The notes under the pieces are model-generated. The model was not told the origin of the DNA, did not search any database, and saw only the letters and a list, made by a program, of their open reading frames with translations. A DNA stretch of 64,000 nt from Nitrosospira multiformis (lineage in GTDB: Bacteria > Pseudomonadota > Gammaproteobacteria > Burkholderiales > Nitrosomonadaceae), in the NCBI RefSeq assembly GCF_003050865.1, contig NZ_QAOK01000001.1:186001-250000 (forward strand), given 5' to 3'. Positions 1 to 64,000 of the stretch are shown piece by piece. Positions within the stretch are counted from its first letter, which is position 1. Each line of letters begins with the position of its first letter. The translations under genes were made by a program, and so were the position numbers.

Positions 1-29
1 CTTAATTTGAGTTCGATTTCGAGCGGCAC
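1..29 (-). CDS. CYTH domain protein, N-terminal fragment (window edge)
   Basis: Only nine codons are inside the window. From a GTG at 29..27, read leftward, they give MPLEIELKL. This matches the first strand of CYTH proteins (class IV adenylate cyclase, thiamine or inorganic triphosphatases), whose ExExK metal-binding signature (here EIELK) sits at the very N terminus. A GGAAA stretch lies about 7 bases upstream. It follows ppk1 on the same strand at 74 bp, and a triphosphatase beside a polyphosphate kinase makes sense biochemically. The call rests on a very short match. Confidence 0.5.
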
Positions 30-103
30 GATTCTTTTCCGACTATTGCCTGGACGACTACTCGCTACCGGGTGAAACGCCATGCCTCTGAGGGCTGCCG
101 CCT

Positions 104-2179
104 CTATTGCGCGGCGGCCAGTTTCATCAGTAGCGTCTCCTGAGCGCTTCGCTTCTTGCTCTGGCCGGGATGCTTCAAATGATAACGGCCGTCGCTGTCC
201 ATTTCCCAGGCCTGGCGATTGTCCTTCAGAAATACATACAGGCCTTCTTCGAGCACACGCTTTTTCAGCTTTGGCTCCAGAACCGGAAAGCAGATCTCGA
301 TCCTTCGAAAAAAGTTTCGATCCATCCAGTCGGCACTGGAAAGGTAGATATCGTAAGCGCCGCCATTGCGAAAATAGAAAATCCGGCTGTGTTCGAGAAA
401 GCGGCCGATAATGGAACGTACCCGAATGTTTTCTGAAAGCCCTTTGATGCCCGGCCGCAAAGCGCACACCCCGCGAACAATGAGATCGATCTTTACGCCT
501 GCCTCGGAAGCGGCATAGAGTGCCTTGATGACTCCCGGTTCCAGCAATGCGTTCATCTTTGCGATAATTCGGGCAGGCTTTCCTGCTTTCGCATTCTGCG
601 CTTCGTTTTCAATGGATGCGATCATCTGGCTATGGAAACTGAAAGGAGATTGCCAGAGATATTTGAGTTTTCCCGCCTTGCCCAGTCCCGTAAGCTGCGT
701 GAAAACTTCATTCACATCAGCACAGAAATCCTCTTGGCAGCTGAACAAGCCGAAATCGGTATAAAGCCGGGCCGTGCTGGCGTGATAATTCCCGGTGCCG
801 ACATGAACGTAACGCCGAAGGCTGCCTTCCTCACGCCGCACTATCATTGCCATCTTTGCGTGGGTCTTATGGCCTACCACTCCATAAACCACATGCGCTC
901 CCACATTCTCCAGTCGGCTGGCCCAGTTGATATTGGCCTCTTCATCAAACCGGGCCAGCAGCTCCACCACCACAGTGACCTCTTTTCCCCTGCTCGCAGC
1001 GGCGATAAGCGCGGCCATGACTTGGGAATCGGCACCGGTACGATATACGGTCTGCTTGATGGCGACCACATCCGGATCGGTTGCAGCCTGCTGGAGAAAA
1101 TGAATTACCGGCTGGAACGACTGGTAGGGATGGTGTAACAGGATATCGTTCTTGCGAATCAACTGAAAAATGTCAGACGCTTTTTTCTTTTGCAGCGTCA
1201 GCGGCAAACCCGGGATGAAAGACAGATATCTCAGATCGGGCCGGTCTATGCGTTCGAAGACGTGCATCATCCGCGCCAGATTCACGGGCCCCTCTACCTG
1301 ATAGAAATCCTCCTGGGCAAGACCGAGCTGCTCCAGCAGAAAGGCTGACATATGCAGGGGGCAATTGTCCGCCACTTCCAGCCTCACGGCATTGCCGAAG
1401 TGGCGCTGCGGCAGTTCACCCTGTAGCGCAATGCGCAGATTCTTGACTTCTTCCTCATCCACGAACAGATCGCTATTACGCGTGGCGCGAAATTGATAGC
1501 AGCCGAGCACATTCATTCCGGCGAATAATTCCCCTACGTGCGCATGCAGGATGGAAGAGAGAAATACAAAATTATAAGTGCTGCTGCTGATTTCAGCCGG
1601 CAACTGAATCAGCCTGGGCAGCACGCGCGGGGCCTGCACGATGGCAACTCCGGAATTACGCCCGAAGGCATCCTTGCCCTCGAGTTCTACCGCAAAATTC
1701 AGACTCTTGTTAAGCACTCGAGGAAAGGGATGTGAAATGTCAAGGCCGATGGGAGTCAGCACCGGCATCATTTCGCGAAAGAAGTAAGACTTGATCCACG
1801 CGCGCTGTGCGTCATTCCAGGTGGCGCGCCGCAGAAAATGGATCCCCTCACTGGCAAGGCCAGGCAAAATCTGCTGATTCAGCAACGCGTACTGCCGCGC
1901 CACCAGCGTATGCGTCTGTTCGCTCACCAATCTGAATATCTGATGCGGCAGCATGCCAGCTGGATCAAAACCGCGGGTATCGAGTTTGATCTGCTCCTTG
2001 ATCCCCGCGACACGAACCTCGAAGAACTCGTCCAGGTTACTGCTGACAATGCAAAGAAATTTCAGGCGCTCAAGAAGCGGGGTTTCCTCATTTTCGGCCT
2101 GCGCAAGCACCCTCCGGTTGAATTCAATCTGGCCAACCTCTCGATTGAGGAATTGACCGGAAGCTCTGGAATCGGTCAT
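104..2179 (-). CDS. ppk1: polyphosphate kinase 1
   Basis: Reversibly transfers the gamma phosphate of ATP to inorganic polyphosphate. The protein is 691 aa, the usual PPK1 length. The N domain with the conserved NLDEFFEVR stretch is followed by the head domain and two phospholipase-D-like catalytic domains. The phospho-accepting histidine lies in KTHAK (about residue 440) and the second catalytic histidine in LEHSRIFYF (about 597). I chose the ATG at 2179; a GTG at 2209 would add ten residues unlike the family N terminus. It is the last complete gene of the minus-strand run rsmE-argA-yggX-ppk1, 54 bp after yggX, and a CYTH-type gene follows. Confidence 0.96.
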   Translation of the reverse strand: MTDSRASGQFLNREVGQIEFNRRVLAQAENEETPLLERLKFLCIVSSNLDEFFEVRVAGIKEQIKLDTRGFDPAGMLPHQIFRLVSEQTHTLVARQYALLNQQILPGLASEGIHFLRRATWNDAQRAWIKSYFFREMMPVLTPIGLDISHPFPRVLNKSLNFAVELEGKDAFGRNSGVAIVQAPRVLPRLIQLPAEISSSTYNFVFLSSILHAHVGELFAGMNVLGCYQFRATRNSDLFVDEEEVKNLRIALQGELPQRHFGNAVRLEVADNCPLHMSAFLLEQLGLAQEDFYQVEGPVNLARMMHVFERIDRPDLRYLSFIPGLPLTLQKKKASDIFQLIRKNDILLHHPYQSFQPVIHFLQQAATDPDVVAIKQTVYRTGADSQVMAALIAAASRGKEVTVVVELLARFDEEANINWASRLENVGAHVVYGVVGHKTHAKMAMIVRREEGSLRRYVHVGTGNYHASTARLYTDFGLFSCQEDFCADVNEVFTQLTGLGKAGKLKYLWQSPFSFHSQMIASIENEAQNAKAGKPARIIAKMNALLEPGVIKALYAASEAGVKIDLIVRGVCALRPGIKGLSENIRVRSIIGRFLEHSRIFYFRNGGAYDIYLSSADWMDRNFFRRIEICFPVLEPKLKKRVLEEGLYVFLKDNRQAWEMDSDGRYHLKHPGQSKKRSAQETLLMKLAAAQ

Positions 2180-2233
2180 GCCGTCTCTGAATATATCCAA
2201 TGCAATCACTTCAAGCTGCCGTGCTATCTGACA

Positions 2234-2506
2234 TTATTTGGCAAGAGGTACATAGCCACGAGGTTGTTCCGCACCGCTTCCGAAGAAATATGCCTCGAGC
2301 TGTTCGGCCAGATATTTGCGCGCCTTGATGTCCGACAGGTTCAAATGATACTCGTTGACCAGCATGGTTTGGTGCTTGATCCAGTCCGCCCATGCCTCTT
2401 TCGAGACATTCTCAAAAATACGCTTTCCCAACTCGCCTGGATAAGGCGGAAAATCTAGACCTTCCAGCTCCCGCCCGAGCTTGATGCAATTCACGGTTCT
2501 TGCCAT
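2234..2506 (-). CDS. yggX: probable Fe(2+)-trafficking protein, YggX family
   Basis: Small cytosolic protein (90 aa, normal for the family) linked to protection of Fe-S clusters against oxidative damage and to iron trafficking. It starts [13 protein letters not shown], with the conserved Cys at position 7, and carries the family segment around [13 protein letters not shown] and the [15 protein letters not shown] core. The ATG at 2506 fits the family N terminus; an upstream in-frame ATG at 2527 would add seven atypical residues. It lies between argA (104 bp upstream) and ppk1 on the same strand. Confidence 0.95.
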
Positions 2507-2610
2507 TGCTTTCTCCGAAATATACAAAAGTAGACCAGCGCTGCCGTACGCTGCATTCTTCGATTACCACGACAGGATAGTCGATCCAGCAGCCAGAATC
2601 TGATCGCTGA

Positions 2611-3939
2611 TTAAAGTAGTTTCACAAATACCTTCGAACGCCGTTGATAATTGTATAATCCCTGCTTCACCTTGGGTAATTGACCGACGTCTGCTGCAAG
2701 GAAGCCGCGTTCGATGAACCAGTGGGCTGTCCGGGTGGTAAGGACGAACAGTTTTTTACTGCCCTGGGATCTCGCCTTCATCTCGATAGCCTTGAGCAAC
2801 GCATCTCCACAGCCCGCACTGCGATAGTTCGGATGAACGGTAAGGCAGGCGAGCTCGCCCGCCTTGTCGTCCGGGAAAGGATAGAGCGCAGCACAACCGA
2901 CAGTCATGCGGTCATGCTCGATCACCACGAAGCGATCAATTTCCATCTCCAGTAACTCGCGGCTCCGCCGCACCAGCGTCCCATCCGCTTCGAGGGGCTC
3001 AATCAGTTGCAAAATCGCACCAACGTCCTCTATTCGTGCATCCCGCAGGTTTTGCAAGGGACCTTCCGATATCATCGTCCCGATGCCGCTGTGTGTGAAC
3101 AGTTCCTGTAAAATAGCGCCGTCCACGTGGCGGCTTATGAGGTGGATACGTGATACCCCGCGTTCACAGGCATGCAAGGCAAAAGGCAGATAAAGCTGTG
3201 CATCCTCTGCAAGCTTTACCGTTTTCCTGCCAAATTCCTTAAGCAAGCTCTTGCCCTCCGCCACCGTCAGTTCCCGCAGCAGCAACGCCTGTTCACTGTC
3301 AATAGCACTCTTTTCGATCCCCTGAGTATCCATCAGAAATATGAGTTTCTCGGCCTTGAGGGCGATCGCAGCCTCAGCTGCGACATTTTCCAGGGTCAAA
3401 TTAAAGATCTCGCCGGTAGGCGAGTAGCCAAGTGGCGACAGCAATGCCAACTCACCTTGCTCGAGCCGCGAGCGGATGGCGGAAGTATCCACCTTGCGTA
3501 CTTCTCCGGTATGCATCAGGTCGATGCCCTCTATCACGCCGATTGGCCGTGCAGTCACAAAATTGCCGCTGGCGACGCGAATCGCAGCGTTGGCCATTGG
3601 TGAATTTGGCAAACCCATTGACAGCAGGGCTTCGATTTCGACACGCACCCGCCCTATCGATTCCTTGACGCACTGCAATGCAGCCGCGTCGGTGACGCGC
3701 ATACCCCGGATATATGTCGTCTGCAAGTCATGTTCATTTAAGCGCGATTCGATCTGGGGGCGCGCACCGTGCACCAGCACCAGACGTACGCCTAAGCTGG
3801 CAAGCAGATTGAGATCGTGTACGAGTTCTATGAATTTCCCGTCCGCAACGACTTCCCCGCCGAAAGCGACCACGAAAACTTTATGGCGGAAGCTGTTGAT
3901 ATAAGGCGCTACCGACCGGAACCAAGCCACGAAATCCAT
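2611..3939 (-). CDS. argA: amino-acid N-acetyltransferase (N-acetylglutamate synthase)
   Basis: First step of arginine biosynthesis, acetyl-CoA + L-glutamate to N-acetylglutamate. The protein is 442 aa. An amino-acid-kinase-like domain (about 1-290, with FGGEVV and LVHGARPQI near the start) is fused to a C-terminal GNAT domain (about 295-440, with LTVHPNYRSAGCGDALL as the acetyl-CoA loop), the classical ArgA layout. The ATG at 3939 is preferred because a GGGGTGA ribosome site lies 9 bases upstream; a TTG at 3945 would be too close to it. The gene begins 2 bp after the rsmE stop, so translational coupling is likely. Confidence 0.95.
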   Translation of the reverse strand: MDFVAWFRSVAPYINSFRHKVFVVAFGGEVVADGKFIELVHDLNLLASLGVRLVLVHGARPQIESRLNEHDLQTTYIRGMRVTDAAALQCVKESIGRVRVEIEALLSMGLPNSPMANAAIRVASGNFVTARPIGVIEGIDLMHTGEVRKVDTSAIRSRLEQGELALLSPLGYSPTGEIFNLTLENVAAEAAIALKAEKLIFLMDTQGIEKSAIDSEQALLLRELTVAEGKSLLKEFGRKTVKLAEDAQLYLPFALHACERGVSRIHLISRHVDGAILQELFTHSGIGTMISEGPLQNLRDARIEDVGAILQLIEPLEADGTLVRRSRELLEMEIDRFVVIEHDRMTVGCAALYPFPDDKAGELACLTVHPNYRSAGCGDALLKAIEMKARSQGSKKLFVLTTRTAHWFIERGFLAADVGQLPKVKQGLYNYQRRSKVFVKLL

Positions 3940-3941
3940 GA

Positions 3942-4709
3942 TCAATAATCACCCCATAGCGCCTGCATTGCCCCCACTGCCGCCAGCGCGGCACTCTCCG
4001 TCCGCAGTATGCGGTTACCCAAGCGCAATGGGATAAAACCCGCAACCATTGCAGCCGCTTCCTCATCTCGCGTAAACCCTCCTTCGGGTCCCACGAGCAA
4101 AATGATTGAGCTGATATTTGAAGAGTGCTTAAAATCCCGCAAACCCTTTCTTGCAAAAGGCGAGAGCATGAAGCAAGCATCGGGGGAAAGACTGTCGCTG
4201 GACGTTCTGCTTGATTCGGTTTGCGTACCCAGCCAGTTCTCGAGAGTCGCGAGTGGCAGCACTTCCGGCACGCGGTTTCTGCCACACTGCTCGCATGCGG
4301 AGATAACGACTTTTTGCAAATGGCTTACACGTTTTTCCCCACGTTCACCGCTGAGCCTCACCACGCTCTGCTTGGTAATGAGAGGCTGAATTCGGGTTAC
4401 GCCCAGTTCGACTGCTTTCTGCACAATCCAGTCCATCTTTTCACCCATACCCACCGCTTGAGCAAGCAGAATGGTGAGCGGGGATTCGCGCTCGACCTGT
4501 ACATGCCTTTCGACTACAACAGCCACACCCTGCTTGCTGATTCGCGAAATGACAGACGTGAATTCTCCACCGTCGCCATTGAACAACACCACTTCATCGC
4601 CTGGCTCGAGTCTCAGAACGCGTGCGGCATGATGCGCAACTGCTGAAGGCAATTCCAGGACCTGTTCCGCAAAAATCTCCACGGGGCAGTAAAAGCGAGG
4701 AAGCGTCAT
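3942..4709 (-). CDS. rsmE: 16S rRNA (uracil(1498)-N3)-methyltransferase
   Basis: Methylates N3 of U1498 in the decoding region of 16S rRNA using SAM. The protein is 255 aa. It has an N-terminal PUA-like domain starting MTLPRFYC and including AARVLRLEPGDEV, then a SPOUT methyltransferase fold with the knotted SAM site LLVGPEGGFT and LRLGNRILRTESA near the C terminus, a strong RsmE signature. The reading frame is open further upstream to 4901, but homology begins only at the ATG at 4709. It is the first gene of the argA-yggX-ppk1 run and faces a divergent plus-strand gene across about 225 bp. Confidence 0.95.
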   Translation of the reverse strand: MTLPRFYCPVEIFAEQVLELPSAVAHHAARVLRLEPGDEVVLFNGDGGEFTSVISRISKQGVAVVVERHVQVERESPLTILLAQAVGMGEKMDWIVQKAVELGVTRIQPLITKQSVVRLSGERGEKRVSHLQKVVISACEQCGRNRVPEVLPLATLENWLGTQTESSRTSSDSLSPDACFMLSPFARKGLRDFKHSSNISSIILLVGPEGGFTRDEEAAAMVAGFIPLRLGNRILRTESAALAAVGAMQALWGDY

Positions 4710-4933
4710 TGCATATTCAGTATCAGACGGTGGAGCAATCAATGCGCCTTTCTCATGATAGTATTGTTGTTTCAGCAGTCCTGCTTGAACCAGGACTGTC
4801 GAGATATCCGCGCTGCTTTCAATTATATCCGCACGACAAGCTTCTGCGAAAAGACACCGCTCGGCGTCTGCCTGGATAGCGCAGGAAACGACATTTGGCA
4901 TTCGTTATAAGGAAATGAAATCTGGGGGAAAAT

Positions 4934-5491
4934 ATGGCGAGCCTGGAAACACCGGTCTGTGATTTCGGCTGGAAAGCAATTGACTTCGATTTACCGGGAG
5001 TAGATGGAAAACAATACAATCTGGCCTCGGTCAAGGGTGAAAAAGGGTTGCTGGTGATGTTCATCTGCAATCATTGCCCTTATGTGAAGGCCGTGCACGA
5101 ACGCATCATCCGCGACGTCAACGAATTGCGTGAGCAGGGTATCGGCGCTATCGCGATCATGTCGAACGATCCATCGGACTACCCCGAGGATTCATTTGAA
5201 AACATGGGGCGCGTAGCCCGGGAATATGCCTATCCCTTTCCCTATGTCTGGGATAAAACCCAGGAAGTAGCAAAGGCATATGGCGCAGTCTGCACGCCGG
5301 ATTTTTTCGGCTTCAATCACAAACTCGAATTGCAGTATCGCGGACGCCTGGATGCTTCCCGAAAGGAAGCCGCGCCCGCAGACGCACGACGCGACCTTTT
5401 CGAAGGAATGCTCCAGGTAACCCGCACTGGCGCCGGTCCTGAGGATCAGATTCCCAGCATCGGCTGCTCCATCAAATGGCGAGCGGACTAG
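4934..5491 (+). CDS. thioredoxin-fold peroxiredoxin-like protein
   Basis: The 185-aa protein belongs to the AhpC/TSA-like thioredoxin-fold group found next to small-molecule enzymes in proteobacteria. Around residue 45 it has the redox motif CNHCPY, a CxxC placed after the first central strand, followed by a helix and the expected cis-Pro region (VCTPDFF). No signal peptide is present, so it is cytoplasmic. A GGGGG ribosome site precedes the ATG. It ends 3 bp before the next gene, so the two are probably co-transcribed. The physiological substrate is unknown; a role in thiol-dependent peroxide or disulfide reduction is inferred from fold and motif only. Confidence 0.85.
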   Translation: MASLETPVCDFGWKAIDFDLPGVDGKQYNLASVKGEKGLLVMFICNHCPYVKAVHERIIRDVNELREQGIGAIAIMSNDPSDYPEDSFENMGRVAREYAYPFPYVWDKTQEVAKAYGAVCTPDFFGFNHKLELQYRGRLDASRKEAAPADARRDLFEGMLQVTRTGAGPEDQIPSIGCSIKWRAD

Positions 5492-5494
5492 CCG

Positions 5495-6277
5495 GTGATT
5501 GATGCAGTTATCGCTGCTGTCAAAGCAGTTGCCCAGCAGGAAATTCTGCCGCGCTATATGAAAGTTGCGCGGCAGCGCAAGGGCGATGGAAGCCTGTTTA
5601 CGGAAGCTGATCTTGCCACCCAGGAAACGCTCTCACGTGAGTTGAGAAAAATCTATCCTGGTCCGGTGGTGGGAGAAGAAATGACGGAAAACGAGCAGGT
5701 CGCCCAGTGGCGGGAAGGCGATGCGGGACTTTGGTGCATGGATCCGATAGACGGGACTTCCAATTTCGTCAACGGATTGTCCTACTTTGCCGTTTCAGTA
5801 GCACTGATGCAACACGGCAGAAGCGTGCTGGGAGTGGTTTACAATCCAGTGGCGGATGAAATGTTCTACGCCGAAAAAGGCAGGGGCGCATTCCTGAATG
5901 GGGAAAAATTGCCGATAAAGGAGGATGTACCGCCGCTATGGGGGGCAATCGCGAGCGTGGACCTGAAACGGCTTGGTCGCAGGCTTGCACAGGAAATCTC
6001 TACTGCAAAGCCGTTTTCCTCCCACCGGAACTTCGGGTCTTGTGCCTTGGAATGGTGTTATACAGCCGCCGGGCGCTTTGACTTGTATCTGCACGGCGGG
6101 CAAAAACTATGGGACTACGCCGCGGGCAGCTTGATTCTGGAAGAAGCGGGCGGTCACATGTGCGGTTTGAACGAGGATGATTTCTGGGCCGAGCCCCTCT
6201 GGCAGCGCTCAGCCATTGCCGCCCTCGATCTGAACCTTTTCATGCAGTGGCGTGACTGGGTGCGCGCACATCGATAG
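5495..6277 (+). CDS. inositol monophosphatase family phosphatase
   Basis: A 260-aa Mg2+-dependent phosphatase of the IMPase/FBPase superfamily. The metal-binding motifs are visible: GEEM (about residue 66), then DPIDGTSNF (about 88-96), then LWDYAAGSLILEEAGG near residue 210. It starts at a GTG only 3 bp after the preceding stop, consistent with translational coupling. Members act on inositol-1-phosphate, histidinol phosphate or 3'-phosphoadenosine-5'-phosphate; the sequence alone does not let me choose. HisN-type histidinol-phosphatase and SuhB-like function are both possible. The overlapping upstream thioredoxin-like gene gives no substrate hint. Confidence 0.9.
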   Translation: MIDAVIAAVKAVAQQEILPRYMKVARQRKGDGSLFTEADLATQETLSRELRKIYPGPVVGEEMTENEQVAQWREGDAGLWCMDPIDGTSNFVNGLSYFAVSVALMQHGRSVLGVVYNPVADEMFYAEKGRGAFLNGEKLPIKEDVPPLWGAIASVDLKRLGRRLAQEISTAKPFSSHRNFGSCALEWCYTAAGRFDLYLHGGQKLWDYAAGSLILEEAGGHMCGLNEDDFWAEPLWQRSAIAALDLNLFMQWRDWVRAHR

Positions 6278-6782
6278 CTTGCGACCCTGGCCGGCCCACA
6301 ACTCCGAACGCGGCTAGGCAGGAACTGGCTCCTTTGAGCTTTGGGAGGAAAACTTCTGTCCACAACCTCCATCCAGATCTCGCAATACAATACTATAGAC
6401 CACTGTAGACTACTCTGCTCCGCAGTCTCAGCGACCGCCGATAACCACTGCAAACGAACCGGAGGCACAAGATCATCTTTTCTACACGATATCCTGATCT
6501 CTTGCTATATTTCTACGCTAAGTTTACTCGAACTCTGCCATTTGAGTGCGGGTATCAAGGAAGCCGGGGCGAACGACTTATCCTGTCGCACTTTATATTC
6601 AGGCTGACGAGCCGTAATAGCACTGGCAAAACCAATGGAAAACATGGACATCGATTGTCCTCCCGAAATCGAACAGTCCTCGTTTCACTGGGACCGCACA
6701 GAGGTGTAAAGTTGAGTACTGGCTGCAGAGATGCAAGAGTTTGAAGGTGGACCTGGTCGCTGATTCGGAAAAGGGAATTTAC
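6278..6782. other. 505-bp intergenic region upstream of prsT
   Basis: No convincing gene is present; short open frames on both strands have no ribosome sites or recognisable domains. A loose GG-N10-GC element at about 6721-6734 could be a sigma54 site for the TPR lipoprotein gene but deviates from the motif seen at the PEP-CTERM genes. The rest is unassigned. Confidence 0.5.
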
Positions 6783-9573
6783 ATGCGCGCTTTTAGGAAG
6801 ACTGCTTTAAAAAAGACCGGACTGACGCTTGCAATCGCTGCCGCCCTCACCGCAGGATGCATGCAGGGCTGTAACAAAGTGGAGGACCCGGCGAAACTGA
6901 TGGCGGACGCGAAGCGCTACGAGGAAAAAGGGGACCACAAGGCAGCCATCATCCAGCTTAAAAATGCTTTGCAACAGAACCCGGAGGATCCCGAAGCGCG
7001 CTACCTCCTTGGTACCATTTACAACAAGACCGGAGATTTTCAATCCGCAGAGAAAGAGCTTCGCAAGGCATTAAGCCTGGGCATGGATGCCGGCACGGTG
7101 CTTCCCGAACTGGGGCAAACGTTGCTCAAGCTAGGAGCCTATCAACAAGTCCTGGATGAAACGAAAGAACTGGCCGACAAAACAAAGTCAGCGCAGATAC
7201 TCACGCTCCGGGGGAATGCACAGCTCGGGTTGGGTAAGGCTTCGGAGGCGAAGGCACTATTCGAGCAGGCGCTTGGACAAAATCCGGATTTTGCCGATGC
7301 GTTAATCGGCCTTGCGAAATATTCCCTGCTGCAAAGGGATGTCGAAACTGCAACGAATCTCTCCGAACAGGCGGTTTCCCGCAGTCCGCAAAATATCGAC
7401 GCATGGTTGTTCAAGGGCGACCTTCTGAGCATACAAGGCAAGCTCGAGGAGGCCCTGGCTGCCTACGACCACGTGGCGAAGCTCAAGCCGAACATGGCGG
7501 CTGCCTATATCAACAAGGCGTTCATAGAAATCGGCACAGGGAAGTTCGATGCCGCAAAGGCAGACCTTGACGCGGCACGCAAGCTCGGCTCGAGTCTAAG
7601 CGTGTTATATACCCAGGCTTTGCTGGATTACACCCAGCAGAAGCCTGCTGCCGCGCTGGAGTCGCTTCAGCAGATACTCAGCAAAGCCCCGGAGCACATG
7701 CCCAGCGTGTTACTTGCGGGTGCGGTGCAGATTGCTCTTGGATCCATGCCGCAAGCAGAGCAACACCTGAAACATTATCTGAAAAAGGACCCGAATAATG
7801 TTTACGCACGCAAGCTGCTCGCTTCCGTGCTGTTGAAAAATCGCGAAACGCAACGCGCGATCGAGGTCCTGAGCCCGTCGCTCAAAAAAGTGAAAGAGGA
7901 TCCTCAGTTATTCGCCATCGCGGGCGAGGCTTACATGCAGGCCCAGGATTTTGCAAAAGCAACGGAGTATTTTGAAAAGGCAAGTGATATCGCCCCGAAA
8001 AACGCTGTGCTTCATACTGCGTTAAGCATGAGCAGGATGGGACAGGGCGAGAGTGCTCGCGCCATCTCCGAATTGGAGACGGCGACAAAACTCGACCCCA
8101 AATCGCCGCGGGCAGGAATCCTGCTGGTCATGACCCATTTACGGCCTCAAGGAATTCGACAAGGCGCTCGCTGCGGCAAAGGTACTGGAGAAGGAGAACC
8201 CGGATAATCCGCTCATCCAAAACCTGAAAGGCGGTATCTATCTCGGCAAGAAGGATATGGGAAATGCGCGTGCCAGTTTTGAAAAGGCGCTTGCCATCCA
8301 GCCATCCTACTTTCCAGCTGCCGCTAATCTGGCCCAACTGGATGTGCAGGATAATAAGCCGGAAATGGCGAAGAAACGCTTCGAAGCTATCCTGGAAAAA
8401 GACAAAAAGAATAGCCAAGCCATGGCCGCGCTGGCAGGTCTTGCTCTCAACCAGGGACAAAAAAAGGAGGCGACCGAGTGGCTGGAACGAGCAATGCAAG
8501 CAAATCCGGATATCCTTCAGCCAGCCATCCTGCTTGGGTCACATTATCTTCGTCTAGGCGAAAAACAGAAAGCGCTGGCTCTAGGCAAGAAATTGCAAGG
8601 GACGCATCCCAAGGAGCCGGCCGTGCTGGATTTACTGGCACAGGCTCAACTGGCTAACAATGACAAGGCAGCCGCTCTGGAGAGCTATACCAAGCTCGCT
8701 GCCGTACAACCGGAGTCCGCTCTTGCTCAATTCCGCGTCGCCTCGGTGCATATGGCAATGGGGAACCCTTCCGCCGCATCAGATGCACTGAAGAAGTCAC
8801 TGGCTATAAAACCCGATTACCTGGCTGCGCAATTGGCACAGATCGCAATTGAAGCGAGTCAGAATAATTATGAGAAAGCAATTGCAACGGCGCATCAAGT
8901 TCAGAAACAACACAAAAGCTCACCTGCGGGCTACATAGCAGAGGGTGATCTAATGCTGAAACAAAAAAACCCCGCCCTTGCCGCAAAAGCGTATGAGCAC
9001 GCATTCAAGATCAACAAAAATCCGGCCTTATTGATCAAACTTCACGCATCGCTCCACCAAGCCGGGAAAAGTAAGGAAGCTACACCCCGCTTACTCCAAT
9101 GGTTAAAGGAACACCCCGACGATGCCTCCACCCGTATGTATCTTGCCGAATTTTATCTTATGAACGACCAGCCCAAACCCGCTATAGAACAATACAAGGT
9201 TATCGTGCAACAGCACCCCAAGTATGTGCCTGCTCTGAACAACCTGGCTTCTGCATATCAGCAGGAAAAAGACCCGCTGGCGCTGGAATATGCTGAAAAA
9301 GCCTACCAGCTGGCTCCTGAAAGCCCTGCCATATTGGACACCCTAGGATGGATACTGGTTGAGCAGGGGAATACGGGGCGCGGTCTCCCACTCCTCCAAA
9401 AGGCGATCTCCCTCGCCCCGGAAATGCCGGCAATTCGTTACCATCTGGCGTATGGCTTGGCCAAATCGGGCAATAATGCTAAAGCCCGAAAAGAACTTGA
9501 GCAGACGCTTGCCAGTGGAAAACGTTTTGCTGAAATGGACGAGGCTCAGGCGTTGTTAAAACAGATACAGTAA
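6783..9573 (+). pseudogene. prsT: PEP-CTERM system TPR-repeat lipoprotein (PrsT type), frameshifted
   Basis: An exported TPR lipoprotein of the PEP-CTERM/exosortase system. The N terminus (ATG at 6783) has a basic start, a hydrophobic stretch and a lipobox TAGC followed by CNKVEDP. Some twenty or more TPR repeats then run to the end. The frame breaks near 8143-8147: the first frame goes to a stop at 8207, while homologous TPR sequence (LKEFDKALAAAKVLEKENPD) resumes one base out, starting about 8146. The span is 2791 nt, exactly one base more than 929 codons plus stop, so a single inserted base (probably a C in GGCCT) explains it. The family is usually about 900-930 aa. It may be a real mutation or a sequencing error; if real, the protein is truncated at about 474 aa. 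A TTG at 6741 is not favoured. Confidence 0.88.
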
Positions 9574-9597
9574 GCGATTGTCTTGCGGACTCACTGA

Positions 9598-9631
9598 CCC
9601 TGCACTGACCGCAGTAACGGTCAGTGCAGGG
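9598..9631 (+). terminator. hairpin downstream of prsT
   Basis: A perfect 13-bp stem (CCCTGCACTGACC at 9598-9610 pairing with 9619-9631) with an 8-nt loop, 24 bp after the prsT stop. There is no long T tract, so it may be a weak or Rho-assisted terminator, or a 3' stabilising hairpin. Confidence 0.55.
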
Positions 9632-9835
9632 TATCCTTCAGCTTTGGCGCGCCAGCACTTCCTGGTCGATTTTCGCATTGTTCAAAATCTTGCTGCAGCA
9701 CACGCGCAAAGCGTTTCGCGAATCCGTGTCCAGGCCTGATTCGGTCGAAGCAGCTTTGCCGAATAATCTTACAGATGAGCAGGAAGACGAGGAGGAAAAT
9801 CATTTAAGAGATTGATTAAAATGGTTAATATTTTA

Positions 9836-9853
9836 TGGCATGATTTATGCTTG
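9836..9853 (+). promoter_or_regulatory. sigma54-type (-24/-12) promoter of PEP-CTERM gene
   Basis: TGGCATGATTTATGCTTG has GG and GC separated by exactly 10 bases, as required for RpoN promoters, about 90 bp before the ATG at 9943. Nearly the same 18 bases precede two other genes of this region (12337-12354 and 14725-14708). RpoN control through the PrsK/PrsR pair is known for PEP-CTERM genes in some proteobacteria. Confidence 0.72.
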
Positions 9854-9942
9854 TTACTGGATAGGCAATGTTCTTTAAATTGCCGTACAAGAGTAGAGAT
9901 TCGTAACAATCTAAGTAACAAGTAACCTAATAAGGAAGGCAT

Positions 9943-10737
9943 ATGAAAAAAATACACAAAAATCTATGGGGAGCTACTGTCGGAGCGATGCTGGGACTGG
10001 GGATGGTTTCCGCCGCATCGGCAGCACCTGTATTTACCGTCGATCCTAGTGGACTTGGCGCTCCCAAGAGTGCTTTTGATGCCACCTTGATGAGTGGCAT
10101 CTCGTCGACGCTTCTCACCAGCGCTGCAGGAGGCCACACCGGCACAGGCTGGCTTCAGTTCACCAGTTTCAATGACCCAAATCCGGTATCCCCCCTCACC
10201 TCTGGCCTGCTAATCAACTACGGGGTCTTCCTTACTTTTACCCTGACAGATGTGCTCTCTAGCGGCACCCTTGATGGTAACGACAGCGTCAACACTCTCA
10301 CCCAACTGGATTATCAGATGTTCTATGATCCTGGGTTTGGAAATACCTTCACTTTTGCTGACGCCATGCGCGCAACTCCGAGCCCGTCCTATGTGGATGT
10401 TGGGGACAATGATATCCTGATCGCCACTGGAAGTCTGATAAGTGGCACATCGGGTTTCAACAGTGGAGGCGGAGCCTATCTGAATGCGGTCAGCACCATC
10501 GAATTAACCGATGATGGTAAAAAGTTTTTTATCGCGCCTGTCCCGTTTTTCAACATAGCCTTCTCGGAGTTCAACAATACAGGACAAGGGCCTATTAGAA
10601 ACGGTAATTTGACGTCCATCGGCCAGGCTACGGGTGGAGTAGACTTCAACAGAGTGCCGGTGCCGGAACCTGCTTCGCTTGCGCTGATCGGCGTCGGCTT
10701 GTTCGCTATGGGAGCCGTCCGTAGGCGCTATTCCTGA
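9943..10737 (+). CDS. PEP-CTERM sorting domain protein
   Basis: A 264-aa exported protein. It has a signal peptide (MKKIHKNLWG basic start, hydrophobic core, cleavage near ASAAP) and a C-terminal sorting signal VPEPASLALIGVG, followed by a second hydrophobic stretch and RRR. This is the PEP-CTERM tripartite signal, recognised by an exosortase and removed on export. The middle (about 25-235) is rich in Gly, Ser, Thr and Asn with no recognised domain, typical of these surface or matrix proteins. A sigma54-type promoter lies upstream and a strong intrinsic terminator follows. No exosortase gene is in the window. Confidence 0.93.
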   Translation: MKKIHKNLWGATVGAMLGLGMVSAASAAPVFTVDPSGLGAPKSAFDATLMSGISSTLLTSAAGGHTGTGWLQFTSFNDPNPVSPLTSGLLINYGVFLTFTLTDVLSSGTLDGNDSVNTLTQLDYQMFYDPGFGNTFTFADAMRATPSPSYVDVGDNDILIATGSLISGTSGFNSGGGAYLNAVSTIELTDDGKKFFIAPVPFFNIAFSEFNNTGQGPIRNGNLTSIGQATGGVDFNRVPVPEPASLALIGVGLFAMGAVRRRYS

Positions 10738-10764
10738 TACTTTCCCTTATCATCGGGGATGACG

Positions 10765-10797
10765 AACCCCTCCTCCCCATGGGAGGAGGGGTTTTTT
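10765..10797 (+). terminator. intrinsic terminator of PEP-CTERM gene
   Basis: A perfect 13-bp stem (AACCCCTCCTCCC at 10765-10777 with 10781-10793), 3-nt loop and a run of six T, 28 bp after the stop at 10737. This is a textbook Rho-independent terminator. Confidence 0.93.
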
Positions 10798-10850
10798 CAT
10801 AGTATATTTAATACGTCTCGCGACTCCGATTATTCTCCTCTCGCATACAC

Positions 10851-11921
10851 ATGGACATAAATTGGGTACGCAAACTTGCAGCCGTCGCCGCGCGGGCCCC
10901 GTCCGCCGATAACACACAGCCGTGGATGCTGCGTTGGAATGGCGATGAAGTGGCGATTGTCTTCGCAGGACGCGACAGGGCGAAAAGCGTATTTCCTGTC
11001 GATAGCCATGCGACATTGATTTCGGTAGGGGCGGTGATTGAAAACATACAAGCGGTGATTTCCGCCAATGCCATATCTGCTGAATGGCGCTTGCCTGCTG
11101 CCCCTGAAACCGGGCAACCCTATGCTTCCGTTACGCTGCACGGCGCTCCGGCAAACTTTGTGACACCGGAGGGGCCGCTACGGCGTCATACGAATCGCTT
11201 TCCTTTTCGTTCTGATGCGCTTCCCGAAGGACTTCTTGATCAATTGGGGAATTATCACGAAGGCCCCAGCAGAATCTCTCTGCTTGTCGATCCTGTAGAG
11301 AAATCGCGAATGGCTCGGCTGGTACAAGTATGTTCCGAAGCTCGATTTTGCACCGAGGAGTTGCATGAATGGCTGATCAGCAGTCTCCGCTTCACTCCCG
11401 CGGATGCTGCTCGTGGAGACGGACTGGATATTGCTAGTCTGGGGCTCCCGCCGGGAGGAAGGCATTTTTTTCGATTTATCGCTAATTGGAAACGAATGGC
11501 CTCACTCAACCGCCTGGGTCTTCACAAACTCATGGCTCTGATAGAAGCCTCTCTGCCCGCCAAGGCTCCGGCACTGCTCTGTATAATCGGACAAGGTAAT
11601 CCGCGGAACATCATATGCGGTGGACGTTTGATGGAGCGGGTGTGGATGGAATTGAACCTGCAGGGTATCGGCGTGCACCCCTATTATGTTGTCACAGACC
11701 AGATCAACCGGTTTTCCACAGGAAAAGTAACTGCAGGATTTGAAGCAAGGATGAGCAAGGTAGAAGAGGAAACGCGAACCCTGCTCGCGCTGCAACCCCG
11801 CGAAATGCTGCACATGATCCTGCGCATCGGCTATCCCAAACTGAGCCCGGTCAGATCCGAAAGGTTGCCCTTGGAGACAATATTCCAGGATGCCAGAGCA
11901 TCCTCGTCCGCGCTATTCTGA
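10851..11921 (+). CDS. nitroreductase-like FMN protein (Acg / Rv1355c C-terminal type)
   Basis: A 356-aa protein of the Acg-like nitroreductase group. The N terminus carries APSADNTQPW (about residues 16-25), the FMN-binding signature of this fold. RRHTNRFPFR (about 109-118) and the C-terminal IGYPK match the second half of the duplicated nitroreductase fold. No signal peptide is seen. It is separated from the PEP-CTERM gene by a terminator and from the FeeM-like gene by about 650 bp. In Mycobacterium Rv1355c a ThiF-like domain and this nitroreductase-like domain are fused; here a separate ThiF-like gene lies 3 kb downstream on the other strand. The substrate is unknown. Confidence 0.82.
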   Translation: MDINWVRKLAAVAARAPSADNTQPWMLRWNGDEVAIVFAGRDRAKSVFPVDSHATLISVGAVIENIQAVISANAISAEWRLPAAPETGQPYASVTLHGAPANFVTPEGPLRRHTNRFPFRSDALPEGLLDQLGNYHEGPSRISLLVDPVEKSRMARLVQVCSEARFCTEELHEWLISSLRFTPADAARGDGLDIASLGLPPGGRHFFRFIANWKRMASLNRLGLHKLMALIEASLPAKAPALLCIIGQGNPRNIICGGRLMERVWMELNLQGIGVHPYYVVTDQINRFSTGKVTAGFEARMSKVEEETRTLLALQPREMLHMILRIGYPKLSPVRSERLPLETIFQDARASSSALF

Positions 11922-12577
11922 ATTGCCACCTTCCGAAGATTGCCAAGCTCTCGACGATCCGTATTTCCAAAAATATCAGCGAACAGTTGGAGCAACGCTC
12001 TGACCGGTCGCAACGTGCAATTTACATTGGTAGCATGAGAATACCAATAGGCGCAACCCCACCGTCAGTACGATGACTCTGCAAGCCTTAAAGCTTAAAA
12101 TCGCAGTTCTCCCATCCCCATTGATCATCCTCTCCGGTCTCCCCTAATCTTAGCCGGTATACCGAATTTCCAAAAGAAAAAGAATTTTTACTGTTTTTTC
12201 TTGTCGCTTTTAAGAGACAAGAAAATAAACGAAAAAACAACCAATTATCATTACACGCTGATTTCTGGCCCCGTTTGGCGACATATTTTACCTTTGACAC
12301 CGCTTCTCACCGCCTGATTCTAACGATATAAAAGCCTGGCACGGTTTGTGCTTGATCTAAGGCAGGCAAGATTGCCTCTAACGTTCGTTGCTGTCATTGA
12401 TTTCAAACAGAGCAACAGAATTCCCGGCAACCTGCTCTCACCGTTCATTCCGTAATCACTTTTTTCACCGCCCGTTAAGAAGCTTGCGTAGCGCTAAAGA
12501 ACAAGGCAATCCCATCGCCTATAACATCCAGCGCGGCATTCCGGATTCTGCTAATGGGCAAACTCAGGAATACGATA
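11922..12577. other. 656-bp intergenic region upstream of the FeeM-like gene
   Basis: AT-rich stretch without a supported gene. It contains an imperfect terminator-like hairpin (TTTTCTTGTC at 12196-12205 pairing with 12216-12225) and a sigma54-type promoter at 12337-12354. The roughly 220 bp between promoter and start codon is a long leader. Confidence 0.5.
12337..12354 (+). promoter_or_regulatory. sigma54-type (-24/-12) promoter of FeeM-like gene
   Basis: TGGCACGGTTTGTGCTTG contains the exact TGGCACG -24 block, and GG is 10 bases from GC. It is followed by a leader of about 220 bp before the ATG at 12578. The same motif precedes two PEP-CTERM genes nearby. Confidence 0.75.
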
Positions 12578-13345
12578 ATGCAATTACATCATAACGAAAA
12601 TGGTTTTAAGGGGACTTATTTACCGCCATCTGTGGACCCATTTACGGATGAGAATCGAGGCATTCGTATCACCGATCCCAAATGTATTTTTATGCAAGGC
12701 AATTACAGTATTTGCGTGGCAAATTCACCCCGGCGTTGCAGTATGGTGAACAAACTAATCAAGAGCATGTACTCCTGGCGGGGTTATCATACTGAGAATA
12801 CAATCATTTCATCCCGCGATCCCAATCAACTCACGCTTGAGGCATCGATCGGACGACAAGTTGTCGGCACACTTACGATCGGGTCTGATTCAACAGAGGG
12901 CCTCCTGGTTGATGCGCTGTATGGGGGGGAAATCATGGCTCTACGCGCTGAAAATCGGAAAATTTGCGAGCTTTCCAAACTCGCAATTAATCCCGATCAT
13001 GGATCGAAGGAGTTGCTTGCTTCCCTGTTTAATCTCGCTTATATATACGGGCGCATTGTCGAAAAGGCGACGGATTTCGTGATTGAGGTTAATCCGCGCC
13101 ACGCGGCCTACTATAAGCGCTTGTTGGGATTCCAACAGATCGGTGAAACTCGCACCTGTCAACGGGTCAACGCCCCTGCGGTGCTATTGCATCTGGATCT
13201 GGACTATGTCGACCGAGAGGTTTCCGGGCTGGCCGGCACACGCGAACCCAAGCAAAGATCACTTTACGCTTATTTCCTCACCGGGCCAGAGGAATACAGA
13301 GTGGCACACACCCTCGAACGCTATGTTCAGGCCTCCCTTAACTGA
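12578..13345 (+). CDS. FeeM-like N-acyl amino acid synthase (GNAT fold)
   Basis: A 255-aa protein of the N-acyl amino acid synthase / autoinducer-synthase-like acyltransferase group. FeeM joins an acyl group from acyl-ACP to an amino acid such as tyrosine. Supporting segments are CELSKLAI (core beta-strand and acceptor region), VNPRHAAYYKRLLGF (acetyltransferase-type C-terminal helix) and TCQRVNAPAVLLHL near residue 190-200, a hallmark of this family. Start: the ATG at 12578 has CAGGA about 8 bases upstream; an ATG at 12554 would add eight residues with a poorer site. It has its own sigma54-type promoter. It is not the same subfamily as the acyltransferase at 22953. The product is not predictable from sequence. 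Confidence 0.8.
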   Translation: MQLHHNENGFKGTYLPPSVDPFTDENRGIRITDPKCIFMQGNYSICVANSPRRCSMVNKLIKSMYSWRGYHTENTIISSRDPNQLTLEASIGRQVVGTLTIGSDSTEGLLVDALYGGEIMALRAENRKICELSKLAINPDHGSKELLASLFNLAYIYGRIVEKATDFVIEVNPRHAAYYKRLLGFQQIGETRTCQRVNAPAVLLHLDLDYVDREVSGLAGTREPKQRSLYAYFLTGPEEYRVAHTLERYVQASLN

Positions 13346-13660
13346 GTAACAGGCATGGGAACAAACAGGCAACAACCAAGCGGAATCTCTGGCGGGTCAG
13401 CGTGAAATTCTAGACTTATTACTGCCTTTTAAATCCTTATCTCATTGATGGATGCAATGGATTGGGATAAGACTTTAGTAGGATAAGCAGTAGAAATTCT
13501 TAACACGTGAGTGAAGCACAATCCTCGGGCGCTACGTGCTGCAACCCTGAAGCCACTGCCTCTTGTTCGCTTGTACCATGCCGACTTTCCAGGTTAAGAG
13601 CAAAAAAGCCTCCAGGATGTGGAGGCTTTTTTTCAAAGCTGAAGGATTCAGCATACTTTC
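13346..13660. other. convergent intergenic region
   Basis: Lies between the 3' ends of the FeeM-like gene and the minus-strand PEP-CTERM gene. It contains one bidirectional terminator (13602-13632). I see no other supported feature. Confidence 0.6.
13602..13632 (-). terminator. bidirectional terminator of the second PEP-CTERM gene
   Basis: AAAAAAGCCTCCA (13602-13614) pairs perfectly with 13620-13632 around a 5-nt loop, with A and T runs on the two sides. It works on either strand. It lies 28 bp after the minus-strand stop at 13661 and may also end the plus-strand FeeM-like transcript. Confidence 0.9.
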
Positions 13661-14602
13661 TTACACCCTTCTGCGGACAGCGCCCATACCGAGCAGGCCC
13701 AGGCCCAGAAGAGCCAAGGTTGCGGGTTCCGGAATTTGAGGAGCTTTCGTGAAGTCAATGTCGCTATGTGCGAAGCCGCCGTCTGCAATTACACCGGCAT
13801 TCAAGCCCTGACCACCCTGCACAGTGCCGGAGCCAAGGACGCCGAGCATGCCATCCAAGACGCCGCCATTAGGATCCAACGGCGCGTTAGCGCAAAGCGA
13901 TGCGAAGAAGCCGGAGCATGCCTGGAGACCGTATGAATTGGGTCCACTATCCAGGATACTGAGACCAAAATTGACGTTTGCGGCAGTGAAGCCGGTACCG
14001 GAGTCCAAGACAAGGGGTATGTTGGTTTGCGCATTCAGAGCAACCCAAAACTCATCTCCGTCTCCTGAGGTAAACCCATCCACCTCAAACAGGCTACCCC
14101 CACTCGCTCTGGAAATACAATCCGCCATACTGGTACAGTTTGTGGCGCCGAGGACGTCAAGATTTTGGGTATCGTCCAGCCACAAAGCAGCTACCGCCCC
14201 GCCGCCTGCGCCTCCTCCTGTCACAGTAATTCCGGCGGGAAGGAGAGAGTTTAAACCGGGGCCATAAGGGCTGAAGATCATGTCATTAGCGCCACCCGCG
14301 CCATCCAGATCAGTGAAGCCAGTCAGGGTGACCGCTGCGATCCCGCTCAGTTCCTGGGGTGCAAGACTGACAGACGCGGTGCCAAAGACATCTACAGTCT
14401 GATCTATTTCAAAAACGGCGATCAGAGTGTCGCCGACATCAAAGGTATCTGGCGTACCGTTACCGTCCAGGATGAAGTCCACGTCATTATCTTCAAATTT
14501 GGTAAGAGGACTAAAAAGGGTAACGGCAGCAACTGATGATCCAGCAACAAGCGCCAACCCCAGTCCCACGGCAGCAACAATCGGTTTCAATTTCGTATTC
14601 AT
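13661..14602 (-). CDS. PEP-CTERM sorting domain protein
   Basis: A 313-aa exported protein with a signal peptide (MNTKLKPIVAAVGLGLALVA, cleavage near SSVAA). A C-terminal IPEPATLALLGLGLLGMG followed by RRR forms the PEP-CTERM signal. The body is Asp-, Gly- and Ala-rich and contains two cysteine pairs (CTSMADC near residue 160 and CSGFFASLC near 235) that could form disulfides after export. No known domain is recognised between the signals. It is monocistronic, with a sigma54-type promoter at 14725-14708 and a strong terminator at 13602-13632. It is not a close paralogue of the PEP-CTERM protein at 9943. Confidence 0.93.
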   Translation of the reverse strand: MNTKLKPIVAAVGLGLALVAGSSVAAVTLFSPLTKFEDNDVDFILDGNGTPDTFDVGDTLIAVFEIDQTVDVFGTASVSLAPQELSGIAAVTLTGFTDLDGAGGANDMIFSPYGPGLNSLLPAGITVTGGGAGGGAVAALWLDDTQNLDVLGATNCTSMADCISRASGGSLFEVDGFTSGDGDEFWVALNAQTNIPLVLDSGTGFTAANVNFGLSILDSGPNSYGLQACSGFFASLCANAPLDPNGGVLDGMLGVLGSGTVQGGQGLNAGVIADGGFAHSDIDFTKAPQIPEPATLALLGLGLLGMGAVRRRV

Positions 14603-14707
14603 GATTCGTCCCTATAAAGATTAAACTAATCAGTTTTTTTACAGTAACCTTTTTGCAGTTTTACAGCGGCCACAACGCAACTCCTTAGGCAACTGTCGAT
14701 CTAACTG

Positions 14708-14725
14708 CAAGCATGCATCGTGCCA
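14708..14725 (-). promoter_or_regulatory. sigma54-type (-24/-12) promoter of PEP-CTERM gene
   Basis: Read on the minus strand the site is TGGCACGATGCATGCTTG, with GG and GC 10 bases apart, about 106 bp before the ATG at 14602. It is the third copy of this motif in 5 kb, always upstream of a gene tied to the PEP-CTERM region. Confidence 0.75.
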
Positions 14726-15031
14726 TAAAGTAGGCAGGACAATGTAATTGTCTGAATAATAATAATAATAAAATTTACCGCATTTCAGCTTTCAGCTCTT
14801 GAAAGGTCTTGAAAGGTTTTATCAGGGCAAATATGTAAAGAAATTCGACAAACAGGTCGAAGTGTCGCTGTGATCCATGTTCCAAGATATTCCACCGCGG
14901 AATGTGCAGAGTATTTCCCCCTAGAATGTGCAGAGGAACCGGTTGTAATGGCCTGCTGGGAGGCGAATGACGGAGAAAACGAGCCGATTCAGCGATCCGA
15001 ATCCATCCAGAAGATAGGGCGCAGTGCAAGA

Positions 15032-15163
15032 ATGGCGACAATTACTGTAAAATTTATCGACCGGCGCGAAAGATATTACCCTGAGAGCACGGCCGTACAA
15101 GATTTCCTGTCCTCGGAAGTCATCGCGGTTGTGCCTCGGTGGAAAACCGGGAAAACGGGATGA
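15032..15163 (+). CDS. possible 43-aa small protein (uncertain)
   Basis: A short open frame converging on the ThiF-like gene. It starts MATITVKFIDRRERYYPES and continues TAVQDFL, then ends in KTGKTG. The order strand, turn, strand, P-x-S/T-x-V, helix recalls the first half of ThiS/MoaD beta-grasp sulfur carriers, which partner ThiF-type enzymes. However, it is much shorter than ThiS (about 65 aa), lacks the terminal GG and has a weak ribosome site. It may be a chance frame. Confidence 0.2.
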   Translation: MATITVKFIDRRERYYPESTAVQDFLSSEVIAVVPRWKTGKTG

Positions 15164-15194
15164 AGGAGGGCTATCTCGGAAAGATATTGAAGGT

Positions 15195-16073
15195 TCAGCC
15201 GAGGCCCAGCTTGCGGCGCCCAATCGAGATTGCGAGACGGTTTAAAGGATTGCGATTCCCCCATGGCCGCCACGTAAGCGCCAGCCTGTTGAGGTACCCG
15301 TCAAAGTGATATCCTTTCGGCGCCGCTCGAACCGGGCCTCGTCCAAGGAGGATTTTCAGGGCTTCGGTCGCTGCAGCGCCGGCGCAGAACTGGCAGGCCA
15401 TGATTGTGGATGGACCCCTGCGGCTCGCCAAGTCGACCGTGGACGGGTCCGCCAGATAGCGCATTTGTAGCCTCGCCGGCGCGAGGCCCATGAGAAAGCG
15501 CAAAGGTTTTTCCGCTTCGGTACCCTCGTCGAGGTGAAAATAATCGTCAAAGCTCATACCCCCTGGCAGAAAATTGAGCACAGCCGCACCCATGCCCAGA
15601 GGGGCGGCAGTCACGGCAGGCACGCCTTTTGCTTCACAGGCGGAAAAAACCTGCTGTCGAATCTGGAAGGCGAAGAAATCGAGTCCATCGATGTAAATAT
15701 CCACTCCTCCGAGAAAGCTGTCGAGGTTATCGGGGGTGACTCCTTCAGCGAATCCTGTAATTTCTAGCTCGGGGTTGATATCCCGCGCCTGTTGTATCAT
15801 GACTTCCAGCTTTGCGCGGCCAAGCGTACTGACGCCAGCCCCAATCTGTCGATTGAAGTTCGCGAGATCGTAGGTATCGAAATCCGCCAAGTGGAATTTG
15901 CCTATGCCCAGCCGGCAGAGCGTCAAAAGATGCACACCGCCCACCCCCCCCAGGCCGGCGATCGCTATCCGCTTCTGGCGTAGCTCATCCTGCTCTCGCC
16001 GCGTCACCCAGCCGATGTTGCGGGAAAATGCCTCGTTATAGATAAAGGATTTGGTATCCATAGCGTCTTTCAT
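15195..16073 (-). CDS. ThiF/HesA/MoeB-family (E1-like) adenylyltransferase
   Basis: A 292-aa E1-like enzyme. Near residue 40 is the nucleotide-binding loop GLGGVGG, then DFDTYDLANFNRQ, the acidic and Arg motif that binds ATP-Mg in ThiF, MoeB and ubiquitin E1s. MACQFCAGAAATEALK lies near residue 225 and holds one CxxC; the two paired CxxC zinc motifs of classical MoeB/ThiF are not both present. Such enzymes adenylate a C-terminal carboxylate, usually of a ubiquitin-like partner. It resembles the N-terminal half of Rv1355c-type ThiF-nitroreductase fusions, whose other half is represented by the gene at 10851. An ATG at 16061 is an alternative start. Confidence 0.87.
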   Translation of the reverse strand: MKDAMDTKSFIYNEAFSRNIGWVTRREQDELRQKRIAIAGLGGVGGVHLLTLCRLGIGKFHLADFDTYDLANFNRQIGAGVSTLGRAKLEVMIQQARDINPELEITGFAEGVTPDNLDSFLGGVDIYIDGLDFFAFQIRQQVFSACEAKGVPAVTAAPLGMGAAVLNFLPGGMSFDDYFHLDEGTEAEKPLRFLMGLAPARLQMRYLADPSTVDLASRRGPSTIMACQFCAGAAATEALKILLGRGPVRAAPKGYHFDGYLNRLALTWRPWGNRNPLNRLAISIGRRKLGLG

Positions 16074-16375
16074 TAAAAGATTTTACGACCGATGCGTGCG
16101 ACAATTTACCTCGGGTTCGGTTAAATACCTGCATTTTAAATCGGACGCAGGGGAATAATTCTTAAGACGAGAGGGGATGGGAAGACAACAAAGATGCTTT
16201 CGAGCACGACGATTGTATACAGTAAACGCTTTCGCCGCATAGGATAAACTTTCAGAATTTGGTTTAAATATACGCTCAACCAAATGATGGGTCAACGCGA
16301 CAGGAAGTGGGGCCGAAGGCCGGTATACTAACAATATATAACTATAACCTTGATAATGAGTAGAAGGACGTCCTC
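16074..16375. other. divergent intergenic region
   Basis: A 302-bp AT-rich region between the ThiF-like gene (minus) and the ABC permease operon (plus). It should carry both promoters, but I cannot point to a clear -10/-35 pair or sigma54 site. Confidence 0.5.
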
Positions 16376-17605
16376 GTGAAAATATTCTGGCTCGATTTCA
16401 AACTGGCCTATCGCAATATCGCACGTCAAAAACGGCGCAGCATGATCGCTATTGGCGCCGTTACGTTCGGCATCTCAGCCCTTATCCTGGCAAATGGTTT
16501 CATTGCCTGGATTTTCCTGGATTTCCGGGAATCAACCATCAACTCGCACCTGGGCCACCTGCAAATCACGCGTCCGGGCTACTTTGAGGCAGGCAAGGCC
16601 GACCCCAATGCCTTTCTGCTTCCGCAAGCCATGCCCGAACTCGAGAAGGGGGGAGAGTCCCATCGCATAAAAACTGTCGCGCCTCGGCTCTCGTTCAGCG
16701 GCTTGATCAGCCATGGCGAATCCACCGTTTCCTTTATCGGTGACGGGGTCAGTCCCCAAGAACAAGCAGTATTCGGCAATGCCGTACAAATCTCGGCAGG
16801 CCAGAACCTTTCCGCTGAACATTCATCAGGGATCATAGTAGGCGAGGGACTTGCACGCAATCTTGGTGTCAAGGTTGGCGATCATGTCATACTGCTGGCT
16901 ACAACCGCGTCGAGAGGAACGAACGCGGTAGAAGTTACCATCCGAGGCCTGTTCTCCACGGTTACCAAATCTTATGATGATGCTGCTATTCGCGTCCCCA
17001 TCGAGATGGCGCACCGGCTCCTGCGTACTAACGGTGCCCATGTATGGGCGGTGTTGCTGAATGACACAGCACAAACTGATACCATGCTTACAGCATTGCG
17101 CAACAAATTGAAAAATGATGACCTGGAGATTGTTCCCTGGTATTCGCTGGCGGATTTCTATAACAAAACTGTGTCCCTGTTCACCAAGCAAATTCACGGT
17201 ATCCGAATAATCATCGCCATCATTATCCTTCTTAGCATTACCAACACGATGACAATGAATGTTATGGAGCGGATAGGTGAAATCGGCACTTCCCTCGCCC
17301 TAGGGGTGAAGCGCATAGGCATCATGCGCCTTTTCCTGGCAGAAGGCATTCTCATCGGGAGTGCAGGCGGGTTGCTGGGACTAGCACTAGGGCTGCTGTT
17401 GAGTGGGGTCATCTCCAGCATTGGAATTCCCATGCCCCCTCCCCCCGGCATGGCGAGAGGCTATACCGGGCAGATTCTGGTTACTCCAGACATAGCGCTG
17501 CAATCGTTGGCACTTGCCATCGGCACCACTCTCGCTGCCAGCATCTACCCGGCTTGGCGCGCATCGCGAATGAATATCGTCGATGCGCTGCGCCACAACC
17601 GATAG
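16376..17605 (+). CDS. ABC transporter permease, FtsX/MacB-type (first of pair)
   Basis: A 409-aa inner-membrane permease of the LolC/E-MacB class. One N-terminal membrane segment (about 20-45) is followed by a periplasmic MacB-like domain (about 50-270), then three C-terminal membrane segments of the FtsX domain (about 278-395). IPMPPPPGMARGYTG lies between the last two membrane segments and recurs in the next gene, so the two are paralogues probably forming a heterodimer. The start is a GTG with AAGGA upstream. It is 12 bp ahead of the second permease. The matching ATPase is encoded 3 kb away on the opposite strand. Confidence 0.9.
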   Translation: MKIFWLDFKLAYRNIARQKRRSMIAIGAVTFGISALILANGFIAWIFLDFRESTINSHLGHLQITRPGYFEAGKADPNAFLLPQAMPELEKGGESHRIKTVAPRLSFSGLISHGESTVSFIGDGVSPQEQAVFGNAVQISAGQNLSAEHSSGIIVGEGLARNLGVKVGDHVILLATTASRGTNAVEVTIRGLFSTVTKSYDDAAIRVPIEMAHRLLRTNGAHVWAVLLNDTAQTDTMLTALRNKLKNDDLEIVPWYSLADFYNKTVSLFTKQIHGIRIIIAIIILLSITNTMTMNVMERIGEIGTSLALGVKRIGIMRLFLAEGILIGSAGGLLGLALGLLLSGVISSIGIPMPPPPGMARGYTGQILVTPDIALQSLALAIGTTLAASIYPAWRASRMNIVDALRHNR

Positions 17606-17617
17606 CACCCGACAGCG

Positions 17618-18829
17618 ATGTTCAAACTTGCACTGCGTAGCGTTTTTCGGCAGAAGTCACATACCGCGATGACGCTGGTGGCCATCATGGCTGGAGTCGC
17701 GGGTCTTATCCTTGCCGGGGGATGGGTGAATGACGTTTTCGTTACTTTATCGGAAGCTCTGATCCATTCACAATCAGGACATCTACAAATCTATAAAAAA
17801 GGTTTTTTTGCTGAGGGAACGCGTGCACCCGAAAGATATCTGATTGCCGATCCCGAGGCGGTCAAACAACGCATCGCGGCTCAGACGAGTGTCGAAAATG
17901 TGATGGCGCGGTTGAACTTCTCCGGCCTCCTTAGCAACGGCCGCAGCGATTTGCCCATCATCGGGGAAGGCGTGGAACCTGCGCAAGAGGCAAGACTGGG
18001 AAGTTCTGTCTCCATCATCGCAGGACGCCAACTTGAAGACAATGATACTTTCGGTATGCTACTCGGACAGGGTGTTGCACAAGTGTTGAAATTGAAGCCG
18101 GGGGATAACGTCACCCTGCTGGCAAATACTCTCGAAGGTGCTCTGAATAGTATCGATCTGGAGGTGATTGGAGTATTTCAGAGTTTCTCCAATGATTACG
18201 ATGCGCGAGCGATAAAAATTCCTTTAGCCGCCGCGCAGGAGTTGCTCGGCACTCGGAACGTAAACGCGCTCGTTGTAACGCTCAAAAAGACCGATGATAC
18301 CAACTCCATCGCCGCTCTGCTGGAGGAGCAGCTTGGATCTTCCGGATTGGAAATCAAGACCTGGGTCGAACTGAACGATTTCTACGAAAAAACGGTAGAG
18401 CTGTACAAAGGCCAATTCGGTGTGCTGCAACTTGTCATTCTTGTCATGGTTCTGCTCAGTGTGGCCAACAGCGTGAACATGAGCATTTTCGAGCGAATGG
18501 GAGAGTTTGGCACGATGATGGCGCTTGGCAACCGCAGCAGTGACGTCTTTCGCATGATCATGATTGAAAACGTATTGCTCGGCGTCCTCGGCAGCACCAT
18601 TGGGCTTGCCATTGGCGTGGCGCTGGCGTTGATTATATCTGCAATCGGAATTCCGATGCCGCCGCCACCCAATGCCAACATGGGCTACACCGCTCATATC
18701 CAGGTTGTTCCCTCCACCCTGCTGATATCCTTTTCCATCGGAATCCTGGCAACGGTACTCGCCGCTGTCTTTCCTGCAAGACATGTTTCCCGCGTTCAGG
18801 TGGTTGAGGCCCTGCGGCAGAATCTCTGA
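17618..18829 (+). CDS. ABC transporter permease, FtsX/MacB-type (second of pair)
   Basis: A 403-aa paralogue of the upstream permease with the same plan: an N-terminal membrane anchor, a periplasmic domain, then three membrane segments with IPMPPPPNANMGYTAH between the last two. The MERMGEFGTMMALGNR-like stretch (FERMGEFGTMMALG) just after the second membrane segment is the FtsX-domain coupling region. MacB and LolCDE-type systems do not pump across the inner membrane; they use ATP to drive a periplasmic or outer-membrane step. With the LolA-like and outer-membrane genes nearby, transfer of a lipid or lipoprotein to the outer membrane is the likely role, by inference. Confidence 0.9.
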   Translation: MFKLALRSVFRQKSHTAMTLVAIMAGVAGLILAGGWVNDVFVTLSEALIHSQSGHLQIYKKGFFAEGTRAPERYLIADPEAVKQRIAAQTSVENVMARLNFSGLLSNGRSDLPIIGEGVEPAQEARLGSSVSIIAGRQLEDNDTFGMLLGQGVAQVLKLKPGDNVTLLANTLEGALNSIDLEVIGVFQSFSNDYDARAIKIPLAAAQELLGTRNVNALVVTLKKTDDTNSIAALLEEQLGSSGLEIKTWVELNDFYEKTVELYKGQFGVLQLVILVMVLLSVANSVNMSIFERMGEFGTMMALGNRSSDVFRMIMIENVLLGVLGSTIGLAIGVALALIISAIGIPMPPPPNANMGYTAHIQVVPSTLLISFSIGILATVLAAVFPARHVSRVQVVEALRQNL

Positions 18830-18910
18830 TCATGAAGCAAGGATCTGCCATCCACTCGACACCTTGCGCTGTTGCCCGTTATTGCGGCCGAGGTGATGGC
18901 AGCAGGAAGA

Positions 18911-20584
18911 TCAGAATGAATAGCGCATTTCCGTGTACACACGATCATTGTGCTCAAAGCGGCCGAAAAAGCCTGTCGGCTCTCCGCTGAACACGTCGGC
19001 GCCCAATGCCCATCGCCAATTCTTCTCGAAATTCCATGAGATGCGCGGCCGGAACATCCAGTCACTCCGATTCAGACTATGAACCAGCAACACTTGCGTC
19101 TCCCATTTGGGCCAGGGCTTGGCATGAACAAAAATGCTGGCGCCATTCTCCACGCTGTCTGCGAAGCTATCGCGGTCGTGGGCAAAAAACACGCGCTGGA
19201 AAAACTGCAAATTCAGGCGCGTGTCAGCCGGCAAGCTGAAGTCGAGACCGAGCGCATAGTCGAGCGTATTTTGCCTCGCCAGGCCGTCCAGCGCACTCGG
19301 GCGAGAGACATTGAACTTTCGACCCCCGGTATAAACCAGTTCGCCTTTCAGGACCACCGAACCGAAGTCCTTGGTAAGGGTTCCGCCGACTTGATCGATC
19401 TCATCATGACGGGGCTGGAAAACCAGCGATTCAAACGGTCCGCTCACCCGATAAAAGGTGGGCGCAGCATCCAGGCTATGATAGTAAAAAGCTGACAAGT
19501 CCCAGCCATTAATGAGTTGCGACAACCGAAAACCGTAATTCGAGTTACCGATGTTGCGCCCGGAGCGATCCTCAGGCAAAAAAGATGCAATGTTCCGCAA
19601 CGGCGCCGGGTAAAAATCGGCGCCAGGCCTGCCGCTTTCGTCAAGAGTGGGTACAGGAATCCACAGCAGCTCAGCATGAGTATCATTCCTTGAGTATTCA
19701 GCGCGTACCGCCCACTGGGGAATACGCAAAATATCGAAGGCCGGCAGGAGGAACTCGCGCATGTCTTTGGCTGAGACGACATCGGCAAAAAACAGGCCTA
19801 CCATCTCTCCCCATATTACGTGTTGACGGCCAAGACGAAAATCGAAATCGCCAGCGGAAACATCCACATAATTTTCGCGGATGAAAAAATCATAACGCTG
19901 ATTCCGGCGAACAGCGGGGGGATAAAAATCGGACAAGTCATAGGCCGCGTCATAATCGAAACGAGCGCTTATTTTCCAGTTTATGTATTCGTTGAATCGC
20001 CCCGTGCGGGACAATTCCGTACGCAGCTTGGCCTTGGAAAAATGCTCCGGATTCGCGTAATTATCCGCAAGCTCAAGCTGCGAAAAACCTCTCCAGCCTG
20101 TAATCAATTTCTTCCACACGGGCTCCGTCTGTTCCTGCCTGGAGAGATCGCCGTCCCCGAATAGCGAACTACGAGAGCCAAATTCTTTTTCCCCGCTACC
20201 GTTCACCTGTGCAGAGAAATCAGCAATCTTATCCTCAGCCTGCGACTGAACCTGTAGCGAAGAAAGGACTGGGGACAACGAGATGATCAAGGATTCACCC
20301 TCAGGTTCCTGCTTGACATTGCTTTGGTCCTGGCGAGACGTATCCGGCTTGCTCACCGATTTTTCCATTTTTCCGCGCATGGACGAAGACATGGATAAAG
20401 ACAAGGATAAGGATAAGGATAAAGGTGCCTCATCCAGGTTTTCTGCAGACGAATGAGAGGATTTTGTTACCGCTCCGGTGAGGTCGGGAATTACAGGAAC
20501 CTCCGCAAAGCCAGGCACGGGCGAAAAGATAACAATCGATACTGCCTGGAGGACCAGGTATTTAATGCGACGTCTCTGTTCCAT
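18911..20584 (-). CDS. outer-membrane beta-barrel protein, DUF1302-like
   Basis: A 557-aa exported protein. An N-terminal signal peptide (about 1-27, ending GFAEV) precedes a low-complexity linker with a Ser-Leu repeat (residues about 53-63), then a long region of alternating short strands from about 170 to the end. The last residue is Phe in RYSF, typical of outer-membrane barrels. VDVSAGDFDFRLGRQHVIWG near residue 240-260 resembles the DUF1302 family. It follows the ABC ATPase gene by 47 bp on the same strand and sits between that gene and its convergent permeases. Substrate unknown. Confidence 0.8.
   Translation of the reverse strand: MEQRRRIKYLVLQAVSIVIFSPVPGFAEVPVIPDLTGAVTKSSHSSAENLDEAPLSLSLSLSLSMSSSMRGKMEKSVSKPDTSRQDQSNVKQEPEGESLIISLSPVLSSLQVQSQAEDKIADFSAQVNGSGEKEFGSRSSLFGDGDLSRQEQTEPVWKKLITGWRGFSQLELADNYANPEHFSKAKLRTELSRTGRFNEYINWKISARFDYDAAYDLSDFYPPAVRRNQRYDFFIRENYVDVSAGDFDFRLGRQHVIWGEMVGLFFADVVSAKDMREFLLPAFDILRIPQWAVRAEYSRNDTHAELLWIPVPTLDESGRPGADFYPAPLRNIASFLPEDRSGRNIGNSNYGFRLSQLINGWDLSAFYYHSLDAAPTFYRVSGPFESLVFQPRHDEIDQVGGTLTKDFGSVVLKGELVYTGGRKFNVSRPSALDGLARQNTLDYALGLDFSLPADTRLNLQFFQRVFFAHDRDSFADSVENGASIFVHAKPWPKWETQVLLVHSLNRSDWMFRPRISWNFEKNWRWALGADVFSGEPTGFFGRFEHNDRVYTEMRYSF
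20391..20425 (-). repeat. hexanucleotide repeat coding for (Ser-Leu)n
   Basis: On the plus strand the sequence is a run of GATAAG/GACAAG hexamers at about 20391-20425. On the coding strand this gives consecutive Ser-Leu pairs in the linker after the signal peptide of the barrel protein. Because the unit is 6 bp, copy-number change would alter length without breaking the frame. Confidence 0.8.
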
Positions 20585-20631
20585 CCGTTATGCTTTGGTC
20601 GGCACCCAAAAACCGGCCTGTTTCGCGTAGC

Positions 20632-21351
20632 TCATACTTTGGGCAGGGTTTCGCTTTTTCCTTCCGCCCCTGTATCCTGCCGCAGAATCTCCCCGTCTTC
20701 GATGCGTACCAGCCGATTCGCCATCTCCATGACACGTCTGTCATGAGTGGAAAAGATAAAGGCTGTCTTTAAACTGTCGTTAATATCTTTCATCAACTGA
20801 AGAATGCCTTCCCCAGTTTTATGGTCGAGATTAGCGGTAGGCTCATCCGCTAGCACAATCTTCGGTTGTGTCGCTAAGGCACGTGCAATCGCTACCCGCT
20901 GCCGTTGACCCCCGCTAAGCTGATTGGGGCGATGATTGGCAAATTTTGATAAACCGACGATGGAAAGATATTCGGAAACGCGACTGCGGCGCTCCGTCCC
21001 GCTCAACTCCCTGAATTGCAGCAATGGGTATTCCACATTCTCCTGGGCGGAAAGAACCGGAAATAGGTTGAATGTCTGGAAGATAAAGCCAATGGTACGC
21101 GCTCTGAGTTCCGACAGTTCATCTGGTGTTTGTCCACTGATGTCCTGACCCTCAATAAATATTTTTCCTCGCGATGGAGTATCAATGCAGCCGATCAGGT
21201 TCAGCAATGTTGACTTGCCGCTACCGGAAGGGCCTGCTATCGCGAGAAAAGCACCGTTTTCAACATTCAGCGAAATATCTCTAAGTGCCTGGACGGACTG
21301 CTCACCCAGGGCGTACTCTTTAAAAACGTGCTCAAGCCATACAATGTTCAT
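20632..21351 (-). CDS. ABC transporter ATP-binding protein, LolD/MacB type
   Basis: A 239-aa ATPase. Walker A GPSGSGKST (about 39-47), Q-loop FQTFNLFPVLSA, signature LSGGQRQR (about 142-149), Walker B VLADEPTANLD (about 164) and switch His in STHD are all intact. This is the LolD/MacB/FtsE subfamily that pairs with FtsX-domain permeases, so it should energise the two permeases encoded at 16376-18829. It leads a minus-strand pair with the beta-barrel gene and is divergent from the LolA-like gene, 68 bp apart. Confidence 0.93.
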   Translation of the reverse strand: MNIVWLEHVFKEYALGEQSVQALRDISLNVENGAFLAIAGPSGSGKSTLLNLIGCIDTPSRGKIFIEGQDISGQTPDELSELRARTIGFIFQTFNLFPVLSAQENVEYPLLQFRELSGTERRSRVSEYLSIVGLSKFANHRPNQLSGGQRQRVAIARALATQPKIVLADEPTANLDHKTGEGILQLMKDINDSLKTAFIFSTHDRRVMEMANRLVRIEDGEILRQDTGAEGKSETLPKV

Positions 21352-21419
21352 GGAAATTATCCTAAAATGCGTAAGCCCGAAAGGCTTTGGTGCGATGCAT
21401 ATCCATAATAGGAGCGAAA

Positions 21420-22196
21420 ATGCAAAAATCTAAATCTTTGCAATGCGTTGTCACGCTACTTTCTCTGTTTTTTACCTCGGCATCCGCTCAATCTGAGGCA
21501 TCTGCCCAGCCCAATGATGCGAATCTGCCTCGGGAAATACTGGAAAAATCGGACCAGATACGGTTCCCGCGCGAAAGCTTCCAGGTCGACATAACTGTTG
21601 CGACCACGGCGCCAAGCCAACCGGAAGACGTGCATAAGTTTCGAGTTCTATCCAAGGGTAACGAAAACAGTGTGGTAATGACCACTGCCCCTGCTTCGGA
21701 ACGCGGCCAGATTCTACTCATGAAGGGGCGTGATCTGTGGGTATTTATGCCCGAGGTTTCCCAGCCGATCCGCCTTTCGTTGTCACAGAGACTGACTGGC
21801 CAGGTTGCCAATGGAGATCTGGCACGGGCAAACTTCGCGGGTGACTATAATCCTACGATATTGCGCACCGATACCATTGACGGCGAAAAATACTATGTAC
21901 TTGAGCTGCTCGGTGTCGACCGGAGCGTTACGTATCATAAAGTCTTATATTGGGTGCAGCAATCGAATTTTTGGCCCTATAAAGCTGAGTTCTACTCGCT
22001 GTCCGAGCGCTTGCTTAAAACCGCGCGGTATGAAAACTTTCAACCGATACTGGGAAAGCAACGACCGACTCGTCTCGTGATGAGGGATGCACTTCGCACT
22101 GAGGAGGAATCGGTTCTTGAATATTCAGAGATGAAGCTGCGCGACCTTCCCGATAAAATCTTTACTAAGGATTATTTGAAAAAACTGGAACAGTGA
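21420..22196 (+). CDS. LolA-like outer-membrane lipoprotein-sorting protein
   Basis: A 258-aa periplasmic protein with a signal peptide (MQKSKSLQCVVTLLSLFF, cleavage near ASAQS). The rest fits the LolA-like fold of lipoprotein-sorting proteins associated with MacB-type ABC modules: a half-open beta barrel with strands such as HKFRVLSKGNENSVV, GQILLMKGRDLWVFMP and YYVLELLG. The ATG at 21420 has AGGAGC just upstream; an in-frame ATG at 21387 lacks this. It is divergent from the ATPase gene. It may ferry a hydrophobic ligand between the ABC permease and the outer-membrane barrel; that role is inferred. Confidence 0.85.
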   Translation: MQKSKSLQCVVTLLSLFFTSASAQSEASAQPNDANLPREILEKSDQIRFPRESFQVDITVATTAPSQPEDVHKFRVLSKGNENSVVMTTAPASERGQILLMKGRDLWVFMPEVSQPIRLSLSQRLTGQVANGDLARANFAGDYNPTILRTDTIDGEKYYVLELLGVDRSVTYHKVLYWVQQSNFWPYKAEFYSLSERLLKTARYENFQPILGKQRPTRLVMRDALRTEEESVLEYSEMKLRDLPDKIFTKDYLKKLEQ

Positions 22197-22325
22197 TGTT
22201 CTGGTTGTCAGGAGAACGGGCGATGTATTCGCAGATTGCATGATCTCGCGAAGCATCGCATCATTCTCTTGATATGCCACATCGTCGCCGCGGCTGAGGG
22301 TATCGAAACAGGATCTGACAGTCAT
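22125..22325 (-). CDS. possible 66-aa small protein (uncertain)
   Basis: An open frame starting at the ATG at 22325 with a very good ribosome site (GGAGGAG, 5-6 bases upstream). The product begins MTVRSCFDTLSRGDD and has no recognised domain. Its last third is antisense to the end of the LolA-like gene, which lowers its likelihood. Listed only because of the ribosome site. Confidence 0.22.
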   Translation of the reverse strand: MTVRSCFDTLSRGDDVAYQENDAMLREIMQSANTSPVLLTTRTSLFQFFQIILSKDFIGKVAQLHL

Positions 22326-22952
22326 TAGGTCTCCTCCAGAGAACCCCTGCTTCCCCATATACCACAACGTTGTTCCCCGCTACATCACATTTCGAACGGA
22401 AATTTTTTTCAATTTGCAAATGGGCGAAGAGCATCGCAGGGAGAACAAATCCCTGAGGAGCAAGAGTACTTTTTTGCTCGCATTTGCCCCATGTATCCTC
22501 CTGGTAGAACTATATCTTCCTGTGAAACGACTATTCCGTAGAAAACAACCAGTCTCTACCAGCTTTAACACTCAAGTCCCCGGCGCCCCCACTCCCATTT
22601 GCCGCCTGATTTATCGTTGCTGTCTTGCTCAGAGTCCCAGGACGCCCACAAAAAACGCGGGAATAATGGATGAAAATACTCAAGATATCTGAGTTGATTC
22701 CGTTAAATAATACAAACCCGGATATCAGCTGGTTATAGGCTGGTAAAAAGATGGAGGCCATGCTGGCAATCTGCCCTCCATCCCCATCGCGAAGAAACAC
22801 GTCTGATCGAAGAAAACCAAATCCGGCTGTTGATCTCGGCCGGTCGCAGAATAGGTCGGCAATTGACGGTATCTACTTAGCAAATCTTTCAAATGATCTT
22901 GGTCTGAAAAACAACCATTCCGCCAGATAAAAAGCGGCTGCAGAGGCAAAAC
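22197..22952. other. 756-bp region without a secure gene
   Basis: Between the LolA-like gene and the acyltransferase. Apart from the doubtful small frame at 22125-22325, I find no supported gene, RNA, strong hairpin or sigma54 site. Short open frames on both strands lack ribosome sites and recognisable motifs. Confidence 0.5.
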
Positions 22953-23774
22953 ATGTTCTCACCCGAAAAATTTAATCTGGGCAATGCCTTCAAACAATAC
23001 TTCGAAATCATACCGGCATTCTCGAACGCACTGAAAGAGGAGGTTTATCGCATTCGGCATCAGGTTTATTGCGAAGACCTCGAATTTGAATCAATCCGCC
23101 CCGATCGGCGGGAAATCGATGAGCACGACATTAACTCACTGCATCTCCTGATGCGCAGTGTAAAAACAGAGGAGTTTGTCGGTTGTACCAGAATCGTCCG
23201 GAGCCGCCCCGGAGATCCGCAATATAAGCTTCCCTTTGAAAATACCTGCGCTGCGGTGCTGGACCGCTCCATCGTCGACCCCACAAAACTGCCGCGTGAT
23301 AACATCGCAGAGGTCTCACGTCTTGCGGTTGTCACGGGCTACCGGCGACGTAAAGGGGAGGAAAACAGTCCAGTCAGCATTTCCAGTGAGGATTTTGGCA
23401 CTCCGAGCCAGTCCCGTTTCCCGTTCATCCCGATCGGACTCTACCTCGCAACAACCGAGTTGGCCCGTCTCAATGGGATAGACACGGTTTTCGTCCTGAC
23501 AGAGGAACGGCTCGCCAACCACTTTGCCAAGCTGGGCTTCAGCCACAAGTACATCGGCAGTCCCATCGAGCACCACGGCGTGCGCGTTCCCTCGATGATG
23601 AGTGTCAGTGGAACGATAAAGAGCATGAGGTCAAACCTGCGGCCGCTCTATGACGTTATCGCCGCGGATATAAAAAGGAACCTTCCGGAAACAGGAAACG
23701 GTCTGCCCGGGATAGAGAATGAACATTCGGAGATCAGACCCCGGGTGACTATTGCCGTGAACCCTGCTACATGA
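22953..23774 (+). CDS. PEP-CTERM/exosortase system-associated acyltransferase
   Basis: A 273-aa acyltransferase of the GNAT / autoinducer-synthase-like group that occurs only in genomes with exosortase systems. Conserved features are YRIRHQVYCEDLEFE (about 30-44), matching the N-terminal R-x-x-VF motif of LuxI-like synthases, CTRIVR (about 76-81), EVSRLAVVTGYRR (about 118-130) and EERLANHFAKLGF (about 190). An AGAGG ribosome site precedes the ATG. Its 3' end overlaps the convergent rng by 8 bp. The substrate is not established. It is a different subfamily from the FeeM-like protein at 12578, so the window carries two acyl-transfer enzymes of this superfamily. Confidence 0.88.
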   Translation: MFSPEKFNLGNAFKQYFEIIPAFSNALKEEVYRIRHQVYCEDLEFESIRPDRREIDEHDINSLHLLMRSVKTEEFVGCTRIVRSRPGDPQYKLPFENTCAAVLDRSIVDPTKLPRDNIAEVSRLAVVTGYRRRKGEENSPVSISSEDFGTPSQSRFPFIPIGLYLATTELARLNGIDTVFVLTEERLANHFAKLGFSHKYIGSPIEHHGVRVPSMMSVSGTIKSMRSNLRPLYDVIAADIKRNLPETGNGLPGIENEHSEIRPRVTIAVNPAT

Positions 23775-25218
23775 GAATCAAGTCATATTGTTCCTGGGTA
23801 TACGTCCCTTCCACCTGAAGGCTGATGGGTTTGGCGATAAAGTCGGCAAGTTGCGCCAGGCTTTGGGATTCTTCATCGAGAAACAGATCGATTACCTGCT
23901 GTGAAGCCACTATGCGGAATTCCCGTGCATCGAACTGGCGGGACTCCCGCAGCAATTCCCGCAGGATTTCATAGCACATGGTCTGGGCCGTCCGGACTTT
24001 GCTGCGGCCTTGGCAGCTCGGGCAGGTTTCACACAAAATGTGCGCCAGACTCTCCCGCGTCCGCTTGCGCGTCATTTCTACCAGTCCAAGGGCGGTGAAA
24101 CCGTTCACCGTCATGTGAGTCCGGTCTTTCATCAATGACTTCTTGAATTCGCCAAGAACGGCGTTCTGGTGTTCCGCGCTCTCCATATCTATGAAATCGA
24201 TAATGATAATGCCTCCCAGATTTCGAAGACGGAGTTGACGCGCAATGACCTGGGCTGCTTCGAGATTCGTTTTGAAAATGGTATCGTCAAAACTGCGTAC
24301 GCCGATGAATCCTCCAGTATTTACATCGATGGTGGTAAGCGCCTCGGTCTGATCAATGATCAAATAGCCCCCGGACTTCAGGTCGACGCGCCTCGCCAGG
24401 GCTTTCTCGATTTCATCTTCCACCCCATACAACTCAAACAAGGGGCGCTCGCCCGCGTAATGGTCGAGCCGCTCCACTACATTGGCCATGTACACCCCTG
24501 CAAAGGTCGCCATCTTCTGGAAAGTCTCACGCGAATCCACGAGGATGCGGGTGGTGTCATCACTGATGAAGTCGCGCAAGACGCGAAAACTGAGATTCAG
24601 GTCCTGATACAATAGCGCGGGCTGGGGGATCAGGGATTTTTCCTTGATGTCGCGCCACAGCTTGTGCAGGTACTCGATGTCCGTTTGCAGATCCTGTTCG
24701 CTTGCCGCTTCCGCTACGGTACGGATAATGAATCCCCCCTTTTCCCCGGACGGCAGCAGATGTTTCAGTTTTTCACGCAACGACTTCCGTTCGGTTTCAT
24801 CCTCGATGCGCTGGGAAATGCCGATATGCGATACCTGGGGCAGATAAACCAGCAAACGGCCCGCAATACTGACCTGAGTCGACAGGCGGGCACCCTTGGC
24901 GCCGATGGAATCCTTGATAACCTGGACGAGGATATTTTTTCCTTCGTGCAACAGCTGTTCAATTGGTTTATCAGCGTCTTCGCTCTGCCGCAAGCGCCAG
25001 ATATCAGCAAGGTGGAGAAAGGCAGCCCGTTCGAGACCGATATCCACGAAAGCGGACTGCATGCCGGGCAGCACCCGGATTACGCGCCCGTTATATATAT
25101 TGCCGACTATACCGCAATTGCTGGTGCGCTCTATGTGCAGTTCCTGGACAGCGCCATGCTCGACCACCGCGACACGCGTTTCCTGCGGGGTAACATTGAT
25201 AAGAATTTCACAAGACAT
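23767..25218 (-). CDS. rng: ribonuclease G
   Basis: An endoribonuclease of the RNase E/G family that matures the 5' end of 16S rRNA and degrades some mRNAs. The protein is 483 aa, the usual RNase G length, with no RNase E-type C-terminal scaffold. The N-terminal S1 domain (GNIYNGRVIRVLPGMQSAFVD) is followed by the catalytic domain with DVNTG and IIIDFIDM (metal-binding Asp pair, about 300-345). The zinc-link CETCPSCQGRG-like segment (CPSCQG) is near residue 403. It is the last gene of the run nadD-rsfS-rlmH-maf-rng, 24 bp after maf. Confidence 0.96.
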   Translation of the reverse strand: MSCEILINVTPQETRVAVVEHGAVQELHIERTSNCGIVGNIYNGRVIRVLPGMQSAFVDIGLERAAFLHLADIWRLRQSEDADKPIEQLLHEGKNILVQVIKDSIGAKGARLSTQVSIAGRLLVYLPQVSHIGISQRIEDETERKSLREKLKHLLPSGEKGGFIIRTVAEAASEQDLQTDIEYLHKLWRDIKEKSLIPQPALLYQDLNLSFRVLRDFISDDTTRILVDSRETFQKMATFAGVYMANVVERLDHYAGERPLFELYGVEDEIEKALARRVDLKSGGYLIIDQTEALTTIDVNTGGFIGVRSFDDTIFKTNLEAAQVIARQLRLRNLGGIIIIDFIDMESAEHQNAVLGEFKKSLMKDRTHMTVNGFTALGLVEMTRKRTRESLAHILCETCPSCQGRSKVRTAQTMCYEILRELLRESRQFDAREFRIVASQQVIDLFLDEESQSLAQLADFIAKPISLQVEGTYTQEQYDLILM

Positions 25219-25242
25219 GAGAGATCCAGCTTTTATTGCGGC

Positions 25243-25857
25243 TCACTGAAATATTCTTATACCGGACTCTTCAAGCAATTGCGCCGTCTCAAACAGTGGC
25301 AATCCGACGACACTGCTATAACTGCCGGAAATCTCCGAGATAAAAACCGCCGCCCTGCCCTGAATTGCATAAGCGCCTGCCTTGTCATATGCCTCGCCGC
25401 AAGCGAGGTAATGATCAATTTCCTGCTCGCCGAGATTGCGGAACCGGACACCCGATCTGGACAGGCAAACCCGGGTGCCATTTCCCGCAGTCACGGCTAC
25501 CGCGGTCAAAACTTGATGAAGCTGACCCGACAGTGCTCGCAGCATTTGCTTTGCATGGAGAGGATTTTCCGGCTTGCCAAAAATTCTGCCCTTCGATACT
25601 ACTGCTGTATCCGCTCCCAAAACCGGGAAATCTGCCCAGTCTCGCTCGCTCATCCGCTTTCGCCCCGTTTCCGCTTTAACGCGCGCAATCCGTTCGACAT
25701 ATTGCGGCGGCGATTCCTGCGGCAGCGGAGTTTCATCCACGTCCGGTATCCGCCCCAAAGCTTCACGCAATGGTAAACTCATGAAATCCACGCCGATCTG
25801 CTTTAACAATTCCTGCCGGCGGGGACTGCGGGAAGCAAGATAGATGCGATTTTCCAC
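25243..25857 (-). CDS. maf: Maf family nucleoside triphosphate pyrophosphatase
   Basis: A 204-aa house-cleaning enzyme that hydrolyses non-canonical or pyrimidine NTPs to NMP and PPi. Motifs are SRSPRRQELL at the N terminus (phosphate loop), LGADTAVV (about 86), GKPENPLHA (about 99) and the C-terminal YAIQGRAAVFI, all Maf signatures. This resembles the YhdE (dTTP/UTP) branch more than YceF, with modest confidence. It sits between rlmH and rng in a conserved betaproteobacterial gene order. Confidence 0.94.
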   Translation of the reverse strand: MENRIYLASRSPRRQELLKQIGVDFMSLPLREALGRIPDVDETPLPQESPPQYVERIARVKAETGRKRMSERDWADFPVLGADTAVVSKGRIFGKPENPLHAKQMLRALSGQLHQVLTAVAVTAGNGTRVCLSRSGVRFRNLGEQEIDHYLACGEAYDKAGAYAIQGRAAVFISEISGSYSSVVGLPLFETAQLLEESGIRIFQ

Positions 25858-25916
25858 AAAAGTCAGGGCAGGGTGAATGCTACGGGAGCGCAGTTACTTC
25901 TGTTACGTTGTAATTT

Positions 25917-26387
25917 TTATGAGCGATGATACGGATGACCCTTGATCAACGATATCGCGCGGTAGAGCTGTTCCGCCAACAGAATTCGAACCAGCCCATG
26001 AGGAAGTGTCAGGGCAGATAACGCCAGAACTTCATCCGCCGCATTCCTGAGCGTCGGGTCCAGCCCGTCGGCGCCGCCAATTAGGAACGCGGTGTCACCT
26101 CCATCCTTCATCCAGCTGCCAATGGCACGCGCCAGCCTGGCGGTAGTCCATTGGCTTCCACGCTCATCCATTGCCACAAGCCGACAGTTGGAAGGCAGCA
26201 GCGCGCGGATACGTGCGCCCTCGGCAGCCAGCAACTGTTCCACTTTTTTGCCGCTGTCCCGTCTCTCAGGTTTGATCTCCAGAAGCTCGATTCCCGCCTC
26301 GCGCGGCATGCGTTTAGCATATTCCTGAAAGCCCGCTGCAATCCACTCCGGCATTTTATGTCCAACCGCATAAACGAGGAATTTCAT
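25917..26387 (-). CDS. rlmH: 23S rRNA (pseudouridine(1915)-N3)-methyltransferase
   Basis: Methylates pseudouridine 1915 in helix 69 of assembled 70S ribosomes with SAM. The protein is 156 aa, standard length. It is a SPOUT-fold protein: [10 protein letters not shown] (about 102-111) is the SAM-binding loop, and [22 protein letters not shown] with the C-terminal KGHPYHRS complete the knot and active site. It is encoded downstream of rsfS (104 bp) and upstream of maf, the order seen in many betaproteobacteria. Confidence 0.97.
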
Positions 26388-26491
26388 GCAACAGGCAATT
26401 TCACGCTGGAAACGCGCCTATTCAGTAATTTGAGAAGAGCTTGTTCAAGAGACTCCCACGCCGGCGACTGGTGCTCGCTCCCATATTTCCT

Positions 26492-26971
26492 TCATCTCTC
26501 GTCGTCCGGATCCGTCTTCGCTCTGGTGGCTCTGGCTTTTCTGGTCCTGCCAGGGGTCGCGGGTGGGGCCTCCTCCCCTTCTTCAGCAGTAGGTGGTCTT
26601 GCAGTTGGCTTCTTCCTGCTCGAGCTTTCGGATATCTTGTTGATCCTGGCAGCTTGTGCCCACAACTCCTCGAGGTTGTAATGGGCGCGCACCGCGGTCT
26701 GCATGACATGCACCAGCACGTCGCCCAGGTCAACCAATATCCATTCTCCGTTATCCTCGCCTTCCATACCGTAAACGATGCCCCCCGCCGCCTTGACTTT
26801 CTCGACCACATTGTTCGCAATTGCCCGTGTCTGCCGCGTGGAATCCCCGCTGGCGATGATCATCCGATCGAACAAGGTCGTCAGTTTTTTGACATCGAGT
26901 ACTTCCACGTCGCGTGCCTTGATTTCCTCCAGCGCTGCAACAACGGTTTTTATCAATTTGGCCGGCGTCAT
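26492..26971 (-). CDS. rsfS: ribosomal silencing factor RsfS
   Basis: Binds uL14 and blocks joining of 30S and 50S subunits under starvation. The core is about residues 1-112 and includes KTVVAALEEIKARDVEVLDV, ASGDSTRQTRAIA and GEWILVDLGDVLVHVM. The protein is 159 aa, longer than the usual 105-115, because of a Lys/Arg/Pro/Ala/Glu-rich tail from about 113 onward that looks disordered. Its start overlaps the nadD stop by 4 bp, so the two are coupled. Confidence 0.95.
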   Translation of the reverse strand: MTPAKLIKTVVAALEEIKARDVEVLDVKKLTTLFDRMIIASGDSTRQTRAIANNVVEKVKAAGGIVYGMEGEDNGEWILVDLGDVLVHVMQTAVRAHYNLEELWAQAARINKISESSSRKKPTARPPTAEEGEEAPPATPGRTRKARATRAKTDPDDER

Positions 26972-27654
26972 CGTTGTTCCCGGTACAGATCATTAGCAGC
27001 AATATAATCCCGAGTATCCTCGGGAACCAGATAGCGGACACTTTTCCCCGAAGCGACGCGCGCGCGGACAGCCGTTGCCGAAATATCCAGCAATGTCGTC
27101 TGCGCGGTAAAGATCAAGCCCCCGGATGTATATTTAAGACTCTCCGCACTCGATGTCCAGCGATCTCTGCATTCCGCTTCCAGTTCCTGCGGCAGCGCTC
27201 CGGGCGACGCTCTGCCCTCCGTGGAAAGCAAATGGCCGGGGCGAGCCGCAATAATGAAATGACACAGATCGAACAACTCCCGCCATCTGTGCCACTCGGC
27301 CAGCCTTATGAATGCATCCGCTCCGGTAACGAGGCAGAGTACGGCATCCTTCCCCAGTTCCTGCCTGAGTTCGCGCAACGTATCCACGCTGTAACTCACT
27401 CCTCCCCGTATTATCTCTCGTTCATCGAGAATAAAACGGGAATTTCCCTCAATGGCCAGGCGAACCATTTTCACCCTGTGTTCCAATGATGCTTCCGGGC
27501 CGCGGCGCAGCCGGGGAATTCCGGCGGGAACAAAACGCATTTCCTTCAACCCGGCCAGTTCGGCAATTTCTTCGGCGATTCGCAAGTGCCCGTAGTGAAC
27601 GGGATCGAAGGTACCCCCAAAAACACCGACCGGAGGAACAGGGAAATCATTCAT
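26968..27654 (-). CDS. nadD: nicotinate-nucleotide adenylyltransferase
   Basis: NAD biosynthesis: nicotinate mononucleotide + ATP to deamido-NAD + PPi. The protein is 228 aa. The N-terminal GVFGGTFDPVHYGHLRIAEE (about 10-29) contains the (T/H)xGH nucleotidyltransferase motif, and SATAVRARVASGKSVRYLVP near the C terminus is the ISSTxxR-type motif. The ATG at 27654 agrees with the family N terminus; the frame is open to 27693. It heads the run nadD-rsfS-rlmH-maf-rng and overlaps rsfS by 4 bp. Confidence 0.96.
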   Translation of the reverse strand: MNDFPVPPVGVFGGTFDPVHYGHLRIAEEIAELAGLKEMRFVPAGIPRLRRGPEASLEHRVKMVRLAIEGNSRFILDEREIIRGGVSYSVDTLRELRQELGKDAVLCLVTGADAFIRLAEWHRWRELFDLCHFIIAARPGHLLSTEGRASPGALPQELEAECRDRWTSSAESLKYTSGGLIFTAQTTLLDISATAVRARVASGKSVRYLVPEDTRDYIAANDLYREQR

Positions 27655-27758
27655 TATCGGCGGGAAAAACGCTGAATATGCGAAGCTGCTCAAGCGGACA
27701 ACATACGCCCTCGGCTGTCCCCATCTGTCTTCCCCCCTTCTCTGAATAATCTGTTTTT

Positions 27759-29114
27759 TTACAACAGCACACGACGCAGATCAGCCAGCACTTCGACCAG
27801 GTACGTTGTAAAGCGCGCTGCTGTCGCACCGTCGATCACTCTATGGTCATAGGACAGGGATAATGGCAGCATCAGGCGCGGGACAAATTCACCGTCCCGA
27901 TAAACGGGCTTCATCACTGCCCGTGAAACACCGAGGATCGCCAGTTCCGGTGCGTTGATAATGGGCGTGAACGCAGTGCCGCCGATGCCCCCCAGGCTGG
28001 AAATGGTAAAACTGGCTCCCTGCATATCGGTGGGCTTGAGCTTGCCCGCGCGCGCCGAAGCTGCGAGATCAGACATTTCCTTGGCAATGGCGATCACCCC
28101 TTTCTTGTCCACGTCCCGAATCACGGGGACCACCAGTCCATGAGGTGTATCCGCTGCAAAGCCGAGATGGTAATAATTCTTGACCACGAGATTCATTTCA
28201 TCGCCTTCACTGTTCAGCGAGGCATTGAAGTCGGGAAACTTCTTTAGGGCAGCTATCGAAGCCCGCAGCAGAAAAGCCAGCAGAGTGACTTTCACACCTT
28301 CTTCTTTTGAAGATTCATTTGTTTCCTTGCGCAGGGCTTCCAGCTCGGTGATGTCCGCTTCGTCAAACTGCGTCACGTGTGGAATCATGACCCAGTTGCG
28401 GTGCAAATTCGCACCGGACATTTTTTTGATCCGCGACAGCGGTTTCAATTCCACCGGGCCGAATTTCGCAAAATCAACTTGAGGCCAGGGCAGCAAATTA
28501 AGCTCCGTGCCACCCCCACGTGGCCTGGACAACTCAGTCTTCACAAAAGCCTGCACGTCCTCCTTGAGGATGCGCCGCTTGGGACCGTTACCCTTTACCA
28601 GCCCCAGATTCACGCCGAGTTCACGCGCAAAGCGTCGAACCGAAGGACTGGCATGTGCCTTCGCAAACGTAGCTTCATCTATCGGGGAAGGAGCGAATGC
28701 GGAGCGTGAAGAAGAACCCGAAGGTTGGGGTGGCTGCGCGGCAGGTTGGAATTGCGTAGCAGGTTGCGCCGCTGGCGGGAGCGTCTGCTCAGATGAAGTG
28801 ACGGCTGAGGCGGGCGCCGGCGTTGGAGCAAGTGCCGCTTCCCGTTGCGCAGCGGGCGGCGCCTGCTCCGCTTCCGAAGTTTCCACCGTCACGATGGGCA
28901 AACCTTCCGATACCTTGTCGCCCACCTTCACGGATAATTCCCTGATTATGCCCGCAAAGGGAGAAGGCACTTCTATGGTGGCCTTGTCCGATTCAAGCAC
29001 AATCAGCGAGTCTTCCGCCTTGATCGAATCACCGGGCTTCACCAGCACTTCTATTACGGGAACGTCTTTAAAGTCGCCAATATCGGGAATCAATACCTGT
29101 TTAGTCTCTGCCAC
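27759..29114 (-). CDS. aceF: pyruvate dehydrogenase E2, dihydrolipoyllysine acetyltransferase
   Basis: Transfers the acetyl group from the lipoyl arm to CoA in the pyruvate dehydrogenase complex. The protein is 451 aa. One lipoyl domain (about 1-78) has the modified lysine in ESDKAT; a Pro/Ala/Gln-rich hinge (about 80-150) precedes the E3/E1-binding domain (SPSVRRFARELGV, about 157) and the catalytic domain (about 215-451) with SYDHRVIDGA. Many beta- and gammaproteobacterial E2 proteins have two or three lipoyl domains; this has one. The GTG at 29114 is preferred because AAGGAAGAGG lies directly upstream. It lies 73 bp after aceE. Confidence 0.95.
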   Translation of the reverse strand: MAETKQVLIPDIGDFKDVPVIEVLVKPGDSIKAEDSLIVLESDKATIEVPSPFAGIIRELSVKVGDKVSEGLPIVTVETSEAEQAPPAAQREAALAPTPAPASAVTSSEQTLPPAAQPATQFQPAAQPPQPSGSSSRSAFAPSPIDEATFAKAHASPSVRRFARELGVNLGLVKGNGPKRRILKEDVQAFVKTELSRPRGGGTELNLLPWPQVDFAKFGPVELKPLSRIKKMSGANLHRNWVMIPHVTQFDEADITELEALRKETNESSKEEGVKVTLLAFLLRASIAALKKFPDFNASLNSEGDEMNLVVKNYYHLGFAADTPHGLVVPVIRDVDKKGVIAIAKEMSDLAASARAGKLKPTDMQGASFTISSLGGIGGTAFTPIINAPELAILGVSRAVMKPVYRDGEFVPRLMLPLSLSYDHRVIDGATAARFTTYLVEVLADLRRVLL

Positions 29115-29187
29115 GCCTCTTCCTTCTCGTATTAGATAATCCCGGCTTTCAACAACGAAATGATCACAGCAGAAGGATGCCGCCTTC

Positions 29188-31857
29188 TTATACGGTTGCC
29201 GGATTGGGTTTATCGGGGTCGAGACCAAATTTGCCTATGGCCTGCGCCACCGTTTCCACCTCGATTCTGCCATCTTCGGCCAGCGCTTTCAGGGCGGCTA
29301 TCGTAATGTAATGACGGTCGACCTCGAAGAAGCGGCGCAATTGCTCGCGTGTATCGGAACGCCCGAATCCGTCTGTACCCAGCACTTTGTATCGCCCAGG
29401 AACAAATTCACGTATCTGGTCGGCAAAAATCTTCATGTAGTCCGTAGCCGCCACCACCGGACCTTCCCGGTCCTTGAGACACGTGCTGACGTACGACAGC
29501 CTTGCCGGTTCTGAGGGGTGCAGCATGTTCCAGCGCGTTGTCGCCAGCGCCTCGCGTCTCAACTGGGTAAAGCTCGTTACACTCCAGATATCCCCCGTCA
29601 CACCGAATTCCTTCTCCAGTATTTCAGCCGCAGCGATCACCTCGCGCAGAATGGTGCCGGATCCGAGCAACTGAACACGCAACCCGGAATCCTTTTCCCC
29701 TGCCGGTTTGCCTTCACGGAACAGGTACATGCCCTTCAGAATTCCTTCCTCCGCACCCACAGGCATTTCCGGGTGCGAATAGTTTTCGTTCATTACCGTG
29801 ATATAGTAATAGACATCCTCCTGCATTTCGCACATGCGACGCAGGCCATCCCGGATAATGACTGCAAGTTCGTACGCAAAGGTCGGATCATAGGATATGC
29901 AGTTGGGAACAGTCGATGCCGCCAGATGGCTATGGCCGTCCTCGTGCTGCAACCCCTCGCCATTCAGCGTGGTGCGGCCAGCAGTACCGCCCAGCAGGAA
30001 GCCGCGACAGCGCATGTCTCCCGCCGCCCAGCAAAGATCCCCCACGCGCTGGAAGCCGAACATCGAATAGTAAATGTAGAACGGGATCATCTGCACGCCA
30101 TGAGAACTGTAGGCGGTTGCTGCGGACATCCATGACGACATGGCCCCCGCCTCATTGATGCCTTCCTGCAGAATCTGGCCGTTCTTGTCTTCCTTGTAGT
30201 ACATCAGTTGCTCGGCATCCTCGGGCGTGTAGAGCTGTCCGGTGGAGGACCAGATGCCCAATTGCCGGAACATACCTTCCATGCCGAAGGTGCGCGACTC
30301 GTCCGCCACAATCGGCACGACCCGCTTGCCGATATTCTTGTCTTTTATGAGGATATTGAGAATGCGCACAAAAGCCATGGTGGTGGAAGATTCTCTTCCC
30401 TCACCGCTTGCCTTCAATAATGTGTCGAATGCGGACAGTGGCGGTATCTGCAGCGCTTCGGCTGTGCGCTGGCGGCGGTGGATGAACCCCCCCAATGCCT
30501 CGCGCCGCTGGTGCATGTAGACGGACTCCGGCGAATCCTTATCGAATTTCAGGTAGGGTACCGAGTCGATCTCATCATCGCTGACCGGCAGTCCAAAGCG
30601 ATCACGAAACGCTTTGAGTGAAGTGGTACCCATCTTTTTCTGCTGATGAGTGATATTCTGGGCTTCGCCCGCTTCACCCATCCCGTAACCCTTGATCGTC
30701 TTGGCGAGGATTACGGTGGGCTGGCCCTTGTGCTTCACCGCCGCTGAATACGCGGAATAGACCTTGTGCGGGTCGTGCCCGCCCCGGTTGAGGCGCCATA
30801 TATCATCGTCGGACATATTCGCCACCATTTCGAGCAGCTCCGGATATTTGCCGAAGAAATGTTCACGCACATAGGCGCCGTCTCTCGACTTGAAAGTCTG
30901 ATATTCGCCATCCACGCATTCCATCATGCGTTGCTGCAGCAACCCTTTGGTGTCCTTGGCAAGCAATGGATCCCAGTATGAGCCCCAGATTACCTTGATG
31001 ACATTCCAGCCGGATCCCCGAAAAGCGGCTTCCAGTTCCTGAATGATCTTGCCATTTCCACGCACCGGCCCATCGAGACGCTGAAGGTTGCAATTGATGA
31101 CGAAAATCAGGTTGTCCAGGTTTTCGCGCGACGCAAGCGAAATGGATCCCAGCGATTCAGGTTCATCCATTTCTCCATCGCCCATGAATGCCCACACCTT
31201 GCGGTCCTCGGTCTTGACCAGTCCGCGGCTGCCCAGGTACTTCATGAAGCGCGCCTGATATATCGCCATCAGCGGCCCAAGTCCCATGGATACGGTAGGG
31301 AACTGCCAGAAGTCGGGCATCAGCCACGGATGCGGGTAGGAAGACAACCCCTTTCCACCCACCTCCCGCCGGAAATTATTGAGCTGCTCCTCTGTCAGTT
31401 CTCCCAGCAGAAAAGCATAGGCGTAAAGACCGGGGGACGAATGCCCCTGTGCGAATATCAGATCACCGCCGTGATTCTCCGACCTGGCATGCCAGAAATG
31501 GTTATAGCCTACATCGTACAATGTAGCGGCCGAGGCAAAGCTGGCAATATGCCCCCCCACATTGGAGTTCCTGTTGGCGCGCAATACCATGGCCATGGAA
31601 TTCCAGCGGACGTAAGAACGGATGCGATGCTCCAGTGCGTGATTTCCCGGCGATCGCTCCTCCTTTCCTGGAGGAATGGTATTGATATAGGCCGTGGTGG
31701 CGCTATAGGGAAGATAGGCGCCTGACCGTCGCGCTTTTTCCACCAGCCTCTCCAGCAGGTAGTGTGCCCGCTCCGTCCCCTCGTGCGTCAAGACGGATTC
31801 CAGCGCCTCCAGCCATTCCTGCGTTTCAGTAGGGTCTATATCGGGTATAGGTTCCAT
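29188..31857 (-). CDS. aceE: pyruvate dehydrogenase E1 component, homodimeric type
   Basis: Thiamine-diphosphate-dependent decarboxylation of pyruvate and reductive acetylation of the E2 lipoyl group. The protein is 889 aa, the normal AceE length. The TPP motif begins GDGEMDEPES (about 226) and ends near NCNLQRLDGPVRGN, followed by KTIKGYGMG (about 388), all as in E. coli AceE. AGRTTLNGEGLQHEDGHSH (about 630) is the conserved loop region. Upstream is folD (49 bp) and downstream aceF, all on the minus strand. No lpd gene is adjacent. Confidence 0.97.
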   Translation of the reverse strand: MEPIPDIDPTETQEWLEALESVLTHEGTERAHYLLERLVEKARRSGAYLPYSATTAYINTIPPGKEERSPGNHALEHRIRSYVRWNSMAMVLRANRNSNVGGHIASFASAATLYDVGYNHFWHARSENHGGDLIFAQGHSSPGLYAYAFLLGELTEEQLNNFRREVGGKGLSSYPHPWLMPDFWQFPTVSMGLGPLMAIYQARFMKYLGSRGLVKTEDRKVWAFMGDGEMDEPESLGSISLASRENLDNLIFVINCNLQRLDGPVRGNGKIIQELEAAFRGSGWNVIKVIWGSYWDPLLAKDTKGLLQQRMMECVDGEYQTFKSRDGAYVREHFFGKYPELLEMVANMSDDDIWRLNRGGHDPHKVYSAYSAAVKHKGQPTVILAKTIKGYGMGEAGEAQNITHQQKKMGTTSLKAFRDRFGLPVSDDEIDSVPYLKFDKDSPESVYMHQRREALGGFIHRRQRTAEALQIPPLSAFDTLLKASGEGRESSTTMAFVRILNILIKDKNIGKRVVPIVADESRTFGMEGMFRQLGIWSSTGQLYTPEDAEQLMYYKEDKNGQILQEGINEAGAMSSWMSAATAYSSHGVQMIPFYIYYSMFGFQRVGDLCWAAGDMRCRGFLLGGTAGRTTLNGEGLQHEDGHSHLAASTVPNCISYDPTFAYELAVIIRDGLRRMCEMQEDVYYYITVMNENYSHPEMPVGAEEGILKGMYLFREGKPAGEKDSGLRVQLLGSGTILREVIAAAEILEKEFGVTGDIWSVTSFTQLRREALATTRWNMLHPSEPARLSYVSTCLKDREGPVVAATDYMKIFADQIREFVPGRYKVLGTDGFGRSDTREQLRRFFEVDRHYITIAALKALAEDGRIEVETVAQAIGKFGLDPDKPNPATV

Positions 31858-31906
31858 GTCTTGTCTCGAAATTGTCGGGCGCTTGCCCCATGTGATAGAG
31901 GTGGGA

Positions 31907-32773
31907 TTAACTCCCCTGCAACCGGACGTGTGCCTGCTCCGCGGCTACAACAGTGTTATAGAGCAGCATCGCTATGGTCATCGGTCCCACTCCTCCCGGC
32001 ACAGGCGTGATATAACCCGCCTTTTCCTTGACCGATTCAAAGTCCACGTCCCCCGCCAGCTTTCCGTCGGGCAGACGATTGATGCCGACGTCTATTACTG
32101 TCGCTCCCGGTTTCACCATGGGAGCAGTGATCATACCCGGCTTCCCAACCGCAACTACCAGAATATCGGCGCGAGTGGTGTATTCCGACAGGTGCCGCGT
32201 CCTGGACGTGCAGATGGTAACGGTTGCGCCTTCGTGCAGCAGCATCAGCGCCATCGGTTTGCCGACGATATTACTGCGGCCTACTATTACCGCATGCTGC
32301 CCTTCAATCGGGATATCATATTTTTCCAGCATTTTCATCACGCCGTTGGGCGTGCAAGGGGGAAAAATGCTGCTACCGGTTACAAGTGCGCCTACATTAT
32401 AAAGATGGAAGCCATCCACGTCTTTTTCCACGGCGACAGATGCGATGACTTTGCTGCTGTCAAAATGTCGAGGCAGCGGCAGTTGGACGAGGATGCCGTG
32501 GATTTTGGCGTTCCTGTTCAGTTCCTGGATACGCCCAATCACCTCCTCCTCGGTGGTGCTTTCCGCGAACTCATGGACTTCGGAATAGATGCCCGTTTCG
32601 CTGCAGGCCTTGGCCTTGTTTCGCACATACACAGTGGAAGCCGGATTATCTCCCACGATAACCACAGCCAGCCCCGGCTGGGTACCTTTTTCCGCCAGGC
32701 GGGCTGCCCGTGCCCGACACGCTGCCCTCACCTCCTGGCTCAGCCTCTTGCCATCGATGATCTTCGCGCTCAT
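31907..32773 (-). CDS. folD: bifunctional methylenetetrahydrofolate dehydrogenase/cyclohydrolase
   Basis: Converts 5,10-methylene-THF to 10-formyl-THF through methenyl-THF with NADP. The protein is 288 aa, the typical length. It shows the substrate-site segment [11 protein letters not shown] (catalytic Lys, about 52-62), [10 protein letters not shown] (about 98-107), the Rossmann motif [16 protein letters not shown] (about 162-177) and the C-terminal [15 protein letters not shown]. It precedes aceE by 49 bp on the same strand; the pairing is positional rather than functional. Confidence 0.97.
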
Positions 32774-32962
32774 TGTGCTTGTGACGCGGCAGCCCAGGGA
32801 ACGGGCAGATGACGGATGATGCCTTGCCCGTTTGTATCTTTCACCTTGGCTGTATATCCTGCGAAACCCCGCGTTCGCTCATAGTGGTGCAAAGCAGACT
32901 GGCTCACTGGAACCCTGATCTGGAGACTGTGCCCCGCCACATAAACATGCCTCTTCGTCCAA

Positions 32963-33619
32963 TCATGATTGCGAAGACGCAGGGGGATTGGATTTTTTCA
33001 TCTTCGTCCGATAAATCAACAGCCCGACCAGAAATGTCGGAACGACAACTAGCGTGGCAGCCAGAAGGCCGGCTGCCAGTATGTCGATTCCCTCGGTTTT
33101 CGGCAGAAAGATGGTCACGGCCCAGATCGTTATAAAGGCTGCCACCGCGCCACCGATAAACATGATCTTTTTACCGCGCTCAAAAAGACGCCATAGAGAA
33201 CCGGAAACCCGCGCCTCGTTGCGGTACTCATCAAAAAGGCGCGTCATGCTGTCATCGTTCGGAACCGCTTCATAGCCGGTCGATACGGCAAGAGTGTCTG
33301 TTCCATCTTCCACCCGCGACATGTTGCGCAGGAACACGATACGCTGTTGAGCTTCTTTCTTTTTCATGCCATCGGCTATGAGCATGGATTGCATCGCTTC
33401 AAAGGCATGATCGCGAGCATCTCCCGCCACTCCGAGTCTTTCGCTGCACCGCCGCATCACGCCCACCAGATATAACTGGATGGTCATCTGCCTGAAAAGA
33501 GGCGCAAAATCATACCCTTTATCTTTAACTTGCGAGAGTTGGGACGCCAGTATCTCGCGTGCGTGCTGTACGCATATATCAATCGTACTTGCTTCTGAAT
33601 CCGTTTTCACTTCAGTCAT
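32963..33619 (-). CDS. unknown protein with two C-terminal membrane segments
   Basis: I do not recognise this 218-aa protein. The first 150 residues look soluble and helical, with mixed charges and several Met and Arg (MRRCSERLGVAGDARDHAF, about 55-73). Two hydrophobic segments follow, about 152-172 and 178-203, ending in a basic tail (RTKMKKS). This predicts a cytosolic domain anchored by a membrane hairpin. It has an open promoter-sized gap upstream (340 bp) and lies 189 bp before folD. No motif suggests an enzymatic role. Confidence 0.75.
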   Translation of the reverse strand: MTEVKTDSEASTIDICVQHAREILASQLSQVKDKGYDFAPLFRQMTIQLYLVGVMRRCSERLGVAGDARDHAFEAMQSMLIADGMKKKEAQQRIVFLRNMSRVEDGTDTLAVSTGYEAVPNDDSMTRLFDEYRNEARVSGSLWRLFERGKKIMFIGGAVAAFITIWAVTIFLPKTEGIDILAAGLLAATLVVVPTFLVGLLIYRTKMKKSNPPASSQS

Positions 33620-33959
33620 CGTTCAATTTCCGGACATGTCCAGCTTGGCTTTGAATTCATGGAGGAACCCATTATATACTGGCGTGAGGATTGTTGAATA
33701 ATGAGGCACAGCCTCTCTGCGATCTATCGGGCAATGGGACTTGCCCTGCTGCCGGCCTATCCTTGTATGCACCGGCAATTTCCTCTTGAAGAGGGATAAA
33801 AGTTTACACAGGTTTTATGAAGTTTCCGATTTTATTGGATAGGTTCGCTATTACAGAGTTCCGCTCTCTACCGCGCAACATTGTCACACAAAAGGTTTCG
33901 GAACATAACAACGGGTCCATTTTTAACCTGCGCTTCATATACCTGCAAAGGAAACCAAC
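33620..33959. other. divergent intergenic region
   Basis: A 340-bp region between the unknown membrane protein gene (minus) and the flavoprotein gene (plus). It should carry both promoters. Only an AAAGGAAA ribosome site ahead of 33960 is clear; no other feature is evident. Confidence 0.5.
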
Positions 33960-35138
33960 ATGAAACACCATAAATACCTTATTGTCGGGGGCGGAATGAC
34001 CGCCGATTCTGCTGTACACGGTATCCGTAAGATTGATCCCGATGGCGCAATCGCCGTCATCGGGGAGGAGCTGCATCGTCCCTACAACCGTCCCCCCCTT
34101 TCCAAAGCACTATGGAAGGACTCGCCCTATGATTCGATCTGGCGAAGCGAGCATGGGCTGAACGTCGCCATGCATCTCGGAAAAAAAATAGTGGCGCTGG
34201 ATCCTGCAAACAAGACGGCGACGGATAATGCAGGCAACGTCTACACCTATGAAAAACTTTTGCTTGCCACAGGCGGCGTAGTGCGGCGTTTTACCGATTT
34301 CGGCGAGAATATAATCTACTACAGAACGGCGGACGATTACCGCAAGCTGCGGGAATTGAGCAATCAGGGTTCGGATTTTGTCGTGATCGGCGGCGGCTTC
34401 ATTGGCTCGGAGATCGCTGCCGCACTCGCCATGAATGATAAACGGGTCACGATGATTTTTCCGGAAAACGGTATCGGTTCCCGCATTTATCCGAGACCTC
34501 TCGTCGAGTTCCTTAACTCCTACTACGGTGAAAAGGGCATTACCGTGCTTGCATTTGAAACTGTCAAATCAATGCGAGTAGAAGGAGCAAAAAAAGTCGT
34601 AACCACGGGAAATGGGACTGAGATTTCCGCCGATGGAGTAGTGGCAGGCCTGGGTATTCTTCCTAACACGGAACTGGCTGTCCAGGCCGGACTGGCAGTT
34701 GACAACGGCGTCGTAGTGGATGAATTCCTGCGCAGCAGCAACCCCGATATCTATGCCGCCGGCGACGTCGCCAACTTCTACAGCCCCTTGCTCGACAAAC
34801 GCATGCGGGTCGAGCATGAAGACAACGCAAACATGATGGGAGAAGCGGCGGGACGAAACATGGCAGGAAGCCCGGAGCCCTATCATCACCAGCCCTTCTT
34901 TTATTCCGACCTGTTTGATCTTGGCTATGAAGCAGTGGGTGAACTCGATTCCAGTCTCGATATTATCGAAGATTGGGTAGAGCCCTTCCGCAAAGGCGTG
35001 ATTTATTACCTGCGCGATGGGCTCGTACGCGGTGTCCTGCTCTGGAATACCTGGGGACAGGTAGGGGCCGCCACCGAGTTGATTGCCGAAAAGAAACCCT
35101 GCACGAGCGAGACGCTGCTAGGCCGCATCAAGGACTAG
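33960..35138 (+). CDS. FAD/NAD(P)-dependent oxidoreductase, AIF/ferredoxin-reductase-like
   Basis: A 392-aa flavoprotein. The FAD-binding GGGMTADSA motif is at about 11-19, NRPPLSKALWK (about 43) and LLLATGG are typical of ferredoxin-reductase-like enzymes, the NAD-binding GGGFIGSEIAAALA lies at about 142-155, and the second FAD motif is IYAAGDVANF (about 261-270). The C-terminal part (about 290-390), starting VEHEDNANMMG, resembles the dimerisation domain of apoptosis-inducing-factor-like oxidoreductases. It is monocistronic. Its electron acceptor is unknown; no ferredoxin or cytochrome gene is adjacent. Confidence 0.9.
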   Translation: MKHHKYLIVGGGMTADSAVHGIRKIDPDGAIAVIGEELHRPYNRPPLSKALWKDSPYDSIWRSEHGLNVAMHLGKKIVALDPANKTATDNAGNVYTYEKLLLATGGVVRRFTDFGENIIYYRTADDYRKLRELSNQGSDFVVIGGGFIGSEIAAALAMNDKRVTMIFPENGIGSRIYPRPLVEFLNSYYGEKGITVLAFETVKSMRVEGAKKVVTTGNGTEISADGVVAGLGILPNTELAVQAGLAVDNGVVVDEFLRSSNPDIYAAGDVANFYSPLLDKRMRVEHEDNANMMGEAAGRNMAGSPEPYHHQPFFYSDLFDLGYEAVGELDSSLDIIEDWVEPFRKGVIYYLRDGLVRGVLLWNTWGQVGAATELIAEKKPCTSETLLGRIKD

Positions 35139-35338
35139 AACAGGAAACAATAGCGCAGGATGGGGGAAGGCTGAGACCGAACCATCATTTGCTGCGAGGG
35201 GTGTGCTTTGCTTGCCCCTCCCGCAATTTCCAATGATGTATTCCGGGAATGGCAGACTTGAGTCCCCTTAAGTCCTTAATGGAAGACTCATAGTATTTTT
35301 CTTGTCAGTTAAATAAAAAAAACAGTGCCACAGCTATC

Positions 35339-36382
35339 TTGAATACCTTCACGCTTACCCGCCCGGACGACTTCCACCTCCATCTCCGCGACGGCGAGCA
35401 CATGTGGGCGGTGCTGCCGGACACTGCCCGCCGCTTTGCTCGCGCAATCGTCATGCCTAACCTCAAGCCTCCCGTTGTCACCACGCAAATGGCGCTGGCG
35501 TATCGCGAGCGACTTCTTGCAGCCCTGCCGCAGGGCGTGTGTTTTCAGCCGCTGATGACCCTCTACCTGACCGATAACACTTCCCCTTCGGAAATCGTCG
35601 AGGCCAAAAGAAGCGGCGTAATTTACGGCGTCAAATACTATCCCGCCGGTGCAACCACAAACTCCGCAGCCGGAGTTACCGACATTGCAAGGTGCCATGA
35701 AACCTTGGAAGCCATGGAGCAAGCGGATATGCCCCTGCTGGTGCACGGTGAGGTGACCGATCTTGAGGTGGATGTATTCGACAGGGAAAAAGTCTTTCTT
35801 GAACAGGTGCTGATCCCGTTGACCCGGCGCTTTCCGCAACTACGCGTAGTATTCGAGCATATCACCACGCGGGAAGCGGTAGAGTTTGTCATCAGCGCAC
35901 CGCAAACCATCGCAGCCACCCTCACCGCGCACCACCTCCTGATCAGCCGGAACGCCCTTTTTCAAGGCGGTATCCGGCCTCACCACTATTGCCTGCCCAT
36001 CCTCAAGCGGGAAACCCACCGACAGAAGCTGATCGAGGCCGCTACCAGTGGCAATGCGAAATTTTTCCTCGGCACCGATAGCGCCCCCCACGCGCAATCG
36101 GCCAAGGAAAACGCCTGTGGCTGCGCCGGCATCTATACTGCTCACGCAGCGATCGAGCTTTACGCGGAAGCATTCGAACAGGCGGGTGCGCTGGAAAAGC
36201 TGGAAGCCTTTGCCAGTTTTCATGGCGCGGATTTCTACCAGTTGCCGCGCAATCAGGGCAGGATTACATTGAAGAAGGAAAGCTGGCGGGTGCCTGCGCA
36301 ACTGGAATTTGGCGACGAAAGTCTGGTTCCATTCCGGGCCGGGGAAAACGTTACCTGGACTTTGGACAAAACCGGGAATTAG
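35339..36382 (+). CDS. pyrC: dihydroorotase
   Basis: Third step of pyrimidine biosynthesis, carbamoyl-aspartate to dihydroorotate. A 347-aa class II (E. coli-type) dihydroorotase. Metal-binding histidines lie in [10 protein letters not shown] (about 10-19), the carboxylated lysine in [13 protein letters not shown], further histidines in LLVHGEVTD and VFEHITT, and the catalytic Asp in LGTDSAPHA (about 239). The best-fitting start is a TTG at 35339; no ATG or GTG is available nearby in frame, and the upstream ribosome site is weak. Confidence 0.95.
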
Positions 36383-36467
36383 CGCCTGAACGGAATTTTC
36401 ACCAAACTTTCCTGATCAGGAAATAGCTGCGTGAATTGTTTCCCGGTCATTCGCGCCTGCGAGTGAC

Positions 36468-36836
36468 CTACCAGTGTCTTTTGGCGCGATTCCACCGGTA
36501 CAGCCTTCTGGCAAAGGCGTCGTATGCGAGGTGTGAAAGCTGCCGGAGCACGGGCAGCCTAAAAAGGTTGGCCAGCCAGTGCTGACCAGGTGTCTGTGAC
36601 CAGAGTTGTGTGAAGGCATCCACGCCCACGTCAATCCGGCCATCCTGTCTTTTTACGTGCAGTCGCTCGCGCACCTGCTCCAGCGAAGCATCTACTTCTG
36701 CAACGGTTTCCGGCTGCGCATGCACATCGACCCATTCAATGTCCTTGATACCGCATGCTTCCATACGACGGCGCTGCTCTTTTATCCCCGCATTGCAGAC
36801 AGGACATGCACTGTTATAGTAAACCTTGCTGTACAT
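36468..36836 (-). CDS. thiol-disulfide oxidoreductase-like DCC family protein (DUF393)
   Basis: A 122-aa protein of the DCC family. The start VYYNSACPVCNAGIK carries the defining CxxC, although the usual D in DCC is replaced here by NSAC. The LWSQTPGQHWLANLFRLP and C-terminal YDAFARRLYRWN segments are also typical. The family has a predicted thioredoxin-like fold, but its substrates are unknown. It is the last of a run of small minus-strand genes downstream of lgt. Confidence 0.87.
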   Translation of the reverse strand: MYSKVYYNSACPVCNAGIKEQRRRMEACGIKDIEWVDVHAQPETVAEVDASLEQVRERLHVKRQDGRIDVGVDAFTQLWSQTPGQHWLANLFRLPVLRQLSHLAYDAFARRLYRWNRAKRHW

Positions 36837-36902
36837 TTCCGCAGCGCTCTGCCCTACATAGTAATAAATTCAGGCCAAGGTATTCGGGACCGGTGCGAAA
36901 AA

Positions 36903-37256
36903 TCATTCGCAGCGATAAACGACACCCAGCACTGTCGTGTTTGTCGTGCCCTTGCTGCCCCATGCATTCGTATTGGCGGAGTTCTGCACCCAGACGTAGT
37001 TTCCACCCATTTTGGCAGCCCTGTTGCGCAGGTCGTTTCTGGCGCCGATGAGGAGATTCTCATTCGAAGTGTAATCGCCGGTAATCCAGTTGCCCTGGGA
37101 GCCGACCGCGTCACCCAGCGCCTTGCAACTGCCGCTGGGTTTTTCTGTGACAAGCTCAACGGATCTGCCCTCCGGTGTCGTTGAAATCGCCGAACAGCCG
37201 GCAAACAAAACCACTGACAGCAGGCCCGGCAAGGCGATCATCCTTCTCGTGACCAT
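36903..37256 (-). CDS. DUF4156 family lipoprotein
   Basis: A 117-aa lipoprotein. It has a basic start (VTRRM), hydrophobic stretch and a clear lipobox LFAGC (Cys at about 21). After it come GSCKALGDAVGSQ, RNDLRNRAAKMGGNYVWVQ and a C-terminal cysteine in YRCE; the GNYV motif and paired cysteines are family traits. Probably anchored to the outer or inner membrane on the periplasmic side. The function of the family is unknown. An internal ATG six codons on (MIALPG) is an equally good start. Confidence 0.85.
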   Translation of the reverse strand: MVTRRMIALPGLLSVVLFAGCSAISTTPEGRSVELVTEKPSGSCKALGDAVGSQGNWITGDYTSNENLLIGARNDLRNRAAKMGGNYVWVQNSANTNAWGSKGTTNTTVLGVVYRCE

Positions 37257-37305
37257 CTATTTTCTCCTGTTGAAAAATTGCAAATCGCTCCTGGGCTTAT
37301 GTAAA

Positions 37306-37638
37306 TTATGCATGCCTTGGGCCGAACATGATGATTGCCATACCTGCCAGCGCCAGAAGAGAACCTGCCATGTCCCAGGCAGTCGGTCTGACCCCATCAA
37401 TAGCCCACAGCCAAAGTACTGCTACGAAAACGTAAACGCCTCCATAAGCCGCGTATGTACGACCGGCGTCCGTCGGATGAAGCGTGAGAAGCCATGCAAA
37501 CAGTGCAAGGCTTGCAGCAGCAGGAACAAGAAGCCAGGCGCTCCCATCCTGTTTAAGCCAGAGGTAGGGCAGATAGCAACCAACGATCTCGGCAAGCGCT
37601 GTAGCCAGGAAGAGAAACAAGGTCTTCAGCTCAAACAT
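37306..37638 (-). CDS. YnfA family (UPF0060) small membrane protein
   Basis: A 110-aa integral membrane protein with four predicted hydrophobic segments (about 5-25, 32-52, 61-80, 86-106). The family motif [14 protein letters not shown] is at the N terminus and [17 protein letters not shown] in the middle. YnfA resembles small-multidrug-resistance-type transporters in topology. It stands alone between a lipoprotein gene and a START-like protein gene. Confidence 0.94.
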
Positions 37639-37698
37639 AGGGTTAATCTATTGCCCTGAAAAATCCACGGGGACAGGTGGATAGCGTGCCTCGCCTGA

Positions 37699-38391
37699 TT
37701 ACTTCCGTCCAGAAGCTGCTTCGGTGGAACGCTTCCTTACTGCATCGAAGAGTTCAGGTATCGCGACGGTGTTCGAAAGGTTGAACACAAAATCCGGAAT
37801 GAGTCCCCCTGGATCGGTAAGCAATGTATAAGTGAGACGCGTGTGGCTGCCATCATCCACGGACTCCACCAGCCAGGAACCCTCGTTGAGCTTGATGCGC
37901 ACCACGCCTTCGACCTCGGGCTTCGCTTCGGGCAGCGCAATCCACTCGACCTTGAAGGCGCTGTCTTTGGGTGTGCCGTCACCTGCCGCCGATCTGCGCG
38001 TCAGCCGGACCTTGAGGGGATAGTCGCGCTCGCTGATAAACGGCGGCGCGATGCGCGCATAGGTGACCATCTCGTTATCGCCGGTACGGCTGAGCACTTC
38101 CGATTCTTTCACGTACGGCATGAATTCCCGGTAATGTTCGAAGTCAACGAGAACATTGAAAACGGCTTCGGGCGGAACTTCCACTTCGGAAACCGCGATT
38201 ACCCGGCGCCCCTCCGTTATGTCCTTCGTAAAAATGACAAGACCGTTTTTGTGATAGGCCTCTGTCCAATCCGGTCCCGGGCTGTTCACCCTGCCTGTCC
38301 TCTCTACTTGGCCCGCCATCAAGCCGGCCGCTTCGCTTGTGACCACAGCAATGACAGCAAGGATGACGGTGAAAGCGGCAATAGGGCGCAT
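37699..38391 (-). CDS. SRPBCC/START-like exported protein
   Basis: A 230-aa protein with a signal peptide (RPIAAFTVILAVIAVVTS, about 2-19) and a START/polyketide-cyclase-like domain (about 45-205). The fold is supported by VPPEAVFNVLVDFEHYREFMP and SERDYPLKVRLTRR, the pattern of ligand-binding SRPBCC proteins. It probably binds a hydrophobic molecule in the periplasm; the ligand is unknown. A methyltransferase gene lies upstream on the same strand. Confidence 0.85.
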   Translation of the reverse strand: MRPIAAFTVILAVIAVVTSEAAGLMAGQVERTGRVNSPGPDWTEAYHKNGLVIFTKDITEGRRVIAVSEVEVPPEAVFNVLVDFEHYREFMPYVKESEVLSRTGDNEMVTYARIAPPFISERDYPLKVRLTRRSAAGDGTPKDSAFKVEWIALPEAKPEVEGVVRIKLNEGSWLVESVDDGSHTRLTYTLLTDPGGLIPDFVFNLSNTVAIPELFDAVRKRSTEAASGRK

Positions 38392-38468
38392 GGCATTCCG
38401 GCTGAAGATGAGATTACGATTTCGCCTCCCGTAGAAATTCTACCCCTATCGCATATCCCGGTCACGTC

Positions 38469-39068
38469 CTAACTGGCTTTAATGAGTCGAATGCTTCGGA
38501 ACCAGCCTCCTGCCAGAAGCGGCTGGTCTGACTCCACTTTCAGTTGCGGAGCACTTGCAAGCACCTCTTCGAAAACGACATCCAGACGCGTCACGATATG
38601 CTGGGACAGCAGGTTCACCGCCCGCCGGAGCACTGCGTTTTCCCCTGGCTTCAGAAATTTATCGAGTATCAGCACGCTGCCGCCCGGTTTCAGTACCCGT
38701 GCTGTTTCTTTCAGACAGGCGCGGGCATCCGGTACGATCGCCAGAATGAGGTGCAGCACCACGTGATCGAAGCAAGCGTCCACGAACGGCAGGGACATGC
38801 TGTCCCCCTGGACGAGGTCTACATGCAGCTTTCCTATCCTGGGTCTTGCCCGCTTCAGCATGGCCGCGGTAAGGTCCAGTCCTACATAATGATGACACGC
38901 TGGAACATGCGGAAGGTCGAGCCCGGTACCGATGCCGCTGATGAGAATGTCGAGATTCTCCTGCCGTGGCAATTGCTCAAGACTGGCCGCCCGCAGTCCC
39001 GTACCCGCCCCGGCGAGCAAGGCATCGTAAAGCGGAGCGATCAGACTGTAGGAACGGCGCAAAGACAT
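38469..39068 (-). CDS. class I SAM-dependent methyltransferase
   Basis: A 199-aa methyltransferase of the UbiE/Methyltransf_11 group. The SAM-binding motif I is ISGIGTGLDLPHVP (about 43-56), motif II includes VQGDSMSLPF (about 85), and the post-I acidic residue is in YVGLDLTAAM. Neither substrate nor pathway can be inferred. It lies 24 bp downstream of lgt on the same strand and may be co-transcribed with it. Confidence 0.88.
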   Translation of the reverse strand: MSLRRSYSLIAPLYDALLAGAGTGLRAASLEQLPRQENLDILISGIGTGLDLPHVPACHHYVGLDLTAAMLKRARPRIGKLHVDLVQGDSMSLPFVDACFDHVVLHLILAIVPDARACLKETARVLKPGGSVLILDKFLKPGENAVLRRAVNLLSQHIVTRLDVVFEEVLASAPQLKVESDQPLLAGGWFRSIRLIKAS

Positions 39069-39092
39069 ACAAAATTGTCTAATTGTCTATTT

Positions 39093-39956
39093 CTATTTGC
39101 TGCCGCGCTTGCCCGCGATTGCGGCTTTGGTGGTTTTGCCAGCTTTGCTGGCTTTCCCCCCGGGGGACACAGGGGCCTGGGTACGATAAGCCCAGACCAG
39201 CATGATTACCCCGGCGAGGATCATGGGTAGCGACAGCCACTGCCCCATGCTGATACCCAGCGTCATCATGCCCATGAAACCTTCGTCCGGCTCACGGAAA
39301 AACTCCGCAAACGAGCGGAATACACCATAACCGATCAGAAATACTCCGGAAACCGCTCCAACCGGTCTCGGCCTCGCGGAATAAATCCACATCAATGTAA
39401 AAAACACCAACCCTTCCAGAGCAAACTCGTACAGTTGGGAAGGATGACGCGGAACATTGTCGACATACGGAAAAATCATGCCCCAAGGCACATCGGTGGG
39501 CCGCCCCCATAACTCGGCATTGATAAAGTTGCCGATGCGCCCCGCCCCTAGCCCCAGCGGCACCAATGGAGCGATGAAATCCGTCACGGCGAGCCAACGC
39601 AGGTGATATTTGCGGGCCAACAGGGCCATGGCGGCTATCACTCCGAGAAAACCGCCATGAAATGACATCCCGCCTTGCCAGACGGCAAAGATTTCCAGAG
39701 GATGCTCCAGATAATAGCCGAACTGATAAAAAAATATGTGACCCAGGCGGCCGCCCACAATCACGCCGAGCACACCGTAAAACAGCATATCGTCCAGCAT
39801 GCTGATAGTGAACGCCCCCTCGGGATTTCGTTTAATGCGGTAGCGCCCCAGCAGAATGAAGCAAGCGAATCCGATGAGATACATGAGCCCGTACCATCGA
39901 ACCGCGAGCGGTCCGAGTTGAACGGCAATGGGATCAATCTGGGGATGAACTAGCAT
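39093..39956 (-). CDS. lgt: prolipoprotein diacylglyceryl transferase
   Basis: Transfers diacylglycerol from phosphatidylglycerol to the lipobox cysteine of prolipoproteins, in the inner membrane. The protein is 287 aa with about seven membrane segments. Diagnostic stretches are [11 protein letters not shown] (about 20), [13 protein letters not shown] (about 94-106) and the signature [18 protein letters not shown] (about 136-153). The C-terminal tail (about 268-287) is Lys/Gly-rich. Start at the ATG at 39956. It faces ilvD across 317 bp. Confidence 0.97.
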
Positions 39957-40273
39957 GGGCTTGCATTTTTTTCAGGTAAAATAGCTTGTTTATCGAGCGC
40001 AGCATTAAAACATCATACCGGCGAAAATCGGCAGGGAAAGCAGAAGCCCTTCCTGGCGGGAGAGTTGGGCAGGAATGAAATGACGAGTCTCGTTTTCCCC
40101 TCATTATACATACGGCAACGATTATTCACCGCGGAGAACGCGGAAAAGAGCGACTTTGAACTGCTTTTTCTTTCCTCGCAGCTTCGCAGGTGCCTCGATC
40201 ACCTTTTCCCCTGACTACCGGAATTCGCCAGAATTTGCCTGCATTCCCGTTTTTTCAATTCAAGGAGTAATTC
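39957..40273. other. divergent intergenic region lgt / ilvD
   Basis: A 317-bp region that should carry the promoters of lgt and ilvD. I see an AAGGAG ribosome site before ilvD but no leader-peptide attenuator or riboswitch I can support. Confidence 0.5.
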
Positions 40274-41947
40274 ATGTCAGATAACCAGCGCAGCCGGGCA
40301 ATCACTCAGGGGGCGGAACGTACCCCCAACCGCGCGATGCTGCGGGCTGTAGGTTTCGGCGACAACGATTTCGACAAACCCATCGTCGGCGTGGCCAATG
40401 GCTTTTCCACCATCACACCCTGCAACAAGGGATTGAACGAGCTGGCGCTGGATGCCGAGCATGCATTGCAACAGGCGGGCGCGATGCCCCAGATGTTCGG
40501 TACCATCACCGTTTCCGATGGTATCTCCATGGGAACGGAAGGCATGAAGTATTCACTGGTATCCCGCGAAGTCATTGCCGATTCGATTGAAACAGCGGTG
40601 CAGGCCGAAAGCATGGACGGCGTGATCGCCATCGGGGGCTGTGACAAGAACATGCCGGGCGCAATGATGGCTATGGCGCGCATGAATGTTCCCGCAATTT
40701 TTGTTTATGGCGGAACGATCAAACCGGGTCATTATAAAGGAAAGGATCTCACCATTGTCAGTGCTTTCGAAGCGGTCGGACAGTACACCTCCCATAAGAT
40801 AGACGCGAAAGAACTGCTCGAAGTGGAGCGCCACGCCTGTCCCGGAGCGGGCTCCTGTGGAGGCATGTACACGGCCAATACGATGTCGTCCGCTTTCGAA
40901 GCGATGGGCATGAGCCTCCCCTATTCTTCCACGATGGCTGCGGAGGATGGCGAGAAGCGCACCAGCGCGGCACATTCAGCGGAAGTGCTCGTGGATGCAA
41001 TCAGGAAACAGATTCGTCCGCGCGACATCATTACCCGCAAGTCCGTTGAAAACGCGATCGCGGTGATCATGGCCGTAGGGGGTTCCACCAATGCTGTTTT
41101 GCATTTCCTCGCCATTGCCCATGCCGCCGAAGTGACCCTCACGATCGATGATTTTGAACGCATGCGCGGCAAAGTGCCGGTACTGTGCAATCTCAAACCC
41201 TCGGGACGATACGTAGCCACCGACCTGCACAAGGCAGGGGGCATTCCCCAGGTAATGAAAATGCTGCTCGATCACGGCCTGCTGCATGGCGACTGCATCA
41301 CCATCAGCGGGCAGACCATTACCGAGATATTGAAGGATGTGCCGTCAGAGCCTCGCAAGGATCAGGATGTCATCCGCCAGTGGGACAACCCGTTGTACGC
41401 CCAGGGCCACCTCGCCATACTCAAGGGTAATCTCGCCACAGAAGGGTGCGTAGCGAAAATCACCGGGGTGAAAACACCAAAAATTACCGGACCGGCACGG
41501 GTATTCGACTCGGAAGAAGCCTGCATGGCAGCCATCCTTGCGCGCGAGATCCAGCCTGGTGACGTGGTGGTGATACGCTATGAGGGCCCCAAAGGCGGTC
41601 CGGGCATGCGGGAAATGCTGTCTCCCACTTCTGCGCTCATTGGCGAGGGACTCGGAGATTCGGTGGGCCTGATCACCGATGGACGGTTCTCCGGGGGCAC
41701 CTATGGAATGGTGGTTGGACACGTGGCACCGGAGGCGTTTGTAGGCGGCACCATTGCGCTGGTGCGGGAAGGCGATTCGATCACCATAGACGCCGAGCAA
41801 CGGCTACTGCAGCTCAACGTTCCTGGAGATGAGCTGGCCCGGCGCCGGGCTGAATGGCAACCGCCCCATCCGCGCTACACACGAGGAGTGCTCGCTAAAT
41901 ATTCGAAGCTCGTCTCGAGTGCCAGCCGGGGAGCGATCACCGACTAA
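40274..41947 (+). CDS. ilvD: dihydroxy-acid dehydratase
   Basis: Branched-chain amino acid synthesis, 2,3-dihydroxy-3-methylbutanoate to 2-oxoisovalerate; an Fe-S dehydratase. The protein is 557 aa. Cluster cysteines appear in NPCN-like TPCNKG (about 56-61), [10 protein letters not shown] (about 118-127) and [17 protein letters not shown] (about 193-209). The catalytic-site region near the C terminus is [12 protein letters not shown] (about 475). A good AAGGAG lies before the ATG. It is followed 24 bp later by a thioredoxin-domain protein gene; the pair may be co-transcribed. Confidence 0.97.
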
Positions 41948-41971
41948 CCTGTTCTTTCCCACTACAAAGCC

Positions 41972-44074
41972 ATGCTCAATCATCTTGCCGGTGAAACCAG
42001 CCCCTACCTGCTGCAACATGCAGACAATCCTGTCGCCTGGTATCCCTGGGGAGAAGAAGCGCTGACGCTTGCCCGCACGCAAGACAGGCCGATCCTGCTA
42101 TCCGTCGGCTACTCTGCCTGCCACTGGTGCCATGTGATGGCGCACGAGTGCTTCGAGGATGTGGAAGTCGCCGAAGTCATGAACCGGTACTTCATCAATA
42201 TCAAGGTGGATCGCGAGGAACGCCCGGATATCGATCAGATTTATCAGACCGCGCTCTACATGCTGACACAGCGCAACGGCGGCTGGCCTCTCACGCTTTT
42301 TCTGACGCCCGATCAAAAGCCATTCTTCGGCGGCACCTATTTTCCCAAAACGATGCGTCACGATCTGCCGGGTTTCCTCGATTTATTGCCACGGGTGGCG
42401 GAAACTTACCGCGTTCGCCGCCCCGAGATCGAACGCCAGAGTGCATCGCTGCTCAAATCCTTCGCCGATATGCTGCCATCAAAAGCACCGGAGGCTCCGG
42501 TATTTTCTGAGCGTCCACTGGAACAGGCACTGGCTGAGTTGAAGAACCGGTTTGACTTCGAAAATGGTGGTTTCGGCGAGGCGCCGAAGTTCCTGCACCT
42601 GACCGAACTGGATTTCTGTTTGCGGCGCTACTTCACTGCCGGCAATAGCGAGGCATTGCACATGGCCACGCTGACATTGGAGAAAATGGCGGAAGGCGGC
42701 ATCTACGACCAAGTGGGCGGTGGGTTCTATCGTTACAGTACCGACAAGCAGTGGCAGATTCCGCATTTCGAAAAAATGCTTTATGACAATGGGCCCCTGC
42801 TGCATCTCTATGCGGATGCCTGGATCGCGTCCGGAAATCCGCTGTTTGCCCAGATTGTGGAAGAAACCGCTACCTGGGTCATGCGCGAAATGCAGCCAGG
42901 ATATGAAGCGGATGAAAAGAGAACGGGAGCCGGCTACTGGTCGACTCTGGATGCCGACTCGGAAAACGTCGAAGGCAAGTTCTACGTATGGGATCGCAGT
43001 GAGGCGTCCCACATTCTTTCACGTCGTGAATATGCCGTAGCCGCCGATTACTATGGTCTGTCCCAGGGAGCGAACTTCGGGAACAGACACTGGCATCTGG
43101 CAGTGACCCAATCGCTGCCCGAGATAGCTAAAAACTTCGGCGTCCCCTACGCAAACGCACGACAATGGCTTGAATCAGCGCGCAAGAAGCTGCTTGCACA
43201 GCGCCAGCGTCGCGTTCTTCCCGGGCGGGATGAGAAAACCCTGACCAGCTGGAATGGACTGATGATCAAGGGCATGGCTCGGGCCGGACGCATATTCGGT
43301 CGCGACGACTGGGTGCGCTCGGCTATCCGTGCAGTGGATTTCATTCGTTCCACCCTCTGGGAAAACGGACGCCTGCTGGCAACCTGGAAGGACGGAAATG
43401 GACATCTCAATGCCTATCTCGACGATTACGCTTTCCTGCTGGACGGATTACTGGAACTGATGCAGACAACGTTCCGCCCTGTGGATCTCGATTTCGCCAT
43501 TGCGCTGGCCGACGTTCTTCTTGACCAGTTTGAAGACAAGGAAGCTGGCGGTTTTTTCTTTACCAGCCATGATCATGAAAATCTGATCCATCGTCCCAAG
43601 CCTGGTTATGACCATGCTACACCATCCGGCAACGGCGTCGCGATCTATACTCTTCAGCGCATGGGTTATCTGCTGGGGGAATTCCGTTATCTGCACGCGG
43701 CAGAACGCGCGCTGCAACTCTTCTACCCTGCCCTGATCCGGCATCCCGACTCCTGTTGCAGCCTGCTTCTGGCGCTTGAGCAGTGGCTCTTACCTCCCAC
43801 CGTTGTCATACTGCGGGGAAAAGCGGACGCGATGGTGAGATGGGAAAACGCCTTGCGTCAGCGCGCCCCCATCGCTCTTGTGCTTGCGCTGCCAGTTGAT
43901 GGCGGGGTGCCAGCAACGCTGCCGCCGAGTCTTGCCAAGCCCCTTCCGTCAGGGATCGGTGTCAACGCCTGGGTCTGTCATGGCGTTAAGTGCTTACCGG
44001 AAATCACTGACTTGCAGGAATTGCTGCGTATCAGCGAAATTCGAGGTAAGATAAGATCCCTTTTCTATAATTAA
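41972..44074 (+). CDS. thioredoxin domain-containing protein (DUF255, YyaL/SPATA20-like)
   Basis: A 700-aa cytosolic protein. It has an N-terminal thioredoxin-like domain (about 1-170) starting MLNHLAGETSPYLLQHADNP and holding CHWCHVM (about 47-53) and VDREERPDI, then an (alpha/alpha) toroid region resembling glycosidases or cellobiose 2-epimerases (GGIYDQVGGGFYRYSTD, about 237). This is the full two-domain architecture and length of the YyaL family, whose biochemical role is poorly known. It probably shares a transcript with ilvD. Confidence 0.94.
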   Translation: MLNHLAGETSPYLLQHADNPVAWYPWGEEALTLARTQDRPILLSVGYSACHWCHVMAHECFEDVEVAEVMNRYFINIKVDREERPDIDQIYQTALYMLTQRNGGWPLTLFLTPDQKPFFGGTYFPKTMRHDLPGFLDLLPRVAETYRVRRPEIERQSASLLKSFADMLPSKAPEAPVFSERPLEQALAELKNRFDFENGGFGEAPKFLHLTELDFCLRRYFTAGNSEALHMATLTLEKMAEGGIYDQVGGGFYRYSTDKQWQIPHFEKMLYDNGPLLHLYADAWIASGNPLFAQIVEETATWVMREMQPGYEADEKRTGAGYWSTLDADSENVEGKFYVWDRSEASHILSRREYAVAADYYGLSQGANFGNRHWHLAVTQSLPEIAKNFGVPYANARQWLESARKKLLAQRQRRVLPGRDEKTLTSWNGLMIKGMARAGRIFGRDDWVRSAIRAVDFIRSTLWENGRLLATWKDGNGHLNAYLDDYAFLLDGLLELMQTTFRPVDLDFAIALADVLLDQFEDKEAGGFFFTSHDHENLIHRPKPGYDHATPSGNGVAIYTLQRMGYLLGEFRYLHAAERALQLFYPALIRHPDSCCSLLLALEQWLLPPTVVILRGKADAMVRWENALRQRAPIALVLALPVDGGVPATLPPSLAKPLPSGIGVNAWVCHGVKCLPEITDLQELLRISEIRGKIRSLFYN

Positions 44075-44095
44075 CGGATAAAAGGAGTGTGTGTA

Positions 44096-44404
44096 ATGAA
44101 AGCTGTCTGGATGGGAATGGTTGCGGCATCAGCTTTGTTGGTTGTCGGTACCGCGCAGGCGAGCCCCGATTTAGCGAAAAGCAGCGGTTGCCTGAATTGT
44201 CATATGGTGGACAAAAAACTGGTCGGGCCTGCATTGAAGGATATAGCGGCCAAGTATAAGGCTGACCCGAAAGCCGTGGACTATCTGGCAGGAAAAATCC
44301 AGAAAGGAAGCCAGGGAGTTTGGGGACCTGTTCCCATGCCGCCAAATGCAAAGGTTAACGAGGCAGATGCCAAGACTCTGGCACAGTGGATTCTGACCCA
44401 ATAA
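44096..44404 (+). CDS. small periplasmic cytochrome c (c-552/c8 type)
   Basis: A 102-aa monohaem cytochrome. Signal peptide MKAVWMGMVAASALLVVG with cleavage near AQAS gives a mature form of about 80 aa. The haem site is CLNCH (about 31-35) and the axial methionine lies in VPMPPN (about 79-84). This matches the short class I cytochrome c-552 that, in ammonia oxidisers, carries electrons from the membrane cytochromes to terminal oxidase. The ATG at 44096 has AAAGGAG upstream. A strong terminator follows. Confidence 0.94.
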   Translation: MKAVWMGMVAASALLVVGTAQASPDLAKSSGCLNCHMVDKKLVGPALKDIAAKYKADPKAVDYLAGKIQKGSQGVWGPVPMPPNAKVNEADAKTLAQWILTQ

Positions 44405-44417
44405 GTCCAGGTCCGCT

Positions 44418-44445
44418 AAAAAAGCCGGCAAGTGCCGGCTTTTTT
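44418..44445 (+). terminator. intrinsic terminator after cytochrome c
   Basis: AAAAAAGCCGGC (44418-44429) pairs perfectly with 44434-44445 around the loop AAGT, ending in six T. It lies 14 bp after the cytochrome stop. Confidence 0.94.
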
Positions 44446-44471
44446 ATTTTGCTTGCCCCTGCCAAAAGTAC

Positions 44472-45227
44472 ATGAACTGGTTTGCAACCAACTTCGCAAG
44501 CGCATTTCTTCTCCCCCCGTTCAACCTTATTTTACTGGGCGTCGCAGGCATCCTGCTCCTGAAACGCCGACAGGGAACAGGTATGACATTGGTAGCTGCC
44601 GCACTTGCTCTGCTTTACCTTCTTTCCATTCCGATCGTCGCGGACGCCCTGTTGCAGGTACTGGAGGCGTCCCCGGAAAAGAACCTGCCTGACGACAGCA
44701 TACAAGCCATCGTCGTGCTGGGTGGAGGAACCTACTATTATGCGCCCGAATATGACGATCATACCGTCGGCAGATACACGCTGGAACGTGTTCGCTATGC
44801 GGCGAAGATGTATCGTGCAACTTGCAAACCGATGCTGGCCGCAGGAGGCGCCCCTCTCGGTAATCGCTCATCCGAAGCCATGCAGATGAAGGCAGTGCTG
44901 GAAGAGGAGTTTCTCGTTCCAGTCGAGTGGGTAGAGGAAGCATCGAGCAATACCCGGGAAAACGCCTACAAGAGCTTTGCCATCCTGCAAAAACAGGGTA
45001 TCCGCCAGATCGCGCTTGTCACCCATGCGTGGCACATGCCGAGAGCGGCGCGCGAATTCGAACAGGCCGGATTCGAGGTTACTCCTGCTGCCACAGGATA
45101 CACGCGGCGTTACAAGACCGATCTGCTTACATTCATTCCAAACGCCGGTGCGCTCCTCAAAAGCAGCCTGTTCTTCCACGAGGTCATTGGCATGTTGTGG
45201 TACCGCCTGACGCCTGCGCCGGATTGA
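44472..45227 (+). CDS. YdcF/ElyC family membrane protein (DUF218)
   Basis: A 251-aa inner-membrane protein. Two N-terminal hydrophobic segments (about 8-26 and 36-60) precede a DUF218 domain (about 80-235) with IVVLGGGTYYYAPEYDD, SNTRENAYKS (about 160) and ALVTHAWHMPRA (about 178-189), all family hallmarks. Relatives such as ElyC and SanA act on cell-envelope polymers; the exact reaction is unknown. Confidence 0.92.
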   Translation: MNWFATNFASAFLLPPFNLILLGVAGILLLKRRQGTGMTLVAAALALLYLLSIPIVADALLQVLEASPEKNLPDDSIQAIVVLGGGTYYYAPEYDDHTVGRYTLERVRYAAKMYRATCKPMLAAGGAPLGNRSSEAMQMKAVLEEEFLVPVEWVEEASSNTRENAYKSFAILQKQGIRQIALVTHAWHMPRAAREFEQAGFEVTPAATGYTRRYKTDLLTFIPNAGALLKSSLFFHEVIGMLWYRLTPAPD

Positions 45228-45294
45228 GGGTCACTACACTCGGCATGGTAGGAAGTCGCTAAAATAGCGTAATCGAATTCTGGAAAGGAGCGGC

Positions 45295-45711
45295 ATGAAA
45301 GCACGCGTCAAATGGCAGAGCGAAGCAAGTTTCCTGGGCGAATCAGGCAGCGGTCATACAGTACTGATGGATGGACCGCCGGAATCAGGGGGCAGGAACC
45401 GTGGACCCCGCCCGATGGAGATGCTGTTGATGGGAACCGGGGGCTGCGCAGCTTTTGATGTTGTGCTGATTCTGAAAAAAGGCCGCCAGGATATCTGCGA
45501 TTGTGAGGTGCGCATTGAAGCGGAACGGGCCGAACGAGAGCCGAAAGTGTTTACCCGCATTCACTTCCATTTCATCGTGACCGGAAAAAAACTGAATCCG
45601 CAACAGGTAGAACGCGCAATCAGCTTGTCCGCTGAAAAATACTGTTCCGCATCGATCATGCTGGCCAAAACAGCAGAACTGACCCACGATTTTGAAATCG
45701 TGGAAGCGTGA
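45295..45711 (+). CDS. OsmC family protein
   Basis: A 138-aa OsmC/Ohr-like protein. The first active-site cysteine is in GTGGCAAFDVV (about 48) and the second in SAEKYCSAS (about 118), the pair used for thiol-dependent reduction of organic peroxides. The sequence fits the YhfA/OsmC subgroup rather than Ohr. GAAAGGAG precedes the ATG. It is convergent with coq7. Confidence 0.92.
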   Translation: MKARVKWQSEASFLGESGSGHTVLMDGPPESGGRNRGPRPMEMLLMGTGGCAAFDVVLILKKGRQDICDCEVRIEAERAEREPKVFTRIHFHFIVTGKKLNPQQVERAISLSAEKYCSASIMLAKTAELTHDFEIVEA

Positions 45712-45753
45712 AGCCTTCGCCCCTCAGTATTGGCTTTAGACCTGCTATATTCG

Positions 45754-46380
45754 TTAGACCCAATAGGCAGTCCGGGTCATCACCGATGACGCCATCTTCA
45801 TCACCAGTTTCACCGGCATCGGCAGTTCGGCGCCGCCATTCGCCATGGCGGTAGTGGCGTGTCCGGCCTCATCGATCTGCATCTGGGTCACAATGGCGCG
45901 GCTCTTCTCGTCGGCGTGGGGCAAACGGCTCAGGTGCCCCCCGAGATGAGCGGACACCTGACGTTCGGTTTCCGCAAGAAACCCCAGGTTCCACTTGTCG
46001 CCCAGCAATCCGGCGAAAGCGCCAATGGCAAATGAACCGCCATACCATAATGGATTCAATAGACTCTTGCGTCCGCTCAATTCGTTAATGCGCCGTTCCG
46101 TCCAGGCAAGATGCTCGGTTTCCTCGCGTGCCGCCTGGGCAAGTGTCTGCTGGACCTCGGCATCCCGCGCCGTCAGCGCTTGGCCCTGATAAAGGGCTTG
46201 CGCGCAGATCTCGCCCACGTGGTTGACACGCATCAGTGCCGCCGATTCGCTTTTCTCCAGATCATTCAGTTCCGCCTCCGCCAACTGGGTTCCGGGCACT
46301 GGCCGCAGTGTCTGCGCCGGAGTCAACAAGGTGCGCAGCGCGTGGTCGAAACCAATAATGAGTTTGTCAAGATTGGGCAT
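45754..46380 (-). CDS. coq7: 2-polyprenyl-3-methyl-6-methoxy-1,4-benzoquinone monooxygenase
   Basis: Hydroxylation step of ubiquinone biosynthesis. The protein is 208 aa, in the normal range. It is a di-iron carboxylate enzyme: E ([15 protein letters not shown], about 48-62), [13 protein letters not shown] (about 90) and a third ligand helix with QIDEAGHA near residue 178. Homology begins at [11 protein letters not shown], so the ATG at 46380 is the start although the frame is open to 46608. A degenerate copy of the glcF 3' end lies 53 bp upstream. Confidence 0.95.
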
Positions 46381-46432
46381 AAGATTCTCTGAGAAAGAAA
46401 GCAATGAAAACGGTAAGAATGATAACGCTGCC

Positions 46433-46491
46433 ATTTCTGCAATTGTATACCCATTCGCCCTGTTGTTAACGTGGCAAGGTGAGTGACTTCG
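46433..46491 (-). repeat. decayed copy of the glcF 3' end (copy A)
   Basis: A 59-bp segment that matches the last codons of glcF (47708-47766) at about 47 of 59 positions and in the same orientation. On the minus strand it reads [19 protein letters not shown], against EVIHPVTLIARQMGMQSLK in glcF. It lies 1275 bp from the glcF copy, and the dehydratase gene lies between the two. Confidence 0.75.
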
Positions 46492-46635
46492 GATATTCTC
46501 AACCCCTGGTTCCACTCGCCATGCTTTTTTCAAATTCACTACCGCCAATTCTCCAATCAACAAAGTCTTCAGCTTTGGTCTGAAAGACCGTTTATGATGT
46601 ATTCTCATGGTTCAGCTCGACCGAAGATCGTATAA

Positions 46636-47556
46636 ATGACTCTACATATCCAAACACCATTAATCGAATCGCGCCCTTTAAGCGATAGAATCGGACATTC
46701 AGTGTGGCTGAAAATGGAAATCGCTCAGCCCTCCGGCTCTTTTAAAGCCCGGGGAATCGGGTATGCGTGTGAAGAATATTTCCGACGCGGGGCAAGACGC
46801 TTCATTTCATCATCTGGCGGAAATGCGGGCCTTGCGGTTGCCTTTGCCGGACGTAATCTGTCCGTGCCCGTGATTATCGTCGTGCCGGAAACCGCTTCAA
46901 AGCGCGCCCGGGAACTGATGGTGCGAGAGGGAGCAGAAGTGGTAATCCAGGGGAAATCTCTCAGTGAGGCGAATGCTTTTGCACTATCGCTCGTGCAACC
47001 CGAGGACGCTTTTCTGCACCCCTTTGATGATCCGCTCATCTGGACGGGTCATGCCAGCATCATTGATGAAGTAGTCGATACAGGACCAAAACCCGACGTG
47101 ATCGTCCTGTCCGTCGGTGGAGGTGGCCTTCTGTGCGGCGTTATAGAGGGACTGAATCGGAATGAGTGGCAGGATGTGCCCATAATCGCCGTCGAAACCA
47201 AAGGCGCGGACTCCTTTGCTCAGGCACTCAGCGCAGGAGCGCTGGTGGAGCTGCCCAGGATATCGAGCATTGCGACAACATTAGGGGCAAGTGCGGTTTG
47301 CAGGCAGGCCCTGGAATATTCGAGAAAACATCGCATTGAGAGCGTCGTATTACCGGACAAGCTTGCCGTCTCTGGGTGCATGCAATTCCTGCACGATCAT
47401 CATGCAGTGGTTGAGCCCGCTTGCGGCGTAGCGCTGGCGACGGTCTATGAAAGGGTTCCAGCTTTGTCCGGATACAAAAAAATATTGATTATCGTGTGTG
47501 GTGGTATCAGCACTACGGTTGACCAGTTACAGGAATGGTCTGCCGTGATGCAATAA
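46636..47556 (+). CDS. PLP-dependent serine/threonine dehydratase-like enzyme
   Basis: A 306-aa fold-type II PLP enzyme of the L-serine/L-threonine dehydratase group. The PLP-binding lysine is in QPSGSFKARGIG (about 32-43), the substrate loop in SSSGGNAGLAVAFA (about 58-71), and the PLP-phosphate glycine loop in VGGGGLLCGV (about 160-169). Length and motifs match the short animal-type serine dehydratase rather than IlvA (no regulatory domain). It is flanked on both sides by copies of the glcF 3' end, suggesting insertion. It runs opposite to coq7 and glcF. Confidence 0.9.
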   Translation: MTLHIQTPLIESRPLSDRIGHSVWLKMEIAQPSGSFKARGIGYACEEYFRRGARRFISSSGGNAGLAVAFAGRNLSVPVIIVVPETASKRARELMVREGAEVVIQGKSLSEANAFALSLVQPEDAFLHPFDDPLIWTGHASIIDEVVDTGPKPDVIVLSVGGGGLLCGVIEGLNRNEWQDVPIIAVETKGADSFAQALSAGALVELPRISSIATTLGASAVCRQALEYSRKHRIESVVLPDKLAVSGCMQFLHDHHAVVEPACGVALATVYERVPALSGYKKILIIVCGGISTTVDQLQEWSAVMQ

Positions 47557-47566
47557 GGAATCCCGG

Positions 47567-47749
47567 ATGATGAGCCTGGAAGAAGTAAGGTCTCAGATGC
47601 TCAGCGGTAGCAGAGCCAAGCACTTCCAGGACTTTTACCACGGGCAGGGAAAATTAAACCCTGAACACGCCTACGCCCCCAGCTTCGCTGAATCGAACGA
47701 GAAAGCTATTTCAGAGATTGCATACCCATTTGCCTTGCTATTAACGTGA
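47567..47749 (+). CDS. possible 60-aa small protein (uncertain)
   Basis: A frame starting 10 bp after the dehydratase stop, beginning MMSLEEVRSQMLSG. The last 14 codons are antisense to the 3' end of glcF. There is no recognised domain and only a modest ribosome site. It could be the 5' part of a gene cut off by the glcF-end duplication. Confidence 0.28.
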   Translation: MMSLEEVRSQMLSGSRAKHFQDFYHGQGKLNPEHAYAPSFAESNEKAISEIAYPFALLLT

Positions 47750-49094
47750 CCGGGTGAATGACTTCGATTCCCAATCCTGCCTGTCGCAAGCCGGTAGCGA
47801 TATGCAGTGCGCAGCCCACATTGGAGGTCGCAAGGTAACATGCCTGCCCTGCTTTCAAGGCCGTCACTTTGTCCTCGAGCAGTGCCGCCGATATCTCCGT
47901 CTGATCCAGGAAATAGGTTCCTGCAGCGCCGCAGCATTGATCATTCCCGGCAAGAGGTACTACTTGCGCTTGCGGGATGCGCTCCAGCAGTTTATAGGCG
48001 TATGCCGACGCGCGTAATACATTGCGCAAGGTGCAAGGCTCATGTACCAGGATTTTGTACGGCAAGGGCTGGAGCCTGACATCTTCCCATCCTTCCGCCC
48101 CCGCGAGGAATTCACTGATATCCAGGAACTTCGGCGGCGATCGCTTGGTAGTCTCGCTTCCTGTTTGCGGGCCTACCGCTGGTGCCCTTGTCGTGCGCTG
48201 CCAATCAGGAAAAGAGGAATATTCGGACAACTGTGCACCGCAACCGGATGCCGTAGTGATAATCGCGCCTAAATCCAATCCAGCGTCCAACCCAGCGAAC
48301 GCCTGTACGTTCTGACGTTCCAGTTGCTCCGCCGCATCCGCGTCGCCCCTGTGCCGGTGAAGCGCTCCACAGCAAGTCTGCGCGGAGGGCACATGCACGG
48401 TATAACCCAGTTGGTTGAGTACGAACAGGGTCGCGTCCAATGTGGTTACATCCGCCACGCGCGCGACGCAACCCAGGAACAGCCCGACCTCCCCTCGCGG
48501 CTTGCCGACAGCAGGATAAACAGGCGACCATGATGAAGAACGAGGCTTGTCGATAAACGGAACCTGGGCTTCCAGCAAGGCGAGTTTCGTCTTGCCCAGC
48601 AAACCGGATTTGCGCACCCATTCCTGCAAACCGCTTCGCTGATAAAAACGCAGAAGCGGCCGCAATGCATCGATACGCGAGGGCTGTGCGATCAGTTCAC
48701 GCTCCACCCATTTCCGAAATCGGGATACCCGGACTCCCGGATTGTTCCTCCGGACCTCGAGCGGTGGCGACGAAATCATCTCCCGGGCATCGTCTATCAA
48801 CTGACCAAAACGTACGTGATTGGGGCAGACAGCTTCGCAGGCACGGCAGGTAAGGCAACGGTCCATGTGCAATGCGAAACGTGCATTCATTGGAATGCAT
48901 CCGGCGGCCACTCCACTCATCAATGCAATGCGCCCACGCGGCGAGTCAGCCTCGGACAACGTGACACGATAACTGGGACAATGCGGCACGCAGAGGCCGC
49001 ACGCGACGCACTGGCTGGCTTCGTCGCTTATTTCGCGGCGCAATCGCAGTAATGGATCCGAAGAAAAATCGGAAGGAAGGTCAACCGGCTTCAT
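47706..49094 (-). CDS. glcF: glycolate oxidase iron-sulfur subunit
   Basis: Electron-transfer subunit of glycolate dehydrogenase. The protein is 462 aa. Two 4Fe-4S ferredoxin motifs, CVACGLCVPHCP (about 29-40) and CLTCRACEAVCP (about 79-90), precede two CCG domains (QTCCGALH, about 236-243, and DQCCGAAGTY, about 393-402). The catalytic GlcD and GlcE genes are not adjacent, which is unusual; upstream is a CBS-domain gene. The final 19 residues come from a segment also found, decayed, at 46433-46491. Confidence 0.92.
   Translation of the reverse strand: MKPVDLPSDFSSDPLLRLRREISDEASQCVACGLCVPHCPSYRVTLSEADSPRGRIALMSGVAAGCIPMNARFALHMDRCLTCRACEAVCPNHVRFGQLIDDAREMISSPPLEVRRNNPGVRVSRFRKWVERELIAQPSRIDALRPLLRFYQRSGLQEWVRKSGLLGKTKLALLEAQVPFIDKPRSSSWSPVYPAVGKPRGEVGLFLGCVARVADVTTLDATLFVLNQLGYTVHVPSAQTCCGALHRHRGDADAAEQLERQNVQAFAGLDAGLDLGAIITTASGCGAQLSEYSSFPDWQRTTRAPAVGPQTGSETTKRSPPKFLDISEFLAGAEGWEDVRLQPLPYKILVHEPCTLRNVLRASAYAYKLLERIPQAQVVPLAGNDQCCGAAGTYFLDQTEISAALLEDKVTALKAGQACYLATSNVGCALHIATGLRQAGLGIEVIHPVTLIARQMGMQSLK
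47708..47766 (-). repeat. glcF 3'-end segment duplicated at 46433-46491 (copy B)
   Basis: The intact partner of the repeat at 46433-46491, about 80% identical over 59 bp and in direct orientation. Direct repeats of a gene's 3' end around inserted DNA are the usual footprint of site-specific integration. Confidence 0.75.
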
Positions 49095-49357
49095 GGACAG
49101 TAGACCTGCTTTTGTCAGAGCCGTTCAAATTCAAAAAAATTTTACGTGGGAGGATGAAGAGAAGATTTGTGCTGACACTCACACCCCCCTCATGGCAGGG
49201 CGCAGACCAGAGCAAAATTTTCAGGAGAGCAGGACGCGTACTCTCCAAATCGTACTTATCGATCGAATGGGGAACAGTGTTTCATCGAAGCGGAGTAATC
49301 ACTGGACCCTGGATCGAGGTCGCAGAGGGGTAATATCAAGGAGTAGTACAATATGGC

Positions 49358-49801
49358 TTATTCGGGGCCGCGTGTCCCGTATATATAACGCTCGAGCTGG
49401 TCGATGATAAATTCGCGGCCCGAGATCGCATCCTTGACCAGGTCGCCGATGGAGATGATCCCCATGACTTTACCATCCTCCAGCACGGGCAAGTGGCGAA
49501 CTCGGGTTTTAGTCACCAATGCCATGCAATCCTCGGTGGAATAATCCGGGCTCACATACGCCACCTGCGCGGTCATGAGTTCTTTCACCTGGATATCTTT
49601 CGCGAGCCGATCCAGGCTGTATGCCTTGCGGGAATAATCTCTCTCGGTAAAAATGCCTGACAGTTTTCCCCTGTGCAACACCAGCAACGCGCCGATATTT
49701 TTCGCCGCCATCAAGTGCATGGCCTCATATACCGATTTATCCGGCTCGATGCTCGCAACTTCGTATCCTTTGCCCTCCAATAATTCCCTTACGGTCGTCA
49801 T
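49358..49801 (-). CDS. CBS domain pair protein
   Basis: A 147-aa protein made only of two CBS domains (about 8-63 and 75-130). Recognisable parts are VYEAMHLMAAKNIGALLV, FTERDYSRKAY and VRHLPVLEDGKVMGIISIGDLVK. Such proteins bind adenine nucleotides and act as regulatory modules; the target is unknown. It stands alone on the minus strand between MidA-like and glcF genes. Confidence 0.93.
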   Translation of the reverse strand: MTTVRELLEGKGYEVASIEPDKSVYEAMHLMAAKNIGALLVLHRGKLSGIFTERDYSRKAYSLDRLAKDIQVKELMTAQVAYVSPDYSTEDCMALVTKTRVRHLPVLEDGKVMGIISIGDLVKDAISGREFIIDQLERYIYGTRGPE

Positions 49802-49923
49802 GGATCACTCTCCCCCCTCAGTTTCAAGCATGCAATTTCTTTATCGGACTTATCCAATCATAGCATGCCATATGAAAAGAAAAGCCGAGAGTGATGTGAA
49901 GCTGCTCCTCACGCTCCAATCTT

Positions 49924-51156
49924 CTATAGCAGGCGGCTCTTGTCGCCGCCCGTGAAACCGACAGGAGGTGGATGATTCCTGTGAATCCCTTTTCCCAGGA
50001 CCATGACCTTGAATAGCTCCCCCATTTCAGCCGGGCTCACCAGTTTCTGCACCTGGTTTGCCAACGGCAAATAGTCCCTTGTGTTCCCAGCAGGCGTCTC
50101 CGCCAGAATTTCCGTTATTCCGCAATTGATGAGAAAGTGTGCCTGTGTCGTATAACCCAGCAATTCCAGGCCCGCTTCGGTGCCCGAATCGGCAACGGCG
50201 CTGAAATCGACATGGCTGGTTATATCCTGCAGACCTGGCAGGTAAAATGGATTGTCATGGGCGTGGTGGCGGTAATGACACATCAATGTTCCCTGTCTGC
50301 GCTGAGGATGATAATACTCATCCCGGCCGAATCCGTAATCGATCAGCAGGATCGCCCCTCGTTGCAGCATTTTGCCGAGACTCGCAATGAAACCCCGCGC
50401 CTCGAGGCAGATTTCACTGACATATTCACCTTCATTACCACCGGAAAGAATTTGATCCCTCGATTCTCGCGCCGCTTCGAAAAGTGCTCCTTCTGCAAGA
50501 GGGCGTTCACTCCAGATAAACTCATTGCCGGCTGAGGAGACACCTCGCTCGTATAATGCGTCGCCCCGCCATGCGATCAGGTGCACCGGCATGGCGTCGA
50601 GCACCTCATTGGCCAGTATCAGACCGTTGAATTGCTCCGGCAAATGCTTCAGCCAAAAAACGCGTGAGGCGAGATGCGGCGCGAACTGTTCAAGCAACTG
50701 CCGTTGACGCTGCTGAAGTTCCGCGCTCACTTCGAGGATGAAATACTGCTGTGGCAGACAGCCGAGTTTTTCGAGTTCAACCAACAGATCGAGCGCCAAC
50801 TTACCTGTCCCGGCGCCAAATTCGAGGATACCGCTGTCGTCACCCGTCAACTCAAGTATCTGCCTGGCTTGGCGCGCCACAGTCCTGCCAAACAGCGGGG
50901 AAATTTCGGGTGCAGTGACGAAATCGCCTTCTTGGCCGAATTTTACGGCACCGCCACTGTAGTAACCCCTGCCCGGTGCGTACAACCCCAGCCTCATGTA
51001 ATGCTCGAATGAAATCCACCCGCCAGCGGCACTGATTTCCGCATGAATGAGTTCTGTCAGTGCGCGGCTATGCTCGAGCGCTGCTTCGCTCGGTGCAGGG
51101 AATGGAGGCTGTGGCTGCATCGGCGCTATGCTACGCTTTGACATAGAACCGGCCAT
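49924..51156 (-). CDS. SAM-dependent methyltransferase, MidA/NDUFAF7 family
   Basis: A 410-aa protein of the DUF185/MidA family. The conserved N-terminal FEHYMRLGLYAPGRGYYSGG segment is at about 50-69, DFVTAPEISPLFG at about 78, the SAM-binding motif LEFGAGTGKLALDLL at about 110-124, and LLIDYGFGRDEYY at about 265. In mitochondria NDUFAF7 methylates an arginine of the complex I NDUFS2 subunit; the bacterial substrate is not established. Start: ATG at 51156, with one at 51144 also possible. Confidence 0.9.
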   Translation of the reverse strand: MAGSMSKRSIAPMQPQPPFPAPSEAALEHSRALTELIHAEISAAGGWISFEHYMRLGLYAPGRGYYSGGAVKFGQEGDFVTAPEISPLFGRTVARQARQILELTGDDSGILEFGAGTGKLALDLLVELEKLGCLPQQYFILEVSAELQQRQRQLLEQFAPHLASRVFWLKHLPEQFNGLILANEVLDAMPVHLIAWRGDALYERGVSSAGNEFIWSERPLAEGALFEAARESRDQILSGGNEGEYVSEICLEARGFIASLGKMLQRGAILLIDYGFGRDEYYHPQRRQGTLMCHYRHHAHDNPFYLPGLQDITSHVDFSAVADSGTEAGLELLGYTTQAHFLINCGITEILAETPAGNTRDYLPLANQVQKLVSPAEMGELFKVMVLGKGIHRNHPPPVGFTGGDKSRLL

Positions 51157-51167
51157 CGAACAGAAGT

Positions 51168-51197
51168 GTCGTCTTTCCCGCGAAAGCGGGAATCCAG
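51168..51197 (+). repeat. dispersed hairpin repeat (dRS3-like)
   Basis: The sequence around TTCCCGCGAAAGCGGGAA (7-bp perfect stem, GAAA loop) followed by TCCAG matches the small dispersed repeat common in betaproteobacteria, with ATTCCC...GGGAAT ends in the Neisseria version. It lies between midA-like and SDR genes. Confidence 0.6.
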
Positions 51198-51271
51198 AGA
51201 TATTCCCTAACCAGTTTCATGACAGCAATAAAAGAAAAATCGATCAATCCGCAAGTGTAGAGGAGATAGCG

Positions 51272-52012
51272 ATGCAAGGGAAAGTGATACTCGTCACAGG
51301 AGGAGCAAGGCGCGTGGGCGCCGCCACCTGCCGCCGCCTACACGCACAGGGAGCAAATCTGGCCGTGCATTACAGAAGCTCGATTGAGGAGGCGCAGGCA
51401 CTGCAGGCCGAGCTGAACCAGATACGGTCTAATTCAGTCGCCCTGGTTCAGGCCGACCTGCTCGATACTGCACGCCTGTCGCAACTGGTAGCTGAAACCG
51501 TAGAGCGATTCGGGAAGCTGGATGCGCTGGTCAACAATGCCTCCAGCTTTTTTCCAACTCCATTAGGCGAAATCACTGCTGACATGTGGGACGATCTGAT
51601 GGGAAGCAACCTGAAAGCTCCCCTGTTTCTATCCCAGGCGGCAGCCTCCGAATTAAGAAAACAGCACGGCTGCATCGTCAATATCGTGGATATTCATTCG
51701 GAATGGCCACTCAAGAATTACGTGGTATACAACGCCGCCAAGGGTGGACTTGCCTCACTGACCCGATCGCTGGCGCAGGAGCTTGCGCCGGAAGTCCGGG
51801 TAAATGGCATCTCACCCGGCCCCATTCTGTGGCCGGAAGCGGGCGAATGGGCAGATGAAGCTTCGCGCCAGCACATCATTGGGAGGACGCTGCTGAAACG
51901 AACGGGTGAGCCGGATGACATTGCCCGGACCGTTGCTTTCCTGATTTCAGATGCGCCTTACATCACCGGCCAGATCATTGCGGTGGATGGGGGGCGGAGT
52001 GTGAATCTGTAG
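51272..52012 (+). CDS. pteridine reductase-like short-chain dehydrogenase
   Basis: A 246-aa SDR. NADP-binding TGGARRVGAATCRR (about 9-22; the Arg pair indicates NADP), NNASSFFPTPLG (about 88-99), the catalytic YNAAKGG (about 152-158) and SPGPILWPE (about 183) match the FolM/PTR1 pteridine reductase branch. The ATG at 51272 is chosen because AGGAG stands 11 bases upstream; the frame is open to 51047 but those residues are non-homologous. It may reduce dihydropterin or dihydrofolate; this is inferred from the subfamily. Confidence 0.9.
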   Translation: MQGKVILVTGGARRVGAATCRRLHAQGANLAVHYRSSIEEAQALQAELNQIRSNSVALVQADLLDTARLSQLVAETVERFGKLDALVNNASSFFPTPLGEITADMWDDLMGSNLKAPLFLSQAAASELRKQHGCIVNIVDIHSEWPLKNYVVYNAAKGGLASLTRSLAQELAPEVRVNGISPGPILWPEAGEWADEASRQHIIGRTLLKRTGEPDDIARTVAFLISDAPYITGQIIAVDGGRSVNL

Positions 52013-52352
52013 CAAAGTTGCAAAATCGCTGGACGCCAGAATCCCCTAAAGGAAGAATCTGCCCCGTTTCCTCGGCCTGGGGAATGAACCCCGAGGCAAG
52101 CAAAAGGCCGCCGCGGATATTGCCGCCACACAAGCACCTCGGCTCCTATAATCCCGCGCTATCCATCTGCGGCTGATAGTAGAGAACAAATTCGTTTCTC
52201 TCCAGCTTTTGCATAAAGCTGGATGATGAGGAAGACGTCCTGGCTCTCATCAAGGTTATGCCGGGATTATTCCAGGCGAAAACAACTCCATCTCCTACTG
52301 CTGCTTAAGGGTTAGAGCGGGTCTAATGCAAAGACCCGATGTCATCATCCAT
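52013..52352. other. intergenic region with an EAL-domain remnant
   Basis: A 340-bp convergent region between the SDR gene and the REC/GGDEF/EAL gene. It holds a short decayed piece of an EAL domain at 52146-52214 and a weak 6-bp inverted repeat at 52318-52338. Nothing else is supported. Confidence 0.5.
52146..52214 (-). pseudogene. EAL phosphodiesterase domain remnant
   Basis: On the minus strand the 22 codons from the ATG at 52214 include NEFVLYYQPQMD, the conserved entry of EAL domains (the neighbouring gene has QEQLVLYYQPKVDL at the same place), then stop at 52146. The remainder of the domain is missing. It is probably the leftover of a deleted or recombined c-di-GMP gene beside the Wsp-like operon. 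Confidence 0.65.
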
Positions 52353-55295
52353 TTAAAGAGATTTCTTCTGGTGTAGAAACTCTATTATCTTGGTCGCTGT
52401 GACGGCGGGACTAAAGAGGTAGCCCTGCATCTCCTCACATTCGAGGCTTCGCAAAAGCTCGGCTTGCTCAATCGTTTCCACCCCCTCGGCAACAACACGC
52501 AAATGCAACGAATGTGCCAGAGATATGATTCCGGAAACAATGGTGAGACTGTCTCGATTGATATTCATATCGCTGATGAAAGCGCGATCAATTTTCAGGA
52601 CATTGACGGGCAATTTGGCGATATAACTGAGCGAAGAATAACCGGTACCGAAATCGTCTATCGCAAGCTCGATACCCATATCCTGGATGAGATTGAGCTT
52701 CTCGATATTGGCTTTGATATCGTGCATGATTACACTTTCCGTGATCTCAAGCTGGAACGCAGCTTGATCTCCCGCGTCGCTTACCACATTTGCCACCATA
52801 TCGACAAAATCCTTCTGCCGTAACTGAACGGGAGAAACATTGATAGCAATTCTCGGTGGATTTAAACTCATGGCTTTCCATTTATTTGCATCCGATATCG
52901 CTTTGCTCAGCGCCCAGCGGCCTGCGTCAAGAATCATTCCTGTTTCTTCAAGTAAGGGAATGAAGTGCAGTGGTGAAAGTACCATAGCGCTTTCCGGATC
53001 GTGCCAGCGCATCAGGGCCTCGAGCCCGCTTATTTGTCCACTCTTCAAATCAACCTTGGGTTGGTAGTACAGCACCAATTGTTCCTGCTCCAACGCCTGA
53101 CGCAGCTTGATCTCGAGTTTCAGTTTTTCTTTAACCCGTGCATGAAATTCGGGAGCATAAAACAAATGCTTGTCGGAAGAATGCTTGGCCTTCTTTAGCG
53201 CTGTTTCAGCATTTCTCAAGAGCGTATCAGTATCCAGGCCGTCGCTAGGAAAGAACGAAGCTCCCACCCTGGCGGAAACCCACAGTTCCTGTCCATTAAT
53301 TAAAAAGGGCTCGTTCTTAACCTCGAACAGAAGCTTCTCTAGCATATGGACGATGTCGATGCTTTCCTCTTCATGTTTTCTGGCGATAGCAAAATAATCG
53401 GCGGAAAGATGGGCCAGAATGTCTGCTTCTGAAAGCAGTTGCTTCAGCCGCTTCGCAAGTTGGCGGAGTAGACTGTCGCCCGCTCCATGGCCGAACGATT
53501 CATTAATACTGCTGAACCGTTCGATGTCCAGGACAATTACGGAAAGCATCTCGTGCCCGGAAGAAACCATCTTGATCCGCTGATTAACCCGGTCTAGAAA
53601 TAATGCCCGGTTCGGAAGCTCGGTCACAGCGTCGAAGAAAGCCAGATAATTGATGCGCTCCTCTTTTTTCAGGTGATCCATTGCAAACGAAATATCGCCT
53701 GCCATTTCTATTAGCAAAGCAATTTCCTCCTCGTCGAAAAACCCTGTCTCGGGAGTATAGAGAGTCAGAGTGCCAACGAGTTGCCCATCGAGAACCAAGG
53801 GCAAGATCGCCATGGAAAGATAATCGTGAGCAAGCGCTGCGTTATGCAAACCCTCCATGCGCTTATCGGCAATGAGATCATTGCAAATGAACGGCTTGAG
53901 ATGTGTGATTAAATCCTCTACCAGTGGAGCTCCTTCCGGCGCACTCATCAGAGATAGGTTGAGTTGGAACAGCTCATCATTTCCTTGCCCCATCTTAGCC
54001 ACTGGTGTAATTATTCTCGTATTTCCCCCCAGCATTCCGATCCAAGCGAAAGCGAATCCACCGTGAACGACTGCAATACGGCATGCCTCATTGAAAAGCT
54101 CCTGTATTTCACGGACACGCACAATGGCTGTATTGATCCCACTTAACACGCTGTATAAGCGGTTGAGCCGGACTACTCTCGCTTCATATTCCTTGCGCTG
54201 AGCGATCTCCGCTGTTAACGCCGCAGTACGTTCCCCCACCAACTTTTCCATATGTTCATGCAATCGGGCACGCTCCAGCGCAACACTTACCTGCTGGCCA
54301 ATCCCGTGGAATGTATCCAACTCATTCTCCCTGAACTGATCCTGTTCCAGGCCCAGGAGATTCATCACGCCCTGGTTCTTGCTGCCACTCCACATCGGTA
54401 TGGTGATATGGTGGCAAGAACCATTGCCTCCGCTTGAGAAGAGGCGCTCGCAGTTTAAAATTTTAGGAGTATTGCCGAGCTCCCCGGTGAGCAAAAGCCG
54501 CAGGCAATTGCATGATATGTCCAAGCCATCAGCACTTACTGATGCGGGTACGTTTCGTGAGCCTGCCAAACTCAGACCGTCGGTATTCCATAAATAAAGC
54601 CATCCCGCCTGGACTCCCGGCAACATCATGGCGTACTCCAGCGCTTTTTCGCTGACCTCGCGCTCGGTTGCTGCCTGGTTCAAGCCTTCCGCCATTCGAT
54701 ACAGCCCATTGAGCAAGCGATTCGAGTGCGTCAGCTCACGTTGTCGCGTATTCAGTTCAGCGTTGAGGCGAACCGCATCCTCATAAACTGAAATCAATAG
54801 ATCCACGATCTGCTGCCGCTCACTGGTGATGAAATGTTTTTGCCCGCCCAGATAAATCTGCATTCCCATTTGCATCTTCTGACTCTTGCGCAGCTCATGG
54901 CTCATCAGCAGATACTCGATGCGATCAAGAAGATACCGGTCGTCATATGGCTTGCGGATAAAATTGTCGGCCCCCGATTCCAATCCCTGGATGATATCCT
55001 TGACATCCGCCAGCGAGGTAAGCAGGATCACTGGAATCTTCTTGAGTTGTGCGTCCCGCTTGATTTCGCCGCATAGCGCAAACCCATTCATTTCCGGCAT
55101 CATCACATCACTGATAATCAATGTCGGGTTGTGCTGCCGCGCCCTCGAGAGGGCCTGCTTGCCATCGCCTGCAGTGGTAACTTTGTAGCCGTTTTCCTCC
55201 AGCAGATACTTCAGTTTTTCCGCTTGCGTGGGACTGTCCTCTGCGATGAGAATCTCGACTTTCCGGGCATCGTGGATTGAAATATCATGCGCCAA
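52353..55295 (-). CDS. response regulator with GAF, degenerate GGDEF and intact EAL domains
   Basis: A 980-aa predicted c-di-GMP enzyme and output of the Wsp-like operon. Order: REC (about 12-130, phospho-acceptor D63), GAF (about 195-345), coiled segment, second GAF (about 385-540), GGDEF (about 550-710), EAL (about 725-975). The GGDEF motif is replaced by SADYF (631-635), so cyclase activity is unlikely. In the EAL domain the expected catalytic and metal residues are in place: E759 of EAL, N819, E850, D880-D881, K901, E937, Q957. It should therefore break down c-di-GMP. It starts at a TTG with GAGGAG 9 bases upstream, overlapping cheB by 11 bp, so it is translated with it. Confidence 0.92.
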   Translation of the reverse strand: MAHDISIHDARKVEILIAEDSPTQAEKLKYLLEENGYKVTTAGDGKQALSRARQHNPTLIISDVMMPEMNGFALCGEIKRDAQLKKIPVILLTSLADVKDIIQGLESGADNFIRKPYDDRYLLDRIEYLLMSHELRKSQKMQMGMQIYLGGQKHFITSERQQIVDLLISVYEDAVRLNAELNTRQRELTHSNRLLNGLYRMAEGLNQAATEREVSEKALEYAMMLPGVQAGWLYLWNTDGLSLAGSRNVPASVSADGLDISCNCLRLLLTGELGNTPKILNCERLFSSGGNGSCHHITIPMWSGSKNQGVMNLLGLEQDQFRENELDTFHGIGQQVSVALERARLHEHMEKLVGERTAALTAEIAQRKEYEARVVRLNRLYSVLSGINTAIVRVREIQELFNEACRIAVVHGGFAFAWIGMLGGNTRIITPVAKMGQGNDELFQLNLSLMSAPEGAPLVEDLITHLKPFICNDLIADKRMEGLHNAALAHDYLSMAILPLVLDGQLVGTLTLYTPETGFFDEEEIALLIEMAGDISFAMDHLKKEERINYLAFFDAVTELPNRALFLDRVNQRIKMVSSGHEMLSVIVLDIERFSSINESFGHGAGDSLLRQLAKRLKQLLSEADILAHLSADYFAIARKHEEESIDIVHMLEKLLFEVKNEPFLINGQELWVSARVGASFFPSDGLDTDTLLRNAETALKKAKHSSDKHLFYAPEFHARVKEKLKLEIKLRQALEQEQLVLYYQPKVDLKSGQISGLEALMRWHDPESAMVLSPLHFIPLLEETGMILDAGRWALSKAISDANKWKAMSLNPPRIAINVSPVQLRQKDFVDMVANVVSDAGDQAAFQLEITESVIMHDIKANIEKLNLIQDMGIELAIDDFGTGYSSLSYIAKLPVNVLKIDRAFISDMNINRDSLTIVSGIISLAHSLHLRVVAEGVETIEQAELLRSLECEEMQGYLFSPAVTATKIIEFLHQKKSL

Positions 55296-56352
55296 GCTTA
55301 ATTTCTCCTCGTTCTGCCACCATATTCGCTAGCGCTGCGGCAATCTTTTCCAGAGGCAAGACCATGGTCGCCACACCTAACCTGATCGCCTCGCCCGCCA
55401 TACCGTGGACGACCGAACTTTCCTTGTCTTGTGCGAAAGTAATCGCGCCTTTCTCCTTCAGAAGGCGTAACTCGTCGGCACCATCACGGCCCATCCCCGT
55501 CAATAGGCCAGCAACGGCATCATGACCGTAGACTCTGGCAACCGACCTAAAAAGATATGAAATTGAGGGTCTTGATCCATACTCTGGCTCATCTTTGGTC
55601 AAAACGATCTCCCCTCGGTTCTCCACCTTCATCTGGTATTCATCGGGTGCCATATAAACATGCCCTGGCAGGGGCAACTCACCCTGCCTTGCAATATGAA
55701 CGGGGAGATTGGATGAGTTCTTTAGCCATTGGACAAATCCTTCCATGAATCCCGCGGTCATATGCTGAACGATTAGAATAGGCACAGGAAAATGCTTCGG
55801 GAGTGACGAAAGAATCGCCTCTAGTGCAGGCGGGCCGCCCGTTGAAGCACCTACAACGACAATTCTTGTTTGCGCCACACGGTTAAGCAGGGGGGCACGT
55901 ACAGAAAGGGAGGCCGGAGAAGCTCCTCGCATGCGCGCCCAACGACGAACTACCTTTACTTCTGCCATCAGTTTTACGACCTCTATCATCTTCCGAGCTG
56001 TCGCCTCGTGATCCGGATGACCGATGCCTGCCGGCCGCGGGAGCACTGCCAATGCCCCTGCATCGATCGCATCAAATGTGATCCCAACCTCTGCCGGATC
56101 CGTACTGCCGCTCACGATGACAATGGGAGTCGGCTGTGTCTCCATGATCAGCTGTGTGGCCGCCACTCCATTCAGCTTCGGCATGTGAATATCCATCGTG
56201 ATTACGTCAGGCCGATGGTTGCGCAAGGCATCGATTGCTTCTTCTCCGTCGCCGGCGGTCGCAATAACAGTGATATCAGGATCGGAATTGAGTATGTAAA
56301 TGAGGAACTCTCGCACTACCGGTGAATCTTCCACTACCAGGACGTTTATCAT
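55285..56352 (-). CDS. cheB: chemotaxis response regulator / protein-glutamate methylesterase (CheB, WspF-like)
   Basis: A 355-aa CheB: REC domain (about 1-120) with phosphorylation site D54 (TMDIHM), linker, and methylesterase domain (about 160-350). The catalytic Ser is in VGASTGGPP, His in IVQHMTAGF and Asp in GMGRDGADEL. It removes methyl groups from the MCP, opposing CheR. In Wsp this position is WspF, whose loss turns the pathway on. It lies 10 bp after cheA and overlaps the downstream output gene. Confidence 0.95.
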   Translation of the reverse strand: MINVLVVEDSPVVREFLIYILNSDPDITVIATAGDGEEAIDALRNHRPDVITMDIHMPKLNGVAATQLIMETQPTPIVIVSGSTDPAEVGITFDAIDAGALAVLPRPAGIGHPDHEATARKMIEVVKLMAEVKVVRRWARMRGASPASLSVRAPLLNRVAQTRIVVVGASTGGPPALEAILSSLPKHFPVPILIVQHMTAGFMEGFVQWLKNSSNLPVHIARQGELPLPGHVYMAPDEYQMKVENRGEIVLTKDEPEYGSRPSISYLFRSVARVYGHDAVAGLLTGMGRDGADELRLLKEKGAITFAQDKESSVVHGMAGEAIRLGVATMVLPLEKIAAALANMVAERGEIKLGA

Positions 56353-56362
56353 GGGAGAGAAC

Positions 56363-58717
56363 TCACGGATTAATGCTGCTGATGCTGATCAGGCGTCGAG
56401 TCGCCTCCAGCAAGTTGCTTTGGTCAAAGCGACTCTTCACGATATATGCATTCGCTCCCACATCGATGCCTCGCTCCCGGTGATCACGTGAATCCAATGC
56501 CGTTACCAATACCACCGGCAGCGCCACCAACTGCTTATCAGCACGTATCCTGGCTGTCAGGGCAAAGCCGTCCATTCGCGGCATTTCAACATCAGAGACT
56601 ACCAAGCTGTAGGCGCCCGTTTTAAGGGCGGTATAGCCCTCCACTCCATCCACAGCTGTAGTCACACGATAACCTGCCGATTCCAGGATATGTTTAAGCA
56701 GCGTCCGAGCAGTGATGGAATCGTCCACCACTAAAATAGAGTGCTTGCTTGATGCTCCCTGCTTCTCAGCCGATGAGTCCTGAGTAGAGATGAATGTAGC
56801 CGAGGATGCTTTCACAGCCGATTTCAACAGATCAGGTACGTTAAGCACCGGAACCACTCGCCCGGTTCCCAGCATGCATACACCTGCGACGTTTCTTACC
56901 CGCTTCAGTGGCCGAAGGAGTGCTTTTATTACTATCTCTTGCTCCCCGAGAACTTCTTCCACGAGAAATGCAACACGACCAAGACCTGAACTGAGAACGA
57001 TCCCTCGCAAATAGTGCGTGGGTTCCATTTCTGCCGAATTGAGAGCCAGTTCCAGTATGTCACTCAACCTGACCAGAGAAACAGGTTGTTCATCTACCAG
57101 AATGGTTTCTCGATTTTTCACTGTCTGAATTTCGTTTTTGGCGATTCGGACTACTCGCTCAACGCTGCTTGAAGGAATAACAAAAAGCTGTCCTCCGGCA
57201 TGAACCAGAACTCCCCAAGTATTTGTTAGCGTTAACGGCAGTAAGATATGGAAAGCAGTTCCGGTATCAGTACTTGATTTGACCTTGATGCTGCCGCCTA
57301 AAGCTTCAACCTTTTCACGTACAATCGCGAGTCCCAGGCCGCGTCCAGAGATATCGGTGATGAGGGGACTGGTGGTCACACCAGATCTAAAAATAAGCGC
57401 AAGCAATTCCGACTCACCCAGTTGCTCCATCTCCTCCTCAGACATTACGCCAAGCTTGTGAGCGGCAGCTTTCAATTTACCGACATTGATTCCGGCCCCA
57501 TCATCGGCTACACATATCTCAGCCTTACCGCTATCGCTTTGCGAGCACGCGAAGGTGATTCTTCCCGACGAAGGCTTACCTCTAGCTAACCGGGCTGCCG
57601 GCTGCTCAATACCGTGATCGATGCAATTACGCACCAGATGGACCAAAGGGTCTTTCATCTCTTCCAAAACATGCCGATCAATTTCCACCTCGCCGCCACT
57701 CACCACCAGCTCCAGGCTCTTGCCCTGTTCGCGGGCCAGCTCGCGGGAGAATCGGGGCAGAATATCCAACAGCGTCGAGAAAGGCAGTAATTGCATTTCT
57801 TTGACGTCCTGAATCAGACAATCGGTCATGCCAGCAAGTGCGCGTTGGTCTTGTTCGATAGTCCGCTGCAATCTTACTAGCCGCTCCTCAAGCGCTTTCA
57901 TTTGAAGCGGCTCCCCATCCAGGTATTTGAGCAGCTTCGGGAGCCCATGTTGTCCTCGGAAGGGGCTATCCTTGAGGCTGGATGTCAACTCCCGATCAAT
58001 AATGCGGACTGCCGACTGGATTTGCAGGCGCTGCTTCTTCCATGCGGCAAGTGCCGTGGTGATTTCGCCTAGCTCCTTGGCCCGTTGTCGCGCTGTCAGG
58101 CAGGGCAGCAACAATTCCTCAACCTGACGCAGAACCTTTTCGAGTTTTACGGTAGGCACTCTGATTGTTGCAGATGCATGGCTTGGAGTAGAGGTCCGCA
58201 AATATGCACTTACGTCAGCACGGGTTGCGGATGATTCATCAGGGGGAAGCAAAGATAAAGGTGATACAGCCTGCGATAATGAGGAGCCCGTACGACCTTC
58301 TTTTATGGGACTTTTCAGCGTTTCATCGAGCTGTCGGGTTATTGTAGTCAACAACGGCTTTTGCCGTTCAGCCATGCTGCCCTCTCCTGAAACGAGCGTC
58401 CCTAGGGCATCGACCGTCCCAAGCAGCCGATCGATGAGCGATGACGATACGGCAAGGCTTTTATCTTTCAGTGCGGAGAATATATTTTCCAGAGAACGGC
58501 AGGTCTCCTCGACTTGGGTAAAATTGACTGCTCGTGCTGCACCTTTGAGACTGTGTGCGCACCGCAACATGTTCTCAATGATATCGAACGCCGGCGTATC
58601 TACAGATTTTCCCTCCAGGGCGAGCAGTCCCGACGATATATCCTTCAGGTGGGCCTCTGCCTCGATGCGAAACATTGCAAGGAGCCTTTCCAAAAGCACA
58701 TCCCTTTTGTCAGGCAT
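56363..58717 (-). CDS. cheA: hybrid CheA histidine kinase with C-terminal receiver (WspE-like)
   Basis: A 784-aa hybrid kinase. Hpt domain (about 1-115) with phospho-accepting H55 in CAHSLKGAAR; dimerisation and linker (about 190-340); HATPase (about 345-490) with HLVRNCIDHGIE as the N box, DDGAGIN and GRGLGLAIV as G boxes; CheW-like domain (about 495-630); REC domain (about 665-780) with the acceptor Asp in VSDVEMP. This CheA-REC arrangement matches WspE rather than canonical CheA, which ends with CheW. It overlaps the MCP gene end by 8 bp. Confidence 0.94.
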   Translation of the reverse strand: MPDKRDVLLERLLAMFRIEAEAHLKDISSGLLALEGKSVDTPAFDIIENMLRCAHSLKGAARAVNFTQVEETCRSLENIFSALKDKSLAVSSSLIDRLLGTVDALGTLVSGEGSMAERQKPLLTTITRQLDETLKSPIKEGRTGSSLSQAVSPLSLLPPDESSATRADVSAYLRTSTPSHASATIRVPTVKLEKVLRQVEELLLPCLTARQRAKELGEITTALAAWKKQRLQIQSAVRIIDRELTSSLKDSPFRGQHGLPKLLKYLDGEPLQMKALEERLVRLQRTIEQDQRALAGMTDCLIQDVKEMQLLPFSTLLDILPRFSRELAREQGKSLELVVSGGEVEIDRHVLEEMKDPLVHLVRNCIDHGIEQPAARLARGKPSSGRITFACSQSDSGKAEICVADDGAGINVGKLKAAAHKLGVMSEEEMEQLGESELLALIFRSGVTTSPLITDISGRGLGLAIVREKVEALGGSIKVKSSTDTGTAFHILLPLTLTNTWGVLVHAGGQLFVIPSSSVERVVRIAKNEIQTVKNRETILVDEQPVSLVRLSDILELALNSAEMEPTHYLRGIVLSSGLGRVAFLVEEVLGEQEIVIKALLRPLKRVRNVAGVCMLGTGRVVPVLNVPDLLKSAVKASSATFISTQDSSAEKQGASSKHSILVVDDSITARTLLKHILESAGYRVTTAVDGVEGYTALKTGAYSLVVSDVEMPRMDGFALTARIRADKQLVALPVVLVTALDSRDHRERGIDVGANAYIVKSRFDQSNLLEATRRLISISSINP

Positions 58718-60203
58718 GGACTTTTCCCGCTTCCTCTACGAAACGGTCTTTCTTGCTGCCTACGAGGACACTCAATTTATTCCCCATCTCATATAAGCCT
58801 TGTGCCGCTGATTCTGCCTGCCTGGTACCTGCCACGTTCTGTTCGCTCGCCTGCTGGATATTAGTCATGGCCATCGCCACCTGATCCATGCCGACCATTT
58901 GTTGCTTGCTTGATGCCGCAATTTGGGTAGCTGCTTGCGCTGCCTCACTGATGCTGGTGGATAGTAGGCGGATTGCTTCATCAGTCTCGGTGGATTGCCT
59001 GACCCCCGCCTCTACCGCTTTATTGCCCTGCTCAGTGGCGAGTACCGCAGCATTAGTCGCTTTCTGAATATCACCCAGAATGCCTCGCACCTGGGCAGTG
59101 GCTTGTCTGGATTGCTCCGCCAGGCTTCTTATCTCCCGAGCAACTACGCCAAAACTCTTACCTTGTTCCCCAGCCCGGGTCGCCTCAATAGCGGCATTCA
59201 CGGCCAACAAATTGGATTGCTCAGCCAAGTCGTTGACTGTGGCAATGATCTCGGCGATGGCATGCCCCTGCTTGGAGAGCTGCATAATGCTCTCAGCTAT
59301 GGATTCCATCTGCTCCTGGATCCGATTCATTCCACTAATAGCCTCCTCCACCGATTTGCGTCCAGCCTCGGAGATATTGGAAGCTTTCTGCGCGCTGTCT
59401 GATACATATTTAGCTTTCTGGCTCGTAGTCAATGCGGTTTGCTTGACCTCTTCCACGGTGGCGGTTGTCTCGCTTACTGCGGCTGCGGTCTCGGCTGCGC
59501 CAGCGGCAACCTGGGAAGTGGTGGAAAGAATCTCTGCTGAAGACGACGCAAGTTGGGCGATGCTCTCCCGGAGCTGTCCGGTAATCATGCGGCTCAGGCG
59601 AATGCCGATTGTTAGTCCAACTAAAACAGTAAATAAAGAAACAGACACCAATGCAGTGGTATAAGACCTCACTTTCTCCATGGCTTCAGTTTTTCTACTT
59701 TCCAGAATTGCAGATTGTTTCTCATAGAAACGCTTGGCCTTATCTATAAATGCAAGGCTGAGCGGACGGAACGTATTAATCACGAAGGCGAGCGCTTCCT
59801 CGGGTTTTTGCTCAAACGAGAGCCGGACGGCTTGTTGCTGGGCCTCCTCCAATTGTTGGTGCAGGGATTCGAGCTCGTTGAGTAGGCTATCCCCCTTGTT
59901 TCCACTCATTAGCTGTCGAATTTTTTCGAGGATTTGCTTGAACTGGCGATCGTTGTCTTGCAGGAGCACCTGGTTGGTCTTCTGCAGCTCCGGGTAAAGC
60001 AAAATACCCCGAACATAGGTTTGTTGCGCAAGTCCCGCAATCCGCAATTCATTCGCGCTCTCCATCAGCCGCTCGTCTACGCGAAGGAAATGATCGTACG
60101 TCGCCTGTGTCTGGCCAAGTGCATAGAATGCGACAGCGGTGGAGAGTGCAAGGAGCGCCAGTATGATGGAATACCCTCCAATTATCTTTTCACTGATGGT
60201 CAT
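58710..60203 (-). CDS. methyl-accepting chemotaxis protein (WspA-like)
   Basis: A 497-aa receptor. Two membrane segments (about 9-29 and 186-206) enclose a periplasmic region of about 155 residues, predicted four-helix bundle. The cytoplasmic signalling domain has the hairpin tip AIEATRAGEQGKSFGVVAREIRSLAEQS (tip at about 345-375), with E-rich methylation helices on both sides and no clear CheR-docking pentapeptide at the C terminus. No HAMP domain signature is obvious between residues 207 and 260. As the only receptor in the operon it is the sensor; its ligand is unknown. In Wsp the input is surface contact. Confidence 0.93.
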   Translation of the reverse strand: MTISEKIIGGYSIILALLALSTAVAFYALGQTQATYDHFLRVDERLMESANELRIAGLAQQTYVRGILLYPELQKTNQVLLQDNDRQFKQILEKIRQLMSGNKGDSLLNELESLHQQLEEAQQQAVRLSFEQKPEEALAFVINTFRPLSLAFIDKAKRFYEKQSAILESRKTEAMEKVRSYTTALVSVSLFTVLVGLTIGIRLSRMITGQLRESIAQLASSSAEILSTTSQVAAGAAETAAAVSETTATVEEVKQTALTTSQKAKYVSDSAQKASNISEAGRKSVEEAISGMNRIQEQMESIAESIMQLSKQGHAIAEIIATVNDLAEQSNLLAVNAAIEATRAGEQGKSFGVVAREIRSLAEQSRQATAQVRGILGDIQKATNAAVLATEQGNKAVEAGVRQSTETDEAIRLLSTSISEAAQAATQIAASSKQQMVGMDQVAMAMTNIQQASEQNVAGTRQAESAAQGLYEMGNKLSVLVGSKKDRFVEEAGKVHA

Positions 60204-60267
60204 GCTGTCCTTTCAAAACTTCGTTTCGTCATTTAAATTCAGTGTCTTCACCCATTTCGATACTTCT

Positions 60268-60906
60268 CTACTCGGCTACTTGCTCATCTACAACGATGCT
60301 TTCATCCATGAGAAGATTTTCCGCATCAAGAACCACTAGTCGCTCAGAGGTTATTCCCTTGAAGTATTTCTTACGAATGCCCATAGGAGTGGGTAAAGAT
60401 GACTGAATGTCGATTGCCAAGATAGACCGGGCGCCAAGGACTTCGTCCACCAGAATGCCGAACGTCATTTTTCCCGCCTGCAGTACGATAACTTTGTTGC
60501 GTCCACGCAGCTCCTTCTCTGGCACTTCGAAAAACTTCTTCAGGTCAATGACCGGCAGAATCTCCCCGCGCAGGGTAACAATGCCGCGAATAAAGCCAGG
60601 GGTGCAGGGCAGCGGTGTAATGTCCTCAACCTCGGCGACCTGAGTGACATAGCACGATTCGAGGGCGTAGCGTTCACAACCAAGAATAAATTCCACGATT
60701 TCAATGTCTTCATTCCGTCCCTCTTGAGCCGGTAATTCCTGAGCCAGGGCTAATGCCCTCAATTGCAAGATCTGCTGAATTTTTTCATTGGAAGGCACCC
60801 AAGTGCTGTCCACTGTTGCACGAGGAGAATTCTGGTTCTGCTCGAGCTCGAGAGAATTTCCGGAAACCGCTTTCCTTTTTTGAAACCCTAAGGTTCTAGT
60901 TATCAT
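60268..60906 (-). CDS. CheW-like scaffold protein (WspD-like)
   Basis: A 212-aa CheW with an N-terminal extension of about 60 residues. The CheW fold (about 65-200) includes VEFILGCERYALESCYVTQVAEV, TPLPCTPGFIRGIVTLRGEILPVIDLKKFF and the closing LDAENLL. It links the MCP to CheA. Its start overlaps the preceding cheR by 11 bp. It is the second of two CheW genes in the operon, the same doubling as WspB and WspD. Confidence 0.92.
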   Translation of the reverse strand: MITRTLGFQKRKAVSGNSLELEQNQNSPRATVDSTWVPSNEKIQQILQLRALALAQELPAQEGRNEDIEIVEFILGCERYALESCYVTQVAEVEDITPLPCTPGFIRGIVTLRGEILPVIDLKKFFEVPEKELRGRNKVIVLQAGKMTFGILVDEVLGARSILAIDIQSSLPTPMGIRKKYFKGITSERLVVLDAENLLMDESIVVDEQVAE

Positions 60907-62401
60907 GTGATGCTCTACTCTTTATTTCCTGATGATTGAGTGAATCGCATATTCTTATAGAGGTAATGAAATGAGTGAGATTGCCGGCGGTCAGGCCGCC
61001 TGAGTCCGGGAGAATGTCGTTGGATGAATATCCATTCAACAGCGATAGTGCATTGTCAAAATGACGTTCTGCTTCCTGGCTTTTGCCCTGCGTCAGGCAG
61101 AGGCTACCCAAGGCAAAATGGGCAAGCACAAGACCAGGATCAAGATATAGCGTATTCATCAGGCACCGCATTGCTTCCTTGGCCTGCCCCAGCTCCTGGT
61201 GAATCGTTGCCAGGAGATAGTAAGCCGCAGGGTTCAGTTTGTTAGCGGCAATTGCTTCCTTACACTGCTTTACAGCCTTGGTGAGGTCGCCTCGATCGGC
61301 ATAGCGACGAGCTTCGTGATAAAGCGTATTGGACCGCTCTTGATTCGCTGATTGGTTTGCAACATCTTGCGCACTTGTTAGTTGAGTGAAGGGGCTTGAT
61401 GCCACCGGCAATATTTGCGGTTCCATGCTTTCGAGCGAAAGGGGCGTTTCCCAGCCCTGCAGACTGGAGGGCGGCGCCGAAGCTGCCTTGTATAAAGCAT
61501 CCGATGACGGACCAAAGGAGAAGTAATTGCCATTTCCATGCACGTCGTGACTGTCAATCTTCTGATAGAGGCCAGTTCCGGAAACGGTATGAAGTCGGAA
61601 TTGCGGAAACGACTCGCTAGACATTTCCACCGGACTCACAATGAGCCATCCATGGTCGACTAGAGATCGATGAAAGCCCTGTCCAATCCTTTTAACTGCC
61701 TGGGAGCTGAAATACATCAGGACATTTCGGCAGAAGATGACGTCCACGGCGCGGGTGCCATTGGCCTGCGATGCATACACATCCTCGGCCAGATTTAGAT
61801 TGGAGAACGTTACTCTTTTACGGATATGCGGCCCTATCTCGAATAGGCCGTTTTTTTTCCGTTTAAAGTAACGCTCTTTAATCCAACCCGGGGTCGCCCG
61901 AAAAGCCCACTCCCTATATAAGCCCTCGGCTGCTCGATCCAGGAATACCGGATTGATGTCTGTTGCAAGGATTGTCGCATTCCATTCCTCCTCATGCTTC
62001 TTGAACAATCGATCAAGGAGTATGGCAATCGAATAGGGTTCTTCGCCCGTGCAACAGCCCGCACTCCAAATGCGCAGTTGGCGATTGTTTTCTTTGCATT
62101 TCCGTATCAGTTCCGGAAGAATACCTTGTTCAAGTACGTCCAGGCATTTCTGCTCCCGGAAGAAGTAGGTCTCCCCGACAGTAAGGCGGCAAGCAAGTAT
62201 GTCGATCTGTCTGCGGGTCAGGGAAGTGGAAAGGAGGTAACGGGCAGCTGTTTCGGTGTCCGGCATGTCAAGCTCCGGTGCGGCAGCCGCAATTGCGCGC
62301 TCGAGGTCACCCCAACGCTTTTGCGGATAATACAAGCCCATCTTCATCGCTATTAAATCACTTAGCTGCGAGACCAGCACATAAGGAAGGGTGATTTGCA
62401 T
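60896..62401 (-). CDS. cheR: CheR-type methyltransferase with TPR domain (WspC-like)
   Basis: A 501-aa protein. The N-terminal CheR helices (about 1-75), then the SAM-binding methyltransferase domain with VGETYFFREQ (about 78), WSAGCCTGEEPYSIA (about 118) and FCRNVLMYF (about 225), and from about 365 TPR repeats (HEARRYADRGDLTKAVKQCKEAI and two more). It methylates receptor glutamates. The C-terminal TPR region is a feature of WspC. It starts 3 bp after the first cheW and overlaps the second cheW by 11 bp. Confidence 0.94.
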   Translation of the reverse strand: MQITLPYVLVSQLSDLIAMKMGLYYPQKRWGDLERAIAAAAPELDMPDTETAARYLLSTSLTRRQIDILACRLTVGETYFFREQKCLDVLEQGILPELIRKCKENNRQLRIWSAGCCTGEEPYSIAILLDRLFKKHEEEWNATILATDINPVFLDRAAEGLYREWAFRATPGWIKERYFKRKKNGLFEIGPHIRKRVTFSNLNLAEDVYASQANGTRAVDVIFCRNVLMYFSSQAVKRIGQGFHRSLVDHGWLIVSPVEMSSESFPQFRLHTVSGTGLYQKIDSHDVHGNGNYFSFGPSSDALYKAASAPPSSLQGWETPLSLESMEPQILPVASSPFTQLTSAQDVANQSANQERSNTLYHEARRYADRGDLTKAVKQCKEAIAANKLNPAAYYLLATIHQELGQAKEAMRCLMNTLYLDPGLVLAHFALGSLCLTQGKSQEAERHFDNALSLLNGYSSNDILPDSGGLTAGNLTHFITSIRICDSLNHQEIKSRASHDN

Positions 62402-62404
62402 GCC

Positions 62405-62881
62405 CTATGAGGTACTAAGTGCCAAATCCAAGGACTTTTCTTCTTCTAATGAAAGCAATTCGCCAAGATTCTGGATAAGGATCAATCCATCCTGAAATTT
62501 GATGACTCCCCTTAAGTACTTGAGGGGAGGAAAGAATTCATCTATTGGAACCACACATTGTTCCAGACATTCCGCAACTCCCATCACTGAATTTACCGCC
62601 AGCCCCACAAGACGGGTCGTCGTATGGGCGAAAATCAGCCAGTCAGTCAGCAAAATTTCACGCTTTGGGAGATCAAACCGTTGACGGATGTTCATAATAG
62701 GGACAACTTTGCCGCGAAGATTAACTACGCCGAGCACAATTTCCGGCGCCCCGGGTAGCGGCGTTATATAAACCATGCGTGCGACACTCTCCACCGCAGG
62801 CAAATGCAAGGAGTACCGCTGATCATCCAGGAAAAAAACCAAATAATGATTTCCGGCCCTTACTGTGGTATCAAACTTCAT
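62405..62881 (-). CDS. CheW-like scaffold protein (WspB-like), first gene of the operon
   Basis: A 158-aa single-domain CheW. Features are HYLVFFLDDQRYSLHLPAVESVARM, TPLPGAPEIVLGVVNLRGKVVPIMNIRQRF and VIKFQDGLILIQNLGELLS near the end. It is the promoter-proximal gene of the seven-gene minus-strand operon, with a large open region upstream (62882-63680). It has no N-terminal extension, in contrast to the second CheW. Confidence 0.93.
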   Translation of the reverse strand: MKFDTTVRAGNHYLVFFLDDQRYSLHLPAVESVARMVYITPLPGAPEIVLGVVNLRGKVVPIMNIRQRFDLPKREILLTDWLIFAHTTTRLVGLAVNSVMGVAECLEQCVVPIDEFFPPLKYLRGVIKFQDGLILIQNLGELLSLEEEKSLDLALSTS

Positions 62882-63232
62882 GATTGATATAAATTGTTAT
62901 GGTGATGGAGCGCCTCAGCTAGCACCATCTTCTCACCGAGTGGGAGTAAAGGAATAAGATGCCAAGACAGACAAAGCCAGGTTAGCTCTTCGGAGCAGCC
63001 ATAGTCCGCACCCAAGAGTTGAATTTTCGGTATTGTCCGCCCTTCTATCGGGGGTACCTGGGTGACAAGCCGAGAAAACTCGAAAACCAGGTTACATTGA
63101 ATTATTCCGCTTTCACTATCGGCCCTGCATTGCTGGAAACAGCATGTCTAGTTATCACCGCCAGCTTTTTTGAAGAAATACTTGCTGTATTCATGTGAGT
63201 TAATAAACATATGAGACTACAGAATGAGTACT

Positions 63233-63262
63233 TTTGCACCTGTAAAATCTTACAGGTGCAAA
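63233..63262. repeat. perfect inverted repeat, 13-bp arms
   Basis: TTTGCACCTGTAA (63233-63245), 4-nt loop, then its exact reverse complement (63250-63262). There is no T run. It lies about 350 bp from the start of the Wsp-like operon and could be an operator or an isolated hairpin. Confidence 0.55.
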
Positions 63263-63422
63263 TAGCTTTACCTCTTTTAACGCCAAAGGCCATGATGTAA
63301 GTGTCAGCCAATCTGCTGAGATCGAAAGCCAGCGAACGATTAACAGCTCCAAAGTAAGTGTTTCAGACGCTGTAACTTCGGCTATTAACATCTCCAATTT
63401 CGGAGTCTTTCCTATTTTCTGA

Positions 63423-63548
63423 ATGGAACCGAAGGTAATACCAACAGATTTTGGCAAGCTTGTTCTTGATGAAATGCCCGATGGCGCAATTGTTACCACT
63501 GCCGATCGCGTTGTCGTTTACAGGCCCGGAAAGGAAAAGAATGCATGA
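63423..63548 (+). pseudogene. short PAS-domain-like fragment (uncertain)
   Basis: A 41-codon frame that starts with an ATG directly after a TGA and contains KLVLDEMPDGAIVTTADRVV. This resembles the beginning of PAS domains (usually ...LLDSLPDAIIVTDxxGRIVxxN), but it stops before the core. No continuation is found nearby. It may be a remnant of a sensor gene or coincidence. Confidence 0.35.
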
Positions 63549-63680
63549 GACGTTCCCATCCTCTCCCCCGATCGTTGTACTCAGGGGAATTTATTTTCAT
63601 TTCAGATTTCAAATTGCACTGGAGTATCAAAAAACGAGATCGAGATCTCATGACCAGGATTTATATAGGGGCATCTTGAG

Positions 63681-64000
63681 ATGAAAAGGGTTGTAGCTAT
63701 GGCAGCGGCCTTGGGCATTATTATGGGTGCATATGCAGTGGAGAAAATCACGATACCTGGGCAGGCAACGGATTACGTCGTTCTAGGGATGGGGTGCTTC
63801 TGGGGTGCGGAGAAGCGCATGGGAGAAATTCCCGGGGTCGTCGATGTGGAAAGCGGTTATGCAGGCGGTGACCTTCCCGGCGCTGGTTACCAGGACATTT
63901 TGAATCATGAAAGAGCGCTTCGTACCGGTAAAACTACAGTGCGCAATCATGCAGAAGTGGTCAAGGTGGTTTTCGATCCAGACAAGGTAACGCTGGAAAC
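63681..64000 (+). CDS. msrA: peptide-methionine (S)-S-oxide reductase, exported form (3' end outside window)
   Basis: Reduces Met-S-sulfoxide in proteins. The visible 106 codons start MKRVVAMAAALGIIMGAYAV, a short signal peptide or anchor, so the enzyme is probably periplasmic. The active site is GCFWGAE (about 39-45), followed by PGVVDVESGYAGG (about 51-63) and NHAEVVKVVFDPD (about 92-104). Between GYAGG and NHAEVV there are about 28 residues where common MsrA proteins have around 20, so a loop is enlarged. The window cuts the gene. Confidence 0.9.
   Translation, partial: MKRVVAMAAALGIIMGAYAVEKITIPGQATDYVVLGMGCFWGAEKRMGEIPGVVDVESGYAGGDLPGAGYQDILNHERALRTGKTTVRNHAEVVKVVFDPDKVTLE

What the first reader, a model, noticed from the sequence alone, without database searches (positions are those of the whole stretch)
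52353..62881. Wsp-like surface-sensing operon whose output is predicted to degrade, not make, c-di-GMP
Seen: seven overlapping or tightly spaced minus-strand genes, CheW, CheR-TPR, CheW, MCP, CheA-REC, CheB, then REC-GAF-GAF-GGDEF-EAL. Known: the Pseudomonas wsp operon has the same parts (WspA-F), with WspR (REC-GGDEF) as output. Here the GGDEF motif is SADYF (631-635), while the EAL residues E759, N819, E850, D880/D881, K901, E937 and Q957 are all present. Inference: receptor signalling would lower rather than raise c-di-GMP, or the degenerate GGDEF acts as a GTP sensor that stimulates the EAL domain. This would reverse the logic of Wsp.
Basis: partly seen in the sequence, partly recalled or inferred. 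Interest (0 to 1): 0.78.

Follow-up and report, generated by a model that had tools for sequence, protein, structure and literature searches.

The report
Chemosensory operon ending in c-di-GMP degrader
A soil ammonia-oxidising bacterium carries a chemotaxis-like sensing operon whose last gene looks built to destroy, not make, the bacterial signal c-di-GMP; the arrangement is conserved in relatives but is not a version of the well-known Wsp system.

Summary
Seven minus-strand genes (62881 to 52353) encode CheW, CheR-TPR, CheW, MCP, CheA-REC, CheB and REC-GAF-GAF-GGDEF-EAL; the GGDEF motif is SADYF and the named EAL residues are present. The organism is Nitrosospira multiformis-like. The order is complete in 10 of 10 Nitrosospira/Nitrosovibrio loci and recurs in other families of the order. 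In 23 operon outputs and 19 other close homologues GG[DE]EF occurs in 0 of 42, six EAL residues in 42 of 42, two more in 41 of 41 that reach them. So the loss is old. Two putative guanine-contact residues are kept in 42 of 42, which suits but does not prove a GTP-sensing GGDEF.

CheA and CheB trees and gene order place the system outside the Wsp-layout clade, among chemosensory operons with varied outputs: not Wsp reversed. Nothing shows surface sensing, and sequence cannot say whether phosphorylation switches the hydrolase on or off.

It is the only chemosensory system found in this genome, which has flagellar genes. Precedents exist: two REC-GGDEF-EAL cases in a 2012 census, and Pch, a CheA-stimulated hydrolase. 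New variant of a known kind; moderate interest.

The parts
62405..62881 (-). CheW adaptor 1 (158 aa)
   Evidence: ORF; Pfam CheW
60896..62401 (-). CheR methyltransferase fused to TPR repeats (501 aa)
   Evidence: Pfam CheR and TPR
60268..60906 (-). CheW adaptor 2 with N-terminal extension (212 aa)
58710..60203 (-). chemoreceptor: two hydrophobic stretches (about 6-32 and 181-204), 4HB_MCP sensor, MCP signalling domain (497 aa); the only MCP found in the genome
56363..58717 (-). CheA-REC hybrid kinase (784 aa); His55 and REC Asp709 in 23 of 23 operons with this output
55285..56352 (-). CheB methylesterase with REC (355 aa)
52353..55295 (-). output REC-GAF-GAF-GGDEF(degenerate)-EAL (980 aa, listed start TTG)
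54912..55256 (-). REC domain of the output, residues 14-128; E19, D20, D63, K115 in 23 of 23
53676..54113 (-). second GAF domain, residues 395-540
   Evidence: model
53175..53642 (-). GGDEF domain, residues 552-707, degenerate motif
53391..53405 (-). SADYF in place of GGDEF, residues 631-635
52407..53105 (-). EAL domain, residues 731-963, catalytic residues intact

Best explanation
This is a complete, methylation-adapting chemosensory pathway of the 'alternative cellular functions' type whose output is a c-di-GMP phosphodiesterase. A membrane receptor with a four-helix-bundle periplasmic domain controls CheA through two CheW adaptors. CheR-TPR and CheB set the adaptation. CheA phosphorylates the REC domain (Asp63) of the 980-residue output. 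That change passes along GAF domains and long helices to a GGDEF domain that can no longer make c-di-GMP but may still bind GTP, and on to an intact EAL domain that hydrolyses c-di-GMP. Most likely phosphorylation and GTP both raise hydrolysis, so kinase-on would lower c-di-GMP. Shown here by sequence: the anatomy, the retained catalytic and phospho-accepting residues, the lost cyclase motif, the conserved operon, and its place outside the Wsp-layout clade. Inferred: the phosphotransfer, hydrolase activity, GTP binding, the sign of control and the stimulus.
For: Domains. E759, N819, E850, D880, D881, K901 in 42 of 42, and E937, Q957 in 41 of 41 homologues that reach them. The EAL domain of the model matches solved phosphodiesterases (MorA 4rni, TM by target 0.94; MucR 5m1t 0.93; PdeA 3u2e 0.93). 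GG[DE]EF 0 of 42 and Glu at motif position 4 in 0 of 42, while N598 and D607 are 42 of 42. Output REC E19, D20, D63, K115 and CheA His55 in 23 of 23 operons. Operon order conserved. Purifying selection on the output. Precedents: Pch of P. aeruginosa, a GAF-PAS-degenerate GGDEF-EAL hydrolase for which CheA phosphorylation is needed to keep c-di-GMP low (PMC3861689, passages); GTP raises hydrolysis through degenerate GGDEF domains in FimX (PMC8846402, passages) and CC3396 (PMC7288161, passages).
Against: No assay exists, and retained residues do not prove activity. The sign of REC control is unknown. In the sample chosen by CheA only 10 of 14 order relatives and 2 of 9 class relatives with CheA identity of 43% or more show this output; the others carry kinase-type outputs, end at contig edges, or show no REC output in the stretch seen. 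One GGDEF-EAL protein at 46% identity over that part (in L059) and seven more distant ones keep GG[DE]EF. D590, a putative metal ligand, is Asn in 6 of 42, so GTP binding may differ among members.
Confidence: 0.68

Rival explanations
1. It is a true Wsp surface-sensing operon whose WspR was replaced by a hydrolase, so that surface contact lowers c-di-GMP.
For: Same seven kinds of parts; WspA also has a 4HB_MCP_1 sensor (PMC8846402, passages).
Against: Wsp-layout operons form a separate CheA clade of 14 rows at 100/100 and a CheB clade of 13 rows at 100; in the CheA tree the window sits in another clade of 35 rows at 100/98, with MCP next to CheA. The gene-order label changes once on the CheA tree (rows without a scored order not counted). 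No named Wsp protein was in the trees.
Confidence: 0.08
2. Phosphorylation inhibits the hydrolase, so that receptor activation of CheA raises c-di-GMP and the net logic matches Wsp.
For: The sign of REC control cannot be read from sequence; the GAF domains could gate either way (inference).
Against: Pch, the closest tested chemosensory hydrolase that I found, is stimulated by CheA phosphorylation (PMC3861689, passages), though it has no REC domain.
Confidence: 0.22
3. The GGDEF domain is only a structural linker, with no GTP sensing.
For: Motif positions 1, 2 and 4 vary, and no Arg stands at the I-site position in 22 of 22 operon members with a letter there (5 of 19 other homologues keep it).
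Against: N598 and D607 are invariant and motif position 3 is Asp in 38 and Asn in 4 of 42, more than a mere linker needs.
Confidence: 0.4
4. The system is the organism's flagellar chemotaxis pathway in disguise, acting on the motor through an unlinked CheY.
For: It is the only MCP/CheA/CheW set found in a genome with flagellar genes; FliM starts with a sequence resembling the CheY-binding peptide (motif recalled).
Against: No cheY, cheZ or flagellar gene in the operon; CheZ not found (where the control passed the cut-off in 1 of 14 genomes). The CheY model's cut-off was also passed in only 1 of 14 control genomes, so CheY absence is not shown.
Confidence: 0.12

Closest known systems
Wsp system of Pseudomonas and Betaproteobacteria (WspA-F with WspR or WspH)
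   Same: Two CheW, CheR-TPR, MCP with 4HB sensor, CheA-REC, CheB and a REC output in one operon; drives c-di-GMP in Pseudomonas.
   Different: Gene order, separate CheA and CheB clades, and an output with degenerate GGDEF and intact EAL instead of active GGDEF. The survey of 794 wsp clusters reports only WspR or WspH outputs (PMC8552884, abstract and section 6).
CheR-TPR 'alternative cellular functions' chemosensory clusters
   Same: CheR-TPR with a multidomain REC output; the 2012 census counted two REC outputs with both GGDEF and EAL and one with EAL (PMC3447774, passages).
   Different: The passages seen do not say whether the GGDEF is degenerate; whether this species is among the two is unknown, because the supplement could not be read.
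Pch of P. aeruginosa
   Same: GAF/PAS-degenerate GGDEF-EAL hydrolase whose action depends on CheA phosphorylation (PMC3861689, passages).
   Different: Pch lacks a REC domain and works with the flagellar chemotaxis CheA; here a REC domain and operon linkage would make phosphotransfer direct (inferred).
CC3396 (taken as PdeA, recalled) and FimX
   Same: Degenerate GGDEF beside EAL, hydrolysis stimulated by GTP (passages); the EAL of PdeA matches the model.
   Different: No chemosensory operon mentioned in the passages seen; motifs differ (FimX GDSIF versus SADYF).

Membership tests
Wsp system | The set of parts WspA-F plus a REC output in one operon | tested here: met
Wsp system | wspA-wspF synteny (MCP first), the criterion of PMC8552884 | tested here: not met
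   order is CheW-CheR-CheW-MCP-CheA-CheB-output
Wsp system | CheA and CheB fall in the Wsp clade | tested here: not met
   no named Wsp reference was available, the clade is recognised by gene order and REC-GGEEF output
Wsp system | Output is WspR (active REC-GGDEF) or WspH | tested here: not met
Wsp system | Responds to surfaces | not testable with these tools
   no phenotype data
Alternative-cellular-function chemosensory system with CheR-TPR | CheR-TPR and a multidomain REC output in a full signalling operon | tested here: met
   criterion from PMC3447774 passages; the class-specific HMMs were not run
EAL c-di-GMP phosphodiesterase | Conserved catalytic residues of the EAL domain | tested here: met
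   which residues are catalytic is recalled
EAL c-di-GMP phosphodiesterase | Hydrolysis of c-di-GMP | not testable with these tools
   needs an assay
Diguanylate cyclase | GG[DE]EF active site | tested here: not met
   SADYF; 0 of 42 close homologues
GTP-sensing degenerate GGDEF (CC3396/FimX type) | Lost cyclase motif with retained guanine-contact residues | tested here: met
   D344 of PleD as guanine contact is from PMC7288161 (passages), its equivalence to D607 and the Asn contact are recalled, not aligned here
GTP-sensing degenerate GGDEF (CC3396/FimX type) | GTP binding raises EAL activity | not testable with these tools
   needs an assay

The most novel reading that the evidence does not exclude
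In Nitrosospira this is the sole chemosensory array of a flagellated cell, and the cell has swapped CheY-to-motor signalling for adaptive, receptor-methylation-tuned destruction of c-di-GMP: a chemotaxis-like system that steers the swim/settle decision of an ammonia oxidiser through a GTP-gated hydrolase, with an unknown non-PilZ effector.
Probability: 0.15. Interest if true: 0.75.

Novelty: new variant of a known kind. Interest (0 to 1): 0.5.

Why it matters
In the surface-sensing table of the 2022 review passage that I saw (PMC8846402), every listed output is a cyclase. A conserved group with a hydrolase as direct REC output would show that adaptive chemosensory arrays can drive c-di-GMP down as well as up, and that outputs (hydrolase, hybrid kinase, cyclase, bifunctional) are exchanged while the array core stays. 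In this Nitrosospira genome it is the only such array found, so one gene removal would test what it does for attachment and motility of a soil nitrifier.

Tried and rejected
Recent loss of the GGDEF site in this strain: rejected, 0 of 42 close homologues keep it. A wider look at all GGDEF-EAL ORFs in the loci I held gives 42 without and 1 with GG[DE]EF at 45% identity or more over that part, and 2 without and 7 with it below 42%; so the degenerate state marks a subfamily, not every relative. An internal deletion in the window's output gene, suggested by long match spans: rejected, the extra span is upstream (REC of cheA), and the output ORFs are 980-991 aa in 9 of 10 Nitrosospira/Nitrosovibrio loci (L042 reads 1131 aa because its ORF opens further upstream). 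Degenerate GGDEF being the norm in this genome: rejected, 12 of 14 GGDEF domains are GG[DE]EF and 8 of 10 GGDEF-EAL hybrids are intact; the other exception is L176.

Single-sequence structure model: useless, mean pLDDT 36.6. Promoter and terminator scans found fewer sites than the shuffles' means (7 against 11.3; 8 against 11.4), so nothing is claimed. Plasmid searches found no record over 60% identity. First residue counts were shifted by one position by my own error; only the corrected counts are used. A check for cheB in the short flanks of the 19 other homologues found none, but it also missed 9 of 10 known operon members, so it is not used. Whether print describes this operon: the listings of searches (20 of 24 papers listed; 15 of 16; 12 of 17; 3 of 3; 12 of 19; 20 of 76; 1 of 1; 8 of 8) showed none; subscription papers and all supplements were out of reach.
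Full report
What is there. The window matches Nitrosospira multiformis: the output protein is 99% and 98% identical to those of strains Nl18 and Nl7. Seven minus-strand genes run from 62881 to 52353 with gaps (negative: overlaps) of 3, -11, 64, -8, 10 and -11 bases. Pfam domains are CheW, CheR-TPR, CheW, 4HB_MCP-MCPsignal, Hpt-HATPase-CheW-REC, REC-CheB and REC-GAF-GAF-GGDEF-EAL.

Conservation of the operon. All seven genes occur in the same order in 10 of 10 Nitrosospira/Nitrosovibrio loci, L034-L043; the eleventh locus (L044, a cyanobacterial MAG) has GGDEF-EAL hits only. Eight of the 20 hold all seven genes in this order (L045, L046, L048, L050-L054; the output of L045 is cut by its contig end). 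L047 and L049 hold the later part, with extra GGDEF genes between cheA and cheB. L059 has a kinase output. The other nine hold output-like or REC-GAF genes without a visible complete operon. The ten genomes with this output belong to eight families other than the window's. These stretches were chosen by similarity to the output, so they are biased towards it. The search by CheA is less biased. Of 14 order relatives with CheA identity of 43% or more, 10 carry this output, three carry a REC kinase output (G132, G099, G032) and one ends at a contig edge (G140). Of nine class relatives at that identity, two carry it (L124, L125); the others show kinase outputs, contig ends or no REC output in the stretch seen.

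The output protein. SADYF replaces GGDEF in the window. For the GAF-GGDEF-EAL part I compared 23 operon proteins with 19 other homologues at 42-50% identity, the best hit per genome among the loci after dropping 10 loci that repeat operon members. The genomic context of 7 of those 19 was seen and none directly follows a cheB there; the context of the other 12 was not examined, and L016 lies a few genes downstream of a related operon (L059). Three bifunctional proteins at 35-36% (L140, L150, L162) were set apart as intact controls. GG[DE]EF occurs in 0 of 42, and Glu at motif position 4 in 0 of 42. E759, N819, E850, D880, D881 and K901 are present in 42 of 42; E937 and Q957 in 41 of 41 (L045 is cut). 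The degenerate state is thus old. N598 and D607 are kept in 42 of 42; motif position 3 is Asp in 38 and Asn in 4; D590 is Asp in 36 and Asn in 6; no Arg stands at the I-site in 22 of 22 operon members with a letter there, while 5 of 19 others keep it. PMC7288161 (passages) names D344 of PleD as a guanine contact; that it corresponds to D607, and that the Asn is a second contact, is recalled and was not aligned here.

Controls against this. Over the GGDEF-EAL part alone, among all ORFs in held loci, 42 lack and 1 keeps GG[DE]EF at 45% identity or more (the exception is a 1263-residue open frame in L059 at 46%); below 42% identity 2 lack and 7 keep it. So the degenerate state marks a subfamily. 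Lower hits outside the held loci were not tallied. In the window's own genome 12 of 14 GGDEF domains are intact, so the loss is not a general habit of this organism.

Selection and structure. dN/dS of the output gene is 0.059, 0.133 and 0.134 against L034, L035 and L036; dS to L036 is near 1, close to saturation. A model from 29 sequences has mean pLDDT 79.8 and pTM 0.38, so domains are credible but their packing is not. It shows REC, a helix, GAF, a helix at residues 323-393, GAF, a helix at 522-553, GGDEF and EAL. Its best matches are MorA, DosP, PA0575 and PA0861 structures, at high rmsd over several domains (11.8 A for MorA), and isolated EAL domains of MorA, BifA, MucR and PdeA at TM 0.90-0.94 by target.

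Signalling residues. CheA His55 and REC Asp709, and output REC E19, D20, D63 and K115, are present in 23 of 23 operons. The receptor has two hydrophobic stretches that fit membrane helices. Its sensor half aligns over its full length in the 10 Nitrosospira/Nitrosovibrio loci and in L046; one receptor of L047 aligns from residue 88; in L045, L048-L054 and the second receptor of L047 only the part from about residue 170-205 onward aligns. So the stimulus probably differs between lineages.

Not Wsp. A CheA tree of 60 rows (L130 left out as a fragment; rooted on the long row L153 for drawing only) places 14 rows in one clade at 100/100: 12 have the scored Wsp layout with MCP first, two could not be scored, and 13 have a REC-GGEEF output. 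The window lies in a different clade of 35 rows at 100/98. The gene-order label needs one change on that tree (unscored rows not counted). Eleven further rows with the window's gene order lie outside both groups, or unplaced near them, and three of them (L131, L132, L134) carry REC-GGEEF outputs, so this gene order as such does not imply a hydrolase. A quick CheB tree of 58 rows gives the same split: 13 Wsp-layout rows at 100, with the window's group of 34 at only 82. Named Wsp proteins were not available, so 'Wsp layout' is recognised by gene order and output, as in PMC8552884. In the window's CheA clade outputs vary: 23 rows with the degenerate GGDEF-EAL; five with REC-HisKA-HATPase kinases (L059, L126, L127, L136, L138); three with intact GGDEF plus EAL and a second REC; four with no output seen. 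The hydrolase label needs two changes on each tree. On the CheA tree the one row inside it without the label, L137, ends at its contig edge. L056 from the same genome (G140) carries a cheB fragment and a REC-GAF-PAS-kinase; if the two contigs join, this genome has a kinase output. So the array core is stable while its output is exchanged.

Genome context. One MCP gene, three genes with CheW domains (all in this operon), two flagellin-domain genes, FliM, no CheZ (the model passed its cut-off in 1 of 14 control genomes) and no PilZ (over the cut-off in 5 of 14 controls) were found in a genome of 99.54% completeness. No CheY passed the NCBIfam cut-off, but that cut-off too was passed in only 1 of 14 control genomes, so this says little. 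Five of 5 genomes of another genus in the family gave no match to the output at E 1e-100.

Literature. PMC3447774 (passages) reports CheR-TPR clusters with some 20 GGDEF outputs, one EAL and two with both. PMC8552884 (abstract, section 6) reports that all 794 wsp clusters have WspR or WspH. PMC3861689 (passages) reports that Pch, with GAF, PAS and degenerate GGDEF besides EAL, depends on CheA, and that a CheA phosphotransfer mutant has raised c-di-GMP in P. aeruginosa. PMC8846402 (passages) lists cyclases as the outputs in its surface-sensing table and says chemosensory systems that modulate c-di-GMP belong to the ACF or type IV pilus classes. I found no paper describing this operon in the listings of searches, which showed part of the matching papers in five of the eight.

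Verdict. A real, conserved, ACF-type chemosensory operon with a predicted c-di-GMP hydrolase as direct output. The prediction of hydrolysis is strong by sequence, GTP sensing is plausible, the sign of control and the stimulus are open, and the Wsp label should be dropped.

Noticed in passing
L047:8038-11006 and L049:6932-14280: Between cheA and cheB of otherwise similar operons sit extra GGDEF genes, including PAS-GGDEF genes with intact GG[DE]EF, so cyclase and hydrolase may share one operon.
   Followed up: partly
L149:8766-10934: A more distant chemosensory operon has a REC-PAS-GAF-HD_5 output, an HD-GYP-like domain (name recalled), possibly another hydrolase-type output.
   Followed up: partly
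L140, L150, L162: A clade with the same gene order ends in a REC protein with intact GGDEF, EAL and a second REC, predicted bifunctional.
   Followed up: partly
L181:14560-15537: FliM begins MRDDFLSREEVDALL, resembling the CheY-binding peptide (motif recalled), though no CheY partner was identified.
   Followed up: no
whole genome G000: 14 GGDEF-domain proteins but no PilZ protein found, so the c-di-GMP effectors are unknown.
   Followed up: no
L124:13595-16867: Next to the hydrolase-type output lies a second REC-GAF-PAS-GAF-kinase-REC protein with the same N-terminal layout.
   Followed up: no
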